From Buchnera aphidicola (Sipha maydis) (GTDB lineage Bacteria > Pseudomonadota > Gammaproteobacteria > Enterobacterales > Enterobacteriaceae): a DNA stretch of 64,000 nucleotides. Below are positions 1-64,000 of the stretch, piece by piece. The stretch's first letter is position 1. Each line of letters begins with the position of its first letter. The stretch is taken from the NCBI RefSeq assembly GCF_024029855.1, contig NZ_CP097205.1, positions 186,001 through 250,000 on the forward strand, given 5' to 3'. The translations under genes and the position numbers were made by a program. The notes under the pieces were generated by a model. That model saw only the letters and a list, made by a program, of their open reading frames with translations, had not been told where the DNA came from and made no database searches.

Positions 1-97
1 ACATTTCACAAATAAAACATAAAATATAATATAAAAAATTCATAATTTTCTTTACATTAAAAGTAAATGTGAAAAGATAAAAAATTTATAAACTCTA

Positions 98-128
98 TAA
101 AAAATAGAATTATAAAATTCTATTTTTC
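98..128 (-). terminator. Terminator-like hairpin after pnp
   Basis: An 11-bp perfect inverted repeat (arms 100-110 and 117-127, loop of 6) lies about 20 bases past the pnp stop codon. In the direction of pnp transcription the second arm ends in a run of T, as in a Rho-independent terminator. The stem is almost all A-T, so its strength is uncertain. Confidence 0.5.
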
Positions 129-149
129 AATAATCTTTATCGTATACTA

Positions 150-2228
150 TTAAATATTTTTCATAGTTAATCTCAATCTTTTTTGTCTATCTATATCTAA
201 AACTTTAACTTTCACCACTTGATTCACTTGCAAACAATCATTAACTCTTTCTATATGACTTTTAGAAATTTGAGAAATATGAACTAATCCTTCTTTTCCT
301 ATTCCTATAGAAACAAATGCTCCAAAATCTACTATTCTTGTTACTTTTCCGGTATATATTTTTCCTATTTCTATTTCAGAAGTAATCTCTTGAATCCTAC
401 GAATAGCATCTTTTGCTTTTTCTTTAATAATAGCTGAAATTTTTACCATACCATTGTCTTCTATCTCAATTGTTGTTCCTGTTTCTTCTGTTAACATACG
501 TATAATAGAGCCACCTTTTCCGATAACATCTTTTATTTTTTCTGGATTAATTTTAATAATATGAACACGCGGCGCAAATCTAGAAATTTTTTTGTTAGGA
601 GCATTAATTGTTTCTGACATTTTCTGTAAAATAAATAAAAGAGCAATATTTGCCTTTTTTAGAGATTCTTGAATTATTTTATGAGATACTCCTTCAATTT
701 TCATATCCATTTGAATCGCAGTAATTCCTATTTTACTCCCAGAAACTTTAAAATCCATATCACCAAAATGATCTTCATCTCCTAGAATATCTGTCAAAAC
801 AACATAATTCTGATTCTCTTTGATTAATCCCATAGCAATTCCAGCAATCGGTTCTTTTATTGGAACTCCAGCATCCATTAAAGCTAAAGAAGCTCCGCAA
901 ACAGAAGCCATAGATGAAGAACCATTGGATTCTGTAATTTCAGAAACTATACGTATAGTATATGGAAAAATATCTACAGTAGGCATAACAGGTAATATAC
1001 TTTTTTTAGCTAATCTTCCATGTCCAACTTCTCTTCTTTTAGGAGAATTAATAACTCCTATTTCTCCAACAGAATAAGGTGGAAAATTATAATGAAATAA
1101 AAAATTATCAGTTTTATCACCTAATAATTCGTCTAAATTTTGAGCATCTCTTGAAGTTCCAAGAGTAACAGAAACTAAAGACTGAGTTTCTCCACGAGTA
1201 AATAAAGAAGAACCATGCGTTCTATGTAAAACATTTGTCTTCATATCTAAATCTCGTATCATATCCTGACTTCGACCATCAATTCTTAAATTATTTTTTA
1301 AAATATTTTGTCGAACTAAATTTCTTTCAATGTCTAAAAAAATTCGATTTGCCTGAAAAACATCAAAATCTAAATTTTTAGATAAAAAATAATTAATAAC
1401 AGATTCTTTATAAATTTTTAATTTTCTAATTCTTTTTTTTTTACTAAAAATTGCATATAAATCTTGAATTTTTTTTTTAGACATTTGATAAATTTTTTTA
1501 TATATTACACTATTAAAAGAAAAATCAATATGTTTCCATTTCTTTTTTTTAATCGAAAACAATAAATTCTTCATATTTTTAATTAATTTTTTTTGTTTTC
1601 GAAATCCATATATCAAACCATTAAAAATAATATCTGCACATAATTGCTGTGCTTCTCCTTCAATCATTAAAATATTTTTCTCTGTTCCGGAAACAATTAA
1701 ATCTAATGTACTAAATTTCATTTCATCTGTTGTTGGATTTAAAACATATTTATTTTTAATAAATCCAATACGAGCAGCACCAATCATATTATTTACAGGT
1801 ATTCCAGAAATATATAATGCAGCAGAAACTCCAATCATAGAAACAATATCTGGATTAATTTTCGGATTTAGTGAAACTACAGTAGCAATAATCTGTACTT
1901 CATGATGAAAATTTTTTGGAAAAATAGCACGAATAGGTCTATCTATCAATCTTCCAATTAATATTTCATTTTCACTAGGACGACCTTCTCTTCTAAAAAA
2001 ACCTCCTGGTATTCTTCCTGCTGCATAAGTTCTTTCTTGATAATTTACAGTTAAAGGTAAAAAATTTTTTTCCTCGGGCAATTCTGTTTGTCCAACTATT
2101 GTTATAAGAACTGAAGTATCATCAATGCTAACCATAACAGAAGAAGTTGCTTGTCGTGCAATTAAACCAGTTTCTAAAGTCACAATATGTTTGCCATATT
2201 TAAATTTAAAAATAAGTGGATTGAGCAA
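150..2228 (-). CDS. pnp: Polyribonucleotide nucleotidyltransferase (PNPase)
   Basis: Phosphorolytic 3'-5' exoribonuclease of mRNA turnover, a trimer in the cytoplasm and part of the degradosome in relatives. The 692 residues show two RNase PH cores (FFRR at about 77-80; the catalytic aspartate cluster GDMDFKV near 480), then a KH domain (IGKGG motif) and a C-terminal S1 domain. It ends where the S1 domain ends, so the E. coli C-terminal tail is shorter here. The start is a TTG (reverse complement of caa at 2226-2228), giving MLNP as in E. coli PNPase, which also uses UUG. A purine-rich AAAGGA ribosome site precedes it. It is last in the nusA-infB-rbfA-truB-rpsO-pnp cluster and has a leader hairpin upstream. 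Confidence 0.97.
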
Positions 2229-2303
2229 AATAAATGTCCTTTAAATCAATTTTTAAAATATTTATGTAAAAATTCTTAAATTTATTTTTGTGAATTATTG
2301 GCA

Positions 2304-2332
2304 ATTCAAAGGGCTATTTCGTGCCCTTGAAT
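2304..2332 (-). promoter_or_regulatory. rpsO-pnp intergenic hairpin, possible RNase III or autoregulatory site
   Basis: The arms GCCCTTGAAT and ATTCAAAGGGC pair (one bulged A) around an 8-base loop, forming a GC-containing hairpin in otherwise AT-only DNA. It lies about 75 bases upstream of the pnp start and just past rpsO. In E. coli a hairpin here is cut by RNase III and PNPase then represses its own mRNA. No T run follows on the transcribed (minus) strand, so a processing or regulatory role fits better than termination. The role is inferred from position and structure. Confidence 0.55.
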
Positions 2333-2385
2333 AATTTTATTTTTTTTTCTATTAAAAAAGATTATAAAAAATCACTGTTATAAAT

Positions 2386-2655
2386 TTATCGACGAATTTT
2401 TAGATTTTGAATAATAAAATTATATTTTTTTATAGATTTTTCTTTTAAAAAATCTAATAATTTTCTACGTTTTGAAACCATTTTTAATAAACCTCTACGT
2501 CCTGAATAATCTTTTTTATGATTAATAAAATGATTTTGTAAATAATTAATTTTATTGGTTAAAATAGCAATTTGTACCATAGTATTCCCACTATCTGAAT
2601 CATTTTTTCCATAATTAGAAATTATTTCTTGTATATTCAGCTGTAATGTATTCAT
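2386..2655 (-). CDS. rpsO: 30S ribosomal protein S15
   Basis: Primary 16S rRNA-binding protein that nucleates the platform of the 30S subunit. The 89 residues match the family length. The conserved stretch GRRGLLKMVSKRRKLLDFL is present, with the usual HxxDYSGRRG loop written here as HKKDYSGRRG. It lies between truB and pnp, as in E. coli, with 57 bases to truB. An ATG start is preceded by a purine-rich AGGAA site. Confidence 0.97.
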   Translation of the reverse strand: MNTLQLNIQEIISNYGKNDSDSGNTMVQIAILTNKINYLQNHFINHKKDYSGRRGLLKMVSKRRKLLDFLKEKSIKKYNFIIQNLKIRR

Positions 2656-2712
2656 ATTTTTCCTATTTATTAATAAAAAATAGCAAATTTACATTTTTAT
2701 TACACAAATACT

Positions 2713-3642
2713 TTATTTCGATGTATGAAAATTCATTAATCGATAAGGAAATAAATATTTATTTTTTTTAATTTTTCCTAAACCAAAAAAAACTCCTTTT
2801 TTGTTCATCATACATACTAAACAAGATTTTAAATTTTTAAATAATTTTATTGATTGACCATTTTTTATACGCAAGTGTTCATCTTTCGATAAAAATACTT
2901 TTTGAAAAGTAGATAACATAGAATGAATAGGGATAATTAAATTTTTCAATTTATGTAAAAAATCTTTCTTGTATTTTTGTTGTAAAAAATTTAATTGATC
3001 AAAAGTAATAGATTGATTGATTGAATAAGAAGAAATTTGGATACGTCTTAAAAATATTACATGAGCACCACATTTTAATAATTTTCCTAAATCTCTTATT
3101 ATAGAACGAATATATGTTCCAGAAGAACACAAAATCTCTAGTTCAATAATTTTTTCTTTACGATATATATTATTTAACTGATAAACATTAATTACTCTAC
3201 TTTTTATAGGAACAGATATACCCTTTCTAGCATATTTATATAATGGCTGTCCTTTGTATTTTATAGCAGAATAAATAGGTGGAACTTGAACTATTTCTCC
3301 ACGAAAATTATCCAATACAGATTCATAAAAATCAGAATCAAAATTAATTTTACAAATTTTTTCTACAAATCCATCAGAATCTGCAGTCGAAGTATTTTCA
3401 CCTAATTTAGCAATAACACGATACTTTTTATTTGCTTGTATAAGATATTTTGAAAATTTTGTTGCTTCTCCAAAACAAATTGGAAGAAGACCAGTAGCTA
3501 ATGGATCTAAAGATCCGGTATGACCTGCTTTCTTAATATAAAAAAATTTTTTTGTTAATTGTAAAGCTTGATTTGAAGAAATTCCAGTAGGCTTATCTAA
3601 TAAAAAAATCCCATGAACATTTCTCATTTTATTAAAAAACAT
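2713..3642 (-). CDS. truB: tRNA pseudouridine(55) synthase TruB
   Basis: Makes pseudouridine 55 in the T loop of nearly all tRNAs. The 309 residues are close to the family's usual 314. The catalytic motif GHTGSLDPLATG has the nucleophile Asp at about residue 46; the KYRVIAKLG, YSAIKYKGQPLYKYAR and CSSGTYIRSIIRDLG motifs follow. The C-terminal PUA-like region (KNGQ..., GLGKI) is retained. The chosen ATG has a TAAGG site about 8 bases upstream; a second in-frame ATG five codons on is less well placed. It lies between rbfA and rpsO in the conserved cluster. Confidence 0.96.
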   Translation of the reverse strand: MFFNKMRNVHGIFLLDKPTGISSNQALQLTKKFFYIKKAGHTGSLDPLATGLLPICFGEATKFSKYLIQANKKYRVIAKLGENTSTADSDGFVEKICKINFDSDFYESVLDNFRGEIVQVPPIYSAIKYKGQPLYKYARKGISVPIKSRVINVYQLNNIYRKEKIIELEILCSSGTYIRSIIRDLGKLLKCGAHVIFLRRIQISSYSINQSITFDQLNFLQQKYKKDFLHKLKNLIIPIHSMLSTFQKVFLSKDEHLRIKNGQSIKLFKNLKSCLVCMMNKKGVFFGLGKIKKNKYLFPYRLMNFHTSK

Positions 3643-3676
3643 TCATAAACCTTATATATTTTAAATTAAGAAAATT

Positions 3677-4042
3677 TTATTTTTTTGAACATTTTAATAA
3701 ATTAGAAATTTTTTCACCATCAATAAAAGAAGAATCATAAAAAAATTTTATTTTTGGAACAACTCTTAAATTCAATCTTTTACTTAATAAAAATCTTATA
3801 TAATTAGATGCATTATTCAAAATTTTTAAAGAAAAAATTGTAAAAGAATGATTTTTTTTATGACAGGAAATAAAAACTTTAGCATATGTATAATCTTTAG
3901 AAAGAATTATATCAGAAATAGTAGAGAAACGATTAATACGAGGATCATTAATATATTTTTGAATAATACATGCAATCGCTTTTTTAATTTCTTCAGAAAT
4001 TCTCTGTAATCTATGAAAATTTTTATACACTTTATCATCCAT
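3677..4042 (-). CDS. rbfA: 30S ribosome-binding factor A
   Basis: Late 16S rRNA maturation and cold-adaptation factor that binds the 30S subunit at helix 1. The 121 residues (about 133 in E. coli) have the single KH-like fold: N-terminal helix RISEEIKKAIACIIQ, then DPRI, the strands YTYAKVFISC and the C-terminal RVVPKIKFFYDSS. The usual acidic C-terminal tail is shortened. It lies between infB and truB, 20 bases from infB, so cotranscription is likely. Confidence 0.93.
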   Translation of the reverse strand: MDDKVYKNFHRLQRISEEIKKAIACIIQKYINDPRINRFSTISDIILSKDYTYAKVFISCHKKNHSFTIFSLKILNNASNYIRFLLSKRLNLRVVPKIKFFYDSSFIDGEKISNLLKCSKK

Positions 4043-4062
4043 TATTTATAAATTCAAATATT

Positions 4063-6222
4063 TTAATTTCTTTTTATTTTTTCTATTTTATATACTTCTA
4101 TTATATCATTAACGCGAATATCGTTATAGTTCTTTATCCCAATACCGCATTCAATACCACGACGAACTTTTTTCACATCTTCTTTAAAACGTCTAATAGA
4201 CTCTAATTCACCTTCATATATCACTATATTATTTCTTAAAATTCTAATTGGATCTTTTCTTTCAATAATACCGTCAGTTACCATGCATCCTGCAATTAAT
4301 CCAAATTTTGGAGATTGAAAAACACTTCTAACTTCAGCTAAACCTACTATCTTATTTTTGTATTTTGGAGATAACATTCCATAAATGGAAGATTTCACTT
4401 CATTAATTAAAGTATATATTACAGAATAATACCTTAAATCTAAATCTTCTTTTTCAATAATCTTTTTCGCTGAAAGATCTGCTCTAACATTAAATCCAAT
4501 AATTATTGCATTTGAAGAACTAGCTAAAGATGCATCATTTTCATTAATTCCTCCGACAGAAGAATGAATTAAATGCACTTGAACTTCTTCATGTGATATT
4601 TCTCGAAGAGAATGAGATATTGCTTCTAAAGAACCCTTTGAATTTGTTTTTAAAATAATATTTAATGTAGTTATTTTATTTTTATTAATATCTTCAAATA
4701 AGTTTTCAAGATTAATTTTTTTTTGTTTGGAAAATTTTCTTAATTTATTTTTTTCTTTCCTATATAAAGAAACCTCTTTAGCTTGTTTTTCACTATTGAC
4801 AACCTTTAAAATTTCACCAGAAACAGGTAATCCAGATAAACCTAAAATTTCCACTGGAATAGATGGACCAACACGTAAGATAACTTCTTTATTTTCATTT
4901 CTAATAGATTTTATTCTTCCATATTCTAAACCACATAAAACAATATCTCCAATTTTTAATTCACCTTCTTTGATTAAAATATTCGAAACAGGACCTTTTC
5001 CTTTATCTAAATAAGATTCTATTACAATACCAGTTGCTGTTCCCTTTGCAAAAACAGATAAATCTAATAATTCAGCTTGTAAAAAAATACTTTTTAATAA
5101 CTTGTTTATTCCTTTTTTCAACTTAACAGAAATACTTACAAAAAGATTCTCTCCTCCTAAATCTTCAGAAAGAATATTATATTTCATTAATTCATTTTTA
5201 ATTTTTTCTATGTTAATTTTATTTTTATCAATTTTATTAATTGCAACAATAATAGGAACTTCAGATAATTGTGCATGTTTAATTGCTTCTATTGTTTGAG
5301 GCATAATTCCATCATCTGCTGCAATAATTAATACAATAATATCTGTTATTTGCGCTCCTCTTGCTCTCATAGAAGTAAATGCTGCATGACCTGGAGTATC
5401 TAAAAAAGTAACTTTTTTTCCATTTATTGTAATATGATAAGCTCCAATACTTTGAGTAATACCTCCTGCTTCAGAAGAAACGGTAGAAGTTTTTCTAATA
5501 CAATCTAAAAGAGAAGTTTTTCCATGATCTACATGACCCATAATAGTAATAATCGGAGGTCGTAAAATTTTTTTTTGATTTTGAACATTTTGACTTTTCA
5601 TTAAAGATTGTTCTAATTCATATTTATTTTTAATCTGTACTGAAAAACCCATTTCTTCAACAATTAATTGAGCTAAATCTAAATCTAGTAATTGATTTTT
5701 CGTTAAAGAAATTCCTGAATTAAAAATTTTTTTTATTAAAAAATGACTTTTTAAACCCATTTTATTTGCTAATTCAAATACTCTAATTTGATGAGAAAGG
5801 ATAATTTTTTTAGAAAAATTATTTTTTGGTTTAATAAATTTTTGTTTTAAAAATTTTGTTTGAATACTGTTCTTTAAATAATTATTTTTTTTTTTATTTT
5901 TTGTTTTAAAAAATGAAAAATTTTTAGTTTTACTTCTTGGAGATACAAAACGATGATTTTTTTTCTTGACAATACTAGAATTTTTTATATTTTTAGAAGT
6001 GTTCTTCTTCTGAGAAAAATTTTTTTTATAAGAATTATTTTCTAATTTATTTTTTTTAGCAAAAAATCTTTTCTTTGAAGAATGATCAATAGGAGAATTT
6101 TTTAAAATAGATGATGTTTTAATATTATTTTTATCTTTATAATGCGAATTTTTACTTAAAATATTTTTTTTTTTATTCAAAATACGAACATTTTTTTTTT
6201 CTTTAAAATCATTTTTTCTCAT
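4063..6222 (-). CDS. infB: Translation initiation factor IF-2 (short N-terminus)
   Basis: GTPase that places initiator tRNA on the 30S subunit and drives subunit joining. The 719 residues compare with about 890 in E. coli. The first 140 residues are a Lys/Asn-rich linker; the first IF2_N module of the longest E. coli form is absent. An IF2_N module at about 144-195 is followed by the GTPase domain: GHVDHGKT at 229-236, DTPGHAAF, NKID. Domains II, III and the tRNA-binding C2 domain follow, with the conserved ECGIGIKNYND near the end. The 250 bases upstream of the start show no remnant of the missing N-terminus. It lies between nusA and rbfA. Confidence 0.96.
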   Translation of the reverse strand: MRKNDFKEKKNVRILNKKKNILSKNSHYKDKNNIKTSSILKNSPIDHSSKKRFFAKKNKLENNSYKKNFSQKKNTSKNIKNSSIVKKKNHRFVSPRSKTKNFSFFKTKNKKKNNYLKNSIQTKFLKQKFIKPKNNFSKKIILSHQIRVFELANKMGLKSHFLIKKIFNSGISLTKNQLLDLDLAQLIVEEMGFSVQIKNKYELEQSLMKSQNVQNQKKILRPPIITIMGHVDHGKTSLLDCIRKTSTVSSEAGGITQSIGAYHITINGKKVTFLDTPGHAAFTSMRARGAQITDIIVLIIAADDGIMPQTIEAIKHAQLSEVPIIVAINKIDKNKINIEKIKNELMKYNILSEDLGGENLFVSISVKLKKGINKLLKSIFLQAELLDLSVFAKGTATGIVIESYLDKGKGPVSNILIKEGELKIGDIVLCGLEYGRIKSIRNENKEVILRVGPSIPVEILGLSGLPVSGEILKVVNSEKQAKEVSLYRKEKNKLRKFSKQKKINLENLFEDINKNKITTLNIILKTNSKGSLEAISHSLREISHEEVQVHLIHSSVGGINENDASLASSSNAIIIGFNVRADLSAKKIIEKEDLDLRYYSVIYTLINEVKSSIYGMLSPKYKNKIVGLAEVRSVFQSPKFGLIAGCMVTDGIIERKDPIRILRNNIVIYEGELESIRRFKEDVKKVRRGIECGIGIKNYNDIRVNDIIEVYKIEKIKRN

Positions 6223-6472
6223 TTTTTCTCTTATTTGTTATGTTTATTATGTATTTAATAATAAAATTTTTTTAAAAAAGTATTTTTTTATTTATAAAAT
6301 TTCTTTATAAATATATTTTTATATATATAAAATATTTTCAATAAATATAAATAAAAAATTTATCTCATATATTTTCTTAATTTATAAAAACAAAATATAC
6401 ATATTTATATATATGTTAATATATATAAATATATATATATAAAATAAAATATTTTTATAAATATAGTTTGTA

Positions 6473-7951
6473 TCAATTTTTTTTAAACCAACAAATATTT
6501 CTAGCAAACATAATTAATTGACCAGCTTGTACTTTATTCAATATTGGAATATCTGTTAAATCATCAATACTTTGATTAGCTAATTCTTCTAAACTAAAAA
6601 TTTTTTTTTTAGCTAATTCTACAATAATATTATTATTAATTCCCTTTACATGTAATAATTTACTTTTGCAAAAACTATCATCGACATCTTTTTTAATAGA
6701 ATGTAATAAAACAGAATTTTTAGCTTTTTTCCTAATAGAAATACATAAACTTGCATTAAAATTAAAAATTTTTAAAAGTTTTTTATATGATATAGATAAT
6801 AATCCTTGTATAGAAAAAATATTTTCTTTAAAAAATTTCAATAAAAATTTTTCTTCTATTCCTAAATATTTTTTAAATATTTTATAAGCTTGTTTTTTTT
6901 TTTTTTTTAATTTTATCTTTAATTTTTGAACAGTCATAACATTGAGTTCCCATCTACTCAAAATAGATGCTAATCTTACATTTTGACCATTTCTTCCAAT
7001 AGCTTTTGCTAGGTTTTTTAAATCTACCGCGATATCTATAAACTTATTATTTTTATCAATAACAATATTTAAAACTTCAGCAGGAGCCATTGCATTAATA
7101 ACAAATTTAGAAATATTTTTCTTCCATAAAACAATATCTAATCTTTCTCCAAAAAGTTCGTTTGATACTGCTTGCACCCGTGCACCTCTCATTCCTACAC
7201 ATGCTCCTACAGGATCAATTCTTTTATCATGCGTTGTTACAGCAATTTTTGCTCTAGAACCAGGATCTCTGGCAATACCTTTAATTTCAATAATCCCCTC
7301 ACTAATTTCAGGAACTTCAATTTTTAATAATTCTATGAGCATTTCAGAACGAACGCGGCTTAATAGTATTTGAAATCCATTTTTTTCAGAATTAATTGAA
7401 TATAATATACTTTTAACTCGATCTCCTAATCTAAAATTTTCTCTTGGAAGCATTTCTTCTTTTAATAAATATCCTTGAACATGATCATCTAAATCTAGAA
7501 TTGCAAAATCTCTATTAATTTTCCTCACTATTCCAGTAACAAGTTTTCCTTTTTTTTTTTTTAATTGTTGAAGAATAATTTCTTGTTCAGCTTCTCGAAC
7601 TTTTTGCAAAATAACTTGTTTAGCTGTTTGTGTAGTAATTCTATCAAATTTAATAGATTGAATTTTTTCTTCAATATAATCATTTAATCTTAAATTTTTA
7701 TTATCATATTTCGCAGCTTCTAAAGTAATTTCTTTAGTTGGTTTTAAAACATCTTTAACAATCAACCAACGACGATATGTTTTAAAACTTCCATTTTTTT
7801 TATTAATTAAAACTTTAATATTTATATCTTTTTTATATTTTTTTTTAGTTGCGGTGGATAAAGCTTTTTCTAATGCTTCAAAAATAATATCTTGTGGAAT
7901 AGATTTTTCATAAGAAACAGATTCTACAACTGCTAAAATATCTTTTTTCAT
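6473..7951 (-). CDS. nusA: Transcription termination/antitermination protein NusA
   Basis: Binds RNA polymerase and modulates pausing, termination and antitermination. The 492 residues are essentially full length. Order: an N-terminal polymerase-binding domain; an S1 domain ([19 protein letters not shown], about 137-200); KH1 with [23 protein letters not shown]2 with [17 protein letters not shown]; then two C-terminal helix-hairpin acidic-repeat-like modules, here lysine-rich. In E. coli it is preceded by rimP; that gene is missing and a tRNA-Leu gene lies upstream instead. A 250-base AT-rich gap separates it from infB, longer than in E. coli. Confidence 0.96.
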
Positions 7952-8193
7952 ATTAAATACACCTTTATATATCTTTTTTTTTAATTTTCAATATAAATAA
8001 TTTATTTTAAAAATTATTAAATAATTTAACAAAAAATATTTTTATAAAATATTTTTAATAAAAAACCCAGTTTTTACAGGAATTTTATTGAAAATTATAA
8101 AATTTTATATTAATGCAAAATTAAAAAAAAAATTTTACAACATAAAATTATTTATATAATTTAAAAATTTTAAATAATATTTATAAAAATTAA

Positions 8194-8283
8194 TACCGAG
8201 AACGGGATTTGAACCCGTACGCCTTATTTCATTAAAGGCACTACTACCTCAAAGTAGCGTGTATACCATTTCACCATCTCGGT
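8194..8283 (-). tRNA. leuU: tRNA-Leu(GAG)
   Basis: The reverse strand folds as a long-variable-arm tRNA: acceptor ACCGAGA/TCTCGGT, anticodon stem CTACT/AGTAG around the loop TTGAGGT (anticodon GAG), variable arm, T arm with GGTTCAAATCC, discriminator A. No CCA is encoded. It lies between secG and nusA, the position of leuU in E. coli. It reads CUC/CUU leucine codons. Confidence 0.97.
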
Positions 8284-8332
8284 TCTTAAATATATGATAT
8301 ATAATTAATTATAGATAAAATTTTTAAAAATT

Positions 8333-8572
8333 TTATTCTATTCCTAACAGGTAATTATTAACACTACATTGAAATATACTTAATATTAAAAAAATACCAG
8401 CACATATGATTGTCAAGTGATTTAAAAATTCACTTTTTGTTGCCACATTAAATAAATTTTTTGTTACGTTATTTATTCCAACATTTGTAGAACCTTGACT
8501 TTTTTGCAATAAAATTAAAATAATAAACGTTATTGAAAAACACGCATAAACTAAAAAAAAAAAGATTCTCAC
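8333..8572 (-). CDS. secG: Preprotein translocase subunit SecG
   Basis: Small membrane subunit of the SecYEG channel that helps SecA-driven export. The 79 residues compare with about 110 in E. coli; the polar C-terminal tail is missing. Two membrane segments are visible (about 3-21 and 53-70), joined by the conserved loop LLQKSQGSTNVGI. The start is GTG (reverse complement of cac at 8570-8572), preceded by an AGGAA site. The next gene in relatives would be glmM, but only 220 bases without a gene separate secG from ftsH here. Confidence 0.93.
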   Translation of the reverse strand: MRIFFFLVYACFSITFIILILLQKSQGSTNVGINNVTKNLFNVATKSEFLNHLTIICAGIFLILSIFQCSVNNYLLGIE

Positions 8573-8792
8573 TGTAAAATTCCTATATTCTATAAACTAT
8601 GAAACTGATCATAAAAAATCATTTTATTTATCAGAAAATAATTATGAAAAAATAAATAAAAATATTACTTGATAATATACATTAAAAAATTAAATACATA
8701 AAATTGATTTCAATTATATTGAATTTTTTTTTTTAAAAAATAACATGATTCAAAATAATTCTTTTCTTAAATAGAATATCAAAAAATTCATA

Positions 8793-10595
8793 TTATGAAA
8801 GTAATTTTCTATTCATTAAACAATTTATTTGTGTATAATTAATAGTTTCATATTTCATCAAAGCATCTTTCATAGCGTGTAAAATATCTATGTTTTCTTT
8901 TAAAATTCTTTTAGCTCTTTTATAATTTATATCAATAATTGATTTAATTTCTCTATCAATAATCTCTTCTGTCTTATTAGAAAAATGTGAAATTTTAGAC
9001 GTTGTTTGTCCTAAAAAAAATTCTTCTTCCTCATTTTGATATAATAAAGGTCCTAATTTTTTAGAAAATCCCCATTTAGTTACCATATTTCTTGCTAAAC
9101 TTGTAGCTAATTTAATATCATTAGAAGCTCCTGTAGAAACATGATCTTTTCCATAAATAATTTCTTCAGCTAATCTACCTCCATATAATGTAGAAATTTT
9201 ACTTTCTATTTTCTGTTTATCAATACTTAAATGATCTTTTTTGGGAAGAAAAAAAGTCACTCCTAAAGCTCTTCCGCGAGGAATAATCGTAGCTTTATGC
9301 ACAGGATCGTGTTTAGGAACTAATTTTCCTACAATCACATGTCCTGCTTCATGATAAGCAGTATATTCTTTTTCTTTTTCAGTCATGATCATTGACTTAC
9401 GTTCTGCACCCATCATAATTTTATCTTTAGCTTGTTCAAAGTCTTTCATGTAGACAAAATCATGTTTATTACGTATAGCGCAAAGAGCTGCTTCATTAAC
9501 TAAATTTGCTAAATCTGCTCCTGAAAAACCTGGAGTACCACGCGCAATAATACTAGAATTAAAATTTTTGTCTATAGAAATATTTTTTATATGTACATTT
9601 AAAATCTGTTCTCGTCCTTTAATATCAGGTAAAGGTACAAAAACTTGACGATCAAATCTTCCTGGACGTAAAAGAGCAGGATCTAAAACATCAGGACGAT
9701 TAGTTGCTGCTAGTAAAATAACTCCTTGATTTTTATCAAAACCGTCCATTTCAACTAATATTTGATTTAAAGTTTGCTCTCTTTCATCATTTCCCCCACC
9801 TAAACCAGTCCCTCTCTTTCTTCCAACAGCATCTATTTCATCAATAAATATTATACAGGGAGAAGATTTTCTTGAATTTTCAAACATATCTCGGACTCGC
9901 GATGCACCAACACCTACAAACATTTCTACAAAATCTGAACCCGAAATTAAAAAAAATGGAACTCTTGCCTCTCCAGATATAGCCTTAGCTAATAAAGTTT
10001 TTCCAGTTCCAGGTGGACCTATCATTAGAAGTCCTTTCGGTATTTTTCCTCCTAATTTTTTAAATTTTTTTGGTTCTTTCAAATAATCAACTAATTCCTT
10101 TACTTCTTCTTTTGCCTCATCGCATCCAGCAACATCTGCAAAAGTTATCTTAATTTCATCTTTTTTAAACATTTTTGCTTTACTTTTTCCAAAAGACATT
10201 GCTCCCTTTCCAGCTCCTAACTGTATCTGCCTTAAGAAAAATATCCATATTAAAGCTAATAAAATCATTGGAAACCATGAAATAAATATAGAAACAAAAA
10301 AATTCATTTCTTCAGGTTTTTTTCCTATTATTTTAACATGTTTTTGTATCAGATGATCCAATAATTTTGGATCATTTATAGGTAAATAAGTAGAATATTT
10401 ATTATTATTTTTTTCAATAACGTGCATTTCTTTCCCATCTATCATTACTTCACGAATTTTACCTTTTTGAACATCAGATAAAAAATTAGAATAATTTACC
10501 ACATAATTATTATTATAGTGAAAATTTTGAAAAATAGATGTTAATATTATTGCAATAATTGACCAAAGAATTATTTTTTTTACTATTCTTCCCAA
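8793..10595 (-). CDS. ftsH: ATP-dependent zinc metalloprotease FtsH
   Basis: Membrane-anchored hexameric AAA+ protease that degrades damaged membrane proteins and short-lived regulators. The 600 residues (about 644 in E. coli; shorter tail) show TM1 at about 8-23, a periplasmic domain, TM2 at about 100-121, Walker A GPPGTGKT at 193-200, Walker B FIDEID, the SRH motif ending RPGRFDRQ, and the zinc site HEAGH near 417. The start is TTG (caa at 10593-10595 reversed) after a strong GGAGGA site, and matches the E. coli N-terminus. rlmE lies 41 bases upstream on the same strand, as in E. coli. Confidence 0.97.
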
Positions 10596-10636
10596 GAGTT
10601 TTATCCTCCATTAAAAATAATGGATATATTAAATTT

Positions 10637-11275
10637 TCACATTATTATATTATTTTTTATATTTTTTGCTATAAAGAAAATTTCACGAGATTGTGACCTA
10701 GAAGCGCATGGTTTATAAACTTTTACTTGAAAAAAATTTTTTTTTATACATTGAAAATATAAATCAGAATCACCTCCTTGAAAAACCTTTGTAATAAAAA
10801 ATCCTTTTTTAGATAAAAGTTTTTGAGATAAATTTAAGGCAATTTTACTTAAATAAATAGATTTATGTACGTCAATTAAAACATGACCAGTAGTTTTTGG
10901 AGATAGATCAGACATGAGTAAATCTACTTTTTTATTCTTTAAATTATCCACAATAGACAAATATGTCTTGTAATTTTCTACATCTCCTTGAATAAATTTA
11001 ACTCCTGCAATTGGCTTCATAAAAGAAATATCACATGCAATAATATTCTTATTACAGCCAACTTGATTAACAGCGTATTCTGACCAACTTCCTGGAGAGG
11101 ATCCTATATCTAAAATAGTATTACAGTTTCGAAAAACATTAAATTTTTTATTAATTTCATCAATTTTAAACCAAGCCCTTGAACGAAAATTTTTTTCATG
11201 TGCTTTTCTCACATAAATATCTTGAAAATAATTTCTTAACCAAAATTTAGAGCTAGGATTTTTTTTTTTAGTCAT
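10637..11275 (-). CDS. rlmE: 23S rRNA (uridine(2552)-2'-O)-methyltransferase RlmE
   Basis: Methylates the 2'-O of U2552 in the A loop of 23S rRNA, a late step of 50S assembly. The 212 residues match the family. Motifs: the N-terminal RSRAWFKIDEI with the catalytic Lys, the SAM-binding ILDIGSSPGSWSEYA at about 54-68, the catalytic Asp region LLMSDLSPKTTG, and FFITKVFQGGD. It forms the conserved pair with ftsH. An ATG start is used. Confidence 0.95.
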   Translation of the reverse strand: MTKKKNPSSKFWLRNYFQDIYVRKAHEKNFRSRAWFKIDEINKKFNVFRNCNTILDIGSSPGSWSEYAVNQVGCNKNIIACDISFMKPIAGVKFIQGDVENYKTYLSIVDNLKNKKVDLLMSDLSPKTTGHVLIDVHKSIYLSKIALNLSQKLLSKKGFFITKVFQGGDSDLYFQCIKKNFFQVKVYKPCASRSQSREIFFIAKNIKNNIIM

Positions 11276-11497
11276 AATTTTTATAAATAGAAATAAAATT
11301 TTTTATTAAAATATTCTATAAAAAAATAGAAAAAATCAAATCATATATATTTAATAAAATATTATTTTGTAAAAATTACTAAAAATAAATTATTTATTTT
11401 TTTTAGTGATTTTTTTTTTAACATACAAGAAATAAAAATATTTTAATTTATAAAATATATTTAATTTATGCATATGCATTATATTAAAAAAATATTT

Positions 11498-11977
11498 TTA
11501 TATATACTCTATTTTTTTTACTTGATATTTAACACAACCAGTAGGAGTATGTATTTTTGCTAACTCATCTTTTTTTTTTCCAAGTAATCCTTGCGCCATT
11601 GGAGAATTGATAGAAATTTTTTTTTTTTTTAAATTAGATTCATCATCACCTACAATTTGATAAGTATAATTTTTTTTAGATTTTATATTTGAAATAGTTA
11701 CTTTTGCGCCAAAAAAAACTTTTTCTTTATTATGAATATTTTTTGTATCGATTACATAAGCATTTAACAATTTAAACGAGATTTCACGTATTCTTCCTTC
11801 ACAGAAACTTTGTTCTTCTCTGGCTGCATGATATTCAGCATTTTCTTTTAAATCTCCATAAGCTCGAGCTTTTTTAATTGCAGAAATAATTTTAGGACGT
11901 TTAATTAATTTTAATTCATTTAATTCTTTTCGCAGTTTTTTTTCACCATTTATTGTCATAAAAACTTTTACATTCAT
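11498..11977 (-). CDS. greA: Transcription elongation factor GreA
   Basis: Rescues backtracked RNA polymerase by stimulating transcript cleavage. The 159 residues match the usual 158. An N-terminal coiled coil bears the tip motif DLKENAEYHAARE at about residues 43-55, with the catalytic acidic residues; the C-terminal FKBP-like domain has INSPMAQGLLGKKKDE. The stem has become lysine-rich but the tip is intact. It is upstream of rlmE-ftsH on the same strand with about 220 AT-rich bases between, so it may be transcribed separately. Confidence 0.96.
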   Translation of the reverse strand: MNVKVFMTINGEKKLRKELNELKLIKRPKIISAIKKARAYGDLKENAEYHAAREEQSFCEGRIREISFKLLNAYVIDTKNIHNKEKVFFGAKVTISNIKSKKNYTYQIVGDDESNLKKKKISINSPMAQGLLGKKKDELAKIHTPTGCVKYQVKKIEYI

Positions 11978-12254
11978 ATAATCACCTTAAACATATATAA
12001 AATATTTATTTTATATAATAAAAAATTCCATGTTTGAAAATAAAATTTTTACATTAAAAATATTTTTTAAAATAAAGTTAAAAAAAATTTAAGAAGAAAT
12101 ACAAATTTTATTATAAATGAATTTATAAATAAAAATAATAAATTTATAAAATACATGATATATTAATTATAATGAACATTTATATAAAATTTATATAGTT
12201 TATAGAAACTACATAAAAAATTTTATTATCTCTCTAAAATGAAAATCTATAAAT

Positions 12255-12509
12255 ATGAACAAAAAAATTCAAAATATCTTGATAAAAGAATTAAAATTAT
12301 ATTATGTACATGTAAAAAAGAAAGATAACTACTATAAAATAGTAGCTGTAGGAGACATTTTTTTGGGAAAAAATGAAGTTGAAAAACAAAAAAAAATATA
12401 TTCTCCTTTATTAAAATATATTCAAAATAACAAAATACACGCTGTTTCCATTAAAACATATTCTATAAAAGAATGGCAAAAAATTAATTCACAAGAAGAG
12501 AAAAAATAA
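12255..12509 (+). CDS. ibaG: BolA/IbaG family protein
   Basis: BolA-fold protein that, with a monothiol glutaredoxin, handles Fe-S clusters in relatives. The 84 residues align along their length with E. coli IbaG (YrbA): YKIVAVGDIF, the KQKKIYSPLLKYI helix and the conserved NKIHAVSIKTYS, with the His that serves as cluster ligand. In E. coli murA follows; here murA is gone and rplU comes next after about 240 bases. It is divergent from greA. Its partner glutaredoxin is not in this window. Confidence 0.88.
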   Translation: MNKKIQNILIKELKLYYVHVKKKDNYYKIVAVGDIFLGKNEVEKQKKIYSPLLKYIQNNKIHAVSIKTYSIKEWQKINSQEEKK

Positions 12510-12747
12510 ATATAAAAAAACAAAAAAAAATATATTTTTTAAATTCTTAATATTATTTTCACAATATAAATAAATATAAAATGCATTATATTTCATATAA
12601 AATTTCATTTTTAAGAAATAAATGATAAAATAAAAAATATTTTTAACCATTATAAATTATAATATATTGGTTCAATAATAATACATAAAATACTTAAAAA
12701 AATTTTCAAACTAAAAAAAAATTATATTATAAAAAACTGGAGTTTTT

Positions 12748-13074
12748 ATGTACGCTGTATTTATGCATGGAGGAAAGCAGTATAAAGTGAAAATAGGACA
12801 AACTCTTAAAATAGAAAAAATAAAAAAAAAAGTTGGAAAAATAATATCTTTCCATAATATTTTATTTGTTAAAAAAAATAAAAAAATTTTTTTAGGAAAC
12901 CCTATTTTAAAAAATACTACCATACAAGCTTTTATTTTTAATCATGGAAAAGCAAAAAAAATTAATATAATAAAATTTAATAGAAGAAAACATTATAAAA
13001 AAAAACAAGGACATAGACAAAGATATACAAGTATTAAAATACAAAATATTAATTTAAACAATAAGGATTCATAA
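12748..13074 (+). CDS. rplU: 50S ribosomal protein L21
   Basis: 23S rRNA-binding protein of the large subunit. The 108 residues carry the signature [18 protein letters not shown] at the N-terminus and the basic [15 protein letters not shown] near the C-terminus. A TGGAG ribosome site precedes the ATG. Only 2 bases separate it from rpmA, the standard rplU-rpmA-obg operon. Confidence 0.97.
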
Positions 13075-13076
13075 AT

Positions 13077-13331
13077 ATGGCACAAAAGAAAGCTGGAGGA
13101 TCGACAAGAAATGGACGAGACTCGATTGGAAAAAGACTAGGAGTTAAATGCTTTGGAGGGGAGTTTGTAAAATCTGGATCAATTATTGTTAAACAAAGAG
13201 GAACAAAATTTCATCCAGGAATAAATACAAAACAAGGAAAAGATCATACAATATATTCAATCATACATGGTATTGTTGAATTTAAAAGACATGGAAAAAA
13301 TAAAAAAAAAATTATTAATATAATTCCTTAA
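13077..13331 (+). CDS. rpmA: 50S ribosomal protein L27
   Basis: Large-subunit protein whose N-terminal tail reaches the peptidyl transferase centre. The 84 residues match the family. It starts [16 protein letters not shown], so the mature tail is present with no cleaved leader as in Firmicutes. The [20 protein letters not shown] and RGTKFHPG motifs are intact. It is translationally close to rplU and precedes obg by 100 bases. Confidence 0.97.
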
Positions 13332-13389
13332 AAATATTAATTCAAATAATTTAAATTTGTTATTGTTCATAATAAAAAATTTTTTATAA

Positions 13390-14430
<1,041 letters not shown>

Positions 14431-14491
14431 ATTCTTATAGAAAAAATAAAAAAATAAAAAATAAAAAAAAAAAAAAAAATAAATTATATTT

Positions 14492-14546
14492 TATACAAGT
14501 TAAAAATTAATTTAAAATGTTATATATTGATTATTTAACTTGTATA
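14492..14546. terminator. Inverted repeat between convergent obg and rpsI
   Basis: Thirteen-base arms (TATACAAGTTAAA at 14492-14504 and its exact complement at 14534-14546) flank a 29-base AT-rich loop. The repeat lies between the ends of obg (plus) and rpsI (minus). On the minus strand a long T run (the 17-A tract at 14463-14479) follows about 12 bases after the stem. A shared terminator is the likely role, though the loop is long. Confidence 0.45.
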
Positions 14547-14572
14547 TATTAAAAAATTGATAATACTCTTTA

Positions 14573-14965
14573 TTATCTCTTAGAAAATTGTGGTCTTCGT
14601 CTCGCTTTTCTAAATCCAACTTTCTTTCTTTCAACTTGACGAGAATCACGTGTAACAAATCCAAATTTTTTTAATTCTTTTAAGAAAACAGAGTCATATT
14701 TTATTAAAGCTCTTGTAATGCCTTGTCTAATAGCTCCTGCTTGACCAGAAATACCTCCACCTTTCACTGTAATATAAAAATCAAATTTATTTTTCAAATC
14801 TAATAATTCTAAAGGTTGTACAATAATCATACAAGAAGTTTTTCGACTAAAATATTTTTCTAATCTTAATTCATTAACAAATATTTTACCATCACCAATT
14901 CTCAAAAAAACACGAGCAGAAGAAGACTTCCGACGACCTGTACCATAATTTTGTAATTTTTCCAT
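14573..14965 (-). CDS. rpsI: 30S ribosomal protein S9
   Basis: Small-subunit head protein whose C-terminal tail contacts P-site tRNA. The 130 residues equal the usual length. Motifs: [18 protein letters not shown] at the N-terminus, [19 protein letters not shown] in the middle, and the basic tail RRRPQFSKR that ends with the conserved Lys-Arg. It follows rplM by 17 bases, the universal rplM-rpsI operon. Confidence 0.98.
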
Positions 14966-14982
14966 ATTTTTTTATTCCTAAA

Positions 14983-15417
14983 TTAAACTTGTAGAAAAAT
15001 TGGTTTTTGCGCTGTATGATTATGAAATTTTCCAGAATATACTTTTAATTTTTTAAACATACATCTTCCTAAAGGACCTTTAGGTAACATTCCTAAAACA
15101 GATTTTTTTATAATCCTTTCAGGAAATTTAATCAAAATATCTGAAAAACTATTTTTCTTTAAACCTCCAGGATAACCTGTATATCTATAATAGATTTTTT
15201 TTTTATTTTTTTTTCCAGTAATATTTATTTTATTTGCATTAATAACAATAATATAATCGCCAACATCCAAATGTGGAGTATATATTTTTTTATGTTTTCC
15301 ACGTAAATAATGTGCAATAGTACTAGATAAACGACCTAATATTTTTCCAGTAGCATCTACATAATACCATTTTCTATAAATATCTTTTGAAGAAACGGAA
15401 AAACTTTTGATATTCAT
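14983..15417 (-). CDS. rplM: 50S ribosomal protein L13
   Basis: Early-assembly large-subunit protein. The 144 residues match E. coli (142). Motifs: RKWYYVDATGKILGRLSS at the N-terminus, LRGKHKKIYTPHLDVGDYIIVINA, and MLPKGPLGRCMFKKLKVY. It heads the rplM-rpsI pair. The 5' leader contains a small 7-bp hairpin (arms 15440-15446 and 15459-15465); L13 represses its own mRNA in E. coli, but I cannot tie this hairpin to that. Confidence 0.97.
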   Translation of the reverse strand: MNIKSFSVSSKDIYRKWYYVDATGKILGRLSSTIAHYLRGKHKKIYTPHLDVGDYIIVINANKINITGKKNKKKIYYRYTGYPGGLKKNSFSDILIKFPERIIKKSVLGMLPKGPLGRCMFKKLKVYSGKFHNHTAQKPIFLQV

Positions 15418-15648
15418 TTATATAAGATCTCATATTAATATTTTCAATTTTATAAAACTGAAAATGAATGTTATAATAAATAAAACTAATTTCATAACAC
15501 TATTATAATAGAAAAAAAAATATTATTAAAAATATTTAAAACAAAATATATCAAACATTTTTTTAGATATTATTTTTATAAATAAAAAATATTTAGCATG
15601 CAATAAATTTATTACTTTAAATAAATATATATAATAGAGAAAATAAAT

Positions 15649-16493
15649 ATGAATAAAAATAAAAATCTCTTCTTATTAAGAAAAAAAATAAATAAAATCG
15701 ATGAATCAATTATTTCTCTTTTAGCGAAAAGAAATATAATTTCTAAAAAAATTATTAAAGAGAAAATAAAAATAAATTATCCAATCAAAGATGTTAAAAG
15801 AGAAAAAAAAATATTTACAAAAATCATTAAAAAAGGAAAAAATTTGAAATTAAAAAAAAAATTTTTATTAAAAGTATTTAAAAAAATCATTAAAAATTCA
15901 GTTAAAATACAAAAAAAAATTTTAAAAAAAAAAAAAGTAAAAATTTCTTTTTTAGGTCCTAAAGGATCTTATTCACATCTTGCTTTTTTGAAATATTCTA
16001 AAAAAAAAATAAAAAATTTTGTCCAATTTCATGCAAAACATTTGAGAAAGTTATAAAAAATGTTCTTAAAAAAAAATCTCAATATGCAATTCTCCCAATA
16101 AAAAATAATTTTTCTGGAAAAATTTCTGAAACAAACTCTTTATTAAATAATAAAAAACTCTTTATTGAAGATAAAATAAAAATTTCAATCAAACATTGCC
16201 TCATATCATATAAAAATACATTTCCTGAAAATATAAAATTACTTTATAGTCATTCTCAGCCTATCAAACAATGTATTTCATTTATAAAAAAATTTCCAAA
16301 ATGGAAAATTAAATATACAAAAAGTTCTTCTGAAGCAATAAAAAAAATTTCTATTTTAAAAAAAAAAGGTTTTGCTGCAATTGGAAATAAAAAATGTAGT
16401 AAAATATATAATTTAAATGTCATAAAAAAAAATATATCAGATAAAAAAAATAATTCTACTATATTTTATATAGTATCAAAAAAGAAAAAATAA
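15649..16493 (+). CDS. pheA: Chorismate mutase/prephenate dehydratase, frameshifted, no ACT domain
   Basis: Bifunctional enzyme making phenylpyruvate from chorismate. Residues 1-90 are a chorismate mutase with its active-site residues visible (Arg in LLRKK, Arg in AKRN, D and R in KDVKREK, Gln in KIQKK). The dehydratase domain starts at FLGPKGSYSHLA. The first frame stops at 16054-16056; the rest continues open in the -1 frame from about 16011 to the stop at 16491-16493 (ISCKTF, YAILPIKNNFSG, YSHSQPIKQC, STIF). The break maps to a run of 10 A at 16000-16009; one more A restores one protein of about 281 residues. E. coli PheA has 386 residues; the missing part is the phenylalanine-binding ACT domain. 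Polymerase slippage may rescue it, or it is a recent pseudogene. Confidence 0.85.
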
Positions 16494-16593
16494 ATGTTTT
16501 AATAAAATTTATATTTATTGAAATTATTAATACAAATAATTATTATAAAAAATTTTTTAAATAATGCGATGCAAATAATTTTGAGTGAAAATT

Positions 16594-17937
16594 ATGTTTA
16601 ATAATTTAAAAAAAAGTTTTTCAAAAATAATAAAAAAAATCTCTAATCAAGGAAGAATTACAGAAAATCATATTCAAAATATATTAAGAGAAGTAAGAAT
16701 TTCTTTATTAGAAGCTGATGTTTCCTTATATGTCATTAAAAAACTATTATCAGAAATAAAAAAAAAATGTGTAGGGAAAAATATTAATGATTCTTTAACA
16801 CCTGGACAAGAATTTATAAAAATATTACATCACGAGTTAAAATCTCTTATAGGGAACGAAAATAATTCTATTACATTTAAAAATAAAAAACTATCAATAT
16901 TTTTATTTATCGGGTTACAAGGAGTAGGTAAAACAACCAGTGTTGGAAAATTAGCAAAATTTTGTTTAGAACAATACAAAAAAAAAATATTAATTGTGTC
17001 AACAGACATTTATAGATCAGCAGCAATTAAACAATTAGAAATCATTGCGAAAAAAATTAAAGTGGATTTCTTTCCAGCAAACAACACTGAAAAACCAGAA
17101 GATATCGCAAAAAAAGCAATAGATTATGCTAAAATAAAAAAATATGATGTTTTAATGATTGATTCTGCAGGAAGATTACATATCGATATTAATTTAATGC
17201 AAGAAATTAAAAATATATATCAATTAACGAATCCATTAGAAACAATATTTGTTATAGATTCTATGAGTGGACAGGATGCTATTAATGTTATTAAAAAATT
17301 TAGAAAATTATTACCTATAACAGGAATCTTTTTAACTAAAACAGATTCAAATACTAGATGCGGAGTTGTTTTATCATTAAAATATATTACAAAAATTCCT
17401 ATTAAATTTATTGGAAATGGAGAAAAACTAAATAACATTGAATATTTTAATTCAGATAAAATAGCTTCAAAAATACTAGGTATGGAAGATAAAATATCAA
17501 TAATTGAATCTATAGAAAAAAAGGTTGATAAAAAATACATAAAAAAACTTGATACAGAAATTAAATTAGGAAAAAAATTTAATTTAAATGATTTTTTAGA
17601 ACAAATAAGACAAATTAAAAAATTAGGAAATATTAAAAATTTATTACAAAAATTCCCTTTTAATTCTTATTTTCAACAAAATGTTTTATTCGATGTAAAT
17701 AATACTATGTTTACTAAAATTGAAGCAATTATTCAATCTATGACTATTAAAGAAAGAACAAACCCAAAAATAATCCAAAGAACAAGAAAAAAAAGAATTG
17801 CTTTAGGATCTGGAACAAAAATACAAGATATAAACAAATTATTAAAACAATTTCAAATGATGAAAAAAATGATGAAAAACATGAAGCAAGGTGGAATAAT
17901 GAATTTTTTTCAAAAAATTAAAAATATGATTTATTAG
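16594..17937 (+). CDS. ffh: Signal recognition particle protein Ffh
   Basis: GTPase that with 4.5S RNA targets membrane proteins to SecYEG. The 447 residues from the ATG at 16594 begin MFNNLKKSF, aligning with the E. coli start; a GTG nine bases earlier is also in frame. NG domain: G1 GLQGVGKTT, G3 DSAGRLH, G4 TKTD. The M domain is methionine-rich (MMKKMMKNMKQGGIMNF). The motif usually written TKxDGxARGG reads TKTDSNTRCG, a departure at a normally invariant place. It precedes rpsP by 57 bases, as in E. coli. Confidence 0.95.
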   Translation: MFNNLKKSFSKIIKKISNQGRITENHIQNILREVRISLLEADVSLYVIKKLLSEIKKKCVGKNINDSLTPGQEFIKILHHELKSLIGNENNSITFKNKKLSIFLFIGLQGVGKTTSVGKLAKFCLEQYKKKILIVSTDIYRSAAIKQLEIIAKKIKVDFFPANNTEKPEDIAKKAIDYAKIKKYDVLMIDSAGRLHIDINLMQEIKNIYQLTNPLETIFVIDSMSGQDAINVIKKFRKLLPITGIFLTKTDSNTRCGVVLSLKYITKIPIKFIGNGEKLNNIEYFNSDKIASKILGMEDKISIIESIEKKVDKKYIKKLDTEIKLGKKFNLNDFLEQIRQIKKLGNIKNLLQKFPFNSYFQQNVLFDVNNTMFTKIEAIIQSMTIKERTNPKIIQRTRKKRIALGSGTKIQDINKLLKQFQMMKKMMKNMKQGGIMNFFQKIKNMIY

Positions 17938-17994
17938 TTTTTAAAAAAATATATCTCATTTAAAAAAAATATATAATTGTTAAAAAGAGGAAAA

Positions 17995-18234
17995 ATGGTT
18001 AAAATCAGACTTTCTAGACATGGATCGAGAAAAAAACCTTTTTATAGAATTGTTGTCACAGATAGCAGATCAGCTAGAAATGGTCGTTTTATAGAAAAAA
18101 TTGGTTTTTTTAATCCAATAGGTTATTTAAAAAATGAAAAATTTAAAATAAATTTTAATAAAGTAGAATATTGGAAAAAAATTGGTGCAAAAATATCTCC
18201 AAGAGTACAATATTTAATTAAAACTTATCAATAA
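17995..18234 (+). CDS. rpsP: 30S ribosomal protein S16
   Basis: Small-subunit assembly protein. The 79 residues from the ATG at 17995 begin MVKIRLSRHGSRKKPFYRIV, the family signature. The ATG has an AGAGG site 4 bases upstream; a TTG 18 bases earlier is in frame but would add a non-conserved extension. First gene of the rpsP-rimM-trmD-rplS operon. Confidence 0.96.
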   Translation: MVKIRLSRHGSRKKPFYRIVVTDSRSARNGRFIEKIGFFNPIGYLKNEKFKINFNKVEYWKKIGAKISPRVQYLIKTYQ

Positions 18235-18266
18235 TTGAAAATAAAATTACAAAAAATATAATACAA

Positions 18267-18770
18267 ATGACAAAAATAATTTTAGGGAAAATATGTTCTT
18301 CTCATGGAATATTAGGTTGGATGAAAATATTTTCTTATACTGAAAAAAAAAAAAAAATTTTTCAATATAATCCATTATATTATGAAATAGGAAACAAAAA
18401 AAATAAATTAAAAATTCAAGATTGGAAATGTCAAAAAAATTTTTTTTTAATAAGAGTCAAAAATATTATCAATAGAAGCGCATCAGATTTATTAAAAAAC
18501 ATCAAAATATTCATTTATCACACACAACTAAAACACATAAAAAATGTATATTATTGGTATGAATTAATAAATTTTGAAGTTTTTAATACTCAAAAAAAAT
18601 TTTTAGGAACAGTTAAAAATATTATACGAACTCCATCTAATGATATATTAATTATCAATAAAAAAAAAAATTACCAAAATAAAGAAATATTAATTCCTTT
18701 TATTGAAAAAAAAATTATCAAAAAAATTAAAAGAAAAAAAAAAAAAATATTAATTAATTGGAATATATAA
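18267..18770 (+). CDS. rimM: Ribosome maturation factor RimM
   Basis: Assists 30S head assembly by binding S19. The 167 residues (about 182 in E. coli) have the N-terminal barrel motif GKICSSHGILGWMKIFSYTE and the C-terminal PRC-like barrel: YYWYELINFEVFN, LGTVKNIIRTPSNDILII and EILIPFIEK. The family signatures are clear despite strong lysine and asparagine enrichment. It lies between rpsP and trmD, as in E. coli. Confidence 0.94.
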   Translation: MTKIILGKICSSHGILGWMKIFSYTEKKKKIFQYNPLYYEIGNKKNKLKIQDWKCQKNFFLIRVKNIINRSASDLLKNIKIFIYHTQLKHIKNVYYWYELINFEVFNTQKKFLGTVKNIIRTPSNDILIINKKKNYQNKEILIPFIEKKIIKKIKRKKKKILINWNI

Positions 18771-18789
18771 AAATTAGAAAGGATAAAAT

Positions 18790-19512
18790 ATCAATTTTAA
18801 AATAATAACTATTTTTCCAGAAATGTTTAATTCTATAATGAATTATGGGCTTATTGCACGTGCAGTTAAAAAAAAACTTATTAATTTATTTTTTTTTAAT
18901 ATAAGAGACTTTAGTAAAAATAAAAATAAGAAAATAGACGATAGACCTTATGGAGGAGGACCTGGAATGATTATGAGTTTTCTTCCACTAAAAAACTCTA
19001 TTATACAAGCAAAAAAAAATGATCAATCTTTGATAATATATCTTTCACCTCAAGGGAAAAAAATAACATATAAAAAATTAAAAAAATTATCAAAAAAAAA
19101 AAGTCTCATATTAATATGTGGAAGATATCAAGGAATAGATCAAAGAATTATTGATAAATATATTGATGAAGAAATATCTATTGGAGACTATATATTAACT
19201 GGAGGCGAATTAGCAGCAATGGTTTTGATAGATGGAATTTCTAGATTTATACCAGGAGTCATTAAAAAAAAAATATCTCAACATGAAGATTCATTTGCAA
19301 AAAATTTATTAGATTACCCACATTATACAAGGCCAAGAATCATAGATGGAATGAAAGTTCCTAAAGTATTATTGTCTGGAAATCACAAAAAAATTCATAC
19401 ATGGAGATTAAAAAAATCGATTCAACAAACATTATTAAAAAAACCAAAGTTATTTCAAAAAAGAATAAATATTATTCAAAATAAAATTTTTCAAAAAAAA
19501 TCTAAAAAATAA
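18790..19512 (+). CDS. trmD: tRNA (guanine(37)-N1)-methyltransferase, probable AUC start
   Basis: Methylates G37 next to the anticodon in Leu, Pro and Arg tRNAs, preventing +1 frameshifting. The trefoil-knot SAM domain is intact: DDRPYGGGPGM, LICGRYQGID, IGDYILTGGELAAM, DYPHYTRP. The first ATG is at 18823, but conserved sequence (KIITIFPEMF) begins upstream of it. An in-frame stop at 18784-18786 limits the extension, leaving only ATC at 18790, which aligns exactly with residue 1 of E. coli TrmD and has an AAAGGA site 6 bases upstream. This gives 240 residues; starting at 18823 would remove the first strand. Between rimM and rplS. Confidence 0.93.
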   Translation: MNFKIITIFPEMFNSIMNYGLIARAVKKKLINLFFFNIRDFSKNKNKKIDDRPYGGGPGMIMSFLPLKNSIIQAKKNDQSLIIYLSPQGKKITYKKLKKLSKKKSLILICGRYQGIDQRIIDKYIDEEISIGDYILTGGELAAMVLIDGISRFIPGVIKKKISQHEDSFAKNLLDYPHYTRPRIIDGMKVPKVLLSGNHKKIHTWRLKKSIQQTLLKKPKLFQKRINIIQNKIFQKKSKK

Positions 19513-19532
19513 TACTACTTTAAAAAAAAAAT

Positions 19533-19877
19533 ATGAATAAAATAATAAAAGAAATAGATGTAAAACAAATTAAAAAAAATATACCAAAATTTCATGCAGG
19601 AGATACATTAGAAATTCAAGTGTGGGTAATAGAAGGAGCAAAAAAACGTTTACAATCATTTGAGGGTATTGTAATTTCAAAAAAAAACCGAGGTTTGCAA
19701 TCTGCTTTTTGCGTAAGAAAAATATCTCATGGAGAAGGAGTAGAAAGAGTTTTCCAAACTCATTCTAAAAATATCGAAAAAATCTTTCTAAAAAGAAAAG
19801 GAAAAGTTAGACAAGCAAAATTATATTATCTCAGAAAGAGATTTGGAAAATCTGCTCGCATTACAGAAAGAATGTAA
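19533..19877 (+). CDS. rplS: 50S ribosomal protein L19
   Basis: Large-subunit protein at the 30S-50S interface. The 114 residues match E. coli. Motifs: [22 protein letters not shown]... with [15 protein letters not shown], and [14 protein letters not shown] at the C-terminus. Last gene of the rpsP-rimM-trmD-rplS operon; a hairpin follows. Confidence 0.97.
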
Positions 19878-19919
19878 TTTCATTATTGCATGTACATAAA
19901 AAAAAATATTTACATACAC

Positions 19920-19957
19920 GCAGTCATAAAATAACTTGTGACTGCATGATTGATTTT
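19920..19957. terminator. Hairpin between convergent rplS and tldD
   Basis: GCAGTCA (19920-19926) pairs with TGACTGC (19939-19945) around a 12-base loop, and a T-rich run (19952-19957) follows on the plus strand. It is one of the few GC-containing stems in an intergenic region of the window and lies 43 bases after the rplS stop codon. A Rho-independent terminator for the rpsP operon is the likely role. Confidence 0.65.
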
Positions 19958-19971
19958 TTAATATATTTTTA

Positions 19972-21420
19972 TTATTTAGTACCTCCAACAGTTAAATTAT
20001 TTATTTTGATAGTAGGTTGACCAACACATACAGGAACACATTGTCCTTCTTTTGAACATATTCCTATTCCATTTTCAATAAATAAATCATTTCCTACCAT
20101 AGAAATTTTTTTCATCACTTCTATTCCGGAACCAATAAGAGTAACATCTTTTATAGGTGTAACAATTTTCCCATTTCTAATTAAATATGCTTCTGAAGTA
20201 GAAAAAACAAATTCTCCTGAAGTAATATCTACTTGTCCTCCATTAAAACTAACAGCATAAATTCCATAATCTACACTTTCTATAATATCTTTTACTGTAG
20301 ATTTTCCAGGTAACATATAAGTATTAGTCATACGAGGCATAGGAACATGACGATAAGATTCTCTTCTTCCGCTTCCTGTTGAAACTGTTTCCATTAAACT
20401 AGCATTAAATTTATCTTGAAGATATTTTTTTAAAATTCCATTTTTTACTAAAATATTACGTTGTCCAGGAGTTCCTTCATCATCAATAGATATCGATCCT
20501 CGAAATTCTTTTTTTGTTCCATCATCTATTACTGTACATAAACTAGATGTAATTTTTTTATTAATTTTATCACTATAAACAGATAATTTTTTGCGATTAA
20601 AATCTCCTTCTAAACCATGACCGACAGCTTCATGTAATAAAACTCCAGGTAAACCAGATCCTAAAACCACTGGAAAATATCCAGAAGGAGCTTCTTTCGC
20701 AAATAAATTTAAAATAGAAACTCTAGCAGCTTCTTCAGCTATTTTTTTTATATTAGATATTCCGTTTTTATCTTTTTCTAAAAAATATTTATATGTTCCT
20801 CTTATTCCTTGACCGTTTGTTCCCATTTCTCTTCTACTTTTATTTTCAGATAAAACACTAACAGTAAGAGAAACTAATGGTCTAATATCTGCAGATAAAA
20901 CACCATCTATAGAAACTACTAATATATATTCATATGCTCCAAACAAACAAGCATTCACATGAGATACTCTAGAATCATATTTTCTAGAAATTTTATCTAT
21001 CTGATGCAATAAATCCAATTTTTCAAAATTCGGAATCGAATTAAGTGGATTTACAAAATTATAATAAGATTGATGTTCACTTCGTAAAATTTTTTTTTTA
21101 AAAAATACTTTTTTATTTTTTGAAATATCTTTCACATAAGTAGAAATTTTTCTTAATCCTTGTAGATTAATTTGATCTATAGAAGCGAAGCTAGTTATTT
21201 TATTATGTATTGCTCTTAATCCAATTCCTTTATCTATATTATAGATTCCATTTTTAATAATTTTATCTTCTAAAATCCAAGATTCAGATATCTTATCTTG
21301 AAAATAAATATCAGAATAATTTAATTCTTTAGTAGAAAGATCTGAAAAAATTGAATATATATTTTCTATACTAATATTATTAGTATTTAAAATTTTTTTT
21401 TTTACAATATTAAAACTCAT
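19972..21420 (-). CDS. tldD: Metalloprotease TldD
   Basis: With TldE (PmbA) forms a heterodimeric zinc protease that acts on unfolded small peptides in E. coli; the partner is not in this window. From the ATG at 21418-21420 the protein has 482 residues (481 in E. coli) and begins MSFNIVKKK, aligning with E. coli; a longer frame upstream is not conserved, and the chosen ATG has an AGAGA site. The zinc motif HEAVGHGLEGDFN, the region SGRRESYRHVPMPRMTNT and the C-terminal CGQPTIKINNLTVGG are clear. Confidence 0.95.
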   Translation of the reverse strand: MSFNIVKKKILNTNNISIENIYSIFSDLSTKELNYSDIYFQDKISESWILEDKIIKNGIYNIDKGIGLRAIHNKITSFASIDQINLQGLRKISTYVKDISKNKKVFFKKKILRSEHQSYYNFVNPLNSIPNFEKLDLLHQIDKISRKYDSRVSHVNACLFGAYEYILVVSIDGVLSADIRPLVSLTVSVLSENKSRREMGTNGQGIRGTYKYFLEKDKNGISNIKKIAEEAARVSILNLFAKEAPSGYFPVVLGSGLPGVLLHEAVGHGLEGDFNRKKLSVYSDKINKKITSSLCTVIDDGTKKEFRGSISIDDEGTPGQRNILVKNGILKKYLQDKFNASLMETVSTGSGRRESYRHVPMPRMTNTYMLPGKSTVKDIIESVDYGIYAVSFNGGQVDITSGEFVFSTSEAYLIRNGKIVTPIKDVTLIGSGIEVMKKISMVGNDLFIENGIGICSKEGQCVPVCVGQPTIKINNLTVGGTK

Positions 21421-21574
21421 GATTTCTCTCTTTATTATTAAAATTTTTAAAACATACATTTTATATAAAAAAATAAATATATTTTTTAATATAGAACAAT
21501 TAAATAAAAATTTTTTCAATATTTGTTCTTATATTGTATAATATAAATTATTATAATTAACTAATATAAAAAAT

Positions 21575-22021
21575 ATGAAAAAAAAATTTAATATATTATT
21601 ATTAAATGGTCCTAATCTAAACCTTCTAGGAACAAGAGAAAAAAATATTTATGGAAAAACATCATTTTCTGATTTAATACAAGAATTATTAATATATTCA
21701 AAAAAACTAAAAATAAATCTTGTTCATCTGCAATCAAATGCTGAACATATATTAATTGATAAAATACATAATTCAAAAAATATAATAGATTATATTATTA
21801 TTAATCCTGCTGCGTTTGCACATACAAGTATTTCTCTTAGAGATGCATTATTAGGAGTAAATATTCCATTTATTGAAATACATATATCAAATATTTATGC
21901 TCGAGAAAATTTTCGCGCTCATTCTTGGATTTCTGATATTTCTTCTGGAATTATTTGCGGATTAGGATTAGATGGATATAAATGGGCATTAAAAACCGCT
22001 GTTAAAAGATTATCTCAATAA
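21575..22021 (+). CDS. aroQ: 3-dehydroquinate dehydratase, type II
   Basis: Third step of the shikimate pathway, feeding phenylalanine and other aromatic precursors for the host. The 148 residues are of the dodecameric type II family, unrelated to the type I AroD of E. coli. Motifs: [15 protein letters not shown] with the catalytic Tyr in [25 protein letters not shown], and [20 protein letters not shown] with the catalytic His. It is a lone plus-strand gene between two minus-strand genes. Confidence 0.96.
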
Positions 22022-22188
22022 TTTTTTTTTTAAATTTCATAAATTGAAAAAACGTCAATTTATAAAATAAATTAATCTATTTCATTATTTACATAAAACA
22101 AGTTTTAAAAAATATTTTTAATAAAAATAACTAATATATTCAAAATATATATATATTTTCTAAGTACAAATTTGTGAAAAATTTTATT

Positions 22189-23127
22189 CTAAGAAAGAAA
22201 ATTCTGCATGTCTTTAGGAAGATTTAATCTTATAACAATTTTTTTTTTTGTTATTGGATGAATAAAATTAATTTTATAAGCATGTAATGCCTGTCTAGGA
22301 AAATTTTTTACCTTGTAAAATTCTGAACTTTTTTCTAAACCTTTAAAAATATTATAATTACATCTATATTTTTTATCTCCTAAAATCGGATGTTGAATAT
22401 ATAACATATGCACTCTAATTTGATGCGTTCTACCTGTTTTTAAACGTATTTTTAGTAAAGTATAATATCTATATTTTTTCTTTATAGAATAATAAGTAAT
22501 CGCATGTTTACCAAATGAACTTACAGTCATACAAGTACGTTTTTTTAAATTTCTACTAATAGGAGCGTTAATACATCCTCCATATTTTATTTTTCCTAAT
22601 ACAATAGCTTGATATTCTCTAGTAATTTCTCTTTTTTTCATCATTTTTTTTAAAAGTAAATATGATAAAAAAGTTTTTGCAATAATTATTAATCCTGAAG
22701 TATCTTTATCTAAACGATGAATAATACCTGCTCTTGGAATTTTTTTAATAAATTTATAATAATTAATTAAACCATTTAATAAAGTTCCAGTATCATTTCC
22801 AAATCCTGGATGAACGACTAAAGAAGGTTTTTTATTAATTACTAATAAATATTTATCTTCATATACAATATCTAATGACATTTTTTGAGGAGATAAATTA
22901 TCACTCTGTTTAGAAAAAAATTTAACATTTAAAGAATCTCCTTTCATAATTCTAAAATCTGGAGAATTTACAATTGTGTTATTAACGAAAACACAATTTT
23001 TTAAAATACATTTTTTAAAATGATTTCTTGAATATTTTGGATAAGAAAGTGATAAAAATTTATCTAATCTATATTTATTAAATTTTTTTTTAAGAACAAC
23101 GTTTCTCAAAAAAATTAAATTTTTCAT
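22189..23127 (-). CDS. rluD: 23S rRNA pseudouridine(1911/1915/1917) synthase RluD
   Basis: Makes the three pseudouridines of helix 69 in 23S rRNA. The 312 residues (326 in E. coli) have an N-terminal S4-like domain (YRLDKFLSLSYPKYSRN...), the catalytic motif RAGIIHRLDKDTSGLIIIAK with the nucleophile Asp, and LKTGRTHQIRVHML. The synthase RluC is the other paralogue of this family; the genome position next to alaS is not diagnostic, so the RluD call rests on overall similarity. Confidence 0.9.
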   Translation of the reverse strand: MKNLIFLRNVVLKKKFNKYRLDKFLSLSYPKYSRNHFKKCILKNCVFVNNTIVNSPDFRIMKGDSLNVKFFSKQSDNLSPQKMSLDIVYEDKYLLVINKKPSLVVHPGFGNDTGTLLNGLINYYKFIKKIPRAGIIHRLDKDTSGLIIIAKTFLSYLLLKKMMKKREITREYQAIVLGKIKYGGCINAPISRNLKKRTCMTVSSFGKHAITYYSIKKKYRYYTLLKIRLKTGRTHQIRVHMLYIQHPILGDKKYRCNYNIFKGLEKSSEFYKVKNFPRQALHAYKINFIHPITKKKIVIRLNLPKDMQNFLS

Positions 23128-23342
23128 ATAACAAATCCTTATATTTTAATAAATAAAAAATAAATTTAAAAAATATTTAATTTTTTTAATATTTTATTTA
23201 ACAGTTTAAAAAACTACAATCATAAATCCATATCTCTTAATTATAAGAGCTTGATTATTTTTACGAAATTAAAAGAAATGTAAATATATCAAAAATTTTT
23301 TATAAAATATACAAATATAAAAATAGGAAATTTTTTATTAAT

Positions 23343-25979
23343 ATGTATTATACAACAGAAAATATACGTCAGAAATTTTTCGAATTCTTCAAAAAAAAAA
23401 ATCATAAAATTTATCCTGGAAGTTCATTAACTATCAATGATGATCCTTCATTATTATTTACTAATGCAGGAATGAATCAATTTAAAAATATTTTTTTAGG
23501 ATATCAAACTCCTAAATATAAAAAAATTGCTAGTTTACAACATTGTTTAAGAACTGGTGGTAAACATAATGATTTAAATAACGTCGGACATACATCTCGA
23601 CATCATACTTTTTTTGAAATGTTAGGAAATTTTAGTTTTGGTAGTTATTTTAAAGAAAAAGCTATAACATATGCATGGGAATTATTAACATCTAAAAAAT
23701 GGTTTAACATTAATGCAGAAAAAATTTTAGTTACAGTTTATGCAAACGACTATGAAACATATAAAATCTGGAAAAATATTATAGGAATTGCAAAAGATAA
23801 AATTATTTTAATGCAAGATAAAAAAAAAAAATTATATACTTCAGAAAATTTTTGGATGATGGGAAAATATGGAGTTTGTGGACCATGTACTGAAATTTTT
23901 TATGATCAATGTAAAAATAATATTCAAAAAAATTTTCAAAAAAATAAAAAAAAATATAAAAATAGATTTATCGAAATATGGAATATAGTTTTCATAGAAT
24001 ATAATAAATTACCGAATAATACATTTCAAAAATTAAAAACACCTTCTGTAGATACAGGAATGGGACTAGAAAGAATTGCGACTATTTTACAAAACGTAAA
24101 ATCTAATTATGAAATAGATATTTTTAAAAAAATAATACAAAAAATAAAAACTTTAAAAACAATTAAAAAAAAAAATGATCGTGCTATACAAGTTATTGCC
24201 GATCATATTCGATCTAGTGCATTTATTATTGCAAATAATGTTTTACCATCCAACGAACATCGAGGATATATTTTAAGAAAAATAATTCGAAGAGCTATCA
24301 GATATGGAAGATCTCTTGGAATAAAAAAATGTTTTTTTTATAAATTAGTTCCAATACTAATTAAAGTTATGGGGAGTTCAAACGCTATTTTAATTAACAA
24401 ACAAAAAAAAATAGAAAATATATTAAAAAATGAAGAAATAAATTTTTCGCAAACATTAAAAAAAGGTTTAAAAATTTTAAATAAAGAGATTAAAAATACA
24501 AAAAATAAAATATTAGATGGAAAAATAGTATTTTATTTATACGACACATTAGGTTTTCCAATAGATTTAACGAAAAATATTTGTTTAGAAAACAATATTA
24601 AAATTGATAATGATGGCTTGAAAAAACAAATTGAAAAAAATAAATCGTCTATAAAAAAAAAAATGATCACAAACCAAGAAATAATAATTATACCAAACAT
24701 AAAACAGACGAAATTTGCAGGTTACAATATATTTAAAACAAAAAGTATAGTGCAATCTATTTATAGAGAGAATACATTAACAAAAAAAATAAAAAAAAAT
24801 GAAAAAGGGAAAATAATTATTGAAAAAACGCCATTTTATGCAGAATCAGGTGGTCAAATAGGAGATTCAGGTAAAATATATTCAAAAAATGGAATTTTTA
24901 AAGTATACAACACCAAAAAATATGGTAATTTTTTTATACACATAGGAAAAATAAAATCTGGAAAAATAAAAACACATGATAAAATCATAGCAGAAATAAA
25001 TATTAAAAAAAGAAAACTCATAGAAAAAAATCATACATCTATACACTTACTACATTCAGGATTAAGAAAAATATTAGGAAAACATATTTCTCAAAAAGGT
25101 TCTTTAATCAATGATAAAAAAATTAGATTTGATTTTTCACATTACAAACCTTTAACGTTAAAACAAATTTATAAAATTGAAAAATTTGTTAATAATATCA
25201 TACATAAAAATATTAAAATTAAAAGTTTTTTTATAAAATTTAAAGAAGCTAAAGAAAAAAAAATCAGGTTTTTGCCTAATAAAATATATAAAAAAAAGGT
25301 TCGTGTAATTTCTATTAAAAATTTTTCTAATGAACTATGTGGTGGAACACATGTTAAAAAAACTGGTAAAATTATTATTTTTAAAATACTACATGAAAAA
25401 AATGTATCATCAGGAATTAGAAGAATTAAAGCAGTTACTTATAAAGAAGCTTTAAAAAAGAATTTTAAAACAGAGAAAAAAATTCAAAAATTAAAACAAA
25501 TAACCAAATCTAAAAACTCGAATTTAATTCAGAAAATAAAAAATATTATCCAATATCAAAAAAAAATATTGAAAGAAAACAAAGAAATACAAAAAAAATA
25601 TATTTTATTGATTGCAAAAAAAATATCTAACAATGATATAAAAATATGTAAAATCCATTTTATATTTAAAATATTAAAAAACGAAGAAATAAAATATTTC
25701 CGATCTATAATAGATATACTACAAAAAAAATTTCCATCAATCATTATTATCTTAATTAATATTTCAAAAAAAAATTATCTTATTATAAAAATTAGTAAAA
25801 ATTTGCCTTTAAAAATTAAAGCAAATAGAATGATTAAAAAGATATTCAAAATAATTCCTGGAAAAGGAGGAGGAAATAAATATATATCTGAAGGAATATT
25901 AAATTCTGAAAAAAATTTAATAAACAAAATTCATAAAGTTAAAAAAAAAATTATCAAAATGGTTAAAAAAAATAAATAA
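23343..25979 (+). CDS. alaS: Alanyl-tRNA synthetase
   Basis: Charges tRNA-Ala. The 878 residues match E. coli (876). The class II catalytic core is N-terminal (LFTNAGMNQFKNIFLG, GKHNDLNNVGHTSRHHTFFEMLGNFSFG). The editing domain keeps all zinc ligands: the HTSIH pair at about 564 and 568 and CGGTH at 666-670, plus SQKGSLIND. The C-terminal C-Ala domain (PGKGGGN) is present but lysine-rich. csrA follows 143 bases later, as in E. coli. Its intact editing motif contrasts with leucyl-tRNA synthetase in this window. Confidence 0.97.
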   Translation: MYYTTENIRQKFFEFFKKKNHKIYPGSSLTINDDPSLLFTNAGMNQFKNIFLGYQTPKYKKIASLQHCLRTGGKHNDLNNVGHTSRHHTFFEMLGNFSFGSYFKEKAITYAWELLTSKKWFNINAEKILVTVYANDYETYKIWKNIIGIAKDKIILMQDKKKKLYTSENFWMMGKYGVCGPCTEIFYDQCKNNIQKNFQKNKKKYKNRFIEIWNIVFIEYNKLPNNTFQKLKTPSVDTGMGLERIATILQNVKSNYEIDIFKKIIQKIKTLKTIKKKNDRAIQVIADHIRSSAFIIANNVLPSNEHRGYILRKIIRRAIRYGRSLGIKKCFFYKLVPILIKVMGSSNAILINKQKKIENILKNEEINFSQTLKKGLKILNKEIKNTKNKILDGKIVFYLYDTLGFPIDLTKNICLENNIKIDNDGLKKQIEKNKSSIKKKMITNQEIIIIPNIKQTKFAGYNIFKTKSIVQSIYRENTLTKKIKKNEKGKIIIEKTPFYAESGGQIGDSGKIYSKNGIFKVYNTKKYGNFFIHIGKIKSGKIKTHDKIIAEINIKKRKLIEKNHTSIHLLHSGLRKILGKHISQKGSLINDKKIRFDFSHYKPLTLKQIYKIEKFVNNIIHKNIKIKSFFIKFKEAKEKKIRFLPNKIYKKKVRVISIKNFSNELCGGTHVKKTGKIIIFKILHEKNVSSGIRRIKAVTYKEALKKNFKTEKKIQKLKQITKSKNSNLIQKIKNIIQYQKKILKENKEIQKKYILLIAKKISNNDIKICKIHFIFKILKNEEIKYFRSIIDILQKKFPSIIIILINISKKNYLIIKISKNLPLKIKANRMIKKIFKIIPGKGGGNKYISEGILNSEKNLINKIHKVKKKIIKMVKKNK

Positions 25980-26122
25980 ATTTTGCACATTGAATTTTAC
26001 ATATTATCATAGATAATAAGTCATTTTTTTTAAAAATAACTTACATAAAAATAAAAAAAATATTTTTAAAAAAAATTTAATACTACATGATATGGAATTA
26101 AAAATTTTTTTAAGGAGAAAAA

Positions 26123-26299
26123 ATGTTAATTTTAACCAGAAGAGTAGGTGAAACATTAGTTATTGGAGATGAAATTACAGTAACAGTATTAGGAGTAAAA
26201 GGAAATCAAGTTAGAATCGGAGTTAACGCTCCCAAAGAAATTTCGGTACATAGAGAAGAAATATATCAAAAAATACAAAAAGAAAAAAATAATACATAA
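26123..26299 (+). CDS. csrA: Carbon storage regulator CsrA
   Basis: Small dimeric RNA-binding protein that controls translation and stability of mRNAs with GGA motifs. The 58 residues run [18 protein letters not shown] to the C-terminal helix [12 protein letters not shown]. The RNA-contact residues (L4, R6, R7 at one edge; R44 at the other) are kept. A strong AAGGAGA site lies just upstream. It sits between alaS and the Ser-Arg tRNA genes, as in E. coli. A 23-A tract starts 40 bases downstream. Confidence 0.96.
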
Positions 26300-26338
26300 A
26301 TTTCCTGATACAAAAATAAATAATTTTTTATGTTTTTC

Positions 26339-26361
26339 AAAAAAAAAAAAAAAAAAAAAAA
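26339..26361 (+). repeat. 23-A homopolymer
   Basis: An uninterrupted run of 23 A lies between csrA and the promoter of the Ser-Arg tRNA genes. It is not part of any coding region. Such tracts are prone to length change in replication and to assembly error. Confidence 0.9.
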
Positions 26362-26406
26362 GATAAGAAAAATAATTTTAAAAAATTTCTCTATTAAAAT
26401 ATAGAA

Positions 26407-26435
26407 TTGACATTTTAAAAAAAAAATAGTAAAAT
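26407..26435 (+). promoter_or_regulatory. Sigma-70 promoter for the Ser-Arg tRNA genes
   Basis: TTGACA at 26407-26412 and TAAAAT at 26430-26435 are separated by exactly 17 bases. The tRNA-Ser gene starts 33 bases past the -10 box. A full -35 consensus is striking in such AT-rich DNA. Confidence 0.7.
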
Positions 26436-26468
26436 TAATAGGATTATAAAAATTTATAAAATAATTTA

Positions 26469-26557
26469 AGTGAGATGGCTGAGTGGTTGAAAGCACTCCC
26501 CTGCTAAGAGAGTATGTGTAGAAATACGCGTCGAGGGTTCGAATCCCTCTCTCACTA
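26469..26557 (+). tRNA. serV: tRNA-Ser(GCT)
   Basis: Acceptor AGTGAGA/TCTCACT, long variable arm, T arm GAGGG-TTCGAAT-CCCTC, and anticodon loop CTGCTAA (anticodon GCU). It reads AGC/AGU serine codons. The anticodon stem CTCCC/GAGAG contains one C-A mismatch (position 30-40) where E. coli has a G-C pair. No CCA is encoded. Located after csrA as serV is in E. coli. Confidence 0.97.
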
Positions 26558-26612
26558 AATTTTTTATTTTAAATATAAAAAATTTTATGTTAAGAATATT
26601 TCCATTAAAAAT

Positions 26613-26686
26613 GCATCCGTAGCTCAGTTGGATAGAGCACTCGGCTACGAACCGAGAGGTCGTGGGTTCAAATCCTACCGGATGTA
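26613..26686 (+). tRNA. argV: tRNA-Arg(ACG)
   Basis: Acceptor GCATCCG/CGGATGT (terminal G-U), D arm GCTCAGTTGGATAGAGC, anticodon stem CTCGG/CCGAG with loop CTACGAA (anticodon ACG), T arm with GGTTCAAATCC, discriminator A. A34 must be deaminated to inosine by TadA to read CGU, CGC and CGA. It follows tRNA-Ser by 55 bases and probably shares its promoter. Confidence 0.97.
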
Positions 26687-26776
26687 ATAAAAAATACAAA
26701 ACAATAATAATTTTTAAAATTATAAATTTTAAAAAATATAAATATTTATACAATTTTTCATTTTTTTATATTAAAT

Positions 26777-27508
26777 ATGAAAAAAATTCCAAGAATTTAT
26801 ATAAATAAAAAAATAAATATTCAACAAAAAATTTCTTTAGAAGATGATAAAAAAAATTATCTTGTAAACGTCATGCGTATGAGTATTGGAAATAAAGTTT
26901 ATATATTTAACAATACAAATTTTTTATTTCTTTCTGAAATTATCCAATTAAATAAAAAAAAAATAACATTAAATATATTAACAAAAGAAAAAAAAAATAA
27001 TGAATCACCATTGAAAATACATTTAGGACAATCTATTTCTAAAAAAAAATCAATGTCATGGATCATTCAAAAATCTTCAGAACTTGGTGTAGAATCCATT
27101 ACTCCTATTATATGTGAAAAATCTTCTCTAAAAAACAAACAAATAATAAATATCAAAAAATGGAAAAAAATATCAATATCTGCAAGTCAACAATGTGAAC
27201 GAAATGTTTTAACAAAAATTTTCAAACCCATCAAACTTAATAAATGGATTTTTTCTTTAAAAGATTATCCAAAAATAATTTTTACGCCAAATAAAAAAAC
27301 TTCAAAAAAAAAAAAATTACCAAATAAAACAAAAAAATTATATATTTTAATAGGTTCAGAAATGGGTTTTTCAAAAAAAGAAATAAAATTTTGTGTTCAA
27401 AAAAAATTTTTTAATATAAATTTAGGAAAAAGAATTTTAAGAACAGAAACGGCTGCTTTAACAGCTATTTCAATTATGCAATATAAATATGGAGATTTGA
27501 ATGTTTGA
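26777..27508 (+). CDS. rsmE: 16S rRNA (uracil(1498)-N3)-methyltransferase RsmE
   Basis: Methylates U1498 in the decoding site of 16S rRNA. The 243 residues match E. coli (243). The SPOUT fold signatures are present: ISKKKSMSWIIQKSSELGVESITPI with KSSELG, the SASQQCERN motif, and the knot region ILIGSEMGFSKKEI, LGKRILRTETAALTA. It lies downstream of the Ser-Arg tRNA genes. Confidence 0.95.
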   Translation: MKKIPRIYINKKINIQQKISLEDDKKNYLVNVMRMSIGNKVYIFNNTNFLFLSEIIQLNKKKITLNILTKEKKNNESPLKIHLGQSISKKKSMSWIIQKSSELGVESITPIICEKSSLKNKQIINIKKWKKISISASQQCERNVLTKIFKPIKLNKWIFSLKDYPKIIFTPNKKTSKKKKLPNKTKKLYILIGSEMGFSKKEIKFCVQKKFFNINLGKRILRTETAALTAISIMQYKYGDLNV

Positions 27509-27590
27509 AGGAATTATGAAGATATAAATTTTTTTAAATATATTAAGCACTCTGATAAAAAAATATATTTTTTAAAAAATTATTATTAAA

Positions 27591-28253
27591 TTAATTAATA
27601 AAAACCTTTTTAACATTTTTCTTTGTGCTAACTAATAAAATATCAGGTTTTCTACGAGAAAATATCCCAACAGAAATAACTCCTGGAATGTTGTTAATTG
27701 TATTTTCAATATCTACAGGATTAACAATACATAATTTACTAATGTCTAATATATAATTGTTATTATCAGTAATAATATTACTTCTTTTTTTTACTTCTCC
27801 ACCAATTTTTTTTAATTCTCTCATCACATAACGATAAGACATAGGTAAAACTTCAATAGGCAAAGGAAATTTACCCAATGTTTTTACTTGTTTGGTTTCA
27901 TCAATAATACAAATAAATTTATCAGCGGCAGAAGCAAGAATTTTTTCTCGAGTTAAAGCTGCTCCTCCTCCTTTAATCATTTCCATATTATTATTAATTT
28001 CATCCGCACTATCAATGTACAAAGGAAGGCGATCTAAACTATTTAATTGAACAACTTTTATTCCATTTTTTTTAAGACTCATAGTTGTTTTATAAGACGA
28101 AGAAACAGCTCCTTTTATTTTATTTTTTATTTTTTTTAAATAATTGATTAAATACGTTACAGTAGATCCAGTTCCAACACCAATAAATATTTCATTTGGT
28201 ATAAATTTTAAAACTTCAAAAGCTACTTTTTTTTTTAAATTTTTTGATTTCAT
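27591..28253 (-). CDS. rpiA: Ribose-5-phosphate isomerase A
   Basis: Interconverts ribose 5-phosphate and ribulose 5-phosphate, supplying nucleotide synthesis. The 220 residues match E. coli (219). Motifs: FIGVGTGSTVTYLI near the N-terminus, YIDSADEI with catalytic Asp, and MIKGGGAALTREKILA with catalytic Lys. It is a single gene on the minus strand, convergent with rsmE. Confidence 0.97.
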   Translation of the reverse strand: MKSKNLKKKVAFEVLKFIPNEIFIGVGTGSTVTYLINYLKKIKNKIKGAVSSSYKTTMSLKKNGIKVVQLNSLDRLPLYIDSADEINNNMEMIKGGGAALTREKILASAADKFICIIDETKQVKTLGKFPLPIEVLPMSYRYVMRELKKIGGEVKKRSNIITDNNNYILDISKLCIVNPVDIENTINNIPGVISVGIFSRRKPDILLVSTKKNVKKVFIN

Positions 28254-28407
28254 AATATGAATTACACCAATTGATATTTAAATAAAACAACTTTAATACT
28301 ATTTTTATATAAAAAATTTTATAATTTTTTTGAAAAATTTAAAGTTATGAAGCTACTAAAAAATGAAAAAAATAGAATATAAAGAAATTTTTATAAAAAA
28401 TTTATTT

Positions 28408-28432
28408 AAAAAAAAAAAAAAAAAAAAAAAAA
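28408..28432 (+). repeat. 25-A homopolymer
   Basis: An uninterrupted run of about 25 A in the non-coding stretch between rpiA and the Gln tRNA gene. On the minus strand it is a T run downstream of the tRNA cluster, where it might help transcription end, but no strong hairpin precedes it. Confidence 0.85.
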
Positions 28433-28494
28433 TAAATTAATTTAAATATTTATATAAATTTTTTTTAAAATAATTTTCGTAATTATAAAAGACA

Positions 28495-28567
28495 CTGGGG
28501 TACCTGGATTCGAACCAGGGATCCCGGTATCAAAAACCGGTGCCTTAAACCTCTTGGCCATACCCCA
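28495..28567 (-). tRNA. glnU: tRNA-Gln(TTG)
   Basis: On the reverse strand: acceptor TGGGGTA/TACCCCA, anticodon stem CCGGT/ACCGG with loop TTTTGAT (anticodon UUG), T arm with GGTTCGAATCC, discriminator G. No CCA is encoded. Third in a Met-Leu-Gln cluster in the order of the E. coli metT-leuW-glnU operon. Its synthetase gene glnS is 480 bases away on the other strand. Confidence 0.97.
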
Positions 28568-28591
28568 AAATTTTCTATTCTAAAAAAAAAT

Positions 28592-28677
28592 TACGGGAAG
28601 CGAGATTTGAACTCGCATACCCAAATAAGGGCGCCAGAACCTAAATCTGGTGCGTCTACCAATTTCGCCACTCCCGC
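28592..28677 (-). tRNA. leuW: tRNA-Leu(TAG)
   Basis: On the reverse strand: acceptor GCGGGAG/TTCCCGT with G-U closing pairs at both ends, anticodon stem CCAGA/TCTGG with loop TTTAGGT (anticodon UAG), long variable arm, T arm GCGAG/CTCGC. It reads CUN codons, chiefly CUA. Middle gene of the Met-Leu-Gln cluster. Confidence 0.97.
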
Positions 28678-28715
28678 TAAAAAAAAATTCTATATAAAAT
28701 ATTTTTCTAAATAAT

Positions 28716-28789
28716 TAGCTATGATGGGAATCGAACCCATGACATCAGCGTTATGAGTGCTGTGCTCTGACCGACTGAGCTACATAGCT
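28716..28789 (-). tRNA. metT: tRNA-Met(CAT), elongator
   Basis: On the reverse strand: acceptor AGCTATG/CATAGCT fully paired, D arm GCTC/GAGC, anticodon loop CTCATAA (CAU), T arm ATGGG/CCCAT, discriminator A. A paired position 1-72 and no GGG/CCC anticodon stem make it an elongator, not an initiator. The anticodon stem CAGCA/CGCTG has an A-C mismatch next to the loop (31-39). First gene of the cluster, as in E. coli metT-leuW-glnU. Confidence 0.95.
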
Positions 28790-29046
28790 AGAAAATTTTA
28801 ATAAAAATAAAATTTTATTATATTTAAATCTTTAAAGATTAAAAAATAAAATTATATATAAATATATATCTGAAATATTATATCTTTATATTAATAAATA
28901 TACTAGTATAATAAAATCTTTATAAAAATTTTTCAAAATTAAAACTGAAAAAAATTATATCATATAAAAAAAAAAAATTCTATAAAGAAAAAATTTTTAA
29001 AAAGTATATTTATACTGATAATATATCATCCAAAAAGGATCACTAC

Positions 29047-30702
29047 ATGACAAAAAATTTTAAAAACAGAAATTTTATATTTAAAATAATTGATAATTAC
29101 ATTCAAAAAAATAAAAAAAATCAAATACGCACTAGATTTCCTCCAGAGCCTAATGGTTTTTTACATATTGGTCATGCAAAATCCATATGCTTGAATTTTA
29201 ATATTGCTAAAATATATCATGGAAAATGTAATTTAAGATTTGATGATACTAATCCAAAACACGAAAAAAAAAAATTTGTCAAAGAAATTAAGAAAGATAT
29301 TCAATGGATGGGATATAAATGGAATAAAAAAAGTTTATATGCATCACAATACTTTGAAAAAATATATAAATATGCCAAGAAATTAATAAAAAAAAAATTC
29401 GCTTACGTAGATCAATTATCTCAATCGGAAATAAAAAAATATCGAGGAACATTAAAAAAAAAAGGAATAAATAGTCCATACAGAAATCGTGTTATTAAAG
29501 AAAACTTAAAATTATTTAAAGAGATGAAAAATGGAAAATTTAAAGATGGAGAAATTTGTTTACGTGCAAAAATAAATATGCAATCTAATAACATAATCAT
29601 GAGAGATCCTGTTTTATATAGAGTAAAAAATATATCCCATTATAGAACAAAAAACAAATGGTGCATATATCCAACATACGATTTCAGTCATTGTTTATCA
29701 GATTTTATAGAAAAAATAACTCATTCTTTGTGTTCTTTAGAATTCCTTGATAATAAAGAGTTATATACATGGATTTTGCAAAAACTTGATGTTAAAAATA
29801 TACCACAACAATATGAATTTTCTAGATTAAATTTAGAATATACTGTTTTGTCAAAAAGAAAATTAAAAAAAATAGTAAAAGAAAAAATTGTCACAGGATG
29901 GGATGATCCAAGAATGCCTACTATTTCTGGTTTAAGAAGAAGAGGTTATACACCTCAATCTATTAAAAATTTTTGTCAAAAAATCGGAATATCGAAAAAA
30001 AATCATTTAATTGAACTAAAACTATTAGAATATTGTGTTAGAAACGATTTAAATAAAATTGCAAACCGTTTTATGGCAGTTATAAATCCTATAAAAATTA
30101 TTATTATAAACATGTCTGAAAATCATAATGAAAAAATTATCGTTAATAATCATCCTTTTTTTCCTAAAAAGGGAAAACATAAAATTTATTTTAGTAAAGT
30201 TATATATATTGATAAATCAGATTTTAAAGAAAAGAGAACAAATAAATATAAAAGATTATCACTAAATACAGAAGTGAGATTAAGACATGCATATATAATA
30301 AAAGCTTTAAAAATTGAAAAAAATTCTACAGGAGAAATCAAAAAAATATTTTGTACATATGATAAAAATACTTTAAATAAAAATCCTAAAAACAGAAAAG
30401 TAAATAGTGTGATTCATTGGATTTCAAAAAAAAATTCTATTCCAGCAAAATTTAGATTATTTCAACCTATTTTTAAAATAAAAAATCCGAATTATGAAAA
30501 AAAATATTTAAATTATATTAATAAAAATTCTATACAAATAAAAAATGGATTTATAGAAAAAGATCTTATGAATAAAAAAAAACTAAAATTTTTTCAATTT
30601 GAAAGAGAAGGATATTTTATTATTGATAAAAAAGAAACATTAAAAAATAAAAAAATTACTTTTAATGAAACAATATCTTTAAAAGAAAAAAAATATTTTT
30701 AA
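29047..30702 (+). CDS. glnS: Glutaminyl-tRNA synthetase
   Basis: Charges tRNA-Gln directly. The 551 residues match E. coli (554). Class I signatures: RFPPEPNGFLHIGHAKS with HIGH, LRFDDTNP, and VLSKRKLKK in place of KMSKS. The anticodon-binding beta barrels follow but are strongly lysine-enriched. The ATG has an AAAGGA site 8 bases upstream. It lies beside the tRNA cluster that includes its substrate. Confidence 0.97.
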   Translation: MTKNFKNRNFIFKIIDNYIQKNKKNQIRTRFPPEPNGFLHIGHAKSICLNFNIAKIYHGKCNLRFDDTNPKHEKKKFVKEIKKDIQWMGYKWNKKSLYASQYFEKIYKYAKKLIKKKFAYVDQLSQSEIKKYRGTLKKKGINSPYRNRVIKENLKLFKEMKNGKFKDGEICLRAKINMQSNNIIMRDPVLYRVKNISHYRTKNKWCIYPTYDFSHCLSDFIEKITHSLCSLEFLDNKELYTWILQKLDVKNIPQQYEFSRLNLEYTVLSKRKLKKIVKEKIVTGWDDPRMPTISGLRRRGYTPQSIKNFCQKIGISKKNHLIELKLLEYCVRNDLNKIANRFMAVINPIKIIIINMSENHNEKIIVNNHPFFPKKGKHKIYFSKVIYIDKSDFKEKRTNKYKRLSLNTEVRLRHAYIIKALKIEKNSTGEIKKIFCTYDKNTLNKNPKNRKVNSVIHWISKKNSIPAKFRLFQPIFKIKNPNYEKKYLNYINKNSIQIKNGFIEKDLMNKKKLKFFQFEREGYFIIDKKETLKNKKITFNETISLKEKKYF

Positions 30703-31174
30703 TTTTTTTAAAATAAAAATTTTTTAATAAAATTAAAAAAAACAATAAAAATATAAAAAAATTTTAAATTTATAAAATTTTTTTTTGAAAAAAGAATTTA
30801 AAAATTCTATAAAACTTTGAATAAAATATAAAAAAAAAATATTAATAAAATGTTACAATCAAATATTCAAAAAATATTATTTTTATGAAATTTCAATAAA
30901 TTAATCATGAAAAAATAAAAAATTAATTTATTTAATCAAAAATTTCTTTAAGAACATAAATAAATTTTTATATAAAAAAAATATATTCGTAAAATTTCAA
31001 TAAAAACCTTATAAAACTATTAAAAAATTTTTTTTATATTTTATTTTATTAATATACAAATATTATTCAATCTTTAAAAATATTTAATATTTAATATAAA
31101 ATATATACAAAGATAAAACATACCACAAGATAAATTAAAAAAAAAAATCATAAAAAATAAAAAATGAGTAAATT
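30703..31174. other. 472-base AT-rich gap between glnS and eno
   Basis: No gene, tRNA or convincing remnant is visible. In E. coli eno is preceded by pyrG; I looked for CTP synthase motifs and saw none. The stretch is mostly short A and T runs and is likely degraded spacer plus the eno promoter. Confidence 0.6.
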
Positions 31175-32476
31175 ATGTCTATAATTGAAAAAATAATTGG
31201 AAGAGAAATAATAGATTCTCGTGGAAATCCAACAGTTGAAGCAGAAGTACATACACGTACAGGATGTATTGGTATTGCTTCAGTTCCATCTGGTGCTTCA
31301 AAAGGATCTAAAGAAGCATTAGAAATAAGAGATTTAGAAAGAAGATTTTCAGGAAATGGTGTTCAAAAATCTGTCTCATTAATTAATCATTTAATATTTA
31401 AAAATTTAAAAAACAAAAATTCTATAGATCAACAAGACATCGATAAAACAATGATTGAATTAGACGGAACAGAGAATAAATCTATATTAGGTGCTAATAC
31501 TATGCTTGCTGTTTCTTTAGCAAATGCAAAAGCAGCTGCAATATTTAAAAAAATATATCTTTTCGAGCATATTTCTGAACTGAATAACACGCCTAAAAAA
31601 TATTCTATGCCACTACCAATGATGAATATCATAAATGGTGGAAAACATTCTAATAATAATATTGATCTTCAAGAATTTATGATACAACCTATATCTGCAA
31701 AAAACTTTAAACATGCAGTACAAATAGGATGTGAAATTTTCCACTCATTATCTCAAATATTAAAAAAAAAAAATATGAGTACAGCAGTTGGAGATGAAGG
31801 AGGTTATGCTCCTAATTTATATTCAAATGAAGAAGCAATACTTTTAATACTAGAAGCAATACAAAAATCAGAATATGAAATTGGAAAAGATGTAACTTTA
31901 GCAATTGATTGTGCATCTTCAGAATTATATGATAGAAAAACAAAAAAATACTTTTTACACGGAGAAAATAAACAATTTAATTCATATGAATTTACTAATT
32001 ATTTAAAAAATCTTATAAAAAAATATCCTATTTTATCCATCGAAGATGGACAAGATGAATCAGATTGGAAAGGTTTTATACATCAAACAAAAATTTTAGG
32101 AGAAAAAATTCAAATTGTTGGAGATGATTTATTTGTCACGAATGATAATATCCTAAAAAAAGGAATTCAAAAAAAAATCGCAAATTCTATTTTAATTAAA
32201 CCAAATCAAATTGGAACATTAACTGAAACGATTAAAACAATACAAACAGCTAAAAAAGCCAATTATAATGTGATTATTTCTCATCGTTCTGGAGAAACAG
32301 AAGATGTTACTATATCAGATTTAGCAGTTGGAACTGCAGCAGGGCAAATTAAGACTGGATCTTTAAGCAGAACAGATCGAATCGCTAAATACAACCAATT
32401 GATTAGAATAGAAGAAAAATTAGGATATAAAAAAGCTCCTTACTATGGAGCAAAAGAATTAAAAATTAAAAAATAG
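31175..32476 (+). CDS. eno: Enolase
   Basis: Converts 2-phosphoglycerate to phosphoenolpyruvate; also a degradosome partner in E. coli. The 433 residues match E. coli (432). Motifs: [39 protein letters not shown], the Mg ligands in [20 protein letters not shown] and VGDDLFVTN, then [14 protein letters not shown] and [12 protein letters not shown]. It is the best conserved protein of the window. A hairpin follows it. Confidence 0.98.
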
Positions 32477-32486
32477 AATGAATTTA

Positions 32487-32529
32487 GTAGTAAAATAATA
32501 TATTTATTCAAAATATTATATTTTACTAC
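32487..32529 (+). terminator. Hairpin between eno and polA
   Basis: GTAGTAAAAT (32487-32496) pairs with ATTTTACTAC (32520-32529); inner bases can extend the stem with a bulge. It starts 10 bases after the eno stop codon. No clean T run follows, so it could equally protect the eno mRNA 3' end. Confidence 0.45.
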
Positions 32530-32575
32530 GTAAAATATTTTAAGAAAATTTATAAAAAAAATTATATAAAAAAAT

Positions 32576-33469
32576 ATGAAAAATAAAAAAAATATCTTAA
32601 TAATTGTTGATGGAACAAATTATTTATACAGAGCATATTTTGCATTTAAAAATTTTCAAAATAAAAAAAAAGAACCTATAGGAGCGATATATGGAACTTT
32701 AATTATGCTGAAAAAAGTTTTTAATAAATATATGCCTAATAAAATAATTATTGTATTTGATCATAAAACAATTAATTTTAGAAAAAAAATATATAAAAAA
32801 TATAAAGCAAATAGACCAAAAATTCCACAAGATTTAAAAGTTCAAATTAATCAATTAATCAAAATAATTAATTATATAGGTATTCCTGTCATTCAAATAC
32901 CAGGATTCGAAGCTGATGATATTATAGGAACTTTAGTTTATAAAAAAAATAAAAAAAATATTTTAATATTAACTAATGATAAAGATATGATGCAATTAAT
33001 TAATAAAAATGTAAAAATATTAAATCATCATGAAACAATAATTGGAGAAAAAGAAGTTAGAAAAAAATTTGGAATTTCTCCAAAACTTATAAAAGATTTC
33101 TTAGCACTTGTAGGAGATCGCTCAGATAACATTCCTGGAATACCCGGTGTAGGAATTAAAACTGCACAAATACTTTTAAAAAATTTTCATTCTTTAAAAG
33201 AGATTTATAAAAATTTAGATAAACTTTCTTTATTAAATATTAGGAATGCAAAAAAATTACCAAAAATTTTTTTAAAAAATAAAAAAATTGCTTTTATATC
33301 AAAATACCTATCAACTATCCAAATACGAATACGCTCACCAATTCTAAATGCATCTTTTAAATTGAAAAAACCTAAAAAAAAAAAAATATTTGAATATTTT
33401 AAGAAAAATAATTTTAAATCCTTAAAAACATCTTTTAAGAAATCTCCTTGGTTTAATAATTTAAAATAA
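32576..33469 (+). CDS. polA: DNA polymerase I, 5' nuclease domain only
   Basis: 5'-3' exonuclease and flap endonuclease that removes RNA primers from Okazaki fragments. The 297 residues correspond to the N-terminal third of E. coli Pol I (928 residues). Metal-binding motifs are intact: IIVDGTNYLYRAYFA, IIVFDH, YKANRPKIP, PGFEADDIIGTL, LTNDKDMMQL, LVGDRSDNIPGIPGVG. No proofreading or polymerase domain follows: the stop is at the domain end and engB begins on the other strand 25 bases later. This reduced form is known from Buchnera. Confidence 0.95.
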   Translation: MKNKKNILIIVDGTNYLYRAYFAFKNFQNKKKEPIGAIYGTLIMLKKVFNKYMPNKIIIVFDHKTINFRKKIYKKYKANRPKIPQDLKVQINQLIKIINYIGIPVIQIPGFEADDIIGTLVYKKNKKNILILTNDKDMMQLINKNVKILNHHETIIGEKEVRKKFGISPKLIKDFLALVGDRSDNIPGIPGVGIKTAQILLKNFHSLKEIYKNLDKLSLLNIRNAKKLPKIFLKNKKIAFISKYLSTIQIRIRSPILNASFKLKKPKKKKIFEYFKKNNFKSLKTSFKKSPWFNNLK

Positions 33470-33494
33470 ATAGTTTAAAAATTGCTCAAAAAAT

Positions 33495-34124
33495 TCAAAA
33501 ACTACACTTTTTATTTTTTTTATACACATCTGAATACCAATTACTTAAAGTTTTTTTTAATTCAAAAATTCCAATTTTTTTAAATGAAGAAAAAATTTGA
33601 ATACAAGGTGAAATTTTTAAAGAAATAATTTTCTCTTGAGCAGAAATATATTTTTTTTTTCTTAAAAAAAAACTTAATTTATCACATTTATTTAATAAAA
33701 TAATAAAATTAATTTTTTTTTTATTTAAAATATTTATGATAATTAAATCATTTTCTTTAAAAAAGAAATTTATATCTACTAATAAAACAACTCCAATTAA
33801 ACATTTTCTATAAAATAAATACTTTTTTATTTCTCGTAACCAATTTATTTTTTTTCTCTTGTAAAAAGAAGAATAACCATAACCTGGAAAATCAACTATT
33901 CTGCATTTATTATCAACATTAAAAAAATTAATTAATTTTGTACTACCAGGAAATTTACTTACACGTGATAATTTTTTTTTATTAGATAAACTATTCACTA
34001 ATGTCGATTTTCCTGAATTAGAATATCCTAAAAAAGCTATTTCATTCCCTACATGAATATTAATTTGATCAATATTTATAAAACTTTTCATGAAAAAAGT
34101 TAAATCAAAATTTAAAATTTTCAT
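33495..34124 (-). CDS. engB: Ribosome biogenesis GTPase EngB (YihA/YsxC)
   Basis: Essential GTPase of 50S assembly. From the ATG at 34122-34124 the protein has 209 residues (210 in E. coli); that ATG has an AAGGA site, and a start 27 bases earlier is not conserved. G1 GYSNSGKSTL, G3 DFPGYGYSS, G4 NKCDKL, and the G2 region FPGSTKLINFF are visible. Convergent with polA, its neighbour in E. coli too. Confidence 0.94.
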   Translation of the reverse strand: MKILNFDLTFFMKSFINIDQINIHVGNEIAFLGYSNSGKSTLVNSLSNKKKLSRVSKFPGSTKLINFFNVDNKCRIVDFPGYGYSSFYKRKKINWLREIKKYLFYRKCLIGVVLLVDINFFFKENDLIIINILNKKKINFIILLNKCDKLSFFLRKKKYISAQEKIISLKISPCIQIFSSFKKIGIFELKKTLSNWYSDVYKKNKKCSF

Positions 34125-34331
34125 ACTTATCCTTAAAAAAAATATGCACAAAGAAAAAAATAAATATTTAAAAAAAAAATAAATATAAAAAAATATTATA
34201 TATGAAAAAGTTAAAAAAAAACTTTTAAATACTGATTAAAATAAAAAAATATACTATTATATAAATAGTAATATTTATTATAAAAATAACATAAAAAAAA
34301 AAGTTTTGTAAAAAAATATAGGTTAAATGAA

Positions 34332-36158
34332 ATGAATCAAAAATTTAGAAATATAGCAATCATTGCGCATGTTGATCATGGTAAAACTACTTTAATTGAT
34401 AAACTTCTACAAGAATCAGGAATTTTTAAAATACATGAAGAAAAAACTGAACGTATTATGGACAGTAATGATTTAGAAAGAGAAAGAGGAATAACAATTA
34501 CTGCAAAAAACACATCCATCAAATGGAATGAATATAAAATAAATATTGTAGATACTCCAGGACATGCAGATTTTGGAGGAGAAGTTGAAAGAGTATTATC
34601 TATGGTAGATTCAGTATTACTAGTTGTTGATGCTCTTGATGGACCGATGCCACAAACAAGATTTGTAACTGAAAAAGCTTTTAGATATAATCTAAACCCT
34701 ATTGTTGTTGTGAATAAAATAGATAGAAAAAATTCTAGACCAAATTGGGTAATTGATCAAATATTTGATTTATTTATTAATTTAAATGCAACTGATAAGC
34801 AATTAGATTTTCCTATAGTTTATACATCTGCTTTATTGGGAAAATCAGGATTAGAGTTAAATAAATTAGAAAATAATATGTCTCCTTTATTTAATATAAT
34901 TATTAAACATACTCCAGCTCCACAAAAAAATATTCATAAAAAATTCAAAATGCAAATTTCACAATTAGATTATGACAATTATCTCGGAATTATTGGAATA
35001 GGAAGAATTCATTCAGGATCAATAAAACCAAAACAAAAAATTAAAGTTATCAATCAACAAGGAAAAAATAACAATGGTGAAATAAAAAAAATATTAAAAT
35101 ATTCTGGACTCAAAAAAATGGATTCACAAATTGCTTTTTCAGGAGACATAATTGCTGTTTCTGGAATTGAAAATATTAAAATTTCAGATACCATCTGCGA
35201 TATCAAAAGTAAATCTCCTCTACCAAAATTAAATATTGATGAACCAACTGTAAAAATGTTTTTTTCAGTTAATTCTTCACCATTTGCAGGTACTGAGGGT
35301 ATACATGTCACTTCACGAAAAATACTCGAAAGATTGAATAAAGAAAAAATGCATAACGTCGCATTAAAAGTAGAAGAAACAAATGACTCAAGTACTTTTT
35401 GTGTATCAGGTAGAGGAGAACTACATTTATCTATATTAATAGAAAATATGCGAAGAGAAGGATATGAATTAGAAGTCTCTCGACCAAAAGTTATATTTAA
35501 AAAAAAAAATGGAATTGAAAAAGAACCTTTTGAACTTATTGTATTGGATATAAAAGAAAAATATCAAGGTGTAATCATGCAATATATAGGAGAAAGAAAA
35601 GGAGAAATGAAAAATATGATTTTAGATAATAGAGGAAGAGTAAGATTAGAATATATTATATCAAGTCGTGCTTTAATTGGTTTTCGTTCAGAATTTACAA
35701 ATATTACCGCTGGAACTGGTCTTTTTTATTCATCATTTAGTCATTATGATAATATATCAAAATTTAATATCTCCAATAGAAGAAATGGTGTATTAATTTC
35801 TAATAATACAGGATATGCAGTTGCTTTCTCATTATTTAACTTACAAGAACGTGGAAAATTATTTTTAGGGCATGGAGCTAAAGTATATGAAGGTCAAATA
35901 ATTGGAATACATAGTAAATCTAATGATTTAACTGTAAACTGTTTAGCAGGGAAAAAATTGACTAATATGCGTGCTTCTGGAACAGATGAAGCGATTAACT
36001 TAATTAAACCAATAAATTTAACTCTTGAGCAAGCAATGAGTTTTATTAATGACGATGAATTAATAGAAATTACACCTAAAGAAATACGTCTAAGAAAAAA
36101 GTTTTTAAAAGAAAATCAAAGAAAATCTGCTTCTAGAAAAAAACTAATCTCTACATAA
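34332..36158 (+). CDS. typA: Ribosome-binding GTPase TypA/BipA
   Basis: Translational GTPase that aids 50S assembly and stress adaptation. The 608 residues match E. coli (607). G1 AHVDHGKTTL, G2 region RERGITITAKN, G3 DTPGHADFGGEVE, G4 NKID. Then domains II, III and V as in EF-G, and the TypA-specific C-terminal domain with NLQERGKLFLGHGAKVYEGQ written in pieces through the region 500-540. Its last 15 bases overlap the end of gmk on the other strand. Confidence 0.97.
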   Translation: MNQKFRNIAIIAHVDHGKTTLIDKLLQESGIFKIHEEKTERIMDSNDLERERGITITAKNTSIKWNEYKINIVDTPGHADFGGEVERVLSMVDSVLLVVDALDGPMPQTRFVTEKAFRYNLNPIVVVNKIDRKNSRPNWVIDQIFDLFINLNATDKQLDFPIVYTSALLGKSGLELNKLENNMSPLFNIIIKHTPAPQKNIHKKFKMQISQLDYDNYLGIIGIGRIHSGSIKPKQKIKVINQQGKNNNGEIKKILKYSGLKKMDSQIAFSGDIIAVSGIENIKISDTICDIKSKSPLPKLNIDEPTVKMFFSVNSSPFAGTEGIHVTSRKILERLNKEKMHNVALKVEETNDSSTFCVSGRGELHLSILIENMRREGYELEVSRPKVIFKKKNGIEKEPFELIVLDIKEKYQGVIMQYIGERKGEMKNMILDNRGRVRLEYIISSRALIGFRSEFTNITAGTGLFYSSFSHYDNISKFNISNRRNGVLISNNTGYAVAFSLFNLQERGKLFLGHGAKVYEGQIIGIHSKSNDLTVNCLAGKKLTNMRASGTDEAINLIKPINLTLEQAMSFINDDELIEITPKEIRLRKKFLKENQRKSASRKKLIST

Positions 36159-36773
36159 TAAATTCTGAATTAATTTTTTATATTTCATACTTTGATAAGA
36201 GGTAGATAATCTATAAGAACAAATAATAGTCTTTAAATGAGAAATTGCATCATTAAAATTATCATTTATGATTAAATAATCATATTCTAAATAATGACTA
36301 GTTTCTTTAATAAATTTTTTCATTCTATGAAAAATCACCTCTTGATCATCTTGATTTCTTTTTTTTAATCTATTAAATAATTCGTCTTTAGAAGGAGGTA
36401 ATAAAAAAATGCTTTTAGCATTTAAAAAAATTTTTTTAATTTGTCGTGCGCCTTGCCAATCTATATCTAATAAAATATCTTGTCCTTTAAATAAAATAGA
36501 TTGTGTGTGTATTAAAGGTGTTCCATAATAATTATTAAAAACTTTCGCGTATTCTAAAAACTTTTTTTTCTTAATCATTAATTTAAATTTTTTTTTAGAA
36601 ATAAAATAATAATCAATACCATGTCTTTCTCCCGGTCGTATCAAACGAGTAGTATAAGAAATTGACATTTTTACTTCTAAAAATTGCTCTTTTTTTAAAA
36701 ATGATTTTATTAAACTAGATTTTCCAGTACCACTAGGAGCTGATAGAATAAAAATTCTTCCTACATTTTTCAT
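36144..36773 (-). CDS. gmk: Guanylate kinase
   Basis: Phosphorylates GMP to GDP. The 209 residues match E. coli (207). The P-loop SAPSGTGKSSLIKSF starts at about residue 10; the GMP-binding SYTTRLIRPGERHGIDYYF and LDIDWQGARQIK follow. It is downstream of ygfZ on the same strand with an 18-A/T tract in the spacer, and overlaps the typA end by 15 bases. Confidence 0.97.
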   Translation of the reverse strand: MKNVGRIFILSAPSGTGKSSLIKSFLKKEQFLEVKMSISYTTRLIRPGERHGIDYYFISKKKFKLMIKKKKFLEYAKVFNNYYGTPLIHTQSILFKGQDILLDIDWQGARQIKKIFLNAKSIFLLPPSKDELFNRLKKRNQDDQEVIFHRMKKFIKETSHYLEYDYLIINDNFNDAISHLKTIICSYRLSTSYQSMKYKKLIQNLLCRD

Positions 36774-36862
36774 ATAATTTATACCTAAAATTTTTATATC
36801 AAAAAAAAAAAAAAAAAAGAAAAATTAAAAAAATAAATTTATTCCACAGAAAATATAAAAAT

Positions 36863-37822
36863 TTATTTTTTTACATGAAAATAATTACTTCTTATTTTAT
36901 AAATTTTTTCTTTATTATAAATTTTATTTAAAACAACTTGTGCATAAATTTTATTATGAACAGTTACAGAAGATAATAAAACGCCTTTTTTAATCCATTT
37001 TTTTTTAATTTTTACATATACAAGATCTCCAGGAAAAAATGAATTTTTATCATCATAGATACAATATAAAAATTTTAATGATCTTTTATTAAAATTATTA
37101 TATTTTATTTTAACAATTTGTTCTTGTCCAAGATAACATCCTTTTTTATAACTTATACTATTTTTAAATTTATCTAAATTTATTTCTTGAGGGAAAAAAT
37201 TTAATAAATTCTGTGACTCTATAATTGGAATTTTTTCTTCAATATCTATTGATAACCATTGATTGCTAGAATTAAAATAAGAAATATTTGTATTTTTTTT
37301 TAAAATTTTTACAAGAACTTTATATGAAGAAACCAAAATAAAACGTTCAATAACATTATATATAAAGATTACAGTGATATTGTTTTCATGTATAACAGAA
37401 TTATGTTTATTAGGTAAAATTGAAAAAAAATTTTTCAAGAAATTACGTGCATTTTTTCCAAGAACTCCAAAAAAAAATAATTTTTTTTCTTTAGAAAATT
37501 TCACTATAGAAAAAATAGAATATTTTTTTATTTCTTGAATTTGTTTTTTAGCAATATTTTTTCTTAAAATATAAAAATAATTTTTTTTTCTTTTAAAAAT
37601 TAATAATGTACTATAAATTTTTCCTTTGTTATTACAATGTCCGCATAAAATATATTTATTAGATTTTAATAAATTTATATCTGCTGTAATTTGACTATTT
37701 AAATATTTTTTTTTATCTTGACCTGAAACTTTTATTAACTCCCATTCGTCTAAAGAAACTATAGAAAGAAATATTTTATTTGCAGGCAAAATCTCATTTT
37801 TTGGAAAAATAAATTTGGTCAT
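36863..37822 (-). CDS. ygfZ: tRNA-modifying/Fe-S protein YgfZ
   Basis: Folate-binding protein related to glycine cleavage T protein, needed for activity of certain Fe-S enzymes including MiaB in E. coli. The 319 residues match E. coli (326). The signature KGCYLGQE near residue 225 is intact, and the N-terminal LIKVSGQDKKKYLNSQ region is recognisable; the rest is diverged and lysine-rich. Its retention fits the retention of miaB in this window. Confidence 0.93.
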   Translation of the reverse strand: MTKFIFPKNEILPANKIFLSIVSLDEWELIKVSGQDKKKYLNSQITADINLLKSNKYILCGHCNNKGKIYSTLLIFKRKKNYFYILRKNIAKKQIQEIKKYSIFSIVKFSKEKKLFFFGVLGKNARNFLKNFFSILPNKHNSVIHENNITVIFIYNVIERFILVSSYKVLVKILKKNTNISYFNSSNQWLSIDIEEKIPIIESQNLLNFFPQEINLDKFKNSISYKKGCYLGQEQIVKIKYNNFNKRSLKFLYCIYDDKNSFFPGDLVYVKIKKKWIKKGVLLSSVTVHNKIYAQVVLNKIYNKEKIYKIRSNYFHVKK

Positions 37823-38031
37823 AAAAATTATCCTATTTGAAAATTATTACTAAAAAATTTTTATTATTTATAATATATAAATAAACAACCTGAAATAAAA
37901 AATATTTTAATTAAAAAAATATAATAAGTAAGAAATTTTTAAAAAAATGATAAAATATAAAATTTTAATAATTAAAAAAAATTATCTAAAAAAATAAAAA
38001 TTTAAAATAATTTACATTAAAATACAATTTT

Positions 38032-39138
38032 ATGAAAAATATGAAAACAATAAAAAAACTTTTAAAAAAAATAAAAAAATATTATTCAAAATATAAAAAA
38101 ATTAGGAGATGTCTTTGAATTAAATAAAAAAAAAAATAGATTAATAGAAATAGACAATATTGTACAAAATAAAAAAAATTGGAAAAAGAAAAATTTTTTT
38201 AAAAAAATTAATAAAGAAAAAAAAAATATTTATAAAAAAATTAATATTTGTAAAATAATAGAGAAAAATATAAGAGAGAATCAAAAATTATTAAATCTCT
38301 CTATAGAATTATCAGATTTATCTCTTATAAATGACATCAAAAAAAAAATTAAAAAAATTAAAAAAAAAATTAATAAATTATATATCCAAACACTATTTAA
38401 AAAAAAAAACGATAATAAAAATTGTTATATTGATATTCAATCTGGATCTGGAGGAATAGAAGCGCAAGATTGGTCTAATATGCTATTAAAAATGTATTTA
38501 AAATTTTTAAATAAACATAAATTTTATGTAAATATAATTAACATTATATATGATGAATTTAATGGAATCAAATCTGCGACATTACAAGTTAAAGGGGAAT
38601 ATGCTTTTGGTTGGTTAAGAACAGAATCTGGAATACATAGATTAGTTAGAAAAAGTCCATTTAACTCAGGAAATAAAAGGCATACATCTTTTAGTTCAAT
38701 TTTTGTATATCCTGTCTTACAAAATAAAGAATTTTTTAAATTAAATAAATCTGATTTGAAAATAGAAGTATATAAATCTTCAGGATCAGGGGGGCAACAT
38801 GTCAATAAAACGGAATCCGCAGTAAGAATAAAACATATACCTACTGGAATTACAGTGACATGTCAAAGTGATCGATCACAACATAAAAATAAAAAAAATG
38901 CAATGAAACAAATTATTTCAAAAATATTAAACCAACAAAAAAAAGAAAAAAATTTAAAAATAAGAAATATAAATAAAAAAAAAAAAATATTGAATGGAGT
39001 AATCAAATTAGATCATATATATTAGATGATACTAGAATTAAAGATATTAGAACAGGAAAAGAAACAAGAAACATACAAAAATTTTTTAATGGAAATATAG
39101 AAGAATTTATTAAAAAAAGTCTACAATTAGGATTGTAA
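38032..39138 (+). CDS. prfB: Peptide chain release factor 2, two frame changes
   Basis: Recognises UGA and UAA stop codons. The first frame (ATG at 38032; a second ATG at 38041) meets TGA at 38116. The stretch AGGAGA-TGT-CTT-TGA is the conserved RF2 programmed +1 site: Shine-Dalgarno-like element, CUU slip codon, UGA. The +1 frame continues through the SGSGGIEAQDW, RKSPFNSG and GSGGQHVNKTESA (GGQ) motifs to a stop at 39023-39025. The true C-terminus (EWSNQIRSYILDDTRIKD ... LQLGL) lies in another frame from about 38989 to 39138. This second break falls at a 13-A run (38975-38987). Combined, the product is about 368 residues, as in E. coli (365). Confidence 0.93.
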
Positions 39139-39141
39139 AAA

Positions 39142-40653
39142 ATGGCCAAAAATAATAAAAACACAAACATGACACAAAATTCTGAAAGGGAAAATAGAAT
39201 ACAAAAATTAAAATTATTAAAAAAAAATGGATTTAATTTTCCTAATCATTTTATGACAAATAATTCTTCTGAAAAAATTTTTTTAAAATATAATAAAAAA
39301 AATAAAAAAGAATTAGAAAAATCAACGTTTCAAATAAAAATTGCTGGAAGAATTGTCAAAAAAAGAATTATGGGCAAAGCTACCTTTATTATTTTACAAG
39401 ATTCAGAAAATGAGATACAAATATATGCAAACCAAAATTCTTTTAAATCTAAAAAATATAATTATTTTTTTTTTAAAAATTTAGACTTAGGAGATATTAT
39501 AGGTGTCAAAGGAAATATTTTTAAAACAAGAACGAATGAAACTACTATTCATTGTAAAGAATTTATATTATTAACAAAATCGCTTAGACCATTACCAGAA
39601 AAATATCATGGATTAGTAAACAAAGAAATAAAATATAGAAAAAGGTATATTGATTTAATTTCTGATAAAAATTTAAAAAAAACATTTAAAAAAAGAGCTA
39701 TCTTAATTTCTTTCATTAGAAAATATATGAAAAAAAAAAAATTTTTAGAAGTTGAAACGCCTATTCTGCATAATATTCCAGGAGGTGCTATCGCTAAACC
39801 TTTCACTACATATCATCATTCATTAAATAAAAAAATGTATTTAAGAATTGCGCCAGAATTATATTTAAAAAGATTAATAATTGGAGGATTTGAAAAAATT
39901 TTTGAAATTAATAAAAATTTTCGCAATGAAGGAATATCTTTCAAACATAATCCAGAATTTACCATGATGGAGATATATATTGCCTATAAAAACTATAAAT
40001 ATATGATGAGATTTTTAAAAAAATTAATAAAATATATTAACAAAAAAATAAATAAAAATAAACCTTTAAAATATCAAAAAAATCTCTTTGATTTTAATCA
40101 ACCATTTCAAAAATTCACTATGAAAGAATCTATTTTAAAATTTAATAGATTCATAAAAAAACAAGATTTAGAAGATATAGATAAAATAAAAAAAATTGCT
40201 CAAAAAATAAATTTAAAAATAAAAAATACGTGGAAAATAGGGAAAGTTCTTACGGAAATATTTGAAAAAACAGTAGAAAAAAAATTAATCCAACCAACTT
40301 TTATTACAGAGTATCCATCAGAAGTTTCTCCTTTATCTAGAAGAAAAAATGATAATAAAAATTTTTCTGAAAGATTTGAATTCTTTATTGGAGGATATGA
40401 AATAGGAAATGGTTTTTCAGAATTAAATGATCCACAAGAACAAAAAAAAATTTTCAAAAAACAAATAAAATTAAAAAATATCACAAAAACAAACAAAACA
40501 TATGATCAAGATTATATCATAGCATTAGAACATGGAATGCCTCCAACAGCAGGTTTAGGAATAGGAATAGATAGATTAATCATGATATTTACAAATCAAA
40601 CAAACATTAAAGATGTGATCATCTTTCCAACTTTAAGTATTTTAAAAAAATAA
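39142..40653 (+). CDS. lysS: Lysyl-tRNA synthetase (class II)
   Basis: Charges tRNA-Lys, in heavy demand given the lysine-rich proteome. The 503 residues match E. coli (505). The N-terminal OB-fold anticodon domain (IKIAGRIVKKRIMGKATFIILQD) is followed by the class II core: motif 1 RYIDLI...FLEVETPILHNIPGGA, motif 2 FRNEGISFKHNPEFTMMEIY, motif 3 GLGIGIDRLIM. It starts 3 bases after prfB, as in E. coli. Confidence 0.97.
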   Translation: MAKNNKNTNMTQNSERENRIQKLKLLKKNGFNFPNHFMTNNSSEKIFLKYNKKNKKELEKSTFQIKIAGRIVKKRIMGKATFIILQDSENEIQIYANQNSFKSKKYNYFFFKNLDLGDIIGVKGNIFKTRTNETTIHCKEFILLTKSLRPLPEKYHGLVNKEIKYRKRYIDLISDKNLKKTFKKRAILISFIRKYMKKKKFLEVETPILHNIPGGAIAKPFTTYHHSLNKKMYLRIAPELYLKRLIIGGFEKIFEINKNFRNEGISFKHNPEFTMMEIYIAYKNYKYMMRFLKKLIKYINKKINKNKPLKYQKNLFDFNQPFQKFTMKESILKFNRFIKKQDLEDIDKIKKIAQKINLKIKNTWKIGKVLTEIFEKTVEKKLIQPTFITEYPSEVSPLSRRKNDNKNFSERFEFFIGGYEIGNGFSELNDPQEQKKIFKKQIKLKNITKTNKTYDQDYIIALEHGMPPTAGLGIGIDRLIMIFTNQTNIKDVIIFPTLSILKK

Positions 40654-40686
40654 ATTTTAAAAAAATAGAAAAAAGAAAATAAATCA

Positions 40687-41925
40687 ATGAATATATTAAA
40701 AAAAATTCCAGTCAAAAAAAAAAAACTTTTATCTTTAATAAAAAAATATAAAACACCATTATGGTTATATCATGCAAAAACTATTAAAAAACAAATATTT
40801 AAACTAAAAAAATTTAATATTATACGATTTGCTCAAAAAGCTTGTTCAAATATCCATATTTTAAAATTAATGAAAAAATACGGGACAAAAGTAGATGCTG
40901 TTTCATTAGGAGAAATCGAAAGAGCAATTAAAGCAGGATTTAAAAAAAATAGTAATGATATTATATATACATCTGATATCATAGATAACGAAACTTTAAG
41001 AAAAGTTATAGAATATAATATTCCAATTAATATTGGTTCAATAGATATGATTAAAAAAATTGGAAAAAAATCTAAAAATCACAAAATATGGATTAGAATT
41101 AATCCTGGTTTTGGACATGGACATAATAAAAAAACAAATACAGGGGGAAAAAATAGTAAACATGGAATTTGGAATACAAAATTAGCTCTAGATTTAATTA
41201 AAAAATATAAATTAAATTTAATTGGATTACATATGCATATTGGTTCTGGAGTTGATTATAGACATTTAAAAAAAGTTTGTAATGCAATGATTCAAGAAGC
41301 AGAAAAAATAAACTGTAAATTATCTTATATATCAGCAGGTGGAGGATTAACGATTCCTTATAAAACTTCAGATAAAGAAATTAATATCAATAATTATTAT
41401 GAAATATGGGAAAACGCCAGGAAAAGAATTTCAAAAAAATTAAACTGTAAAATGAAATTAGAAATTGAACCAGGTCGTTTTTTAGTAGCAGAATCTGGAT
41501 TTTTAATTTCTAAAATAGAGAGTATTAAAGAAGTTGACAAAAGAAAATTTATATTAGTCAATGTAGGTTTTAATGAATTAATCCGACCTACTTTATATGG
41601 TAGTTATCACTATATTTCTATTTTACCTAAAGACAACAGAAAAATAAATTATTTAGATACCTTTGAAGCAATTATTGGTGGTCCATTATGTGAATCAGGA
41701 GATATATTTACACAAAAAAAAGATAACAGTATATACACTATTAAAATACCTAAAGTAAAATACGGGGATTACATAATTTTTCATGATGTAGGCGCCTATG
41801 GATCGTCTATGTCATCAAATTATAATAGTCGTCCACTAATTCCAGAAATTTTAATAAAGAATAAAAAAATTATTCAAATTAGAAGACGTCAAACAATAGA
41901 AGAAATGCTATCATTAGAAATATAA
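40687..41925 (+). CDS. lysA: Diaminopimelate decarboxylase
   Basis: PLP enzyme for the last step of lysine synthesis, an essential amino acid supplied to the aphid. The 412 residues match E. coli (420). The PLP lysine is in RFAQKACSN (K51). Other motifs: LHMHIGSGVD, GGGLTIPY, EPGRFLVAESG, the catalytic Cys in GGPLCESGD, and GAYGSSMSSNYNSRP. It follows lysS closely and may be cotranscribed. In E. coli lysA lies next to lysR; no regulator is present here. Confidence 0.97.
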   Translation: MNILKKIPVKKKKLLSLIKKYKTPLWLYHAKTIKKQIFKLKKFNIIRFAQKACSNIHILKLMKKYGTKVDAVSLGEIERAIKAGFKKNSNDIIYTSDIIDNETLRKVIEYNIPINIGSIDMIKKIGKKSKNHKIWIRINPGFGHGHNKKTNTGGKNSKHGIWNTKLALDLIKKYKLNLIGLHMHIGSGVDYRHLKKVCNAMIQEAEKINCKLSYISAGGGLTIPYKTSDKEININNYYEIWENARKRISKKLNCKMKLEIEPGRFLVAESGFLISKIESIKEVDKRKFILVNVGFNELIRPTLYGSYHYISILPKDNRKINYLDTFEAIIGGPLCESGDIFTQKKDNSIYTIKIPKVKYGDYIIFHDVGAYGSSMSSNYNSRPLIPEILIKNKKIIQIRRRQTIEEMLSLEI

Positions 41926-42231
41926 ATCCTCTAAACTGTTGAAAAAAATATTTTAATAAAATAAAAATTCTTTACATAAAAAAATACTTTCTTTAAATAA
42001 TACATCTTTAATAAGATAAAAAGTATTTACATGTTAAATAAAGTAATTTTATTATAAATAAATAAAATTATACAAAAAATGAAATAAAATTATAAAAATA
42101 ATTTTTTTTGAATAATCAATTAAGATTCTTATATAAATTGATATTCAAAATACATGTATGAAATACGTCTTAATAATTTTTACAATTCATTTTAAAATAT
42201 AAAATATTAATTATTTTCCATTTAAAAAACA
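41926..42231. other. 306-base AT-rich gap between lysA and miaB
   Basis: No gene or recognisable remnant is seen. From my recollection of other Buchnera chromosomes, lgt and thyA can occupy this interval; no motif of either was found. Likely spacer after gene loss, plus the miaB promoter. Confidence 0.5.
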
Positions 42232-43557
42232 ATGAAAAAAATATATATTAAAACATGGGGATGCCAGATGAATGAATATGATTCATCTTTAATCTCTAAT
42301 ATATTAAAAAAAAAATTAAATTATAAAAGAACTAATGTATCAGAACAAGCTGATATTCTTATTTTAAACACCTGTTCCATTAGAGAAAAAGCTCAAGAAA
42401 AACTATTTCATCAACTAGGTCGTTGGAAAACGTTAAAAAAAAATAAAAAAGATCTAATTATTGCGGTAGGTGGATGCGTCGCTACACAAGAAAAAAAAAA
42501 AATCTATAAAAGAGCACCTCTAGTAAATATAATTTTTGGTCCAAAAACTATTCATCGTCTACCAAAGATGATTGAAGAATTAGAACTAAAAAAAAAAAAA
42601 ATTTGCAATGTTAATGCAAAAAAAATAAAAAAATATTCATATTATAAAAATAACATCACTCAAAAAATTAGTGCTTATATTTCTATTATGGAAGGATGTA
42701 ATAAATTTTGTTCATATTGTATTGTTCCACGTACTCGCGGAAGAGAAATTAATCGAACTCCACAAGATATTTTATTAGAAGCAAATTTTTTAGCAAAAAA
42801 CGGAACAAAAGAAATCACACTGTTGGGACAAAATGTCAACTCATATATAAGTAAATTTTCAAACGGAAGTATATGTAATTTTTCCCAATTAATAGAATTA
42901 ATTTCTAATATTCAAGATATTAAAAGAATAAAATTTTTAACTAGTAATCCAATGGAATTCACAGATGATCTAATTAAGATTTACAAAAATATTCCAAAAC
43001 TTTCTAACTCTTTACATTTACCAGTTCAAAGTGGATCTAATAAAATTTTAAAAAAAATGCGAAGAAAATATACTATTTCTGAATATAAAGAAATTATCAA
43101 GAAAATACGTAAATATCGTCCAAATATTTATATTACATCTGATTTTATTGTAGGATTTCCTGGAGAAACACATGAAGATTTTAAAAAAACATTAAAATTG
43201 ATTAAAGATATTAAATTTGATATGAGTTTTAGTTTTATATATTCTCCCAGACCGGGAACTCCAGCATATCGATTGCATGATGAAATTAATTTACAGGAAA
43301 AAAAAGAAAGATTATATCTTCTACAAAAAAAAATAAATAAAAATACTAAATTTTTTAGTCAAAAAATGATTGGTACTTATCAAAAAGTATTAGTAGAAAA
43401 ACAAATTTATGTCAATAAAATAAAAAAACTATGTGGAAAAACAACAAATAATAGATTAGTAATATTCGAAGGATCAAAAAAACTTATTGGAAAATGTTCC
43501 TACATAAAAATTTTGCAAGCAAACATGCAAACTTTACAAGGAAAATATGTCAAATAA
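42232..43557 (+). CDS. miaB: tRNA-2-methylthio-N6-isopentenyladenosine synthase MiaB
   Basis: Radical SAM methylthiotransferase acting on i6A37 of tRNAs. The 441 residues compare with 474 in E. coli, mainly a shorter tail. Cluster ligands: auxiliary Cys in KTWGCQMNEYDS, LNTCSIREKA and GGCVATQE; radical SAM CxxxCxxC in MEGCNKFCSYCIVPRTRGRE. A TRAM domain closes the protein. The substrate needs MiaA, not in this window. It heads a miaB-ybeY-corC-leuS-holA-tusA series; ybeZ, normally next, is missing. Confidence 0.96.
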   Translation: MKKIYIKTWGCQMNEYDSSLISNILKKKLNYKRTNVSEQADILILNTCSIREKAQEKLFHQLGRWKTLKKNKKDLIIAVGGCVATQEKKKIYKRAPLVNIIFGPKTIHRLPKMIEELELKKKKICNVNAKKIKKYSYYKNNITQKISAYISIMEGCNKFCSYCIVPRTRGREINRTPQDILLEANFLAKNGTKEITLLGQNVNSYISKFSNGSICNFSQLIELISNIQDIKRIKFLTSNPMEFTDDLIKIYKNIPKLSNSLHLPVQSGSNKILKKMRRKYTISEYKEIIKKIRKYRPNIYITSDFIVGFPGETHEDFKKTLKLIKDIKFDMSFSFIYSPRPGTPAYRLHDEINLQEKKERLYLLQKKINKNTKFFSQKMIGTYQKVLVEKQIYVNKIKKLCGKTTNNRLVIFEGSKKLIGKCSYIKILQANMQTLQGKYVK

Positions 43558-43593
43558 ATTAATAAAAAAAATTAATAAAAATTATGTTATAAA

Positions 43594-44046
43594 ATGTTAA
43601 AATTAAATATAAAATATTCCTGTACAAATAAAAAAAATATTCCAAATAAAAAATTGATAAAAAAATGGATTCAAAAAATATTAAACAAATCTATTAATTA
43701 CATTATCACAATAATCATTGTGAATGAAAAAAAAATATGCAATTTGAATTTTCTTTATAGAAATCAAAGAAAAAAAACGAACATTCTATCTTTTCCTATA
43801 ATAAATATCAATACAGAAAATAAAAAATTAATATTAGGAGATTTAGTAATCTGTAAAAATATTCTTGAACAAGAATCTAAAAAATATAAATTTAAAATAA
43901 CAGAATATTGGGCTCGTATCATTATTCATGGAATTCTTCACTTAATTGGTTACACACATGATACTACTAATAACAGAAAAAATATGGAAAAAAAAGAAAT
44001 AAAAACAATGCTGTCTTTTGGATTTAAAAACCCATATTTTATTTGA
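43594..44046 (+). CDS. ybeY: Endoribonuclease YbeY
   Basis: Zinc-dependent RNase acting in 16S rRNA 3' end maturation and ribosome quality control. The 150 residues match E. coli (155). The zinc motif is HGILHLIGYTH, keeping the three His ligands; the Asp that usually precedes the last His is Thr here. The TNILSFP motif (normally TDVLSFP) is also present. It lies 36 bases after miaB. Confidence 0.93.
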   Translation: MLKLNIKYSCTNKKNIPNKKLIKKWIQKILNKSINYIITIIIVNEKKICNLNFLYRNQRKKTNILSFPIININTENKKLILGDLVICKNILEQESKKYKFKITEYWARIIIHGILHLIGYTHDTTNNRKNMEKKEIKTMLSFGFKNPYFI

Positions 44047-44111
44047 TAAATAATATATCAAATATCTCTAAAAGAGATAAAAAAATTAAAAAAATTTCAA
44101 TTTCATAATAC

Positions 44112-44744
44112 ATGAGAACATACAATATGTCTAAAAATAATAAAAAAGGTTTTTTTTCTTTATTGCTCAGTCAAATACTGTATAACGAACCACAAGACCA
44201 AAACGAACTATTAAATTTAATTCAAGAAGCAAAAAATAATAAATTAATTCGTGATAACACATATCATATGTGTAAAAATATAATTCACATAGAAAAAAAA
44301 ATAGTTAAAAATATAATGATTCCTCGTGTAAAAATGACTTCTTTAAAAATTAAAGATAATTTAAAAACATGCTTAAAAGTAGCTAAAAAATCTTTATATT
44401 CAAGATTCCCTGTTTTTAACCAAAATAATTCTTATTTAAAAGGTTTTTTAATATCTAAAGACTTATTTAAATTTGTTGATAATTTAAAAAAAAAATTTAT
44501 CTTAAAAAAAATTCTTAAATCACCAATCATTGTTCCTGAAAGCCAAAAACTAGATAAAACATTACAAGAATTTTATTCTAAAAAAATTTATATTGCTGTT
44601 GTAGTTGACGAATTTGGAATGATTACAGGATTAATTACACTCAAAGACATTCTAAGAAAAATTTTTAAAAATATAAATAACACTAAAATCATCAAAAAAA
44701 AACATCTAAAAAATAAAAATCAAGATAATATAGATGAAAACTAA
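44112..44744 (+). CDS. corC: CorC/YbeX family CBS protein, C-terminal domain missing
   Basis: CBS-pair protein linked to Mg/Co handling and, in recent work, ribosome metabolism. The 210 residues compare with 292 in E. coli. The N-terminal signature NKKGFFSLLLSQ is intact (an internal ATG at 44127 aligns better with the E. coli start). The two CBS motifs follow: NIMIPRVKM...SRFPVF and IYIAVVVDEFGMITGLITLKDIL. The protein ends right after the second CBS, so the C-terminal CorC/HlyC domain is absent. The stop overlaps the leuS start by 11 bases; lnt, usually next, is gone. Confidence 0.9.
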   Translation: MRTYNMSKNNKKGFFSLLLSQILYNEPQDQNELLNLIQEAKNNKLIRDNTYHMCKNIIHIEKKIVKNIMIPRVKMTSLKIKDNLKTCLKVAKKSLYSRFPVFNQNNSYLKGFLISKDLFKFVDNLKKKFILKKILKSPIIVPESQKLDKTLQEFYSKKIYIAVVVDEFGMITGLITLKDILRKIFKNINNTKIIKKKHLKNKNQDNIDEN

Positions 44745-47265
44745 AAAAATGAAAAAAAATTATAATCCACATAAAATTGAAAAAAAAATACAAACAAAAT
44801 GGATAAAAAAAAAAAAATTTCAAGTGTTTGAAAATAATAAAAAAAAAAAATATTACTGTGTACCAATGTTACCTTACCCATCTGGAAATTTACATATGGG
44901 ACATGTAAGGAATTATACTATTAGTGATGTAATATCTAGATACCATAGTATGTTGGGAAAAAATGTTTTACAACCAATAGGATGGGATTCTTTTGGATTA
45001 CCAGCAGAAGAGGCAGCAATAAAAAATAAAAAAAATCCAAAAGAATGGACACGAAAAAACATTAAATATATGAAAAAACAACTCAAATCTTTAGGTTTTA
45101 GTTATGATTGGAATAGAGAAATTTCTACATGTGATCCAAATTATTATAAATGGGAACAATGGTTTTTTATTAAATTATATAAAAAAAAATTGGTATATAA
45201 AAAAACTTCTTTAGTCAAATGGTGTACATACGATAAAACAGTATTAGCTAATGAACAAGTTATTAAAGGAAAATGTTGGAGATGTGATACAAAGGTTATA
45301 TTAAAAAAAATTCCTCAATGGTTTTTAAAAATTAGAAATTATGCAGAAGAATTATATCAAGGAATAAAAACATTAAAAGGATGGCCAGAAAAAGTTAAAA
45401 ATATGCAAAAAAATTGGATTGGACGATCAAAAGGAATAGAAATAAATTTAAAAATAAAAAACTCTAAAAAAAATATAAAAGTATATACAAAAAAAATACA
45501 TAGTATATTAGATGCAGAGTATATTGCTGTTTCTGTAAATAATAAAATTTTAAAAAAATTGATAAAAAATGATAAAAATATAAGAAATTTTATAAAAAAA
45601 CAACAAAAAAATTTAATCTCAACGGAAAATTTCAAAAATATTCAAAATATTGGAATGAATACGAATATTTTTGCCATTCATCCTTTTAATCAAAAAAAAC
45701 TACCTATTTGGATTGCAAATTTTGTTTCCATAAAATATGGAAATAACATTATTATTGCTTCTCCTAAACATAGTATATCTGAATTAAATTTTTGTAAAAA
45801 AAATAATATTCTTAATTTTAAGGAAAAATACAAAAAAAATTTTATAAAAAAAAATATAAATAAAACAAAAAGTTTAGTACAAAAAATATTACAGAAAATT
45901 AAAAAAAAAAAAATCGGTATAGAAACTAAAAAATACAAAATACAAGATTGGAATATTTCTCGACAAAGATATTGGGGTACTCCAATACCAATCGCTGTAA
46001 ATAAAAAAGGTCAAGAAGCTGTTATTTCTAAAAATAAATTACCTGTAATTTTTCCTGAATTACTAGATTTTCAAAATAAAAAAAAGATGAAAAAATGGAG
46101 AAAAATTACTATTAATGGTAAAAAATTTATTCGAGAAAAAGATACTTTTGATACATTCTTCGAATCTTCATGGTATTATGCGAGATATACATGTCCAAAA
46201 TTTAAAGATTCTATGATTGATCCTATTTCTTCAAAATATTGGTTACCTATTGATCAATATATAGGAGGCATTGAACATGCTACTATGCACTTAATATATT
46301 TTAGATTTTTTCATAAACTATTAAGAGATTTTAAATTAGTAAAAACCAATGAACCAGCAAAAAATTTATTATGCCAAGGAATGGTTTTATCACATGCATA
46401 TTATTTTAAAAAAAATAAAAAACGTATCTGGATTAATAAAAAAGACGTTCAATTAAAAAAAAATAAAAAAGGTAAAATTATTGCACAATCATCATTAACA
46501 AATCAAAAAATCATTTCTGCAGGAATGATCAAAATGTCAAAATCAAAAAACAATGGCATTGATCCAAACGAAATGATTAAAAAATATGGAGCAGACTCAG
46601 TTAGACTATTCATTATGTTTTCTGCTCCTGTAGAATCTGATTTATATTGGAACGAACAAGGTTTACGAGGCATGTATAGATTTCTCAATAAACTTTGGAA
46701 TTTTTGTTATTCTTATATCTCTCAATATAAAAAAAATAATAAAAAAAATTCTCTTACAAAATATAATGCAAAAAATGAAATTTTATTAAAATTAAATAAA
46801 ACAATATATCAAGTTTCACAAGACATTGAAATAAAAAAATCTTTTAATACAGCTATTGCAAAAATTATGAAATTTTTTAAATATTTTAAAAAAAATGTAT
46901 GTAAAATCGATAAAAATAATTTTTTAATAATAAAAACACTCATTACGATAATTAAATTACTAAGTCCATTTACTCCCCATTATAGTTATAAAATTTTATC
47001 AAAATTAAAAAAAATTAAATATTTTAAGATAAATAAATGGCCTAAAATGAATAAGAAATTAATTTTAAATAAAACCTGTAAGATAATTATTCAAATTAAC
47101 GGAAAATTCTGTTGTGTTTTGATAACAAAAAAAAATTTATCTAAAAAAGAAATTTTTTCTCAAATTATAAAAAAAAAAGAAATTACTAAAAAAATTCATA
47201 ACAAAAAAATTATAAAAAAATTTTTTATTCCCAAAAAAATTTTAAACTTAATTACTGAAGTCTAA
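44734..47265 (+). CDS. leuS: Leucyl-tRNA synthetase with eroded editing site
   Basis: Charges tRNA-Leu. The 843 residues compare with 860 in E. coli; the ATG at 44749 aligns exactly with the E. coli start and is a good alternative. The synthetic site is intact: MLPYPSGNLHMGHVRNY (HIGH) and KMSKSKNNGIDP. The CP1 editing domain (about 230-420) is present but its active site is not: the family TTRPDTFMG reads TKKIHSILD (252-260), and GTGAVMAVPGHDQRD reads GNNIIIASPKHSISE (336-350), losing the universal Asp. The enzyme probably charges leucine but cannot clear mischarged tRNA. It follows corC and precedes holA; lptE is missing. Confidence 0.96.
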   Translation: MKTKKMKKNYNPHKIEKKIQTKWIKKKKFQVFENNKKKKYYCVPMLPYPSGNLHMGHVRNYTISDVISRYHSMLGKNVLQPIGWDSFGLPAEEAAIKNKKNPKEWTRKNIKYMKKQLKSLGFSYDWNREISTCDPNYYKWEQWFFIKLYKKKLVYKKTSLVKWCTYDKTVLANEQVIKGKCWRCDTKVILKKIPQWFLKIRNYAEELYQGIKTLKGWPEKVKNMQKNWIGRSKGIEINLKIKNSKKNIKVYTKKIHSILDAEYIAVSVNNKILKKLIKNDKNIRNFIKKQQKNLISTENFKNIQNIGMNTNIFAIHPFNQKKLPIWIANFVSIKYGNNIIIASPKHSISELNFCKKNNILNFKEKYKKNFIKKNINKTKSLVQKILQKIKKKKIGIETKKYKIQDWNISRQRYWGTPIPIAVNKKGQEAVISKNKLPVIFPELLDFQNKKKMKKWRKITINGKKFIREKDTFDTFFESSWYYARYTCPKFKDSMIDPISSKYWLPIDQYIGGIEHATMHLIYFRFFHKLLRDFKLVKTNEPAKNLLCQGMVLSHAYYFKKNKKRIWINKKDVQLKKNKKGKIIAQSSLTNQKIISAGMIKMSKSKNNGIDPNEMIKKYGADSVRLFIMFSAPVESDLYWNEQGLRGMYRFLNKLWNFCYSYISQYKKNNKKNSLTKYNAKNEILLKLNKTIYQVSQDIEIKKSFNTAIAKIMKFFKYFKKNVCKIDKNNFLIIKTLITIIKLLSPFTPHYSYKILSKLKKIKYFKINKWPKMNKKLILNKTCKIIIQINGKFCCVLITKKNLSKKEIFSQIIKKKEITKKIHNKKIIKKFFIPKKILNLITEV

Positions 47266-47275
47266 TAAATAAAAA

Positions 47276-48265
47276 ATGAATTATTTTAATCTAAAAAAGA
47301 TAGTTATGGATCTTAAAAAAAAAACTAGATCATGTTACATGATATATGGAACAGAAAATATTCTCATAGAAAAATTTCAAGAAATAATATTACAACAATT
47401 ACAAATAAAAGGAACAAAAAACTATAAAAAAATTGATATTAATAACAAAAAATTGTGGAATAATTTTTTTTATGAAATTCGTAAAAAAGATTTTTTCTTT
47501 CAAAAAAAAATTATTATTTTACAAATAAATTTAAATAATATTGAAAAAAAAATTCTCAAAAAAATACAAGAAAATAAAAAATATTTTAAAAAACATACTA
47601 TAATAATAATTTTCAATAAATTAAACTATAAAAAAATTTTAAACATTAAATTTAAAAAAAACTTTACCAGTGATCAAATCTTAATTTCTTGTTTTCCATT
47701 AAAAAAAAAACATTACTTTGATTGGATAAAAAATTATTCTTTAGACAATAAAATAAATTATGAAGCACAAAAATATTTATATAAAAAATTTAAAACAGAT
47801 CTTTTATATTTAAACAAAAATTTAGATCTTTTATTATTAACTTTTCCTAATAAAAAAATTACAATAAAAAAAATAAAAAAAACAATTTTTCAAAAAAATA
47901 AAAAAAATATTTTTCAATGGATCAATTATTTACTACTAGGAAAAAAAAAAAAATCTATTTTATCTTTATATTCTTTATATAAAAAAAACGTTTCTCCTTT
48001 ATCTTTGATTCGTTATTTAGAAACACAAATCAATATTTTAATTTTATTAAAAAAAGAAAAAAAAAATAATAAAAAAAATTTTTTATATAAACAAAAAGTT
48101 TGGCAATTCAATCACAAAAATTATATTCAAGCAAGTGAAAAAAACAGTTATAAAAATTTTTTAAAAATAATTAAATATTTAATTTGGGTTGAAATATCTA
48201 TAAAAAAAATAAAAAAAGAAAATATTTGGATAGTTTTAAAAAAAATCGCAATAATGTTCAACTAA
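47276..48265 (+). CDS. holA: DNA polymerase III delta subunit
   Basis: Clamp-loader subunit that opens the beta clamp. The 329 residues match E. coli (343). Conservation is weak, as expected for the family, but the N-terminal SCYMIYGTENILIEKFQEII matches the pattern of HolA, and it follows leuS as in E. coli. The protein is extremely lysine-rich. The next E. coli gene, nadD, is absent. The assignment relies on both similarity and position. Confidence 0.87.
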   Translation: MNYFNLKKIVMDLKKKTRSCYMIYGTENILIEKFQEIILQQLQIKGTKNYKKIDINNKKLWNNFFYEIRKKDFFFQKKIIILQINLNNIEKKILKKIQENKKYFKKHTIIIIFNKLNYKKILNIKFKKNFTSDQILISCFPLKKKHYFDWIKNYSLDNKINYEAQKYLYKKFKTDLLYLNKNLDLLLLTFPNKKITIKKIKKTIFQKNKKNIFQWINYLLLGKKKKSILSLYSLYKKNVSPLSLIRYLETQINILILLKKEKKNNKKNFLYKQKVWQFNHKNYIQASEKNSYKNFLKIIKYLIWVEISIKKIKKENIWIVLKKIAIMFN

Positions 48266-48322
48266 AATAAAAAATTTTTTAACTAAACACTCAAAGATTT
48301 TTATACAACATAAAATTAAAAT

Positions 48323-48565
48323 ATGAAAATAAATAAAAAAATAATAAATTTAAAAGGTTTAAGATGTCCAGATACGATGCTTTTTTTAAGAAAAAAATTA
48401 CGATCAATAAAAATCGGAGAATTAATTTTAATAATCTCCGATGATATAACAATGAAAAGAGAAATTCATCTTTTATGTAATTTTTCTAACTATATTTTAA
48501 TAAATTCAAATACCATGAAAATTCCATATTTATATTATTTAAAAAAAATATTAAAATTAAAGTAA
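48323..48565 (+). CDS. tusA: Sulfur carrier protein TusA
   Basis: Accepts sulfur from IscS and passes it along the relay for 2-thiouridine in tRNA. The 80 residues match E. coli (81). The N-terminal LKGLRCPDTMLFLRKKLR holds the active Cys, but the usual CPxP motif reads CPDT. The last 9 bases overlap the end of asd, convergent. TusE, the distal carrier of the relay, is also in this window at 63293. Confidence 0.9.
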   Translation: MKINKKIINLKGLRCPDTMLFLRKKLRSIKIGELILIISDDITMKREIHLLCNFSNYILINSNTMKIPYLYYLKKILKLK

Positions 48566-49672
48566 AAATCTTAAAACTCGTCTTAATGGTTCAGCTGCTC
48601 CCCATAATAATTGATCTCCAATTGAAAAAGCAGATAAATATTTATCTCCTATACTTGACTTTCTTAATCTACCTATAGGAATCTTTAAAGTTCCAGATAC
48701 AGATAAAGGAGTTAATCTATGAAGACTTTCATATTTTTCATTTGGAACAACAGAAACCCATTCGTTATCATGAGATATGACTTCCTCGATTGATTTTAAA
48801 TCAATATTTTTTTTTAACTTAATTAAAAATGATTGACTATGACATCTTAAAGATCCAACTCTTACACATGTTCCATCAATTTTAATTTCTTGAGATTTTT
48901 TTCTAGAAAGAATTTTATTAGTTTCTTTCTCCATTTTCCACTCTTCTCGACTTTGTCCATTTTGCATTTTTGAATCAATCCATGGAATTAAATTTAAAAT
49001 AAGAGGGGCAAGCGAACTTCTTTGTGGAAAATTTTTATTTTTAGTTATTTTTGTTATTTTTTTTTCAATTTTTAATATTGAAGTAGATAAATTTAAATTT
49101 TTAGATAAATATTTATTTAAAAAAGAAATTTGTTTCAATAAATCCATTATATAACCTGAACCACCTCCAGAAGCAGCTTGATACGTCGAAAAAGAAATCC
49201 ATTCAATCAAATCATTTCTGAAAAGACCTCCTAAAGCTAACATCATTAAACTAACAGTACAATTACCTCCAATAAACGTTTTAACTCCATTTTCAAGTGA
49301 TTTTTTAATATTTTTATAATTTATTGGATCTAAAACAATTAAAGAACTTTTTTTCATTCTTAAATCTGATGCTGCATCTATCCAATATCCCATCCATCCT
49401 GAAGATCGTAATAAAGAATAAATTTTATTAGTATAAAAACTTCCTTGACATGTAATAATAATATCTAATTCCCTTAATTCATCTAAATTATATGCATCTT
49501 TTAAAAAACCTTTTGAAATTTCTTTATTTAGAGAAGGGTTTTTTACACCAACTTGAGAAGTAGAAAAGAAAATAAAATTAAATTTGTCAAAATCATTTTC
49601 TTCTAACATTCGTTTTAATAAAACAGATCCAACCATTCCTCTCCAACCAATAAAACCAACAGTTTTTTTCAT
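48557..49672 (-). CDS. asd: Aspartate-semialdehyde dehydrogenase
   Basis: Reduces aspartyl phosphate to the semialdehyde shared by lysine, threonine and methionine synthesis. The 371 residues match E. coli (367). NADP-binding GFIGWRGMVGSVLLKRM is N-terminal; the catalytic Cys is in GGNCTVSLMM; YQAASGGGSG and the substrate region RVGSLRCHSQ follow. It is convergent with tusA and divergent from yhgN; asd and yhgN are also neighbours in E. coli. Confidence 0.97.
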   Translation of the reverse strand: MKKTVGFIGWRGMVGSVLLKRMLEENDFDKFNFIFFSTSQVGVKNPSLNKEISKGFLKDAYNLDELRELDIIITCQGSFYTNKIYSLLRSSGWMGYWIDAASDLRMKKSSLIVLDPINYKNIKKSLENGVKTFIGGNCTVSLMMLALGGLFRNDLIEWISFSTYQAASGGGSGYIMDLLKQISFLNKYLSKNLNLSTSILKIEKKITKITKNKNFPQRSSLAPLILNLIPWIDSKMQNGQSREEWKMEKETNKILSRKKSQEIKIDGTCVRVGSLRCHSQSFLIKLKKNIDLKSIEEVISHDNEWVSVVPNEKYESLHRLTPLSVSGTLKIPIGRLRKSSIGDKYLSAFSIGDQLLWGAAEPLRRVLRFLL

Positions 49673-49918
49673 AATATTAAATATGATTTTATATTTTTAA
49701 AATATTTTAAAAAAAATAATAATCATCCTCTTTTAAAAGATATTAATGCTAAAAATTAAAAATTAATATATATACAAATTAAAAATTTATATAAAAAAAA
49801 ATTTTATATTCTATAAATTCTTAAGCAAATAAAATTATAATTGATAACATTAATAATATATAATTAAAAATATCAATAATTTCATTTATTAAATTTTTTT
49901 TAAAAAATAGGAAAATTC

Positions 49919-50512
49919 ATGAAAAAAATAATTTCTACTACAACGTTACTCATTTTAATTATGGATCCATTAGGAAACCTTCCTATATTTATCGCTATTC
50001 TAAAGAATATTAATTCGAAAAGAAGACGTTTAATATTAATTAGAGAAATGCTTGTAGCACTTTTTATTATGGTAATTTTTTTATTTTCTGGAGAAAATAT
50101 TCTTAAATTGCTAAATTTAAAAACAGAAACAGTTTCTATTGCAGGTGGAATTATCTTATTCTTTATTGCTATAAAAATGATTTTTCCTGATAAAAAAAAA
50201 AACAATAACCCCAAATTACCACAAGAAGAACCATTTCTTGTCCCATTAGCAATACCTTTAGTAGCAGGACCTTCTGTTTTAGCAACTTTAATGTTATTAT
50301 CTCATCAAAATCCTCAAACAATCAACTCATTATTTTTATCATTATTAATTTCTTGGATCGTTACTTTAATTATATTATTAATGTCTGAAATATTTTTAAA
50401 TTTCTTTGGAGAAAAATTTATTAATGTTTTGGAAAAATTAATGGGATTAATTTTAATTATGATGTCAACACAAATGTGTTTAGATGGTATGAAAATATGG
50501 TTAAAAAACTAA
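49919..50512 (+). CDS. yhgN: MarC family inner membrane protein YhgN
   Basis: Membrane protein of unknown transport role in the MarC/NAAT family. The 197 residues equal E. coli YhgN. Six hydrophobic segments are visible, with the conserved IMDPLGNLPIFIAIL at the N-terminus and PLAIPLVAGPSVLATLMLLS at mid-protein. A TAGGA site precedes the ATG. It is well conserved for a membrane protein in so reduced a genome, which suggests a needed exchange function with the host; that is inference. Confidence 0.9.
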   Translation: MKKIISTTTLLILIMDPLGNLPIFIAILKNINSKRRRLILIREMLVALFIMVIFLFSGENILKLLNLKTETVSIAGGIILFFIAIKMIFPDKKKNNNPKLPQEEPFLVPLAIPLVAGPSVLATLMLLSHQNPQTINSLFLSLLISWIVTLIILLMSEIFLNFFGEKFINVLEKLMGLILIMMSTQMCLDGMKIWLKN

Positions 50513-50678
50513 TTTTATTATTTATAAATATATAAAAAATTTTTTTCTAAAAAAAACCATCTAATCTTAAAAAAAATTTTTTAAAATAAAAATAGAAAAT
50601 GTTATTATTTAAAATAATTAACTGAATTTAAATAAATCACAATGATATAATCATATAAAAATATTACACGAGATTAAC

Positions 50679-51848
50679 ATGTTAATAAATGAAATGAAAA
50701 AAATTAATATTAAAAAAAAAAAAATATTAATGAGATTAGACTTAAATGTACCTATAAAAAAAAATAAAATAACATCGTATGCACGTATTAATTCTTCTTT
50801 ACCTACAATTAAATTTGCTTTAAAACAAAACGCAAAAATTATTATTTTATCTCATTTAGGACGTCCTCAAGAAGGAAAATATGAAAAAAAATATTCACTT
50901 CTTCCAATAGTAAAATATTTAAAAAAAAAATTACAAAATACAGTTATTCATTTTTCTAATAAAATAAAAAATAATATACAAATAAAATATGGAGAAATAT
51001 TAGTTTTAGAAAATGTGCGTTTCAATAAAGGAGAAAAAAAAAACTGTAAAAAATTATCAAAGCAATATGCTAATCTTTGTGATATCTTTGTAATGGATGC
51101 TTTTGGAACATCTCATAGAATAGAAGCATCAACATATGGTGTTGGAATGTTCGCAAAAATATCATGCGCTGGACCATTGTTAATCTCTGAAATTAAATCT
51201 CTGAAAAAAGCAATTAAAAATCCAAAAAAACCTGTAGTAACTATTTTAGGTGGATCAAAAATATCTACTAAATTTAATATTTTGAAAAATCTCGCAAAAA
51301 TATCAGATTTTGTCATAGTTGGAGGGGGTATTGCTAATACATTTTTAGCAATTAATTACTATGTTGGAAATTCAATTTTTGAAAAAAACTTTATACACTC
51401 TGCAAAAATATTAAAAGAAAAATATAATATTTTTATACCTATAGATTGCAAAGTAAAAAATAAAAAAAATGAATGTATTACAAAACCTTCACATAAAATT
51501 TTAAATAATGAAGAAATAATGGATATAGGGGAAAAAAGTATAAAAAAAATTCAAAAAATAATTAAAAATGCTAAAACTATAATTTGGAATGGACCAATAG
51601 GTGTATTTGAATTACAAGATTTCCGTTTAGGAACAGAAAAAATTTCGCATGCTATAGCAAATAATAAAGAAGCTTTCTCAATAGCTGGTGGAGGAGATAC
51701 ATTAGCTGTAATAGAAATGTTTAACATAAAAAAAAAAATTTCATATATCTCTACTGGAGGAGGTGCGTTTCTAGAATTTATTGAAAAAAAAACACTTCCT
51801 GCAATACAAATGTTACAATTAAAATATTTGCAAAAAAAGAGTATTTAA
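50679..51848 (+). CDS. pgk: Phosphoglycerate kinase
   Basis: Makes ATP from 1,3-bisphosphoglycerate. The 389 residues match E. coli (387). Motifs: LMRLDLNVPIKK, ILSHLGRPQEGKYE, LENVRFNKGEKKN, MDAFGTSHR, the hinge region, WNGPIGVFEL and the nucleotide loop SIAGGGDTLAVIE. fbaA follows 19 bases later, the standard pgk-fbaA pair. Confidence 0.98.
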   Translation: MLINEMKKINIKKKKILMRLDLNVPIKKNKITSYARINSSLPTIKFALKQNAKIIILSHLGRPQEGKYEKKYSLLPIVKYLKKKLQNTVIHFSNKIKNNIQIKYGEILVLENVRFNKGEKKNCKKLSKQYANLCDIFVMDAFGTSHRIEASTYGVGMFAKISCAGPLLISEIKSLKKAIKNPKKPVVTILGGSKISTKFNILKNLAKISDFVIVGGGIANTFLAINYYVGNSIFEKNFIHSAKILKEKYNIFIPIDCKVKNKKNECITKPSHKILNNEEIMDIGEKSIKKIQKIIKNAKTIIWNGPIGVFELQDFRLGTEKISHAIANNKEAFSIAGGGDTLAVIEMFNIKKKISYISTGGGAFLEFIEKKTLPAIQMLQLKYLQKKSI

Positions 51849-51867
51849 AACATTTAGGGAATCAATT

Positions 51868-52947
51868 ATGAAAAAGATTTTAAAAAATTTTAAATCAGGA
51901 ATTTTAAATGGTAAAGAAACAAGAAAAATATTTGAATTAGCTAAAAAAAATAATTTTGCCATTCCTTCTATAAACTGTATTAATACAGATTCTATCAATA
52001 TGATTTTAGAAGCAGCTCAAAAAATTAAATCTCCTGTAATTATACAATTTTCATATGGAGGATCTTTATTTTTCTCTGGAAAAATTAATAAAAATAATAA
52101 TTTTAGAAAAGCAATAGATGGAGCGATATCTGGAGCTCAACATATACATTTAATGTCAAAATATTATAAAATACCAATTATAATACATACAGATCATTGT
52201 GATAAAAAAAATTTACCGTGGATCAATGGACTAATTAAATATGGAAAAAAATATTTTATTCAAAAAGGTAAACCATTATTTTCTTCACATATGTTAGATT
52301 TATCTCATGAAACTTTAAAAAAAAATATTAAAATTTGTTCAAAATATTTTAAAAAAATGAAAAAAATAAATATGCTTCTTGAAATAGAATTAGGATGTAC
52401 AGGAGGAGAAGAAGATGGAATTGATAATACAACTTTAAATAAAAAATATTTATACACTAAACCACAAGAAGTAAATTATGCTTATAAAAAACTCTCTTTA
52501 ATTAGTAAAAATTTTTCTATTGCTGCATCTTTTGGAAATGTACATGGAGTCTATAAAGTGGGAAACGTTGATTTAAAACCAAAAATTTTAAAATTTTCTC
52601 AAAAATATGTAATGGATAAAAATAATATCTCTCAAAAAAATCCATTAAATTTTGTCTTTCATGGAGGTTCAGGATCTTCGTTAAAAGATATTATAAAATC
52701 AATTAAATATGGTGTAGTTAAAATAAATTTTGATACTGATATACAATGGTATACTTGGAAAGGAGTTTTAAATTTTTATAAAAAAAATAAAAATTATTTA
52801 AAACAACAACTAGGGAATCCAGAAGGGAAAAATAAACCTAATAAGAAATATTACGATCCTCGAACTTGGATTCAAGAATATAAAAATTATGTATCTTTAA
52901 AATTAAAAAAAATTTTTCAAAATTTAAATACAACAAATTTATTGTAA
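51868..52947 (+). CDS. fbaA: Fructose-bisphosphate aldolase class II
   Basis: Zinc-dependent cleavage of fructose 1,6-bisphosphate. The 359 residues equal E. coli. Zinc ligands: His in IIHTDHCDKK, Glu in LEIELGCTGGEEDG, His in GNVHGVYKVG and His in FHGGSGSS. The phosphate-binding VKINFDTD is present. It lies between pgk and mscS, as in E. coli. Confidence 0.98.
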   Translation: MKKILKNFKSGILNGKETRKIFELAKKNNFAIPSINCINTDSINMILEAAQKIKSPVIIQFSYGGSLFFSGKINKNNNFRKAIDGAISGAQHIHLMSKYYKIPIIIHTDHCDKKNLPWINGLIKYGKKYFIQKGKPLFSSHMLDLSHETLKKNIKICSKYFKKMKKINMLLEIELGCTGGEEDGIDNTTLNKKYLYTKPQEVNYAYKKLSLISKNFSIAASFGNVHGVYKVGNVDLKPKILKFSQKYVMDKNNISQKNPLNFVFHGGSGSSLKDIIKSIKYGVVKINFDTDIQWYTWKGVLNFYKKNKNYLKQQLGNPEGKNKPNKKYYDPRTWIQEYKNYVSLKLKKIFQNLNTTNLL

Positions 52948-53225
52948 AAAATTTTTTTCTAAAAAAAATTTAATACATTAATTGTATTAATATTTATATA
53001 AAAAATAGAATGCATTATGTTAAATCAAAAATTTTTCAAATAAAAATATCTGTTTGAAAAAAATAATTTATATAAAAATTATTATTAAGAATAATTTTAA
53101 ATATATAATATAAAATATAAAAATTTAAAATTTTTCTTATATAAAATAAAACATCTCTTTTTTGTTCATTATTTTACGCAAAAAATATTTTTTTTTAAAA
53201 AATAAAATTTACGGATTTTTTAAAA

Positions 53226-53873
53226 ATGTTTAAATACTCATTAATCACAATTACAATTATAATATTATTAAGCCATTTAAGTGATTTACAACCAACATTT
53301 GTTCTCGCTCTACTAGGAACCTTAGGAATGGCTATTGGATTAACTCTTCAAAGTACAATATCTAATTTTACTGCAGGAATTTTAATAAAAATTTTTAGAC
53401 AACTAGAAAAAGGTGAATATATTGGAATAGGAAAAATTTCAGGAACTATATTAAACGTAGATATATTTTACACAATTTTAAGTACAATAGATGGGAAAAT
53501 AGTTGTTATACCTAATATAAAAATAATTTCTAAGAGTATTATTAATTATACGAGATCTCCAATTCGTAGAAATGAATTTTTTATTAGTTTATCTCATAAT
53601 ATTAATATTGATGAAGTGAAAACAATCTTAAGAAAAATTTTATATGAAGAAGATCGTGTATTAAAAAATAAAGACATAACAATTGAATTAAATGAATTTT
53701 CAGATTATTCATTAAAGTTTGTAATTAGATGTTGGAGTAAAACAAAAGATTTACAAATGGTTTATTGGGATTTAATGCATAAATTTAAAAAAAAATTAGA
53801 TGAGAAAAAAATAGCAATGCCATTTGCAAAACATTCTTTTGCATTAGAAAATAAAAAAAATATCTCGTCTTAA
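53226..53873 (+). CDS. mscS: Small-conductance mechanosensitive channel, N-terminally truncated
   Basis: Osmotic safety-valve channel of the inner membrane, a heptamer in E. coli. The 215 residues compare with 286. From this ATG only TM2 and the pore-lining TM3 (LALLGTLGMAIGLTLQSTIS) remain, then the beta domain (DGKIVVIPN, RSPIRRNEF) and the C-terminal alpha/beta domain (DLQMVYWDLM). In-frame codons just upstream still resemble MscS (FTDFL), back to a TAA at 53196-53198 inside a T9-A6 tract. TM1 is thus lost or out of frame. It follows fbaA as in E. coli. Confidence 0.88.
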   Translation: MFKYSLITITIIILLSHLSDLQPTFVLALLGTLGMAIGLTLQSTISNFTAGILIKIFRQLEKGEYIGIGKISGTILNVDIFYTILSTIDGKIVVIPNIKIISKSIINYTRSPIRRNEFFISLSHNINIDEVKTILRKILYEEDRVLKNKDITIELNEFSDYSLKFVIRCWSKTKDLQMVYWDLMHKFKKKLDEKKIAMPFAKHSFALENKKNISS

Positions 53874-53964
53874 ATTATTTAATTAAAAAATTTATTTTAA
53901 CATTGAATAAGAATTTTATTTAATTATTTTAATGTTACATTTATTAAATGTATTTAAATAAATC

Positions 53965-56900
53965 ATGATAAAAATTTACACATCAAATAATTTTAATTAT
54001 TTAATAAAAAAAATATGTAAAAAAATATATGAAAAAAAAACAAATAATATATTTGTAAAAGAAATTTTAGTAATAGAAAATTCTAGAAATTCTGAATTTC
54101 TGAAACAAAAAATTTCTAAAATCTTAGGAATTTCTAGTAATATAAATTTTTTTACACAGAAACAATTTATATTTTATATATTAAAACAATTTACATACAA
54201 AAAAAAAATTATAAATTTTAATCAATCTATGATTTTTTGGAAACTAATTAATTTATCCAAAAATAATAAAAAAAAATTATACCAAATAAAAAAAAATGAA
54301 TTAGAAGAATTTGAATATTTTAAAAATTTATCAAAAATTTTTGAAGAATACTTATTTCATCGATCAAATTGGATTATTAAATGGGAATATAAAAAAAAAG
54401 ACAAAAAAAAATATAATAAAATATATTATATTCAAAAAAAAATATGGAAAAAAATTACAAAAAATAATAAAAAAAAAAATATATATCATTATATAAATTT
54501 ATATAAAGAATACTTTAAAAAAAATTTAAAAAAAAAATATATATATAAAAAATTTCCATCTAAAATTTTTATAATCAATCCATTTAATTTTCCAAATTTT
54601 TTTTTAAAAATATTAAAAAAAATTAGCAAAAAAATTAAAATTTATATATTTCTTTGTACTCCATTCGATATTAGAGAAAAAACAACAAAAAAAAATTGGG
54701 AAAAATATTCTATCTTATCGCTTTGGACAAAAAATCATTTAAATAAAATAAAATTTTTACAATCTTTAACTAATAAAAAAAAATTTTTTTATATAAAACA
54801 CAAAAATAATAGTTTACTCAATAAAATTAAAAACAACTTTTTATTACTACGAGATTTAATAAATATAGATAAAAAAAAAATAATAAAAAAAATAGATAAA
54901 TCAATTACAATACATGAATGCAATAATTACTTGAGAGAAATTGAAATATTACATGAAAATATATCTAAACTATTAATGCAAAATAAAAATATACAACCAA
55001 AAGATATCATTATTAAATCAGAAAAAATAAAAAATTATATCCCATATATAAAATCAGTTTTTAAAACTAAAGTTAAAGAAAATAATATACCATATAATAT
55101 TCATACACCATTATTTGAAAAAAATTCTATTCTATATATTTTTAATAAAATTTTACTATTACCAAAAAATAAATTTAAAAATGAAAATATTCTAGATTTT
55201 TTATATTTTAAATGTATTGCAAAAAAATTTTCTATTTCACAAAAAGAAATAAAAAGAATAAAAGAATGGATAAAAAACACAAATATTAGGTGGGGTATTA
55301 ATGCAAATCATAAAAAAAAAATAGGAATTTACCCTACATCTCAAAATACCTGGGAATATGGAATAAAAAAAATTATTTTAGGCTACGGAATTAAAGAAAA
55401 TATAAAAAAATGGAAAAAAATACAACCATATAATATATATGAAAAAGATCAAATTGAACTATTTGAGAAACTAGTATTATTTATTAAAACTTGTATAAAA
55501 TGGCAAAAAAAATTACAAAAAAAAAATAAAAATACAAAATGGATAAAAATATATAAAAAAATCATAAAAGATTTTTTTTATTTAAATAAAAAAAATAAAA
55601 AAAAAATAAAAATAATAACAAAAAACTGGATACAAATAATTCAAGAAATTCAAAACATTTCGTATAAAAAAAAAATTTCTATAAACATTTTACAATATAC
55701 ATTAAACGATAAACTAAAAAAAATATATTATAATAAAAAAATAAATAATAACTGTATAAATTTCACAGATTTTAATTTTCTACGAACAAAAAATTTCAAA
55801 ATTACATATTGCTTAGGAATGAATGAAAATATATTTCCTCAAAAAATAATAAAAAATCATGAAAATCTAATATATAAATATAAAAAACCTTATGATTTCA
55901 AAAAACATCAAGACATTTTTTTTATATTTTTTGAATTATTATCTTTTACTGAAAAAAAAATTTATATTAGTTATATAAATAATTCTCCTAGTCAAATAGA
56001 AAAAAATGAAATATCCAACGTCATTCAAAAATTAAAAAAATATTTAGAAAATAATTTTTTTTTTAAAGAAAAAATATTTAAAAAAAATTTTTTTGTTCAT
56101 CCTGCAACAAATTTTGAAAAAAAAAAAATATTTAATCAAATAAATTATAGTCAACATCAATCACTTTGGTTGTTAAAAAAAAAAAATTTTTTAAAAAAAA
56201 ATTTTGTTAAAAAAATTCCTTTATCATCTAAAATAAAAAAAATAAACATTAAAAAACTAATTTCATTTTGGAAAAACCCAATTAATTATTTTTTTAACAA
56301 AATATTAAAAATCTATTATAGAAATAATAAATTTGTAGATTACAATCAAGAACCTTTTATGATTGATATCAAAACTAACTATTTATTACAAAAAAAAATT
56401 TTAAAGTATATGATTTTAAAAAAAAATTATAAAAAATTGTTTAATAAAATAAAATCTATAGGAGTACTTCCTCATAAAAATTTTGGAAAAATACATTTTG
56501 ATAATCAAATCTTAAAAGTAAAAAAAGTCTATTTAAAAATCCAAAAAAAAAAAACTAAATTTCTAAAAAAGAAATTTTCATTAAAAATAAAAAAATTTCA
56601 TATTTATGGAAAATTAAAAAATATTTCAAAAAATGAACTTATACGTTGGAAAGTTTCTCCTTTAAATTATTATGATACCATTACATTATGGCTAGAACAT
56701 CTTATACACTGCATACTTGGAGGAAAAAAAAGTACCTATTTAGGAATTAATAAAAATATTTCCTTTAAAAAAATATCTCGTACACAAGCTAAAAAAAATC
56801 TTTTAAAATATATTTTAGGATATATTCAAGGATTACAAAAACCTATTATATTAACAAAAACTGGATTAAATTGGTTTCATTTGATATTTGATCATAAAGA

Positions 56901-57105
56901 AAAAAAAATTTCAAAAAAATTTGAAAAAATTCAATCTAGTGAAAAAAAAATATTTTCTATTTGGCATGGAAACAAATATTCTTTAGGAGAAAAAAAAAAT
57001 TTATACTTAAAAAAAATTATTCCCTTATTAAATAATAAAATTATTCAAAAGATAAAAAGAATTACTAAATATTGGATGCTTCCAATATACAAAAATCTAA
57101 TATAG
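53965..57105 (+). CDS. recC: Exodeoxyribonuclease V subunit RecC
   Basis: Subunit of RecBCD that splits the DNA strands and recognises Chi in E. coli. The 1046 residues compare with 1122. Family sequences include FILKQF-type helicase-like N-terminal regions, ITYCLGMNENIFPQ, and a degenerate nuclease-like C-terminus (LGKKSTYLGI-type stretch read here as GGKKSTYLGI). The protein is extremely lysine and isoleucine rich, so recognition leans partly on order: recC, recB and recD are consecutive, with ptrA between recC and recB lost. Confidence 0.92.
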   Translation: MIKIYTSNNFNYLIKKICKKIYEKKTNNIFVKEILVIENSRNSEFLKQKISKILGISSNINFFTQKQFIFYILKQFTYKKKIINFNQSMIFWKLINLSKNNKKKLYQIKKNELEEFEYFKNLSKIFEEYLFHRSNWIIKWEYKKKDKKKYNKIYYIQKKIWKKITKNNKKKNIYHYINLYKEYFKKNLKKKYIYKKFPSKIFIINPFNFPNFFLKILKKISKKIKIYIFLCTPFDIREKTTKKNWEKYSILSLWTKNHLNKIKFLQSLTNKKKFFYIKHKNNSLLNKIKNNFLLLRDLINIDKKKIIKKIDKSITIHECNNYLREIEILHENISKLLMQNKNIQPKDIIIKSEKIKNYIPYIKSVFKTKVKENNIPYNIHTPLFEKNSILYIFNKILLLPKNKFKNENILDFLYFKCIAKKFSISQKEIKRIKEWIKNTNIRWGINANHKKKIGIYPTSQNTWEYGIKKIILGYGIKENIKKWKKIQPYNIYEKDQIELFEKLVLFIKTCIKWQKKLQKKNKNTKWIKIYKKIIKDFFYLNKKNKKKIKIITKNWIQIIQEIQNISYKKKISINILQYTLNDKLKKIYYNKKINNNCINFTDFNFLRTKNFKITYCLGMNENIFPQKIIKNHENLIYKYKKPYDFKKHQDIFFIFFELLSFTEKKIYISYINNSPSQIEKNEISNVIQKLKKYLENNFFFKEKIFKKNFFVHPATNFEKKKIFNQINYSQHQSLWLLKKKNFLKKNFVKKIPLSSKIKKINIKKLISFWKNPINYFFNKILKIYYRNNKFVDYNQEPFMIDIKTNYLLQKKILKYMILKKNYKKLFNKIKSIGVLPHKNFGKIHFDNQILKVKKVYLKIQKKKTKFLKKKFSLKIKKFHIYGKLKNISKNELIRWKVSPLNYYDTITLWLEHLIHCILGGKKSTYLGINKNISFKKISRTQAKKNLLKYILGYIQGLQKPIILTKTGLNWFHLIFDHKEKKISKKFEKIQSSEKKIFSIWHGNKYSLGEKKNLYLKKIIPLLNNKIIQKIKRITKYWMLPIYKNLI

Positions 57106-57141
57106 AGATATTCAAACAAAATATTTTTATAAAATATAAAA

Positions 57142-60100
57142 ATGAACAAAAAAAATAAAATACTTGATATTTTTTCAATAAAATTAAATGGAATTAAAAT
57201 GATTGAAGCATCTGCTGGAACCGGAAAAACTTTTACAACAATATTATTATATTTACGTATTTTACTAGGAATTAATCAAGATGAAAAAGAAAAATATTCA
57301 ATGAAAAACATCTTAATTATTACTTATACTAAAAATGCTGTAAAAGAAATTAAAAAAAGATTAGAAAAAAACATTTACAATTTATACTTAGCTTGCTTAT
57401 CAAAAAAAACAAATGATAAAAATCATATAAAAATTTTAAAAAAAATAAAAAACTTTAATCAAGCTATTCAAATATTAAAAAAAGCATATATTAATATTCA
57501 TGACGCATCAATTTATACTATACATGGATTCTGTAAACATATTTTAAAAAAAAAAAATTATAATTTTCAATATTTAATTAAAAACAAAAAGAAAGTATAT
57601 GATGAAAATTTTTTATATAAAAAAGCAACATATATTTTTTGGAGAAATTTTTTTTACCCATATAATAAAGAAATTTCTCAAATAATTTTTCAATCTTGGA
57701 AAAATCCTGAAGAATTATTCACAACAATTCAACATTGGATAAATATTAAATCAAAATTTTTTTTATATACAAAAAATAAAAAAGATAAAATTACTGACAG
57801 ACATAAAAAAAATATAACAACCATTCAAAAATTTAAAAAAAAATGGAAAGTCATAAATTTTAATCTAAAAAAAATATTTTATAAAAATAAATTAAATAAA
57901 AGAATTTATCATAAAAAAAATTTTTATCGATGGACAAAAAAAATAAAAATATGGTCTAAAGAAAAAACAAAAAACTATATTATTCCACAAGAATTAACAC
58001 ATTTTTCTAAAAAAAAAATAGAAAAAAATATTTCTACAAAAAAAAAATACATTTTTCTAAAAATCATTGATAAATTTTTAAAAAAAAAATTTTGTCTAAA
58101 AGAAGTAATTTTAATGCATGCAATTAAAAAAATTTCTGAAATTTGCAAAAAAATTAAAAAAAAAAATTTTTCTTATGATAATTTAATTGAATCTTTGCTA
58201 AAACTATTAAAAAATGAAAAAAATCTCTCCGCATACATTAAAAAAAAATTTCCAATCGCTGTTATCGATGAATTTCAAGATACAAATATGCAACAATATA
58301 AAATATTTCAAAAAATATATCAGAAAAAAAATTTTACATTAATTCTAATAGGTGATCCAAAACAATCTATTTATAATTTTCGTGGAGCTGATATATTTTT
58401 TTATTTAAAAGTCAAATCAAAAATAAAAAAAATATATACTCTAAATACGAATTGGAGATCCTCAAAAAAACTTATCGAATGTATAAATTTCTTATTTACT
58501 AGAATAAAAAATAGTTTTTTATTTAAACAAATCAATTTTACTTCTTTAATTACTCCAAAAAAATCTGAAAAAAAAAAATATTTTATTAAAAAAATAGAAC
58601 AACCATCAATAAAATTATGGTTACAATCAAAAACCATAAAAACATCTGAAGAGTATAATAATTGGATAGCAAAAAAATGCTCTCAAGATATATATTTTTT
58701 ATTAAAAAAAATAAAAAAATCACAAGCTATTCTAGAAAATCAAGAAAACAAAAAAAAATTAAAAATACAAGATATTTGTATCTTAGTAAAGAATTATGAC
58801 GAATACAAAATAATGAAAAAAGAATTATTAAAATTTAGTATTTCTTCATACTATACTTCATATAATAAATCAATTTTTCAAACAAACGAAATACAAGAAA
58901 TGTATTTTATATTAAAATCTATTGCATATCCTTCAAATGATAATTATTTTAATAAAGCGATTTCTACTGAAATAATATCAAAAAATTCTTATTTAATTCA
59001 TAAAATTAAAAAAAAATATTCTTTATGGTCAAAGTTGAAAGAAAAATTTTTAAAATACAAACATACATGGAAAGATGAAGGAATATTAAATCTAATAAAA
59101 AAAATTATTTCTCAAAGTTATTTATATGAAAATTATTTCTTTCGAGATAAATGTCAAAATAAAATATCTAACATAATTCATTTAGGAAAAATTTTAGAAA
59201 AAAAATCATCTTTAAGAAGAGAAATCTCTTCTATATTATCTTGGATAAAAAAAAAAATTTATCGCATAGAAAATAAAAAAAAATATCAACAAAAATTATA
59301 TAACAATAAAAATGTTATCAATATAACAACTATATACAAATCTAAAGGATTAGAATATCCAATTGTATGGGTTCCTTTCATTTCTAATTTTAATATTTCA
59401 AAAAAATATATTTTTCATGATAGAAAAAGATACAATACATTTATTAATTTATGTCAATCTAAAAAAAAGATAAAACTAGAAAAAGAAGAAAAATTATCTG
59501 AAGAAATAAGATTATTGTATGTCGCTCTTACTAGAGCAATTTTTCAATGCAATTTAGGAATTAGTCCGATATGTATAAATAAGAAAAATAAAAAAACAAG
59601 TTTTCATAACAGTGGTTTAGGATATATTTTACAAAAAGGAGAAAAAATGAATGCAAAAAAATTATATCAAGAAATTAATAAAATTACAAAAAATCAATCA
59701 ATTAAATTAATTTTTAAAAAAGAAAAAATTCCAAATAAAAAAATTCAAAAAAAAATAAAAAAAAGAAAAAAAAATTATATATTTTTAAAATTTGATAGAA
59801 TTTTTGAAAAAAATATTAATACTAGTTATACAAAAATATTAAAATTATCTTCTATAAAAAAAAAATTCTCTGATAAATTCAATAAATTAATGTGTAATCA
59901 AAAAACATACGAAAAAAAAATAAATTTAAAAAACTTTCCAAAAGGGAAAAAAATTGGGAAAATGTTACATAAAATATTAGAAAAAATTTCTTTTCATAAA
60001 AAAATAAATAAAAAATTTATTCAACAAGAAATAAAAAAAAATAAACTAAAAAAAAATTGGACTATCATTCTTAAAAAGTGGATTCAAGATATTCTTATAC

Positions 60101-60612
60101 ACCCTTTATCTATTAGAATAAATTTATTAATTTTAAAAAACAAATGCATTAAAGAAATGGAATTTTATCTACCTCTAAAAAAAGAAATTAACTTTGTTTC
60201 TATAAATTCAATACTTGAAGAAAAAAAAAAATCAATTAATCAAATCAATACAGGATTTCTAAAAGGATTTATTGATTTAATATTTAAATTTAAAAATAAA
60301 TATTATTTCGTTGATTATAAATCAAATTTTCTTGGAAAGAAAAAAAGTGATTATAAAGAAAAAAAATTGAAAAAATATTTTTTTAAAAAAAAATACAATA
60401 TACAATTTTATCTATATTCTATAGCATTACATAGATTTCTGCAAAAAAAAATTCATAATTATAATTTTAAAAAAAATTTTGGAGGAGGATACTATTTATT
60501 TTTACGAGGAATGGATGGAAAAAACATTAATCAAGGAGTATTTTTTTTGGTTCCTCAATATAAATTAATGAAAAAAATTGAACACACTTTTCTAAAACAA
60601 TCTAAATATTGA
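57142..60612 (+). CDS. recB: Exodeoxyribonuclease V subunit RecB
   Basis: 3'-5' helicase and nuclease subunit of RecBCD. The 1156 residues match E. coli (1180). Helicase motifs: IEASAGTGKTFTT at about 21-33, IVDEFQDTN-type motif II written VIDEFQDTN, IGDPKQSIYNFRGAD, LNTNWRSSKKLIE, TIYKSKGLEYPIVWVPF, RLLYVALTRA. The C-terminal nuclease keeps GKMLHKIL (metal His), GFLKGFIDLIF and YYFVDYKSN, so both activities look intact. It starts 37 bases after recC and recD follows 8 bases later. Confidence 0.96.
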   Translation: MNKKNKILDIFSIKLNGIKMIEASAGTGKTFTTILLYLRILLGINQDEKEKYSMKNILIITYTKNAVKEIKKRLEKNIYNLYLACLSKKTNDKNHIKILKKIKNFNQAIQILKKAYINIHDASIYTIHGFCKHILKKKNYNFQYLIKNKKKVYDENFLYKKATYIFWRNFFYPYNKEISQIIFQSWKNPEELFTTIQHWINIKSKFFLYTKNKKDKITDRHKKNITTIQKFKKKWKVINFNLKKIFYKNKLNKRIYHKKNFYRWTKKIKIWSKEKTKNYIIPQELTHFSKKKIEKNISTKKKYIFLKIIDKFLKKKFCLKEVILMHAIKKISEICKKIKKKNFSYDNLIESLLKLLKNEKNLSAYIKKKFPIAVIDEFQDTNMQQYKIFQKIYQKKNFTLILIGDPKQSIYNFRGADIFFYLKVKSKIKKIYTLNTNWRSSKKLIECINFLFTRIKNSFLFKQINFTSLITPKKSEKKKYFIKKIEQPSIKLWLQSKTIKTSEEYNNWIAKKCSQDIYFLLKKIKKSQAILENQENKKKLKIQDICILVKNYDEYKIMKKELLKFSISSYYTSYNKSIFQTNEIQEMYFILKSIAYPSNDNYFNKAISTEIISKNSYLIHKIKKKYSLWSKLKEKFLKYKHTWKDEGILNLIKKIISQSYLYENYFFRDKCQNKISNIIHLGKILEKKSSLRREISSILSWIKKKIYRIENKKKYQQKLYNNKNVINITTIYKSKGLEYPIVWVPFISNFNISKKYIFHDRKRYNTFINLCQSKKKIKLEKEEKLSEEIRLLYVALTRAIFQCNLGISPICINKKNKKTSFHNSGLGYILQKGEKMNAKKLYQEINKITKNQSIKLIFKKEKIPNKKIQKKIKKRKKNYIFLKFDRIFEKNINTSYTKILKLSSIKKKFSDKFNKLMCNQKTYEKKINLKNFPKGKKIGKMLHKILEKISFHKKINKKFIQQEIKKNKLKKNWTIILKKWIQDILIHPLSIRINLLILKNKCIKEMEFYLPLKKEINFVSINSILEEKKKSINQINTGFLKGFIDLIFKFKNKYYFVDYKSNFLGKKKSDYKEKKLKKYFFKKKYNIQFYLYSIALHRFLQKKIHNYNFKKNFGGGYYLFLRGMDGKNINQGVFFLVPQYKLMKKIEHTFLKQSKY

Positions 60613-60619
60613 TAAAAAA

Positions 60620-62431
60620 ATGATAAAATTATTAAAAAAACTTATAAAAAAAAAAAAAATTCGTATAATAGATTATATTTTTGCAAAAGAAATTTCTCAA
60701 AATTCAAATACACTAATATTAGTTATTTCTGTTTATATGAGTATTATAAATAGAATAGGAAATACATGTATTTCATTAAAAAATATTTTACAAAAAAAGT
60801 TTTTTTCTAAAAAAATTCTTAAAAAAATTCATTTTAAAAAAAATATAGAAAAAGAATTATTAAAATATAAAAATATTGCTAGTAATAAAAATACAAATGT
60901 GCCTTTAATAATAGAAAATAATCATTTACATTTACATAAAATATGGCATATAGAAAATAAAATATATAAATTTTTCACTAAACCATATCAAACAAAAAAA
61001 TATTCAAATATTATATGGAATAAAATAATCAATGATAAAGTTTTTATAAACTTAAATATAGAAAAAAAAATAGTAATTTTATTATGTTTCTTGAAGAAAT
61101 TTTTATTTATTATAGGAAGTCCTGGAACAGGAAAAACAACTTTAGCTGCAAAAATAATTTACTTTTATATTCATATTTTAAAGAAAAAAAATATTATCTT
61201 ATCTGCACCTACAGGAAAAGCGAGTTATCACTTACTAGAATCTATTAAAAAAAATTTATTTTTTTTATTTAAAAAAAATAAATATAAAAAATATGTTCCG
61301 AATACTTCATTTACTATTCATAGATTATTCAAAATGTATCACACCCAAAATATTTTTTTGAATCAAAAAAAAAAAAATATCGACTTATTAATCATAGATG
61401 AATCATCTATGATAGATATTTTCATGTTAGAAAAAATCATTGATAATATTTCTAGAAAAACACAAATAATATTTCTAGGAGATAATTACCAATTACCCTC
61501 AATTAATCCCGGATCAATAATTCATGATTTTTTATTTTTTTATCAAAAAGAAAATCTTAAAAAATTATATAACAAATTAATTTATGAGTGTAACAATCAA
61601 AATTTAAAAAAAAAAAATACACTAAAAAACAACATTTTTATATTAAAAAAAAAATATCGATTTAAAACAAATTCAGATATTGATCAATGTGCAAAAATTA
61701 TAAAAACTGGAAATATAAAGAATATTAAAAATATATTTAAAAATAGATTCAAAAAAATTCATTTTTTTAAGATAAAAAATACATATCATTCATATAAAAA
61801 TATGATCAAAAAAATATTTTCATTTTTTAAAAAATTTTTTACAATGATTAAAAATAAAGATCCTATTAAAAAAATATTAAAATATTTTAATGATAAAAGA
61901 ATTTTATGCATTCAGAAAAAAGGTTTTTTAGGCATTCGAGGAATTAATGAATTTTTTGAAAAATTAATTAAAAAAAAATACTCAAAAAATTTTTTTAAAA
62001 TTAACGAAAAAAAATGGTATATAGGAAAACCAATAATCATTTTAAAAAACATTAAAAATATGAAATTATTTAATGGAATTACAGGAATAACTTTATTAGA
62101 TGAAAATCAAGAAAAAAAAATTTTTTTTTTAATGCCTGACCATTCAATTAAAATAATTCCAATAAATTTAATCAAACACTACAAAACAACTTGGGCGATT
62201 ACGGTTCATAAATCTCAAGGATCAGAATTTTCAAAAATACATTTAATTCTTCCATTATCAAATGTAAAAATTATGACAAGAGAAATAATTTACACTGCAA
62301 TAACGCGTGCAAAAAAAAAAGTATACATATACTCTAAAAAAAAAATATTTATAAAATCTATTAAAAAAAATATTTGTAGAAAAAGCGGACTTTACCAAAA
62401 ATTTAAAAAGTTAAATATTAAAATTAATTAA
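60620..62431 (+). CDS. recD: Exodeoxyribonuclease V subunit RecD
   Basis: 5'-3' helicase subunit of RecBCD, superfamily 1B. The 603 residues match E. coli (608). Walker A GSPGTGKTTLAAK at about 166, LSAPTGKASYHL, motif II LLIIDESSMID, GDNYQLPSINPGS, and the C-terminal TVHKSQGSEFSKI and IYTAITRAKKKVYIYS. With recB and recC it completes the heterotrimer. The E. coli gene that follows, argA, is absent; an initiator tRNA gene lies next on the opposite strand. Confidence 0.96.
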   Translation: MIKLLKKLIKKKKIRIIDYIFAKEISQNSNTLILVISVYMSIINRIGNTCISLKNILQKKFFSKKILKKIHFKKNIEKELLKYKNIASNKNTNVPLIIENNHLHLHKIWHIENKIYKFFTKPYQTKKYSNIIWNKIINDKVFINLNIEKKIVILLCFLKKFLFIIGSPGTGKTTLAAKIIYFYIHILKKKNIILSAPTGKASYHLLESIKKNLFFLFKKNKYKKYVPNTSFTIHRLFKMYHTQNIFLNQKKKNIDLLIIDESSMIDIFMLEKIIDNISRKTQIIFLGDNYQLPSINPGSIIHDFLFFYQKENLKKLYNKLIYECNNQNLKKKNTLKNNIFILKKKYRFKTNSDIDQCAKIIKTGNIKNIKNIFKNRFKKIHFFKIKNTYHSYKNMIKKIFSFFKKFFTMIKNKDPIKKILKYFNDKRILCIQKKGFLGIRGINEFFEKLIKKKYSKNFFKINEKKWYIGKPIIILKNIKNMKLFNGITGITLLDENQEKKIFFLMPDHSIKIIPINLIKHYKTTWAITVHKSQGSEFSKIHLILPLSNVKIMTREIIYTAITRAKKKVYIYSKKKIFIKSIKKNICRKSGLYQKFKKLNIKIN

Positions 62432-62442
62432 AATTTTTTTTA

Positions 62443-62516
<74 letters not shown>

Positions 62517-62527
62517 ATATGTTTATT

Positions 62528-62556
62528 ATAATATAACTTCTATCATAAAGATGCAA
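62528..62556 (-). promoter_or_regulatory. Promoter of the initiator tRNA gene
   Basis: On the minus strand TTGCAT (plus 62551-62556) and TATTAT (plus 62528-62533) are separated by exactly 17 bases. The tRNA begins 12 bases past the -10 box. The spacing and short leader are those of a sigma-70 tRNA promoter. Confidence 0.55.
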
Positions 62557-62687
62557 CATTTTTTTTAAAAAATATAATTTTAAAAAGAATATATGTTAAA
62601 ATACTTTTCAAAAAATTCTTAAAAATTTTTTAAAAATATAATTTTAAATATTAACTCTAAAATATATCATCATTATATGAGAAAAAA

Positions 62688-63101
62688 ATGAAAATTGATT
62701 TACGGAAAAATGCTAGAACTTGCGTTGTTCAAGCGTTATATGCATGGAAAATATCGAAAAATGATTTTAATGAAATAAAAATTTTTTTTATTAAAAAAAA
62801 TGAAAAAAAAATTGATATTAATTATTTTGAAGATATTTTTATAGGTATTGTAATAAATAAAAAAAAAATAGACTCTTTAATTCAACCATATATTTTAAAA
62901 AACATCAATCGAATAGGAAAAATTGAAAAATCTATATTACGTATGTCTTTCTATGAACTATTAAAAAGAAAAGATATACCTTATAAAGTTGTTATCAATG
63001 AAGCAATCGAACTTTCAAAAATTTTTTGTTCACATAATAGTCATAAGATAATTAATGGAGTTTTAGATAAAGCAGCTTATAAAATACGTTTACAACGATA
63101 A
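62688..63101 (+). CDS. nusB: Transcription antitermination protein NusB
   Basis: Binds boxA with S10 in rRNA operon antitermination. The 137 residues match E. coli (139). Motifs: RKNARTCVVQALYAWKIS at the N-terminus, IEKSILRMSFYELLKRKDIPYKVVINEAIELSK, and HKIINGVLDKAA. ribH and ribD, which precede it in E. coli, are not here. Confidence 0.96.
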   Translation: MKIDLRKNARTCVVQALYAWKISKNDFNEIKIFFIKKNEKKIDINYFEDIFIGIVINKKKIDSLIQPYILKNINRIGKIEKSILRMSFYELLKRKDIPYKVVINEAIELSKIFCSHNSHKIINGVLDKAAYKIRLQR

Positions 63102-63292
63102 TATATTTTTTAATGAAATTAATTTAACTCAATCTGTTTATATAAATAAAAAATTTTTTTTATTATTTTTTAAAAAAAATAATTTCATTATTATTCTAAA
63201 AAAAACTTAAACAAAATATAATATTTATTTTAAATATGTAATTTCTCAAAGTATTTTAAATAATAATATATAAAATTTAATAGGAAACTGAA

Positions 63293-63577
63293 ATGAATAA
63301 AGATATCAAAAAAAAATGGAACACAGAATATGCAAAAAAAATTGCAAAAATAGAAGGCATAAAAATGAATAAAAATCATTGGAAAATAATTAATTTTACA
63401 AGAAATTTTTATATTCAATTTAAAATAATACCTTCTATTAGAATTTTACTTACTGCAATAAATCAAAACTGGAAACACAAAATAGATAGTCTCACTTTAA
63501 TAAATTTATTTTCTACAAACCCTATTCTTAAAATTAGTAAAATTTCAGGAATACCATACCCAAAAAAATGTATTTAA
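63293..63577 (+). CDS. tusE: Sulfurtransferase TusE (DsrC family), short N-terminus
   Basis: Last sulfur carrier of the Tus relay, handing sulfur to MnmA for 2-thiouridine 34 of Lys, Glu and Gln tRNAs. The 94 residues compare with 109; about 15 N-terminal residues are missing. Core motifs: EGIKMNKNHWKIINFTRNFY, IPSIRILL and the C-terminal PKKCI with the penultimate active Cys. An AGGAA site precedes the ATG. The last 4 bases overlap the cyoE end, convergent. tusBCD are not in this window. Confidence 0.92.
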   Translation: MNKDIKKKWNTEYAKKIAKIEGIKMNKNHWKIINFTRNFYIQFKIIPSIRILLTAINQNWKHKIDSLTLINLFSTNPILKISKISGIPYPKKCI

Positions 63578-64000
63578 AAAATAAATCGATTAAAGATAAT
63601 AAAAAAATCTAAACATAAAACATAAAAAATAGAAATTTTAAAAATCTTAAATGACCACTCGGTTTTTTTTAAATATTCTAAATAACCTTGATTAATGCTA
63701 TATAACCAAAAAAAACCTAATGAAAAAAATATTACATAATAAAAATAACTAAAAAGATTTATTAAACCGAAAAAAATAGTTAACATCATTAATAAATTAA
63801 CATAAAAATACATATTCTCAATAGTTTCTTTTAATTCACTTACTGCAGGAAAAACTGGAATTTTAGCTTTTTTATAATCTTTTAAATGTAATAAAGAAAT
63901 AGAATAAGAATGAGGTATTTGCCAAACATAAAATATGCAAAATAAAACTAAACCTCTAATACTATAATAATTGTTATTAGCTAAATATCCTATTAAAATA
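63574..64000 (-). CDS. cyoE: Protoheme IX farnesyltransferase CyoE (partial)
   Basis: Membrane enzyme that makes heme O for the cytochrome bo oxidase. The window holds the C-terminal 141 or so residues; the 5' part lies beyond 64000. The signature FYVWQIPHSYSISLLHLKDY (loop of the UbiA family) and KIPVFPAV are clear, followed by three membrane segments. The reading frame is open to the window edge. Its presence implies that the cyo oxidase genes lie next on the minus strand. Confidence 0.93.
   Translation of the reverse strand, partial: ILIGYLANNNYYSIRGLVLFCIFYVWQIPHSYSISLLHLKDYKKAKIPVFPAVSELKETIENMYFYVNLLMMLTIFFGLINLFSYFYYVIFFSLGFFWLYSINQGYLEYLKKTEWSFKIFKISIFYVLCLDFFIIFNRFIF

Follow-up and report, generated by a model that had tools for sequence, protein, structure and literature searches.

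The leucyl-tRNA synthetase (LeuRS) encoded in the analysed window is best read, at a probability of roughly 85%, as a bacterial LeuRS of the usual kind, from a species with a reduced genome, in which the CP1 domain appears to have lost its post-transfer editing activity under relaxed selection. The window is the whole 64,000-nucleotide stretch of DNA that was analysed (C1:186001-250000, G+C content 20.6%), and it belongs to a genome assembled as a single contig (462,390 bases, 99.42% complete) of what is most likely an insect endosymbiont. The best 12 matches to LeuA of this genome in the plasmid collection all come from Buchnera (62.5-63.9% identity), and this kinship and the genome size point to a probable host-restricted life. 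In the window LeuRS, most of the catalytic threonine-rich loop has been replaced, as have T252, which blocks leucine, and D345, which binds the amino group, and mischarged tRNA-Leu would no longer be deacylated in cis. This change would belong to a wider contraction of proofreading, in which editing by IleRS, ValRS and AlaRS is kept and editing by LeuRS, ThrRS, PheRS and ProRS is lost. Relaxed selection in a host-bound lineage would be the cause, and the kept trio may mark the confusions that are still costly. The features concerned are the following:

23343..25979, + strand: alaS, alanyl-tRNA synthetase, with H564, H568, C666 and H670 all kept; internal contrast
44734..47265, + strand: leuS, leucyl-tRNA synthetase, ORF of 843 amino acids
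44893..44904, + strand: HMGH (HIGH) signature of the synthetic site, intact
45409..45810, + strand: eroded CP1 editing domain (PF13603); the match covers positions 1-134 of the 185 in the profile and leaves out the C-terminal part
45487..45513, + strand: former threonine-rich loop TTRPDTFMG, now TKKIHSILD (residues 252-260; T248K, R249K, D251H, T252S)
45739..45783, + strand: former GTGAVMAVPGHDQRD, now GNNIIIASPKHSISE (residues 336-350; M336I, V338S, D342S, R344S, D345E)
46531..46545, + strand: KMSKS signature, intact

Synthetic and editing sites of the window LeuRS

The leuS reading frame is clean across its 843 codons. Its first ATG overlaps the stop codon of the upstream ORF, and the ATG at 44749, which would give a protein of 838 amino acids, is the likelier start because most relatives' proteins start at its equivalent. 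Pfam detected the tRNA-synt_1 domain and the LeuRS editing domain PF13603 in the product, and E. coli LeuRS structures are its best solved relatives (E about 1e-247); a comparison with phage sequences gave nothing further. The 2 class Ia signatures, HIGH (as HMGH) and KMSKS, are both present, in line with what an earlier note on this DNA had claimed. From the 25 synthetic-site residues checked, 24 are identical to those of E. coli LeuRS, with M494F as the sole exception, and the residues that we take to form the leucine pocket (M40, L41, Y43, F493, Y499, Y527, H533, and H537) are the same throughout.

To describe the editing site, we aligned the protein with E. coli LeuRS (NC_000913 leuS). T247 is kept, and the changes T248K, R249K, D251H, T252S, G255D, M336I, V338S, D342S, and D345E are found. 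The earlier note had reported the altered peptides at residues 252-260 and 336-350, the disappearance of Thr248, Arg249, and Asp251, and the replacement of Asp345 by Glu, and each of these proved exact. As controls we used 78 LeuRS loci, i.e., the 80 retained from 489 less L069 and L077, which are endosymbionts by title (L069 keeps all 6 key residues; L077 reads T K Y N I D). The controls belong mainly to Pasteurellaceae, Gilliamella, Pseudoalteromonas, and other Gammaproteobacteria, with no Buchnera by title; they are not purely free-living, with gut symbionts and one Endonucleobacter among them, and all keep the 6 key residues. Positions 247, 248, 249, 251, and 252 of the threonine-rich loop read T K K H S in the window and T T R D T in 78/78 controls, and position 345 is Glu in the window and Asp in 78/78. 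When sites carrying the same residue in at least 77 of the 78 controls were considered invariant, the window LeuRS kept 13 of the 42 that lie within the editing region (E. coli positions 232-405) versus 203 of 244 elsewhere (outside positions 224-417; Fisher p = 2.5e-11), and the editing pocket has thus changed beyond chance. The CP1 editing domain is nevertheless still there, as had been claimed (PF13603, residues 226-359, 124.6 bits in Pfam). Inspection of the translation by eye revealed no editing motif relocated elsewhere in CP1, and no second LeuRS-type editing domain was found, the PF13603 matches of the genome being LeuRS, IleRS, and ValRS only. Altogether, loss of the LeuRS editing site with preservation of the synthetic site is well supported by the alignment. 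The further claim that proofreading itself is lost stands as likely, with the editing site gone and the synthetic site kept. Glu345 could still bind the amino group, which is a point against loss.

Editing residues and substitution rates across the genus

Each of the 11 genus genomes sampled (449-474 kb in the nine single-contig genomes) yielded a LeuRS. The alignment with relatives and E. coli, of the kind suggested by the earlier note, gave an intact site in 0/11 genomes, none of which keeps all 9 editing residues checked. D251, T252, M336, V338, and D342 are each kept in 0/11, and R249 and D345 in 2/11 each, the latter as Asp in the relatives G199 and G200. T247 is kept in 11/11 and T248 in 6/11; with the 2 retained Asp345 residues and the 124.6 bits of the PF13603 match, these count on the side against loss. 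The derived letters are K249 in 9/11, S252 in 10/11, and E345 in 8/11, position 345 being Asp, Glu or His and position 252 being Gly in G205. A quick tree, made from the non-CP1 LeuRS columns of 84 rows under LG+G4 with SH-aLRT support only and with uneven composition, placed the genus in one clade, in which G202 branches first and G205 is the sister of the window organism. These 2 sisters have drifted further, to T248K and H251. Most simply, LeuRS editing was lost before the genus diversified, with more drift on the window's branch. The other 10 LeuRSs of the genus are 63-78% identical to that of the window and are damaged at the same site, which, together with the clean frame, makes a sequencing or assembly artefact a negligible explanation.

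The mean pairwise dN of the editing region relative to that of the catalytic region, calculated over the 11 genomes with region boundaries set by the analyst, was 2.13 for LeuRS, 2.18 for ThrRS, 1.59 for IleRS, 1.52 for ValRS, 1.33 for AlaRS, and 1.00 for PheT. Part of the raised LeuRS ratio arises because the LeuRS core evolves slower: in absolute terms, the mean dN of its editing region (0.289) exceeds the IleRS value (0.226) and lies close to the ValRS value (0.271). In the 4 pairs for which dN/dS was obtained, the values were 0.15-0.42 for LeuRS CP1 and 0.05-0.18 for the core. Hence, the comparison of CP1 and catalytic dN/dS proposed by the earlier note did find CP1 evolving faster, but the CP1 range overlaps those of the intact editing regions of IleRS (0.29-0.38) and ValRS (0.21-0.39) in 4 pairs. 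These rates agree with a constraint on LeuRS CP1 that is relaxed yet ongoing, and purifying selection remains. Rates alone are no proof of editing loss; the residues carry that case. Because CP1 diverges about twice as fast as the core and yet is still under purifying selection, a role as a scaffold probably accounts for its retention. Also on the side against the main reading, PheT has a dN ratio of 1.00 and still matches its B3/4 domain (6.4e-34, Pfam).

The uniformity of the derived letters in the genus, with T247 everywhere, and a CP1 dN/dS below 1 that overlaps those of intact IleRS and ValRS editing regions would also fit a pocket that has been rebuilt and not lost, with K249, Y/H251, S252, and E345 as a set that edits with altered specificity or at a lower rate. 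However, shared ancestry may explain the uniform letters, the window and G205 proteins have drifted on from them (T248K and H251, and Gly252 in G205), position 345 varies among 3 residues, and neither V338 nor D342 survives in any of the 11. We consider a rebuilt pocket very improbable and prefer the loss of editing. A fold model of the window LeuRS, made from a 33-row alignment, had a mean pLDDT of 78.4 (about 74 in the CP1 blocks), and its best PDB neighbours were whole LeuRSs, including E. coli 4aq7 and its T252A mutant. Because the alignment consists mostly of editing-competent relatives, the model gives weak support for a CP1 that still folds, and its use as proof of a dead pocket was set aside on the same ground.

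Proofreading enzymes in the genus and in other small genomes

IleRS, ValRS, ThrRS, PheT, and AlaRS were taken from the 11 genus genomes, and the editing residues of IleRS, ValRS, AlaRS, ThrRS, and PheRS beta were compared with E. coli. IleRS T241, T242, T243, H333, and D342, ValRS T221, T222, R223, E225, K277, D283, and D286, and AlaRS H564, H568, C666, and H670 are kept in 11/11. ThrRS H73, C182, and H186 are kept in 0/11, H77 in 8 (the ThrRS of the window organism is without it), and D180 in 11; Pfam found no tRNA_SAD editing domain in the 612 of 634 residues scanned of the ThrRS of the window organism. In PheRS beta, G318, E334, T354, and A356 are kept in 0/11 and H265 in 11. ProRS has 392-411 amino acids in 10/11 genomes versus 572 in E. 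coli, with a gap between about 213 and 408, which indicates that the INS domain is missing from these 10; the eleventh ProRS (G202) has 578 residues. The PF04073 domain (YbaK, ProRS INS) was found in 0/11 genus genomes, and a trans-editing rescue via PF04073 (YbaK) was rejected on this count. Judged by sequence, the window organism is without 4 of the 7 editing systems examined, those of LeuRS, ThrRS, PheRS, and ProRS. The earlier note had described the loss as selective on the basis of AlaRS, which does keep all of its editing ligands; LeuRS is not alone, as the editing sites of ThrRS, PheRS, and ProRS are gone too.

We also compared LeuRS in 76 sequences, from 67 of 198 genomes (the 30 best-scoring and 37 mainly small ones) and from 9 more genus members. 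All 6 key residues are kept in 18/76. The number of invariant editing sites kept follows genome size (Spearman 0.62, n = 76; 0.47 for the 63 entries up to 1 Mb), with sizes that are partly rounded or those of the main contig only. G172 (298 kb) and G033 (353 kb), which keep all 6 residues, and G008 (2.0 Mb), which keeps none, are exceptions to this trend. On the quick tree, the state of the editing site changed at least 11 times by parsimony.

In these sequences, M494, which adjoins the leucine-pocket residue F493 and is invariant in 78/78 controls, is not Met in 35/58 LeuRSs with an altered site versus 2/18 with an intact one, where any single departure at the 6 sites counts as altered, even a mild one (e.g., E at 251). 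Since some aaRSs without editing have gained specificity, according to the available text of PMC11415595, the Phe494 of the window protein could indicate a synthetic site that has become more selective and hence causes no mistranslation. But M494 is only sixteenth among the 244 sites when these are ranked by how many changes they show, M434 behaves alike, and the other 24 synthetic-site residues checked are unchanged. M494 was dropped as a compensatory change, being one of many co-decaying sites, and we find compensation rather improbable; loss under relaxed selection remains the preferred reading.

To follow the other enzymes beyond the genus, 52 of the 53 non-genus genomes no larger than about 1 Mb were taken (G089, with its LeuRS place unlisted, was omitted). 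LeuRS keeps all 6 sites in 10/52; T247, T248, T252, and D345 together in 16/52; T252 in 26/52; and D345 in 42/52, versus the loss of D345 in 9/11 of the genus. IleRS keeps its 5 sites in 41/51 and D342 in 51/51 (G124 left out), and AlaRS C666 and H670 are kept in 50/50, a count that leaves out G077 (no match) and G123 (weak match, 28-residue frame). ThrRS C182 and H186 are kept in 13/52, the SAD domain being undetected, and counted as lost with a miss possible, in 18/52. IleRS is intact and LeuRS is not in 31/51 genomes and the reverse occurs in 0/51; likewise, AlaRS is intact and ThrRS is not in 37/50 and the reverse occurs in 0/50. The order of loss among LeuRS, IleRS, AlaRS, and ThrRS is thus the same in the 52 other small genomes, which are related to one another and are not independent samples. 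Within the genus, the split between lost and kept enzymes holds in 11/11 genomes, or in 10/11 for the ProRS deletion. Small symbiont genomes may converge on a minimal proofreading set in which editing by AlaRS and IleRS (in the genus also ValRS) is kept under selection, that by LeuRS and ThrRS (in the genus also PheRS and ProRS) is dispensable, and one living cell can lack 4 of the 7 systems examined; we regard the odds on this proposal as even.

The 7-enzyme pattern is more interesting than the loss in LeuRS alone, which in a host-bound bacterium is the expected case. Within a single cell and under one mutation bias, LeuRS, IleRS, and ValRS carry paralogous CP1 domains, of which 2 keep every editing residue checked while the third has lost most of them; this natural experiment with internal controls makes it possible to test which amino-acid confusions are intolerable to a cell. 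Noncognate substrates of the other synthetases are Ser and Gly for AlaRS, Ser for ThrRS, Tyr for PheRS, and Ala and Cys for ProRS. Placing Ser or Gly at Ala positions, Val at Ile positions, or Thr at Val positions would be costly, while norvaline at Leu, Ser at Thr, Tyr at Phe, and Ala or Cys at Pro would be tolerable. The CP1 substrates in these pairs (norvaline/Leu, Val/Ile, and Thr/Val) are given in the accessible part of PMC11295145.

The consequences of losing LeuRS editing have been analysed in an E. coli D345A mutant, a change to Ala where the natural change here is D345E. As far as the available text of PMC4932531 goes, norvaline takes the place of 0.87-1.65% of Leu in aerobic culture and of as much as 8.81% in microaerobic culture in this mutant, against 0.04-0.27% in the wild type, and the fitness of the mutant is unchanged aerobically and lower after long microaerobic culture. 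The same text records no detection of isoleucine misincorporation attributable to the mutation, and it gives norvaline at 10 mM as strongly poisonous to D345A strains only. Because the E. coli mutant misincorporates norvaline and not isoleucine, the ambiguity with isoleucine at Leu codons that the earlier note expected is not supported as the best expectation; mistranslation at Leu codons in the symbiont would depend on norvaline supply. Editing might have been lost because norvaline is scarce, with leuA kept, no branched-chain transaminase, and the noncognate not self-made. Indeed, leuA is present in 11/11 genus genomes, no ilvE match was found in G000 and G127, the 2 genus members searched, the source genome among them, and aerobic E. 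coli D345A cells tolerate the norvaline that they misincorporate (PMC4932531, available text). However, an eroded LeuRS coexists with ilvE (E 1.2e-138) in G088 (462 kb), the LeuRS of G033 (353 kb) is intact although no ilvE match was found there, G131 combines ilvE with an intact LeuRS, and the editing of ThrRS and PheRS, which have other substrates, was lost likewise. The presence of ilvE was rejected as a rule for LeuRS editing on G088 and G033, and because it does not predict the state of LeuRS, norvaline scarcity is at most permissive. As a cause it is unlikely, and we retain relaxed selection in a host-bound lineage.

Comparison with known systems

A literature search, carried out mostly by titles and the starts of abstracts and with Melnikov et al. 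2018 outside its scope, found no paper on the LeuRS of Buchnera and, in the same scope, no description of the 7-enzyme split in the genus. Compared with E. coli LeuRS (NP_415175.1; PDB 4aq7, 3zgz), the window protein replaces 5 of the 6 key editing residues, keeping T247 alone, and the tail of its CP1 is unmatched by the Pfam profile. It also differs from LeuRS of the M. mobile type (3ziu), which presumably has no CP1, as its 637-amino-acid length and alignment fit, in that CP1 is present. With E. coli LeuRS D345A it shares the loss of the CP1 Asp345; in the available text of PMC4932531 that mutant carries one engineered change from Asp to Ala, whereas the window LeuRS carries a natural change from Asp to Glu and has lost most of the pocket.

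Decay of editing sites in host-restricted bacteria is already in print. Most of these bacteria, vertically inherited symbionts included, have degenerate editing domains (Melnikov et al. 2018 PNAS, as cited in the accessible portions of PMC7373986, PMC11415595, PMC10057733, and PMC12362246), many aaRSs per organism are affected (PMC10057733, in part), and such decay in Mycoplasma and host-restricted bacteria is also covered in the available text of PMC12362246 and PMC4014445. The window organism shows the same phenomenon, and its LeuRS, with mutated editing residues, an intact synthetic site, and a strongly reduced genome of 462,390 bases as in naturally editing-defective aaRSs, appears to be a further case. 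The closest likeness is to Mycoplasma, whose LeuRS, PheRS, and ThrRS are naturally editing-defective (Li et al. 2011, as cited in the available text of PMC7373986, PMC10057733, and PMC4014445): both have small genomes, the window organism is probably host-bound as Mycoplasma is, and the same 3 enzymes have mutated or missing editing domains. The ProRS of Mollicutes is also without a cis-editing domain, as stated in the accessible part of PMC4014445. Mycoplasma belongs to the Mollicutes and the window organism to the Gammaproteobacteria, and the LeuRS and PheRS defects of Mycoplasma were demonstrated biochemically and by mass spectrometry (PMC10057733, available text), whereas those described here are known from sequence. 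Finally, the available text of PMC7373986 states that no Mycoplasma genome is known in which LeuRS, PheRS, and ThrRS have all 3 been lost; unlike Mycoplasma, the window organism has lost the editing sites of all 3.

Start and leucine codons of leuS

At window 44734-44749, the stop of an upstream ORF (44112-44744), which resembles corC/ybeX, is overlapped by the first leuS ATG. The equivalent of the ATG at 44749 is the protein start in most LeuRS relatives. Across leuS (window 44734-47262) there are 59 leucine codons, 44 of them TTA and none CTG. In E. coli, CTG sites are reported to be preferred for norvaline (PMC4932531).

LeuRS residues within and outside the editing site

Among the 52 small genomes outside the genus, 42 retain the amino-group-binding D345 in LeuRS (loci L006-L033 and L199-L229), often with the threonine-rich loop gone, as though this Asp had a second, structural role. 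Outside the CP1 editing domain, LeuRS sites that are invariant in the 78 control LeuRSs were found to be changed mostly where the editing site is altered (58 genomes with any departure at six key editing residues versus 18 with none). Examples are the following.

E. coli LeuRS positions 418, 421, 440, 462, 466, 494, 706-731 and 794: non-CP1 sites of this kind

Some of these sites may have a role in the movement of the tRNA to the editing site, or their changes may reflect only general decay.

Other synthetases

The INS editing domain is absent from ProRS in 10 of the 11 genus genomes (L236-L246). The ProRS of G202, the earliest-diverging genus member (first branch), is full length, and the PF04073 profile is unrecognised in this protein. 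G202 and the 10 other genus ProRSs thus form a before-and-after pair for the domain deletion. In the 708-kb small genome G124 (C1:667113-669374), the best match to E. coli IleRS, within a 1052-aa frame, is only 27% identical, below the 34-73% identity to the E. coli enzyme of the full-length IleRSs listed for the remaining 51 genomes; the G124 enzyme is perhaps divergent or replaced. The LeuRS (L226) and IleRS (L326) frames of the 258-kb genome G102 contain 19 and 17 TGA codons, respectively, and are open when TGA is read as Trp.

Location of leuA

In the source genome, leuA was located as follows.

G000, contig C1, 433701-435230: leuA

A chromosome-sized contig carries leuA in all nine single-contig genus genomes (G200 and G201 are outside this count), whereas in the named Buchnera relatives among the matches listed the gene is borne on plasmid sequences.
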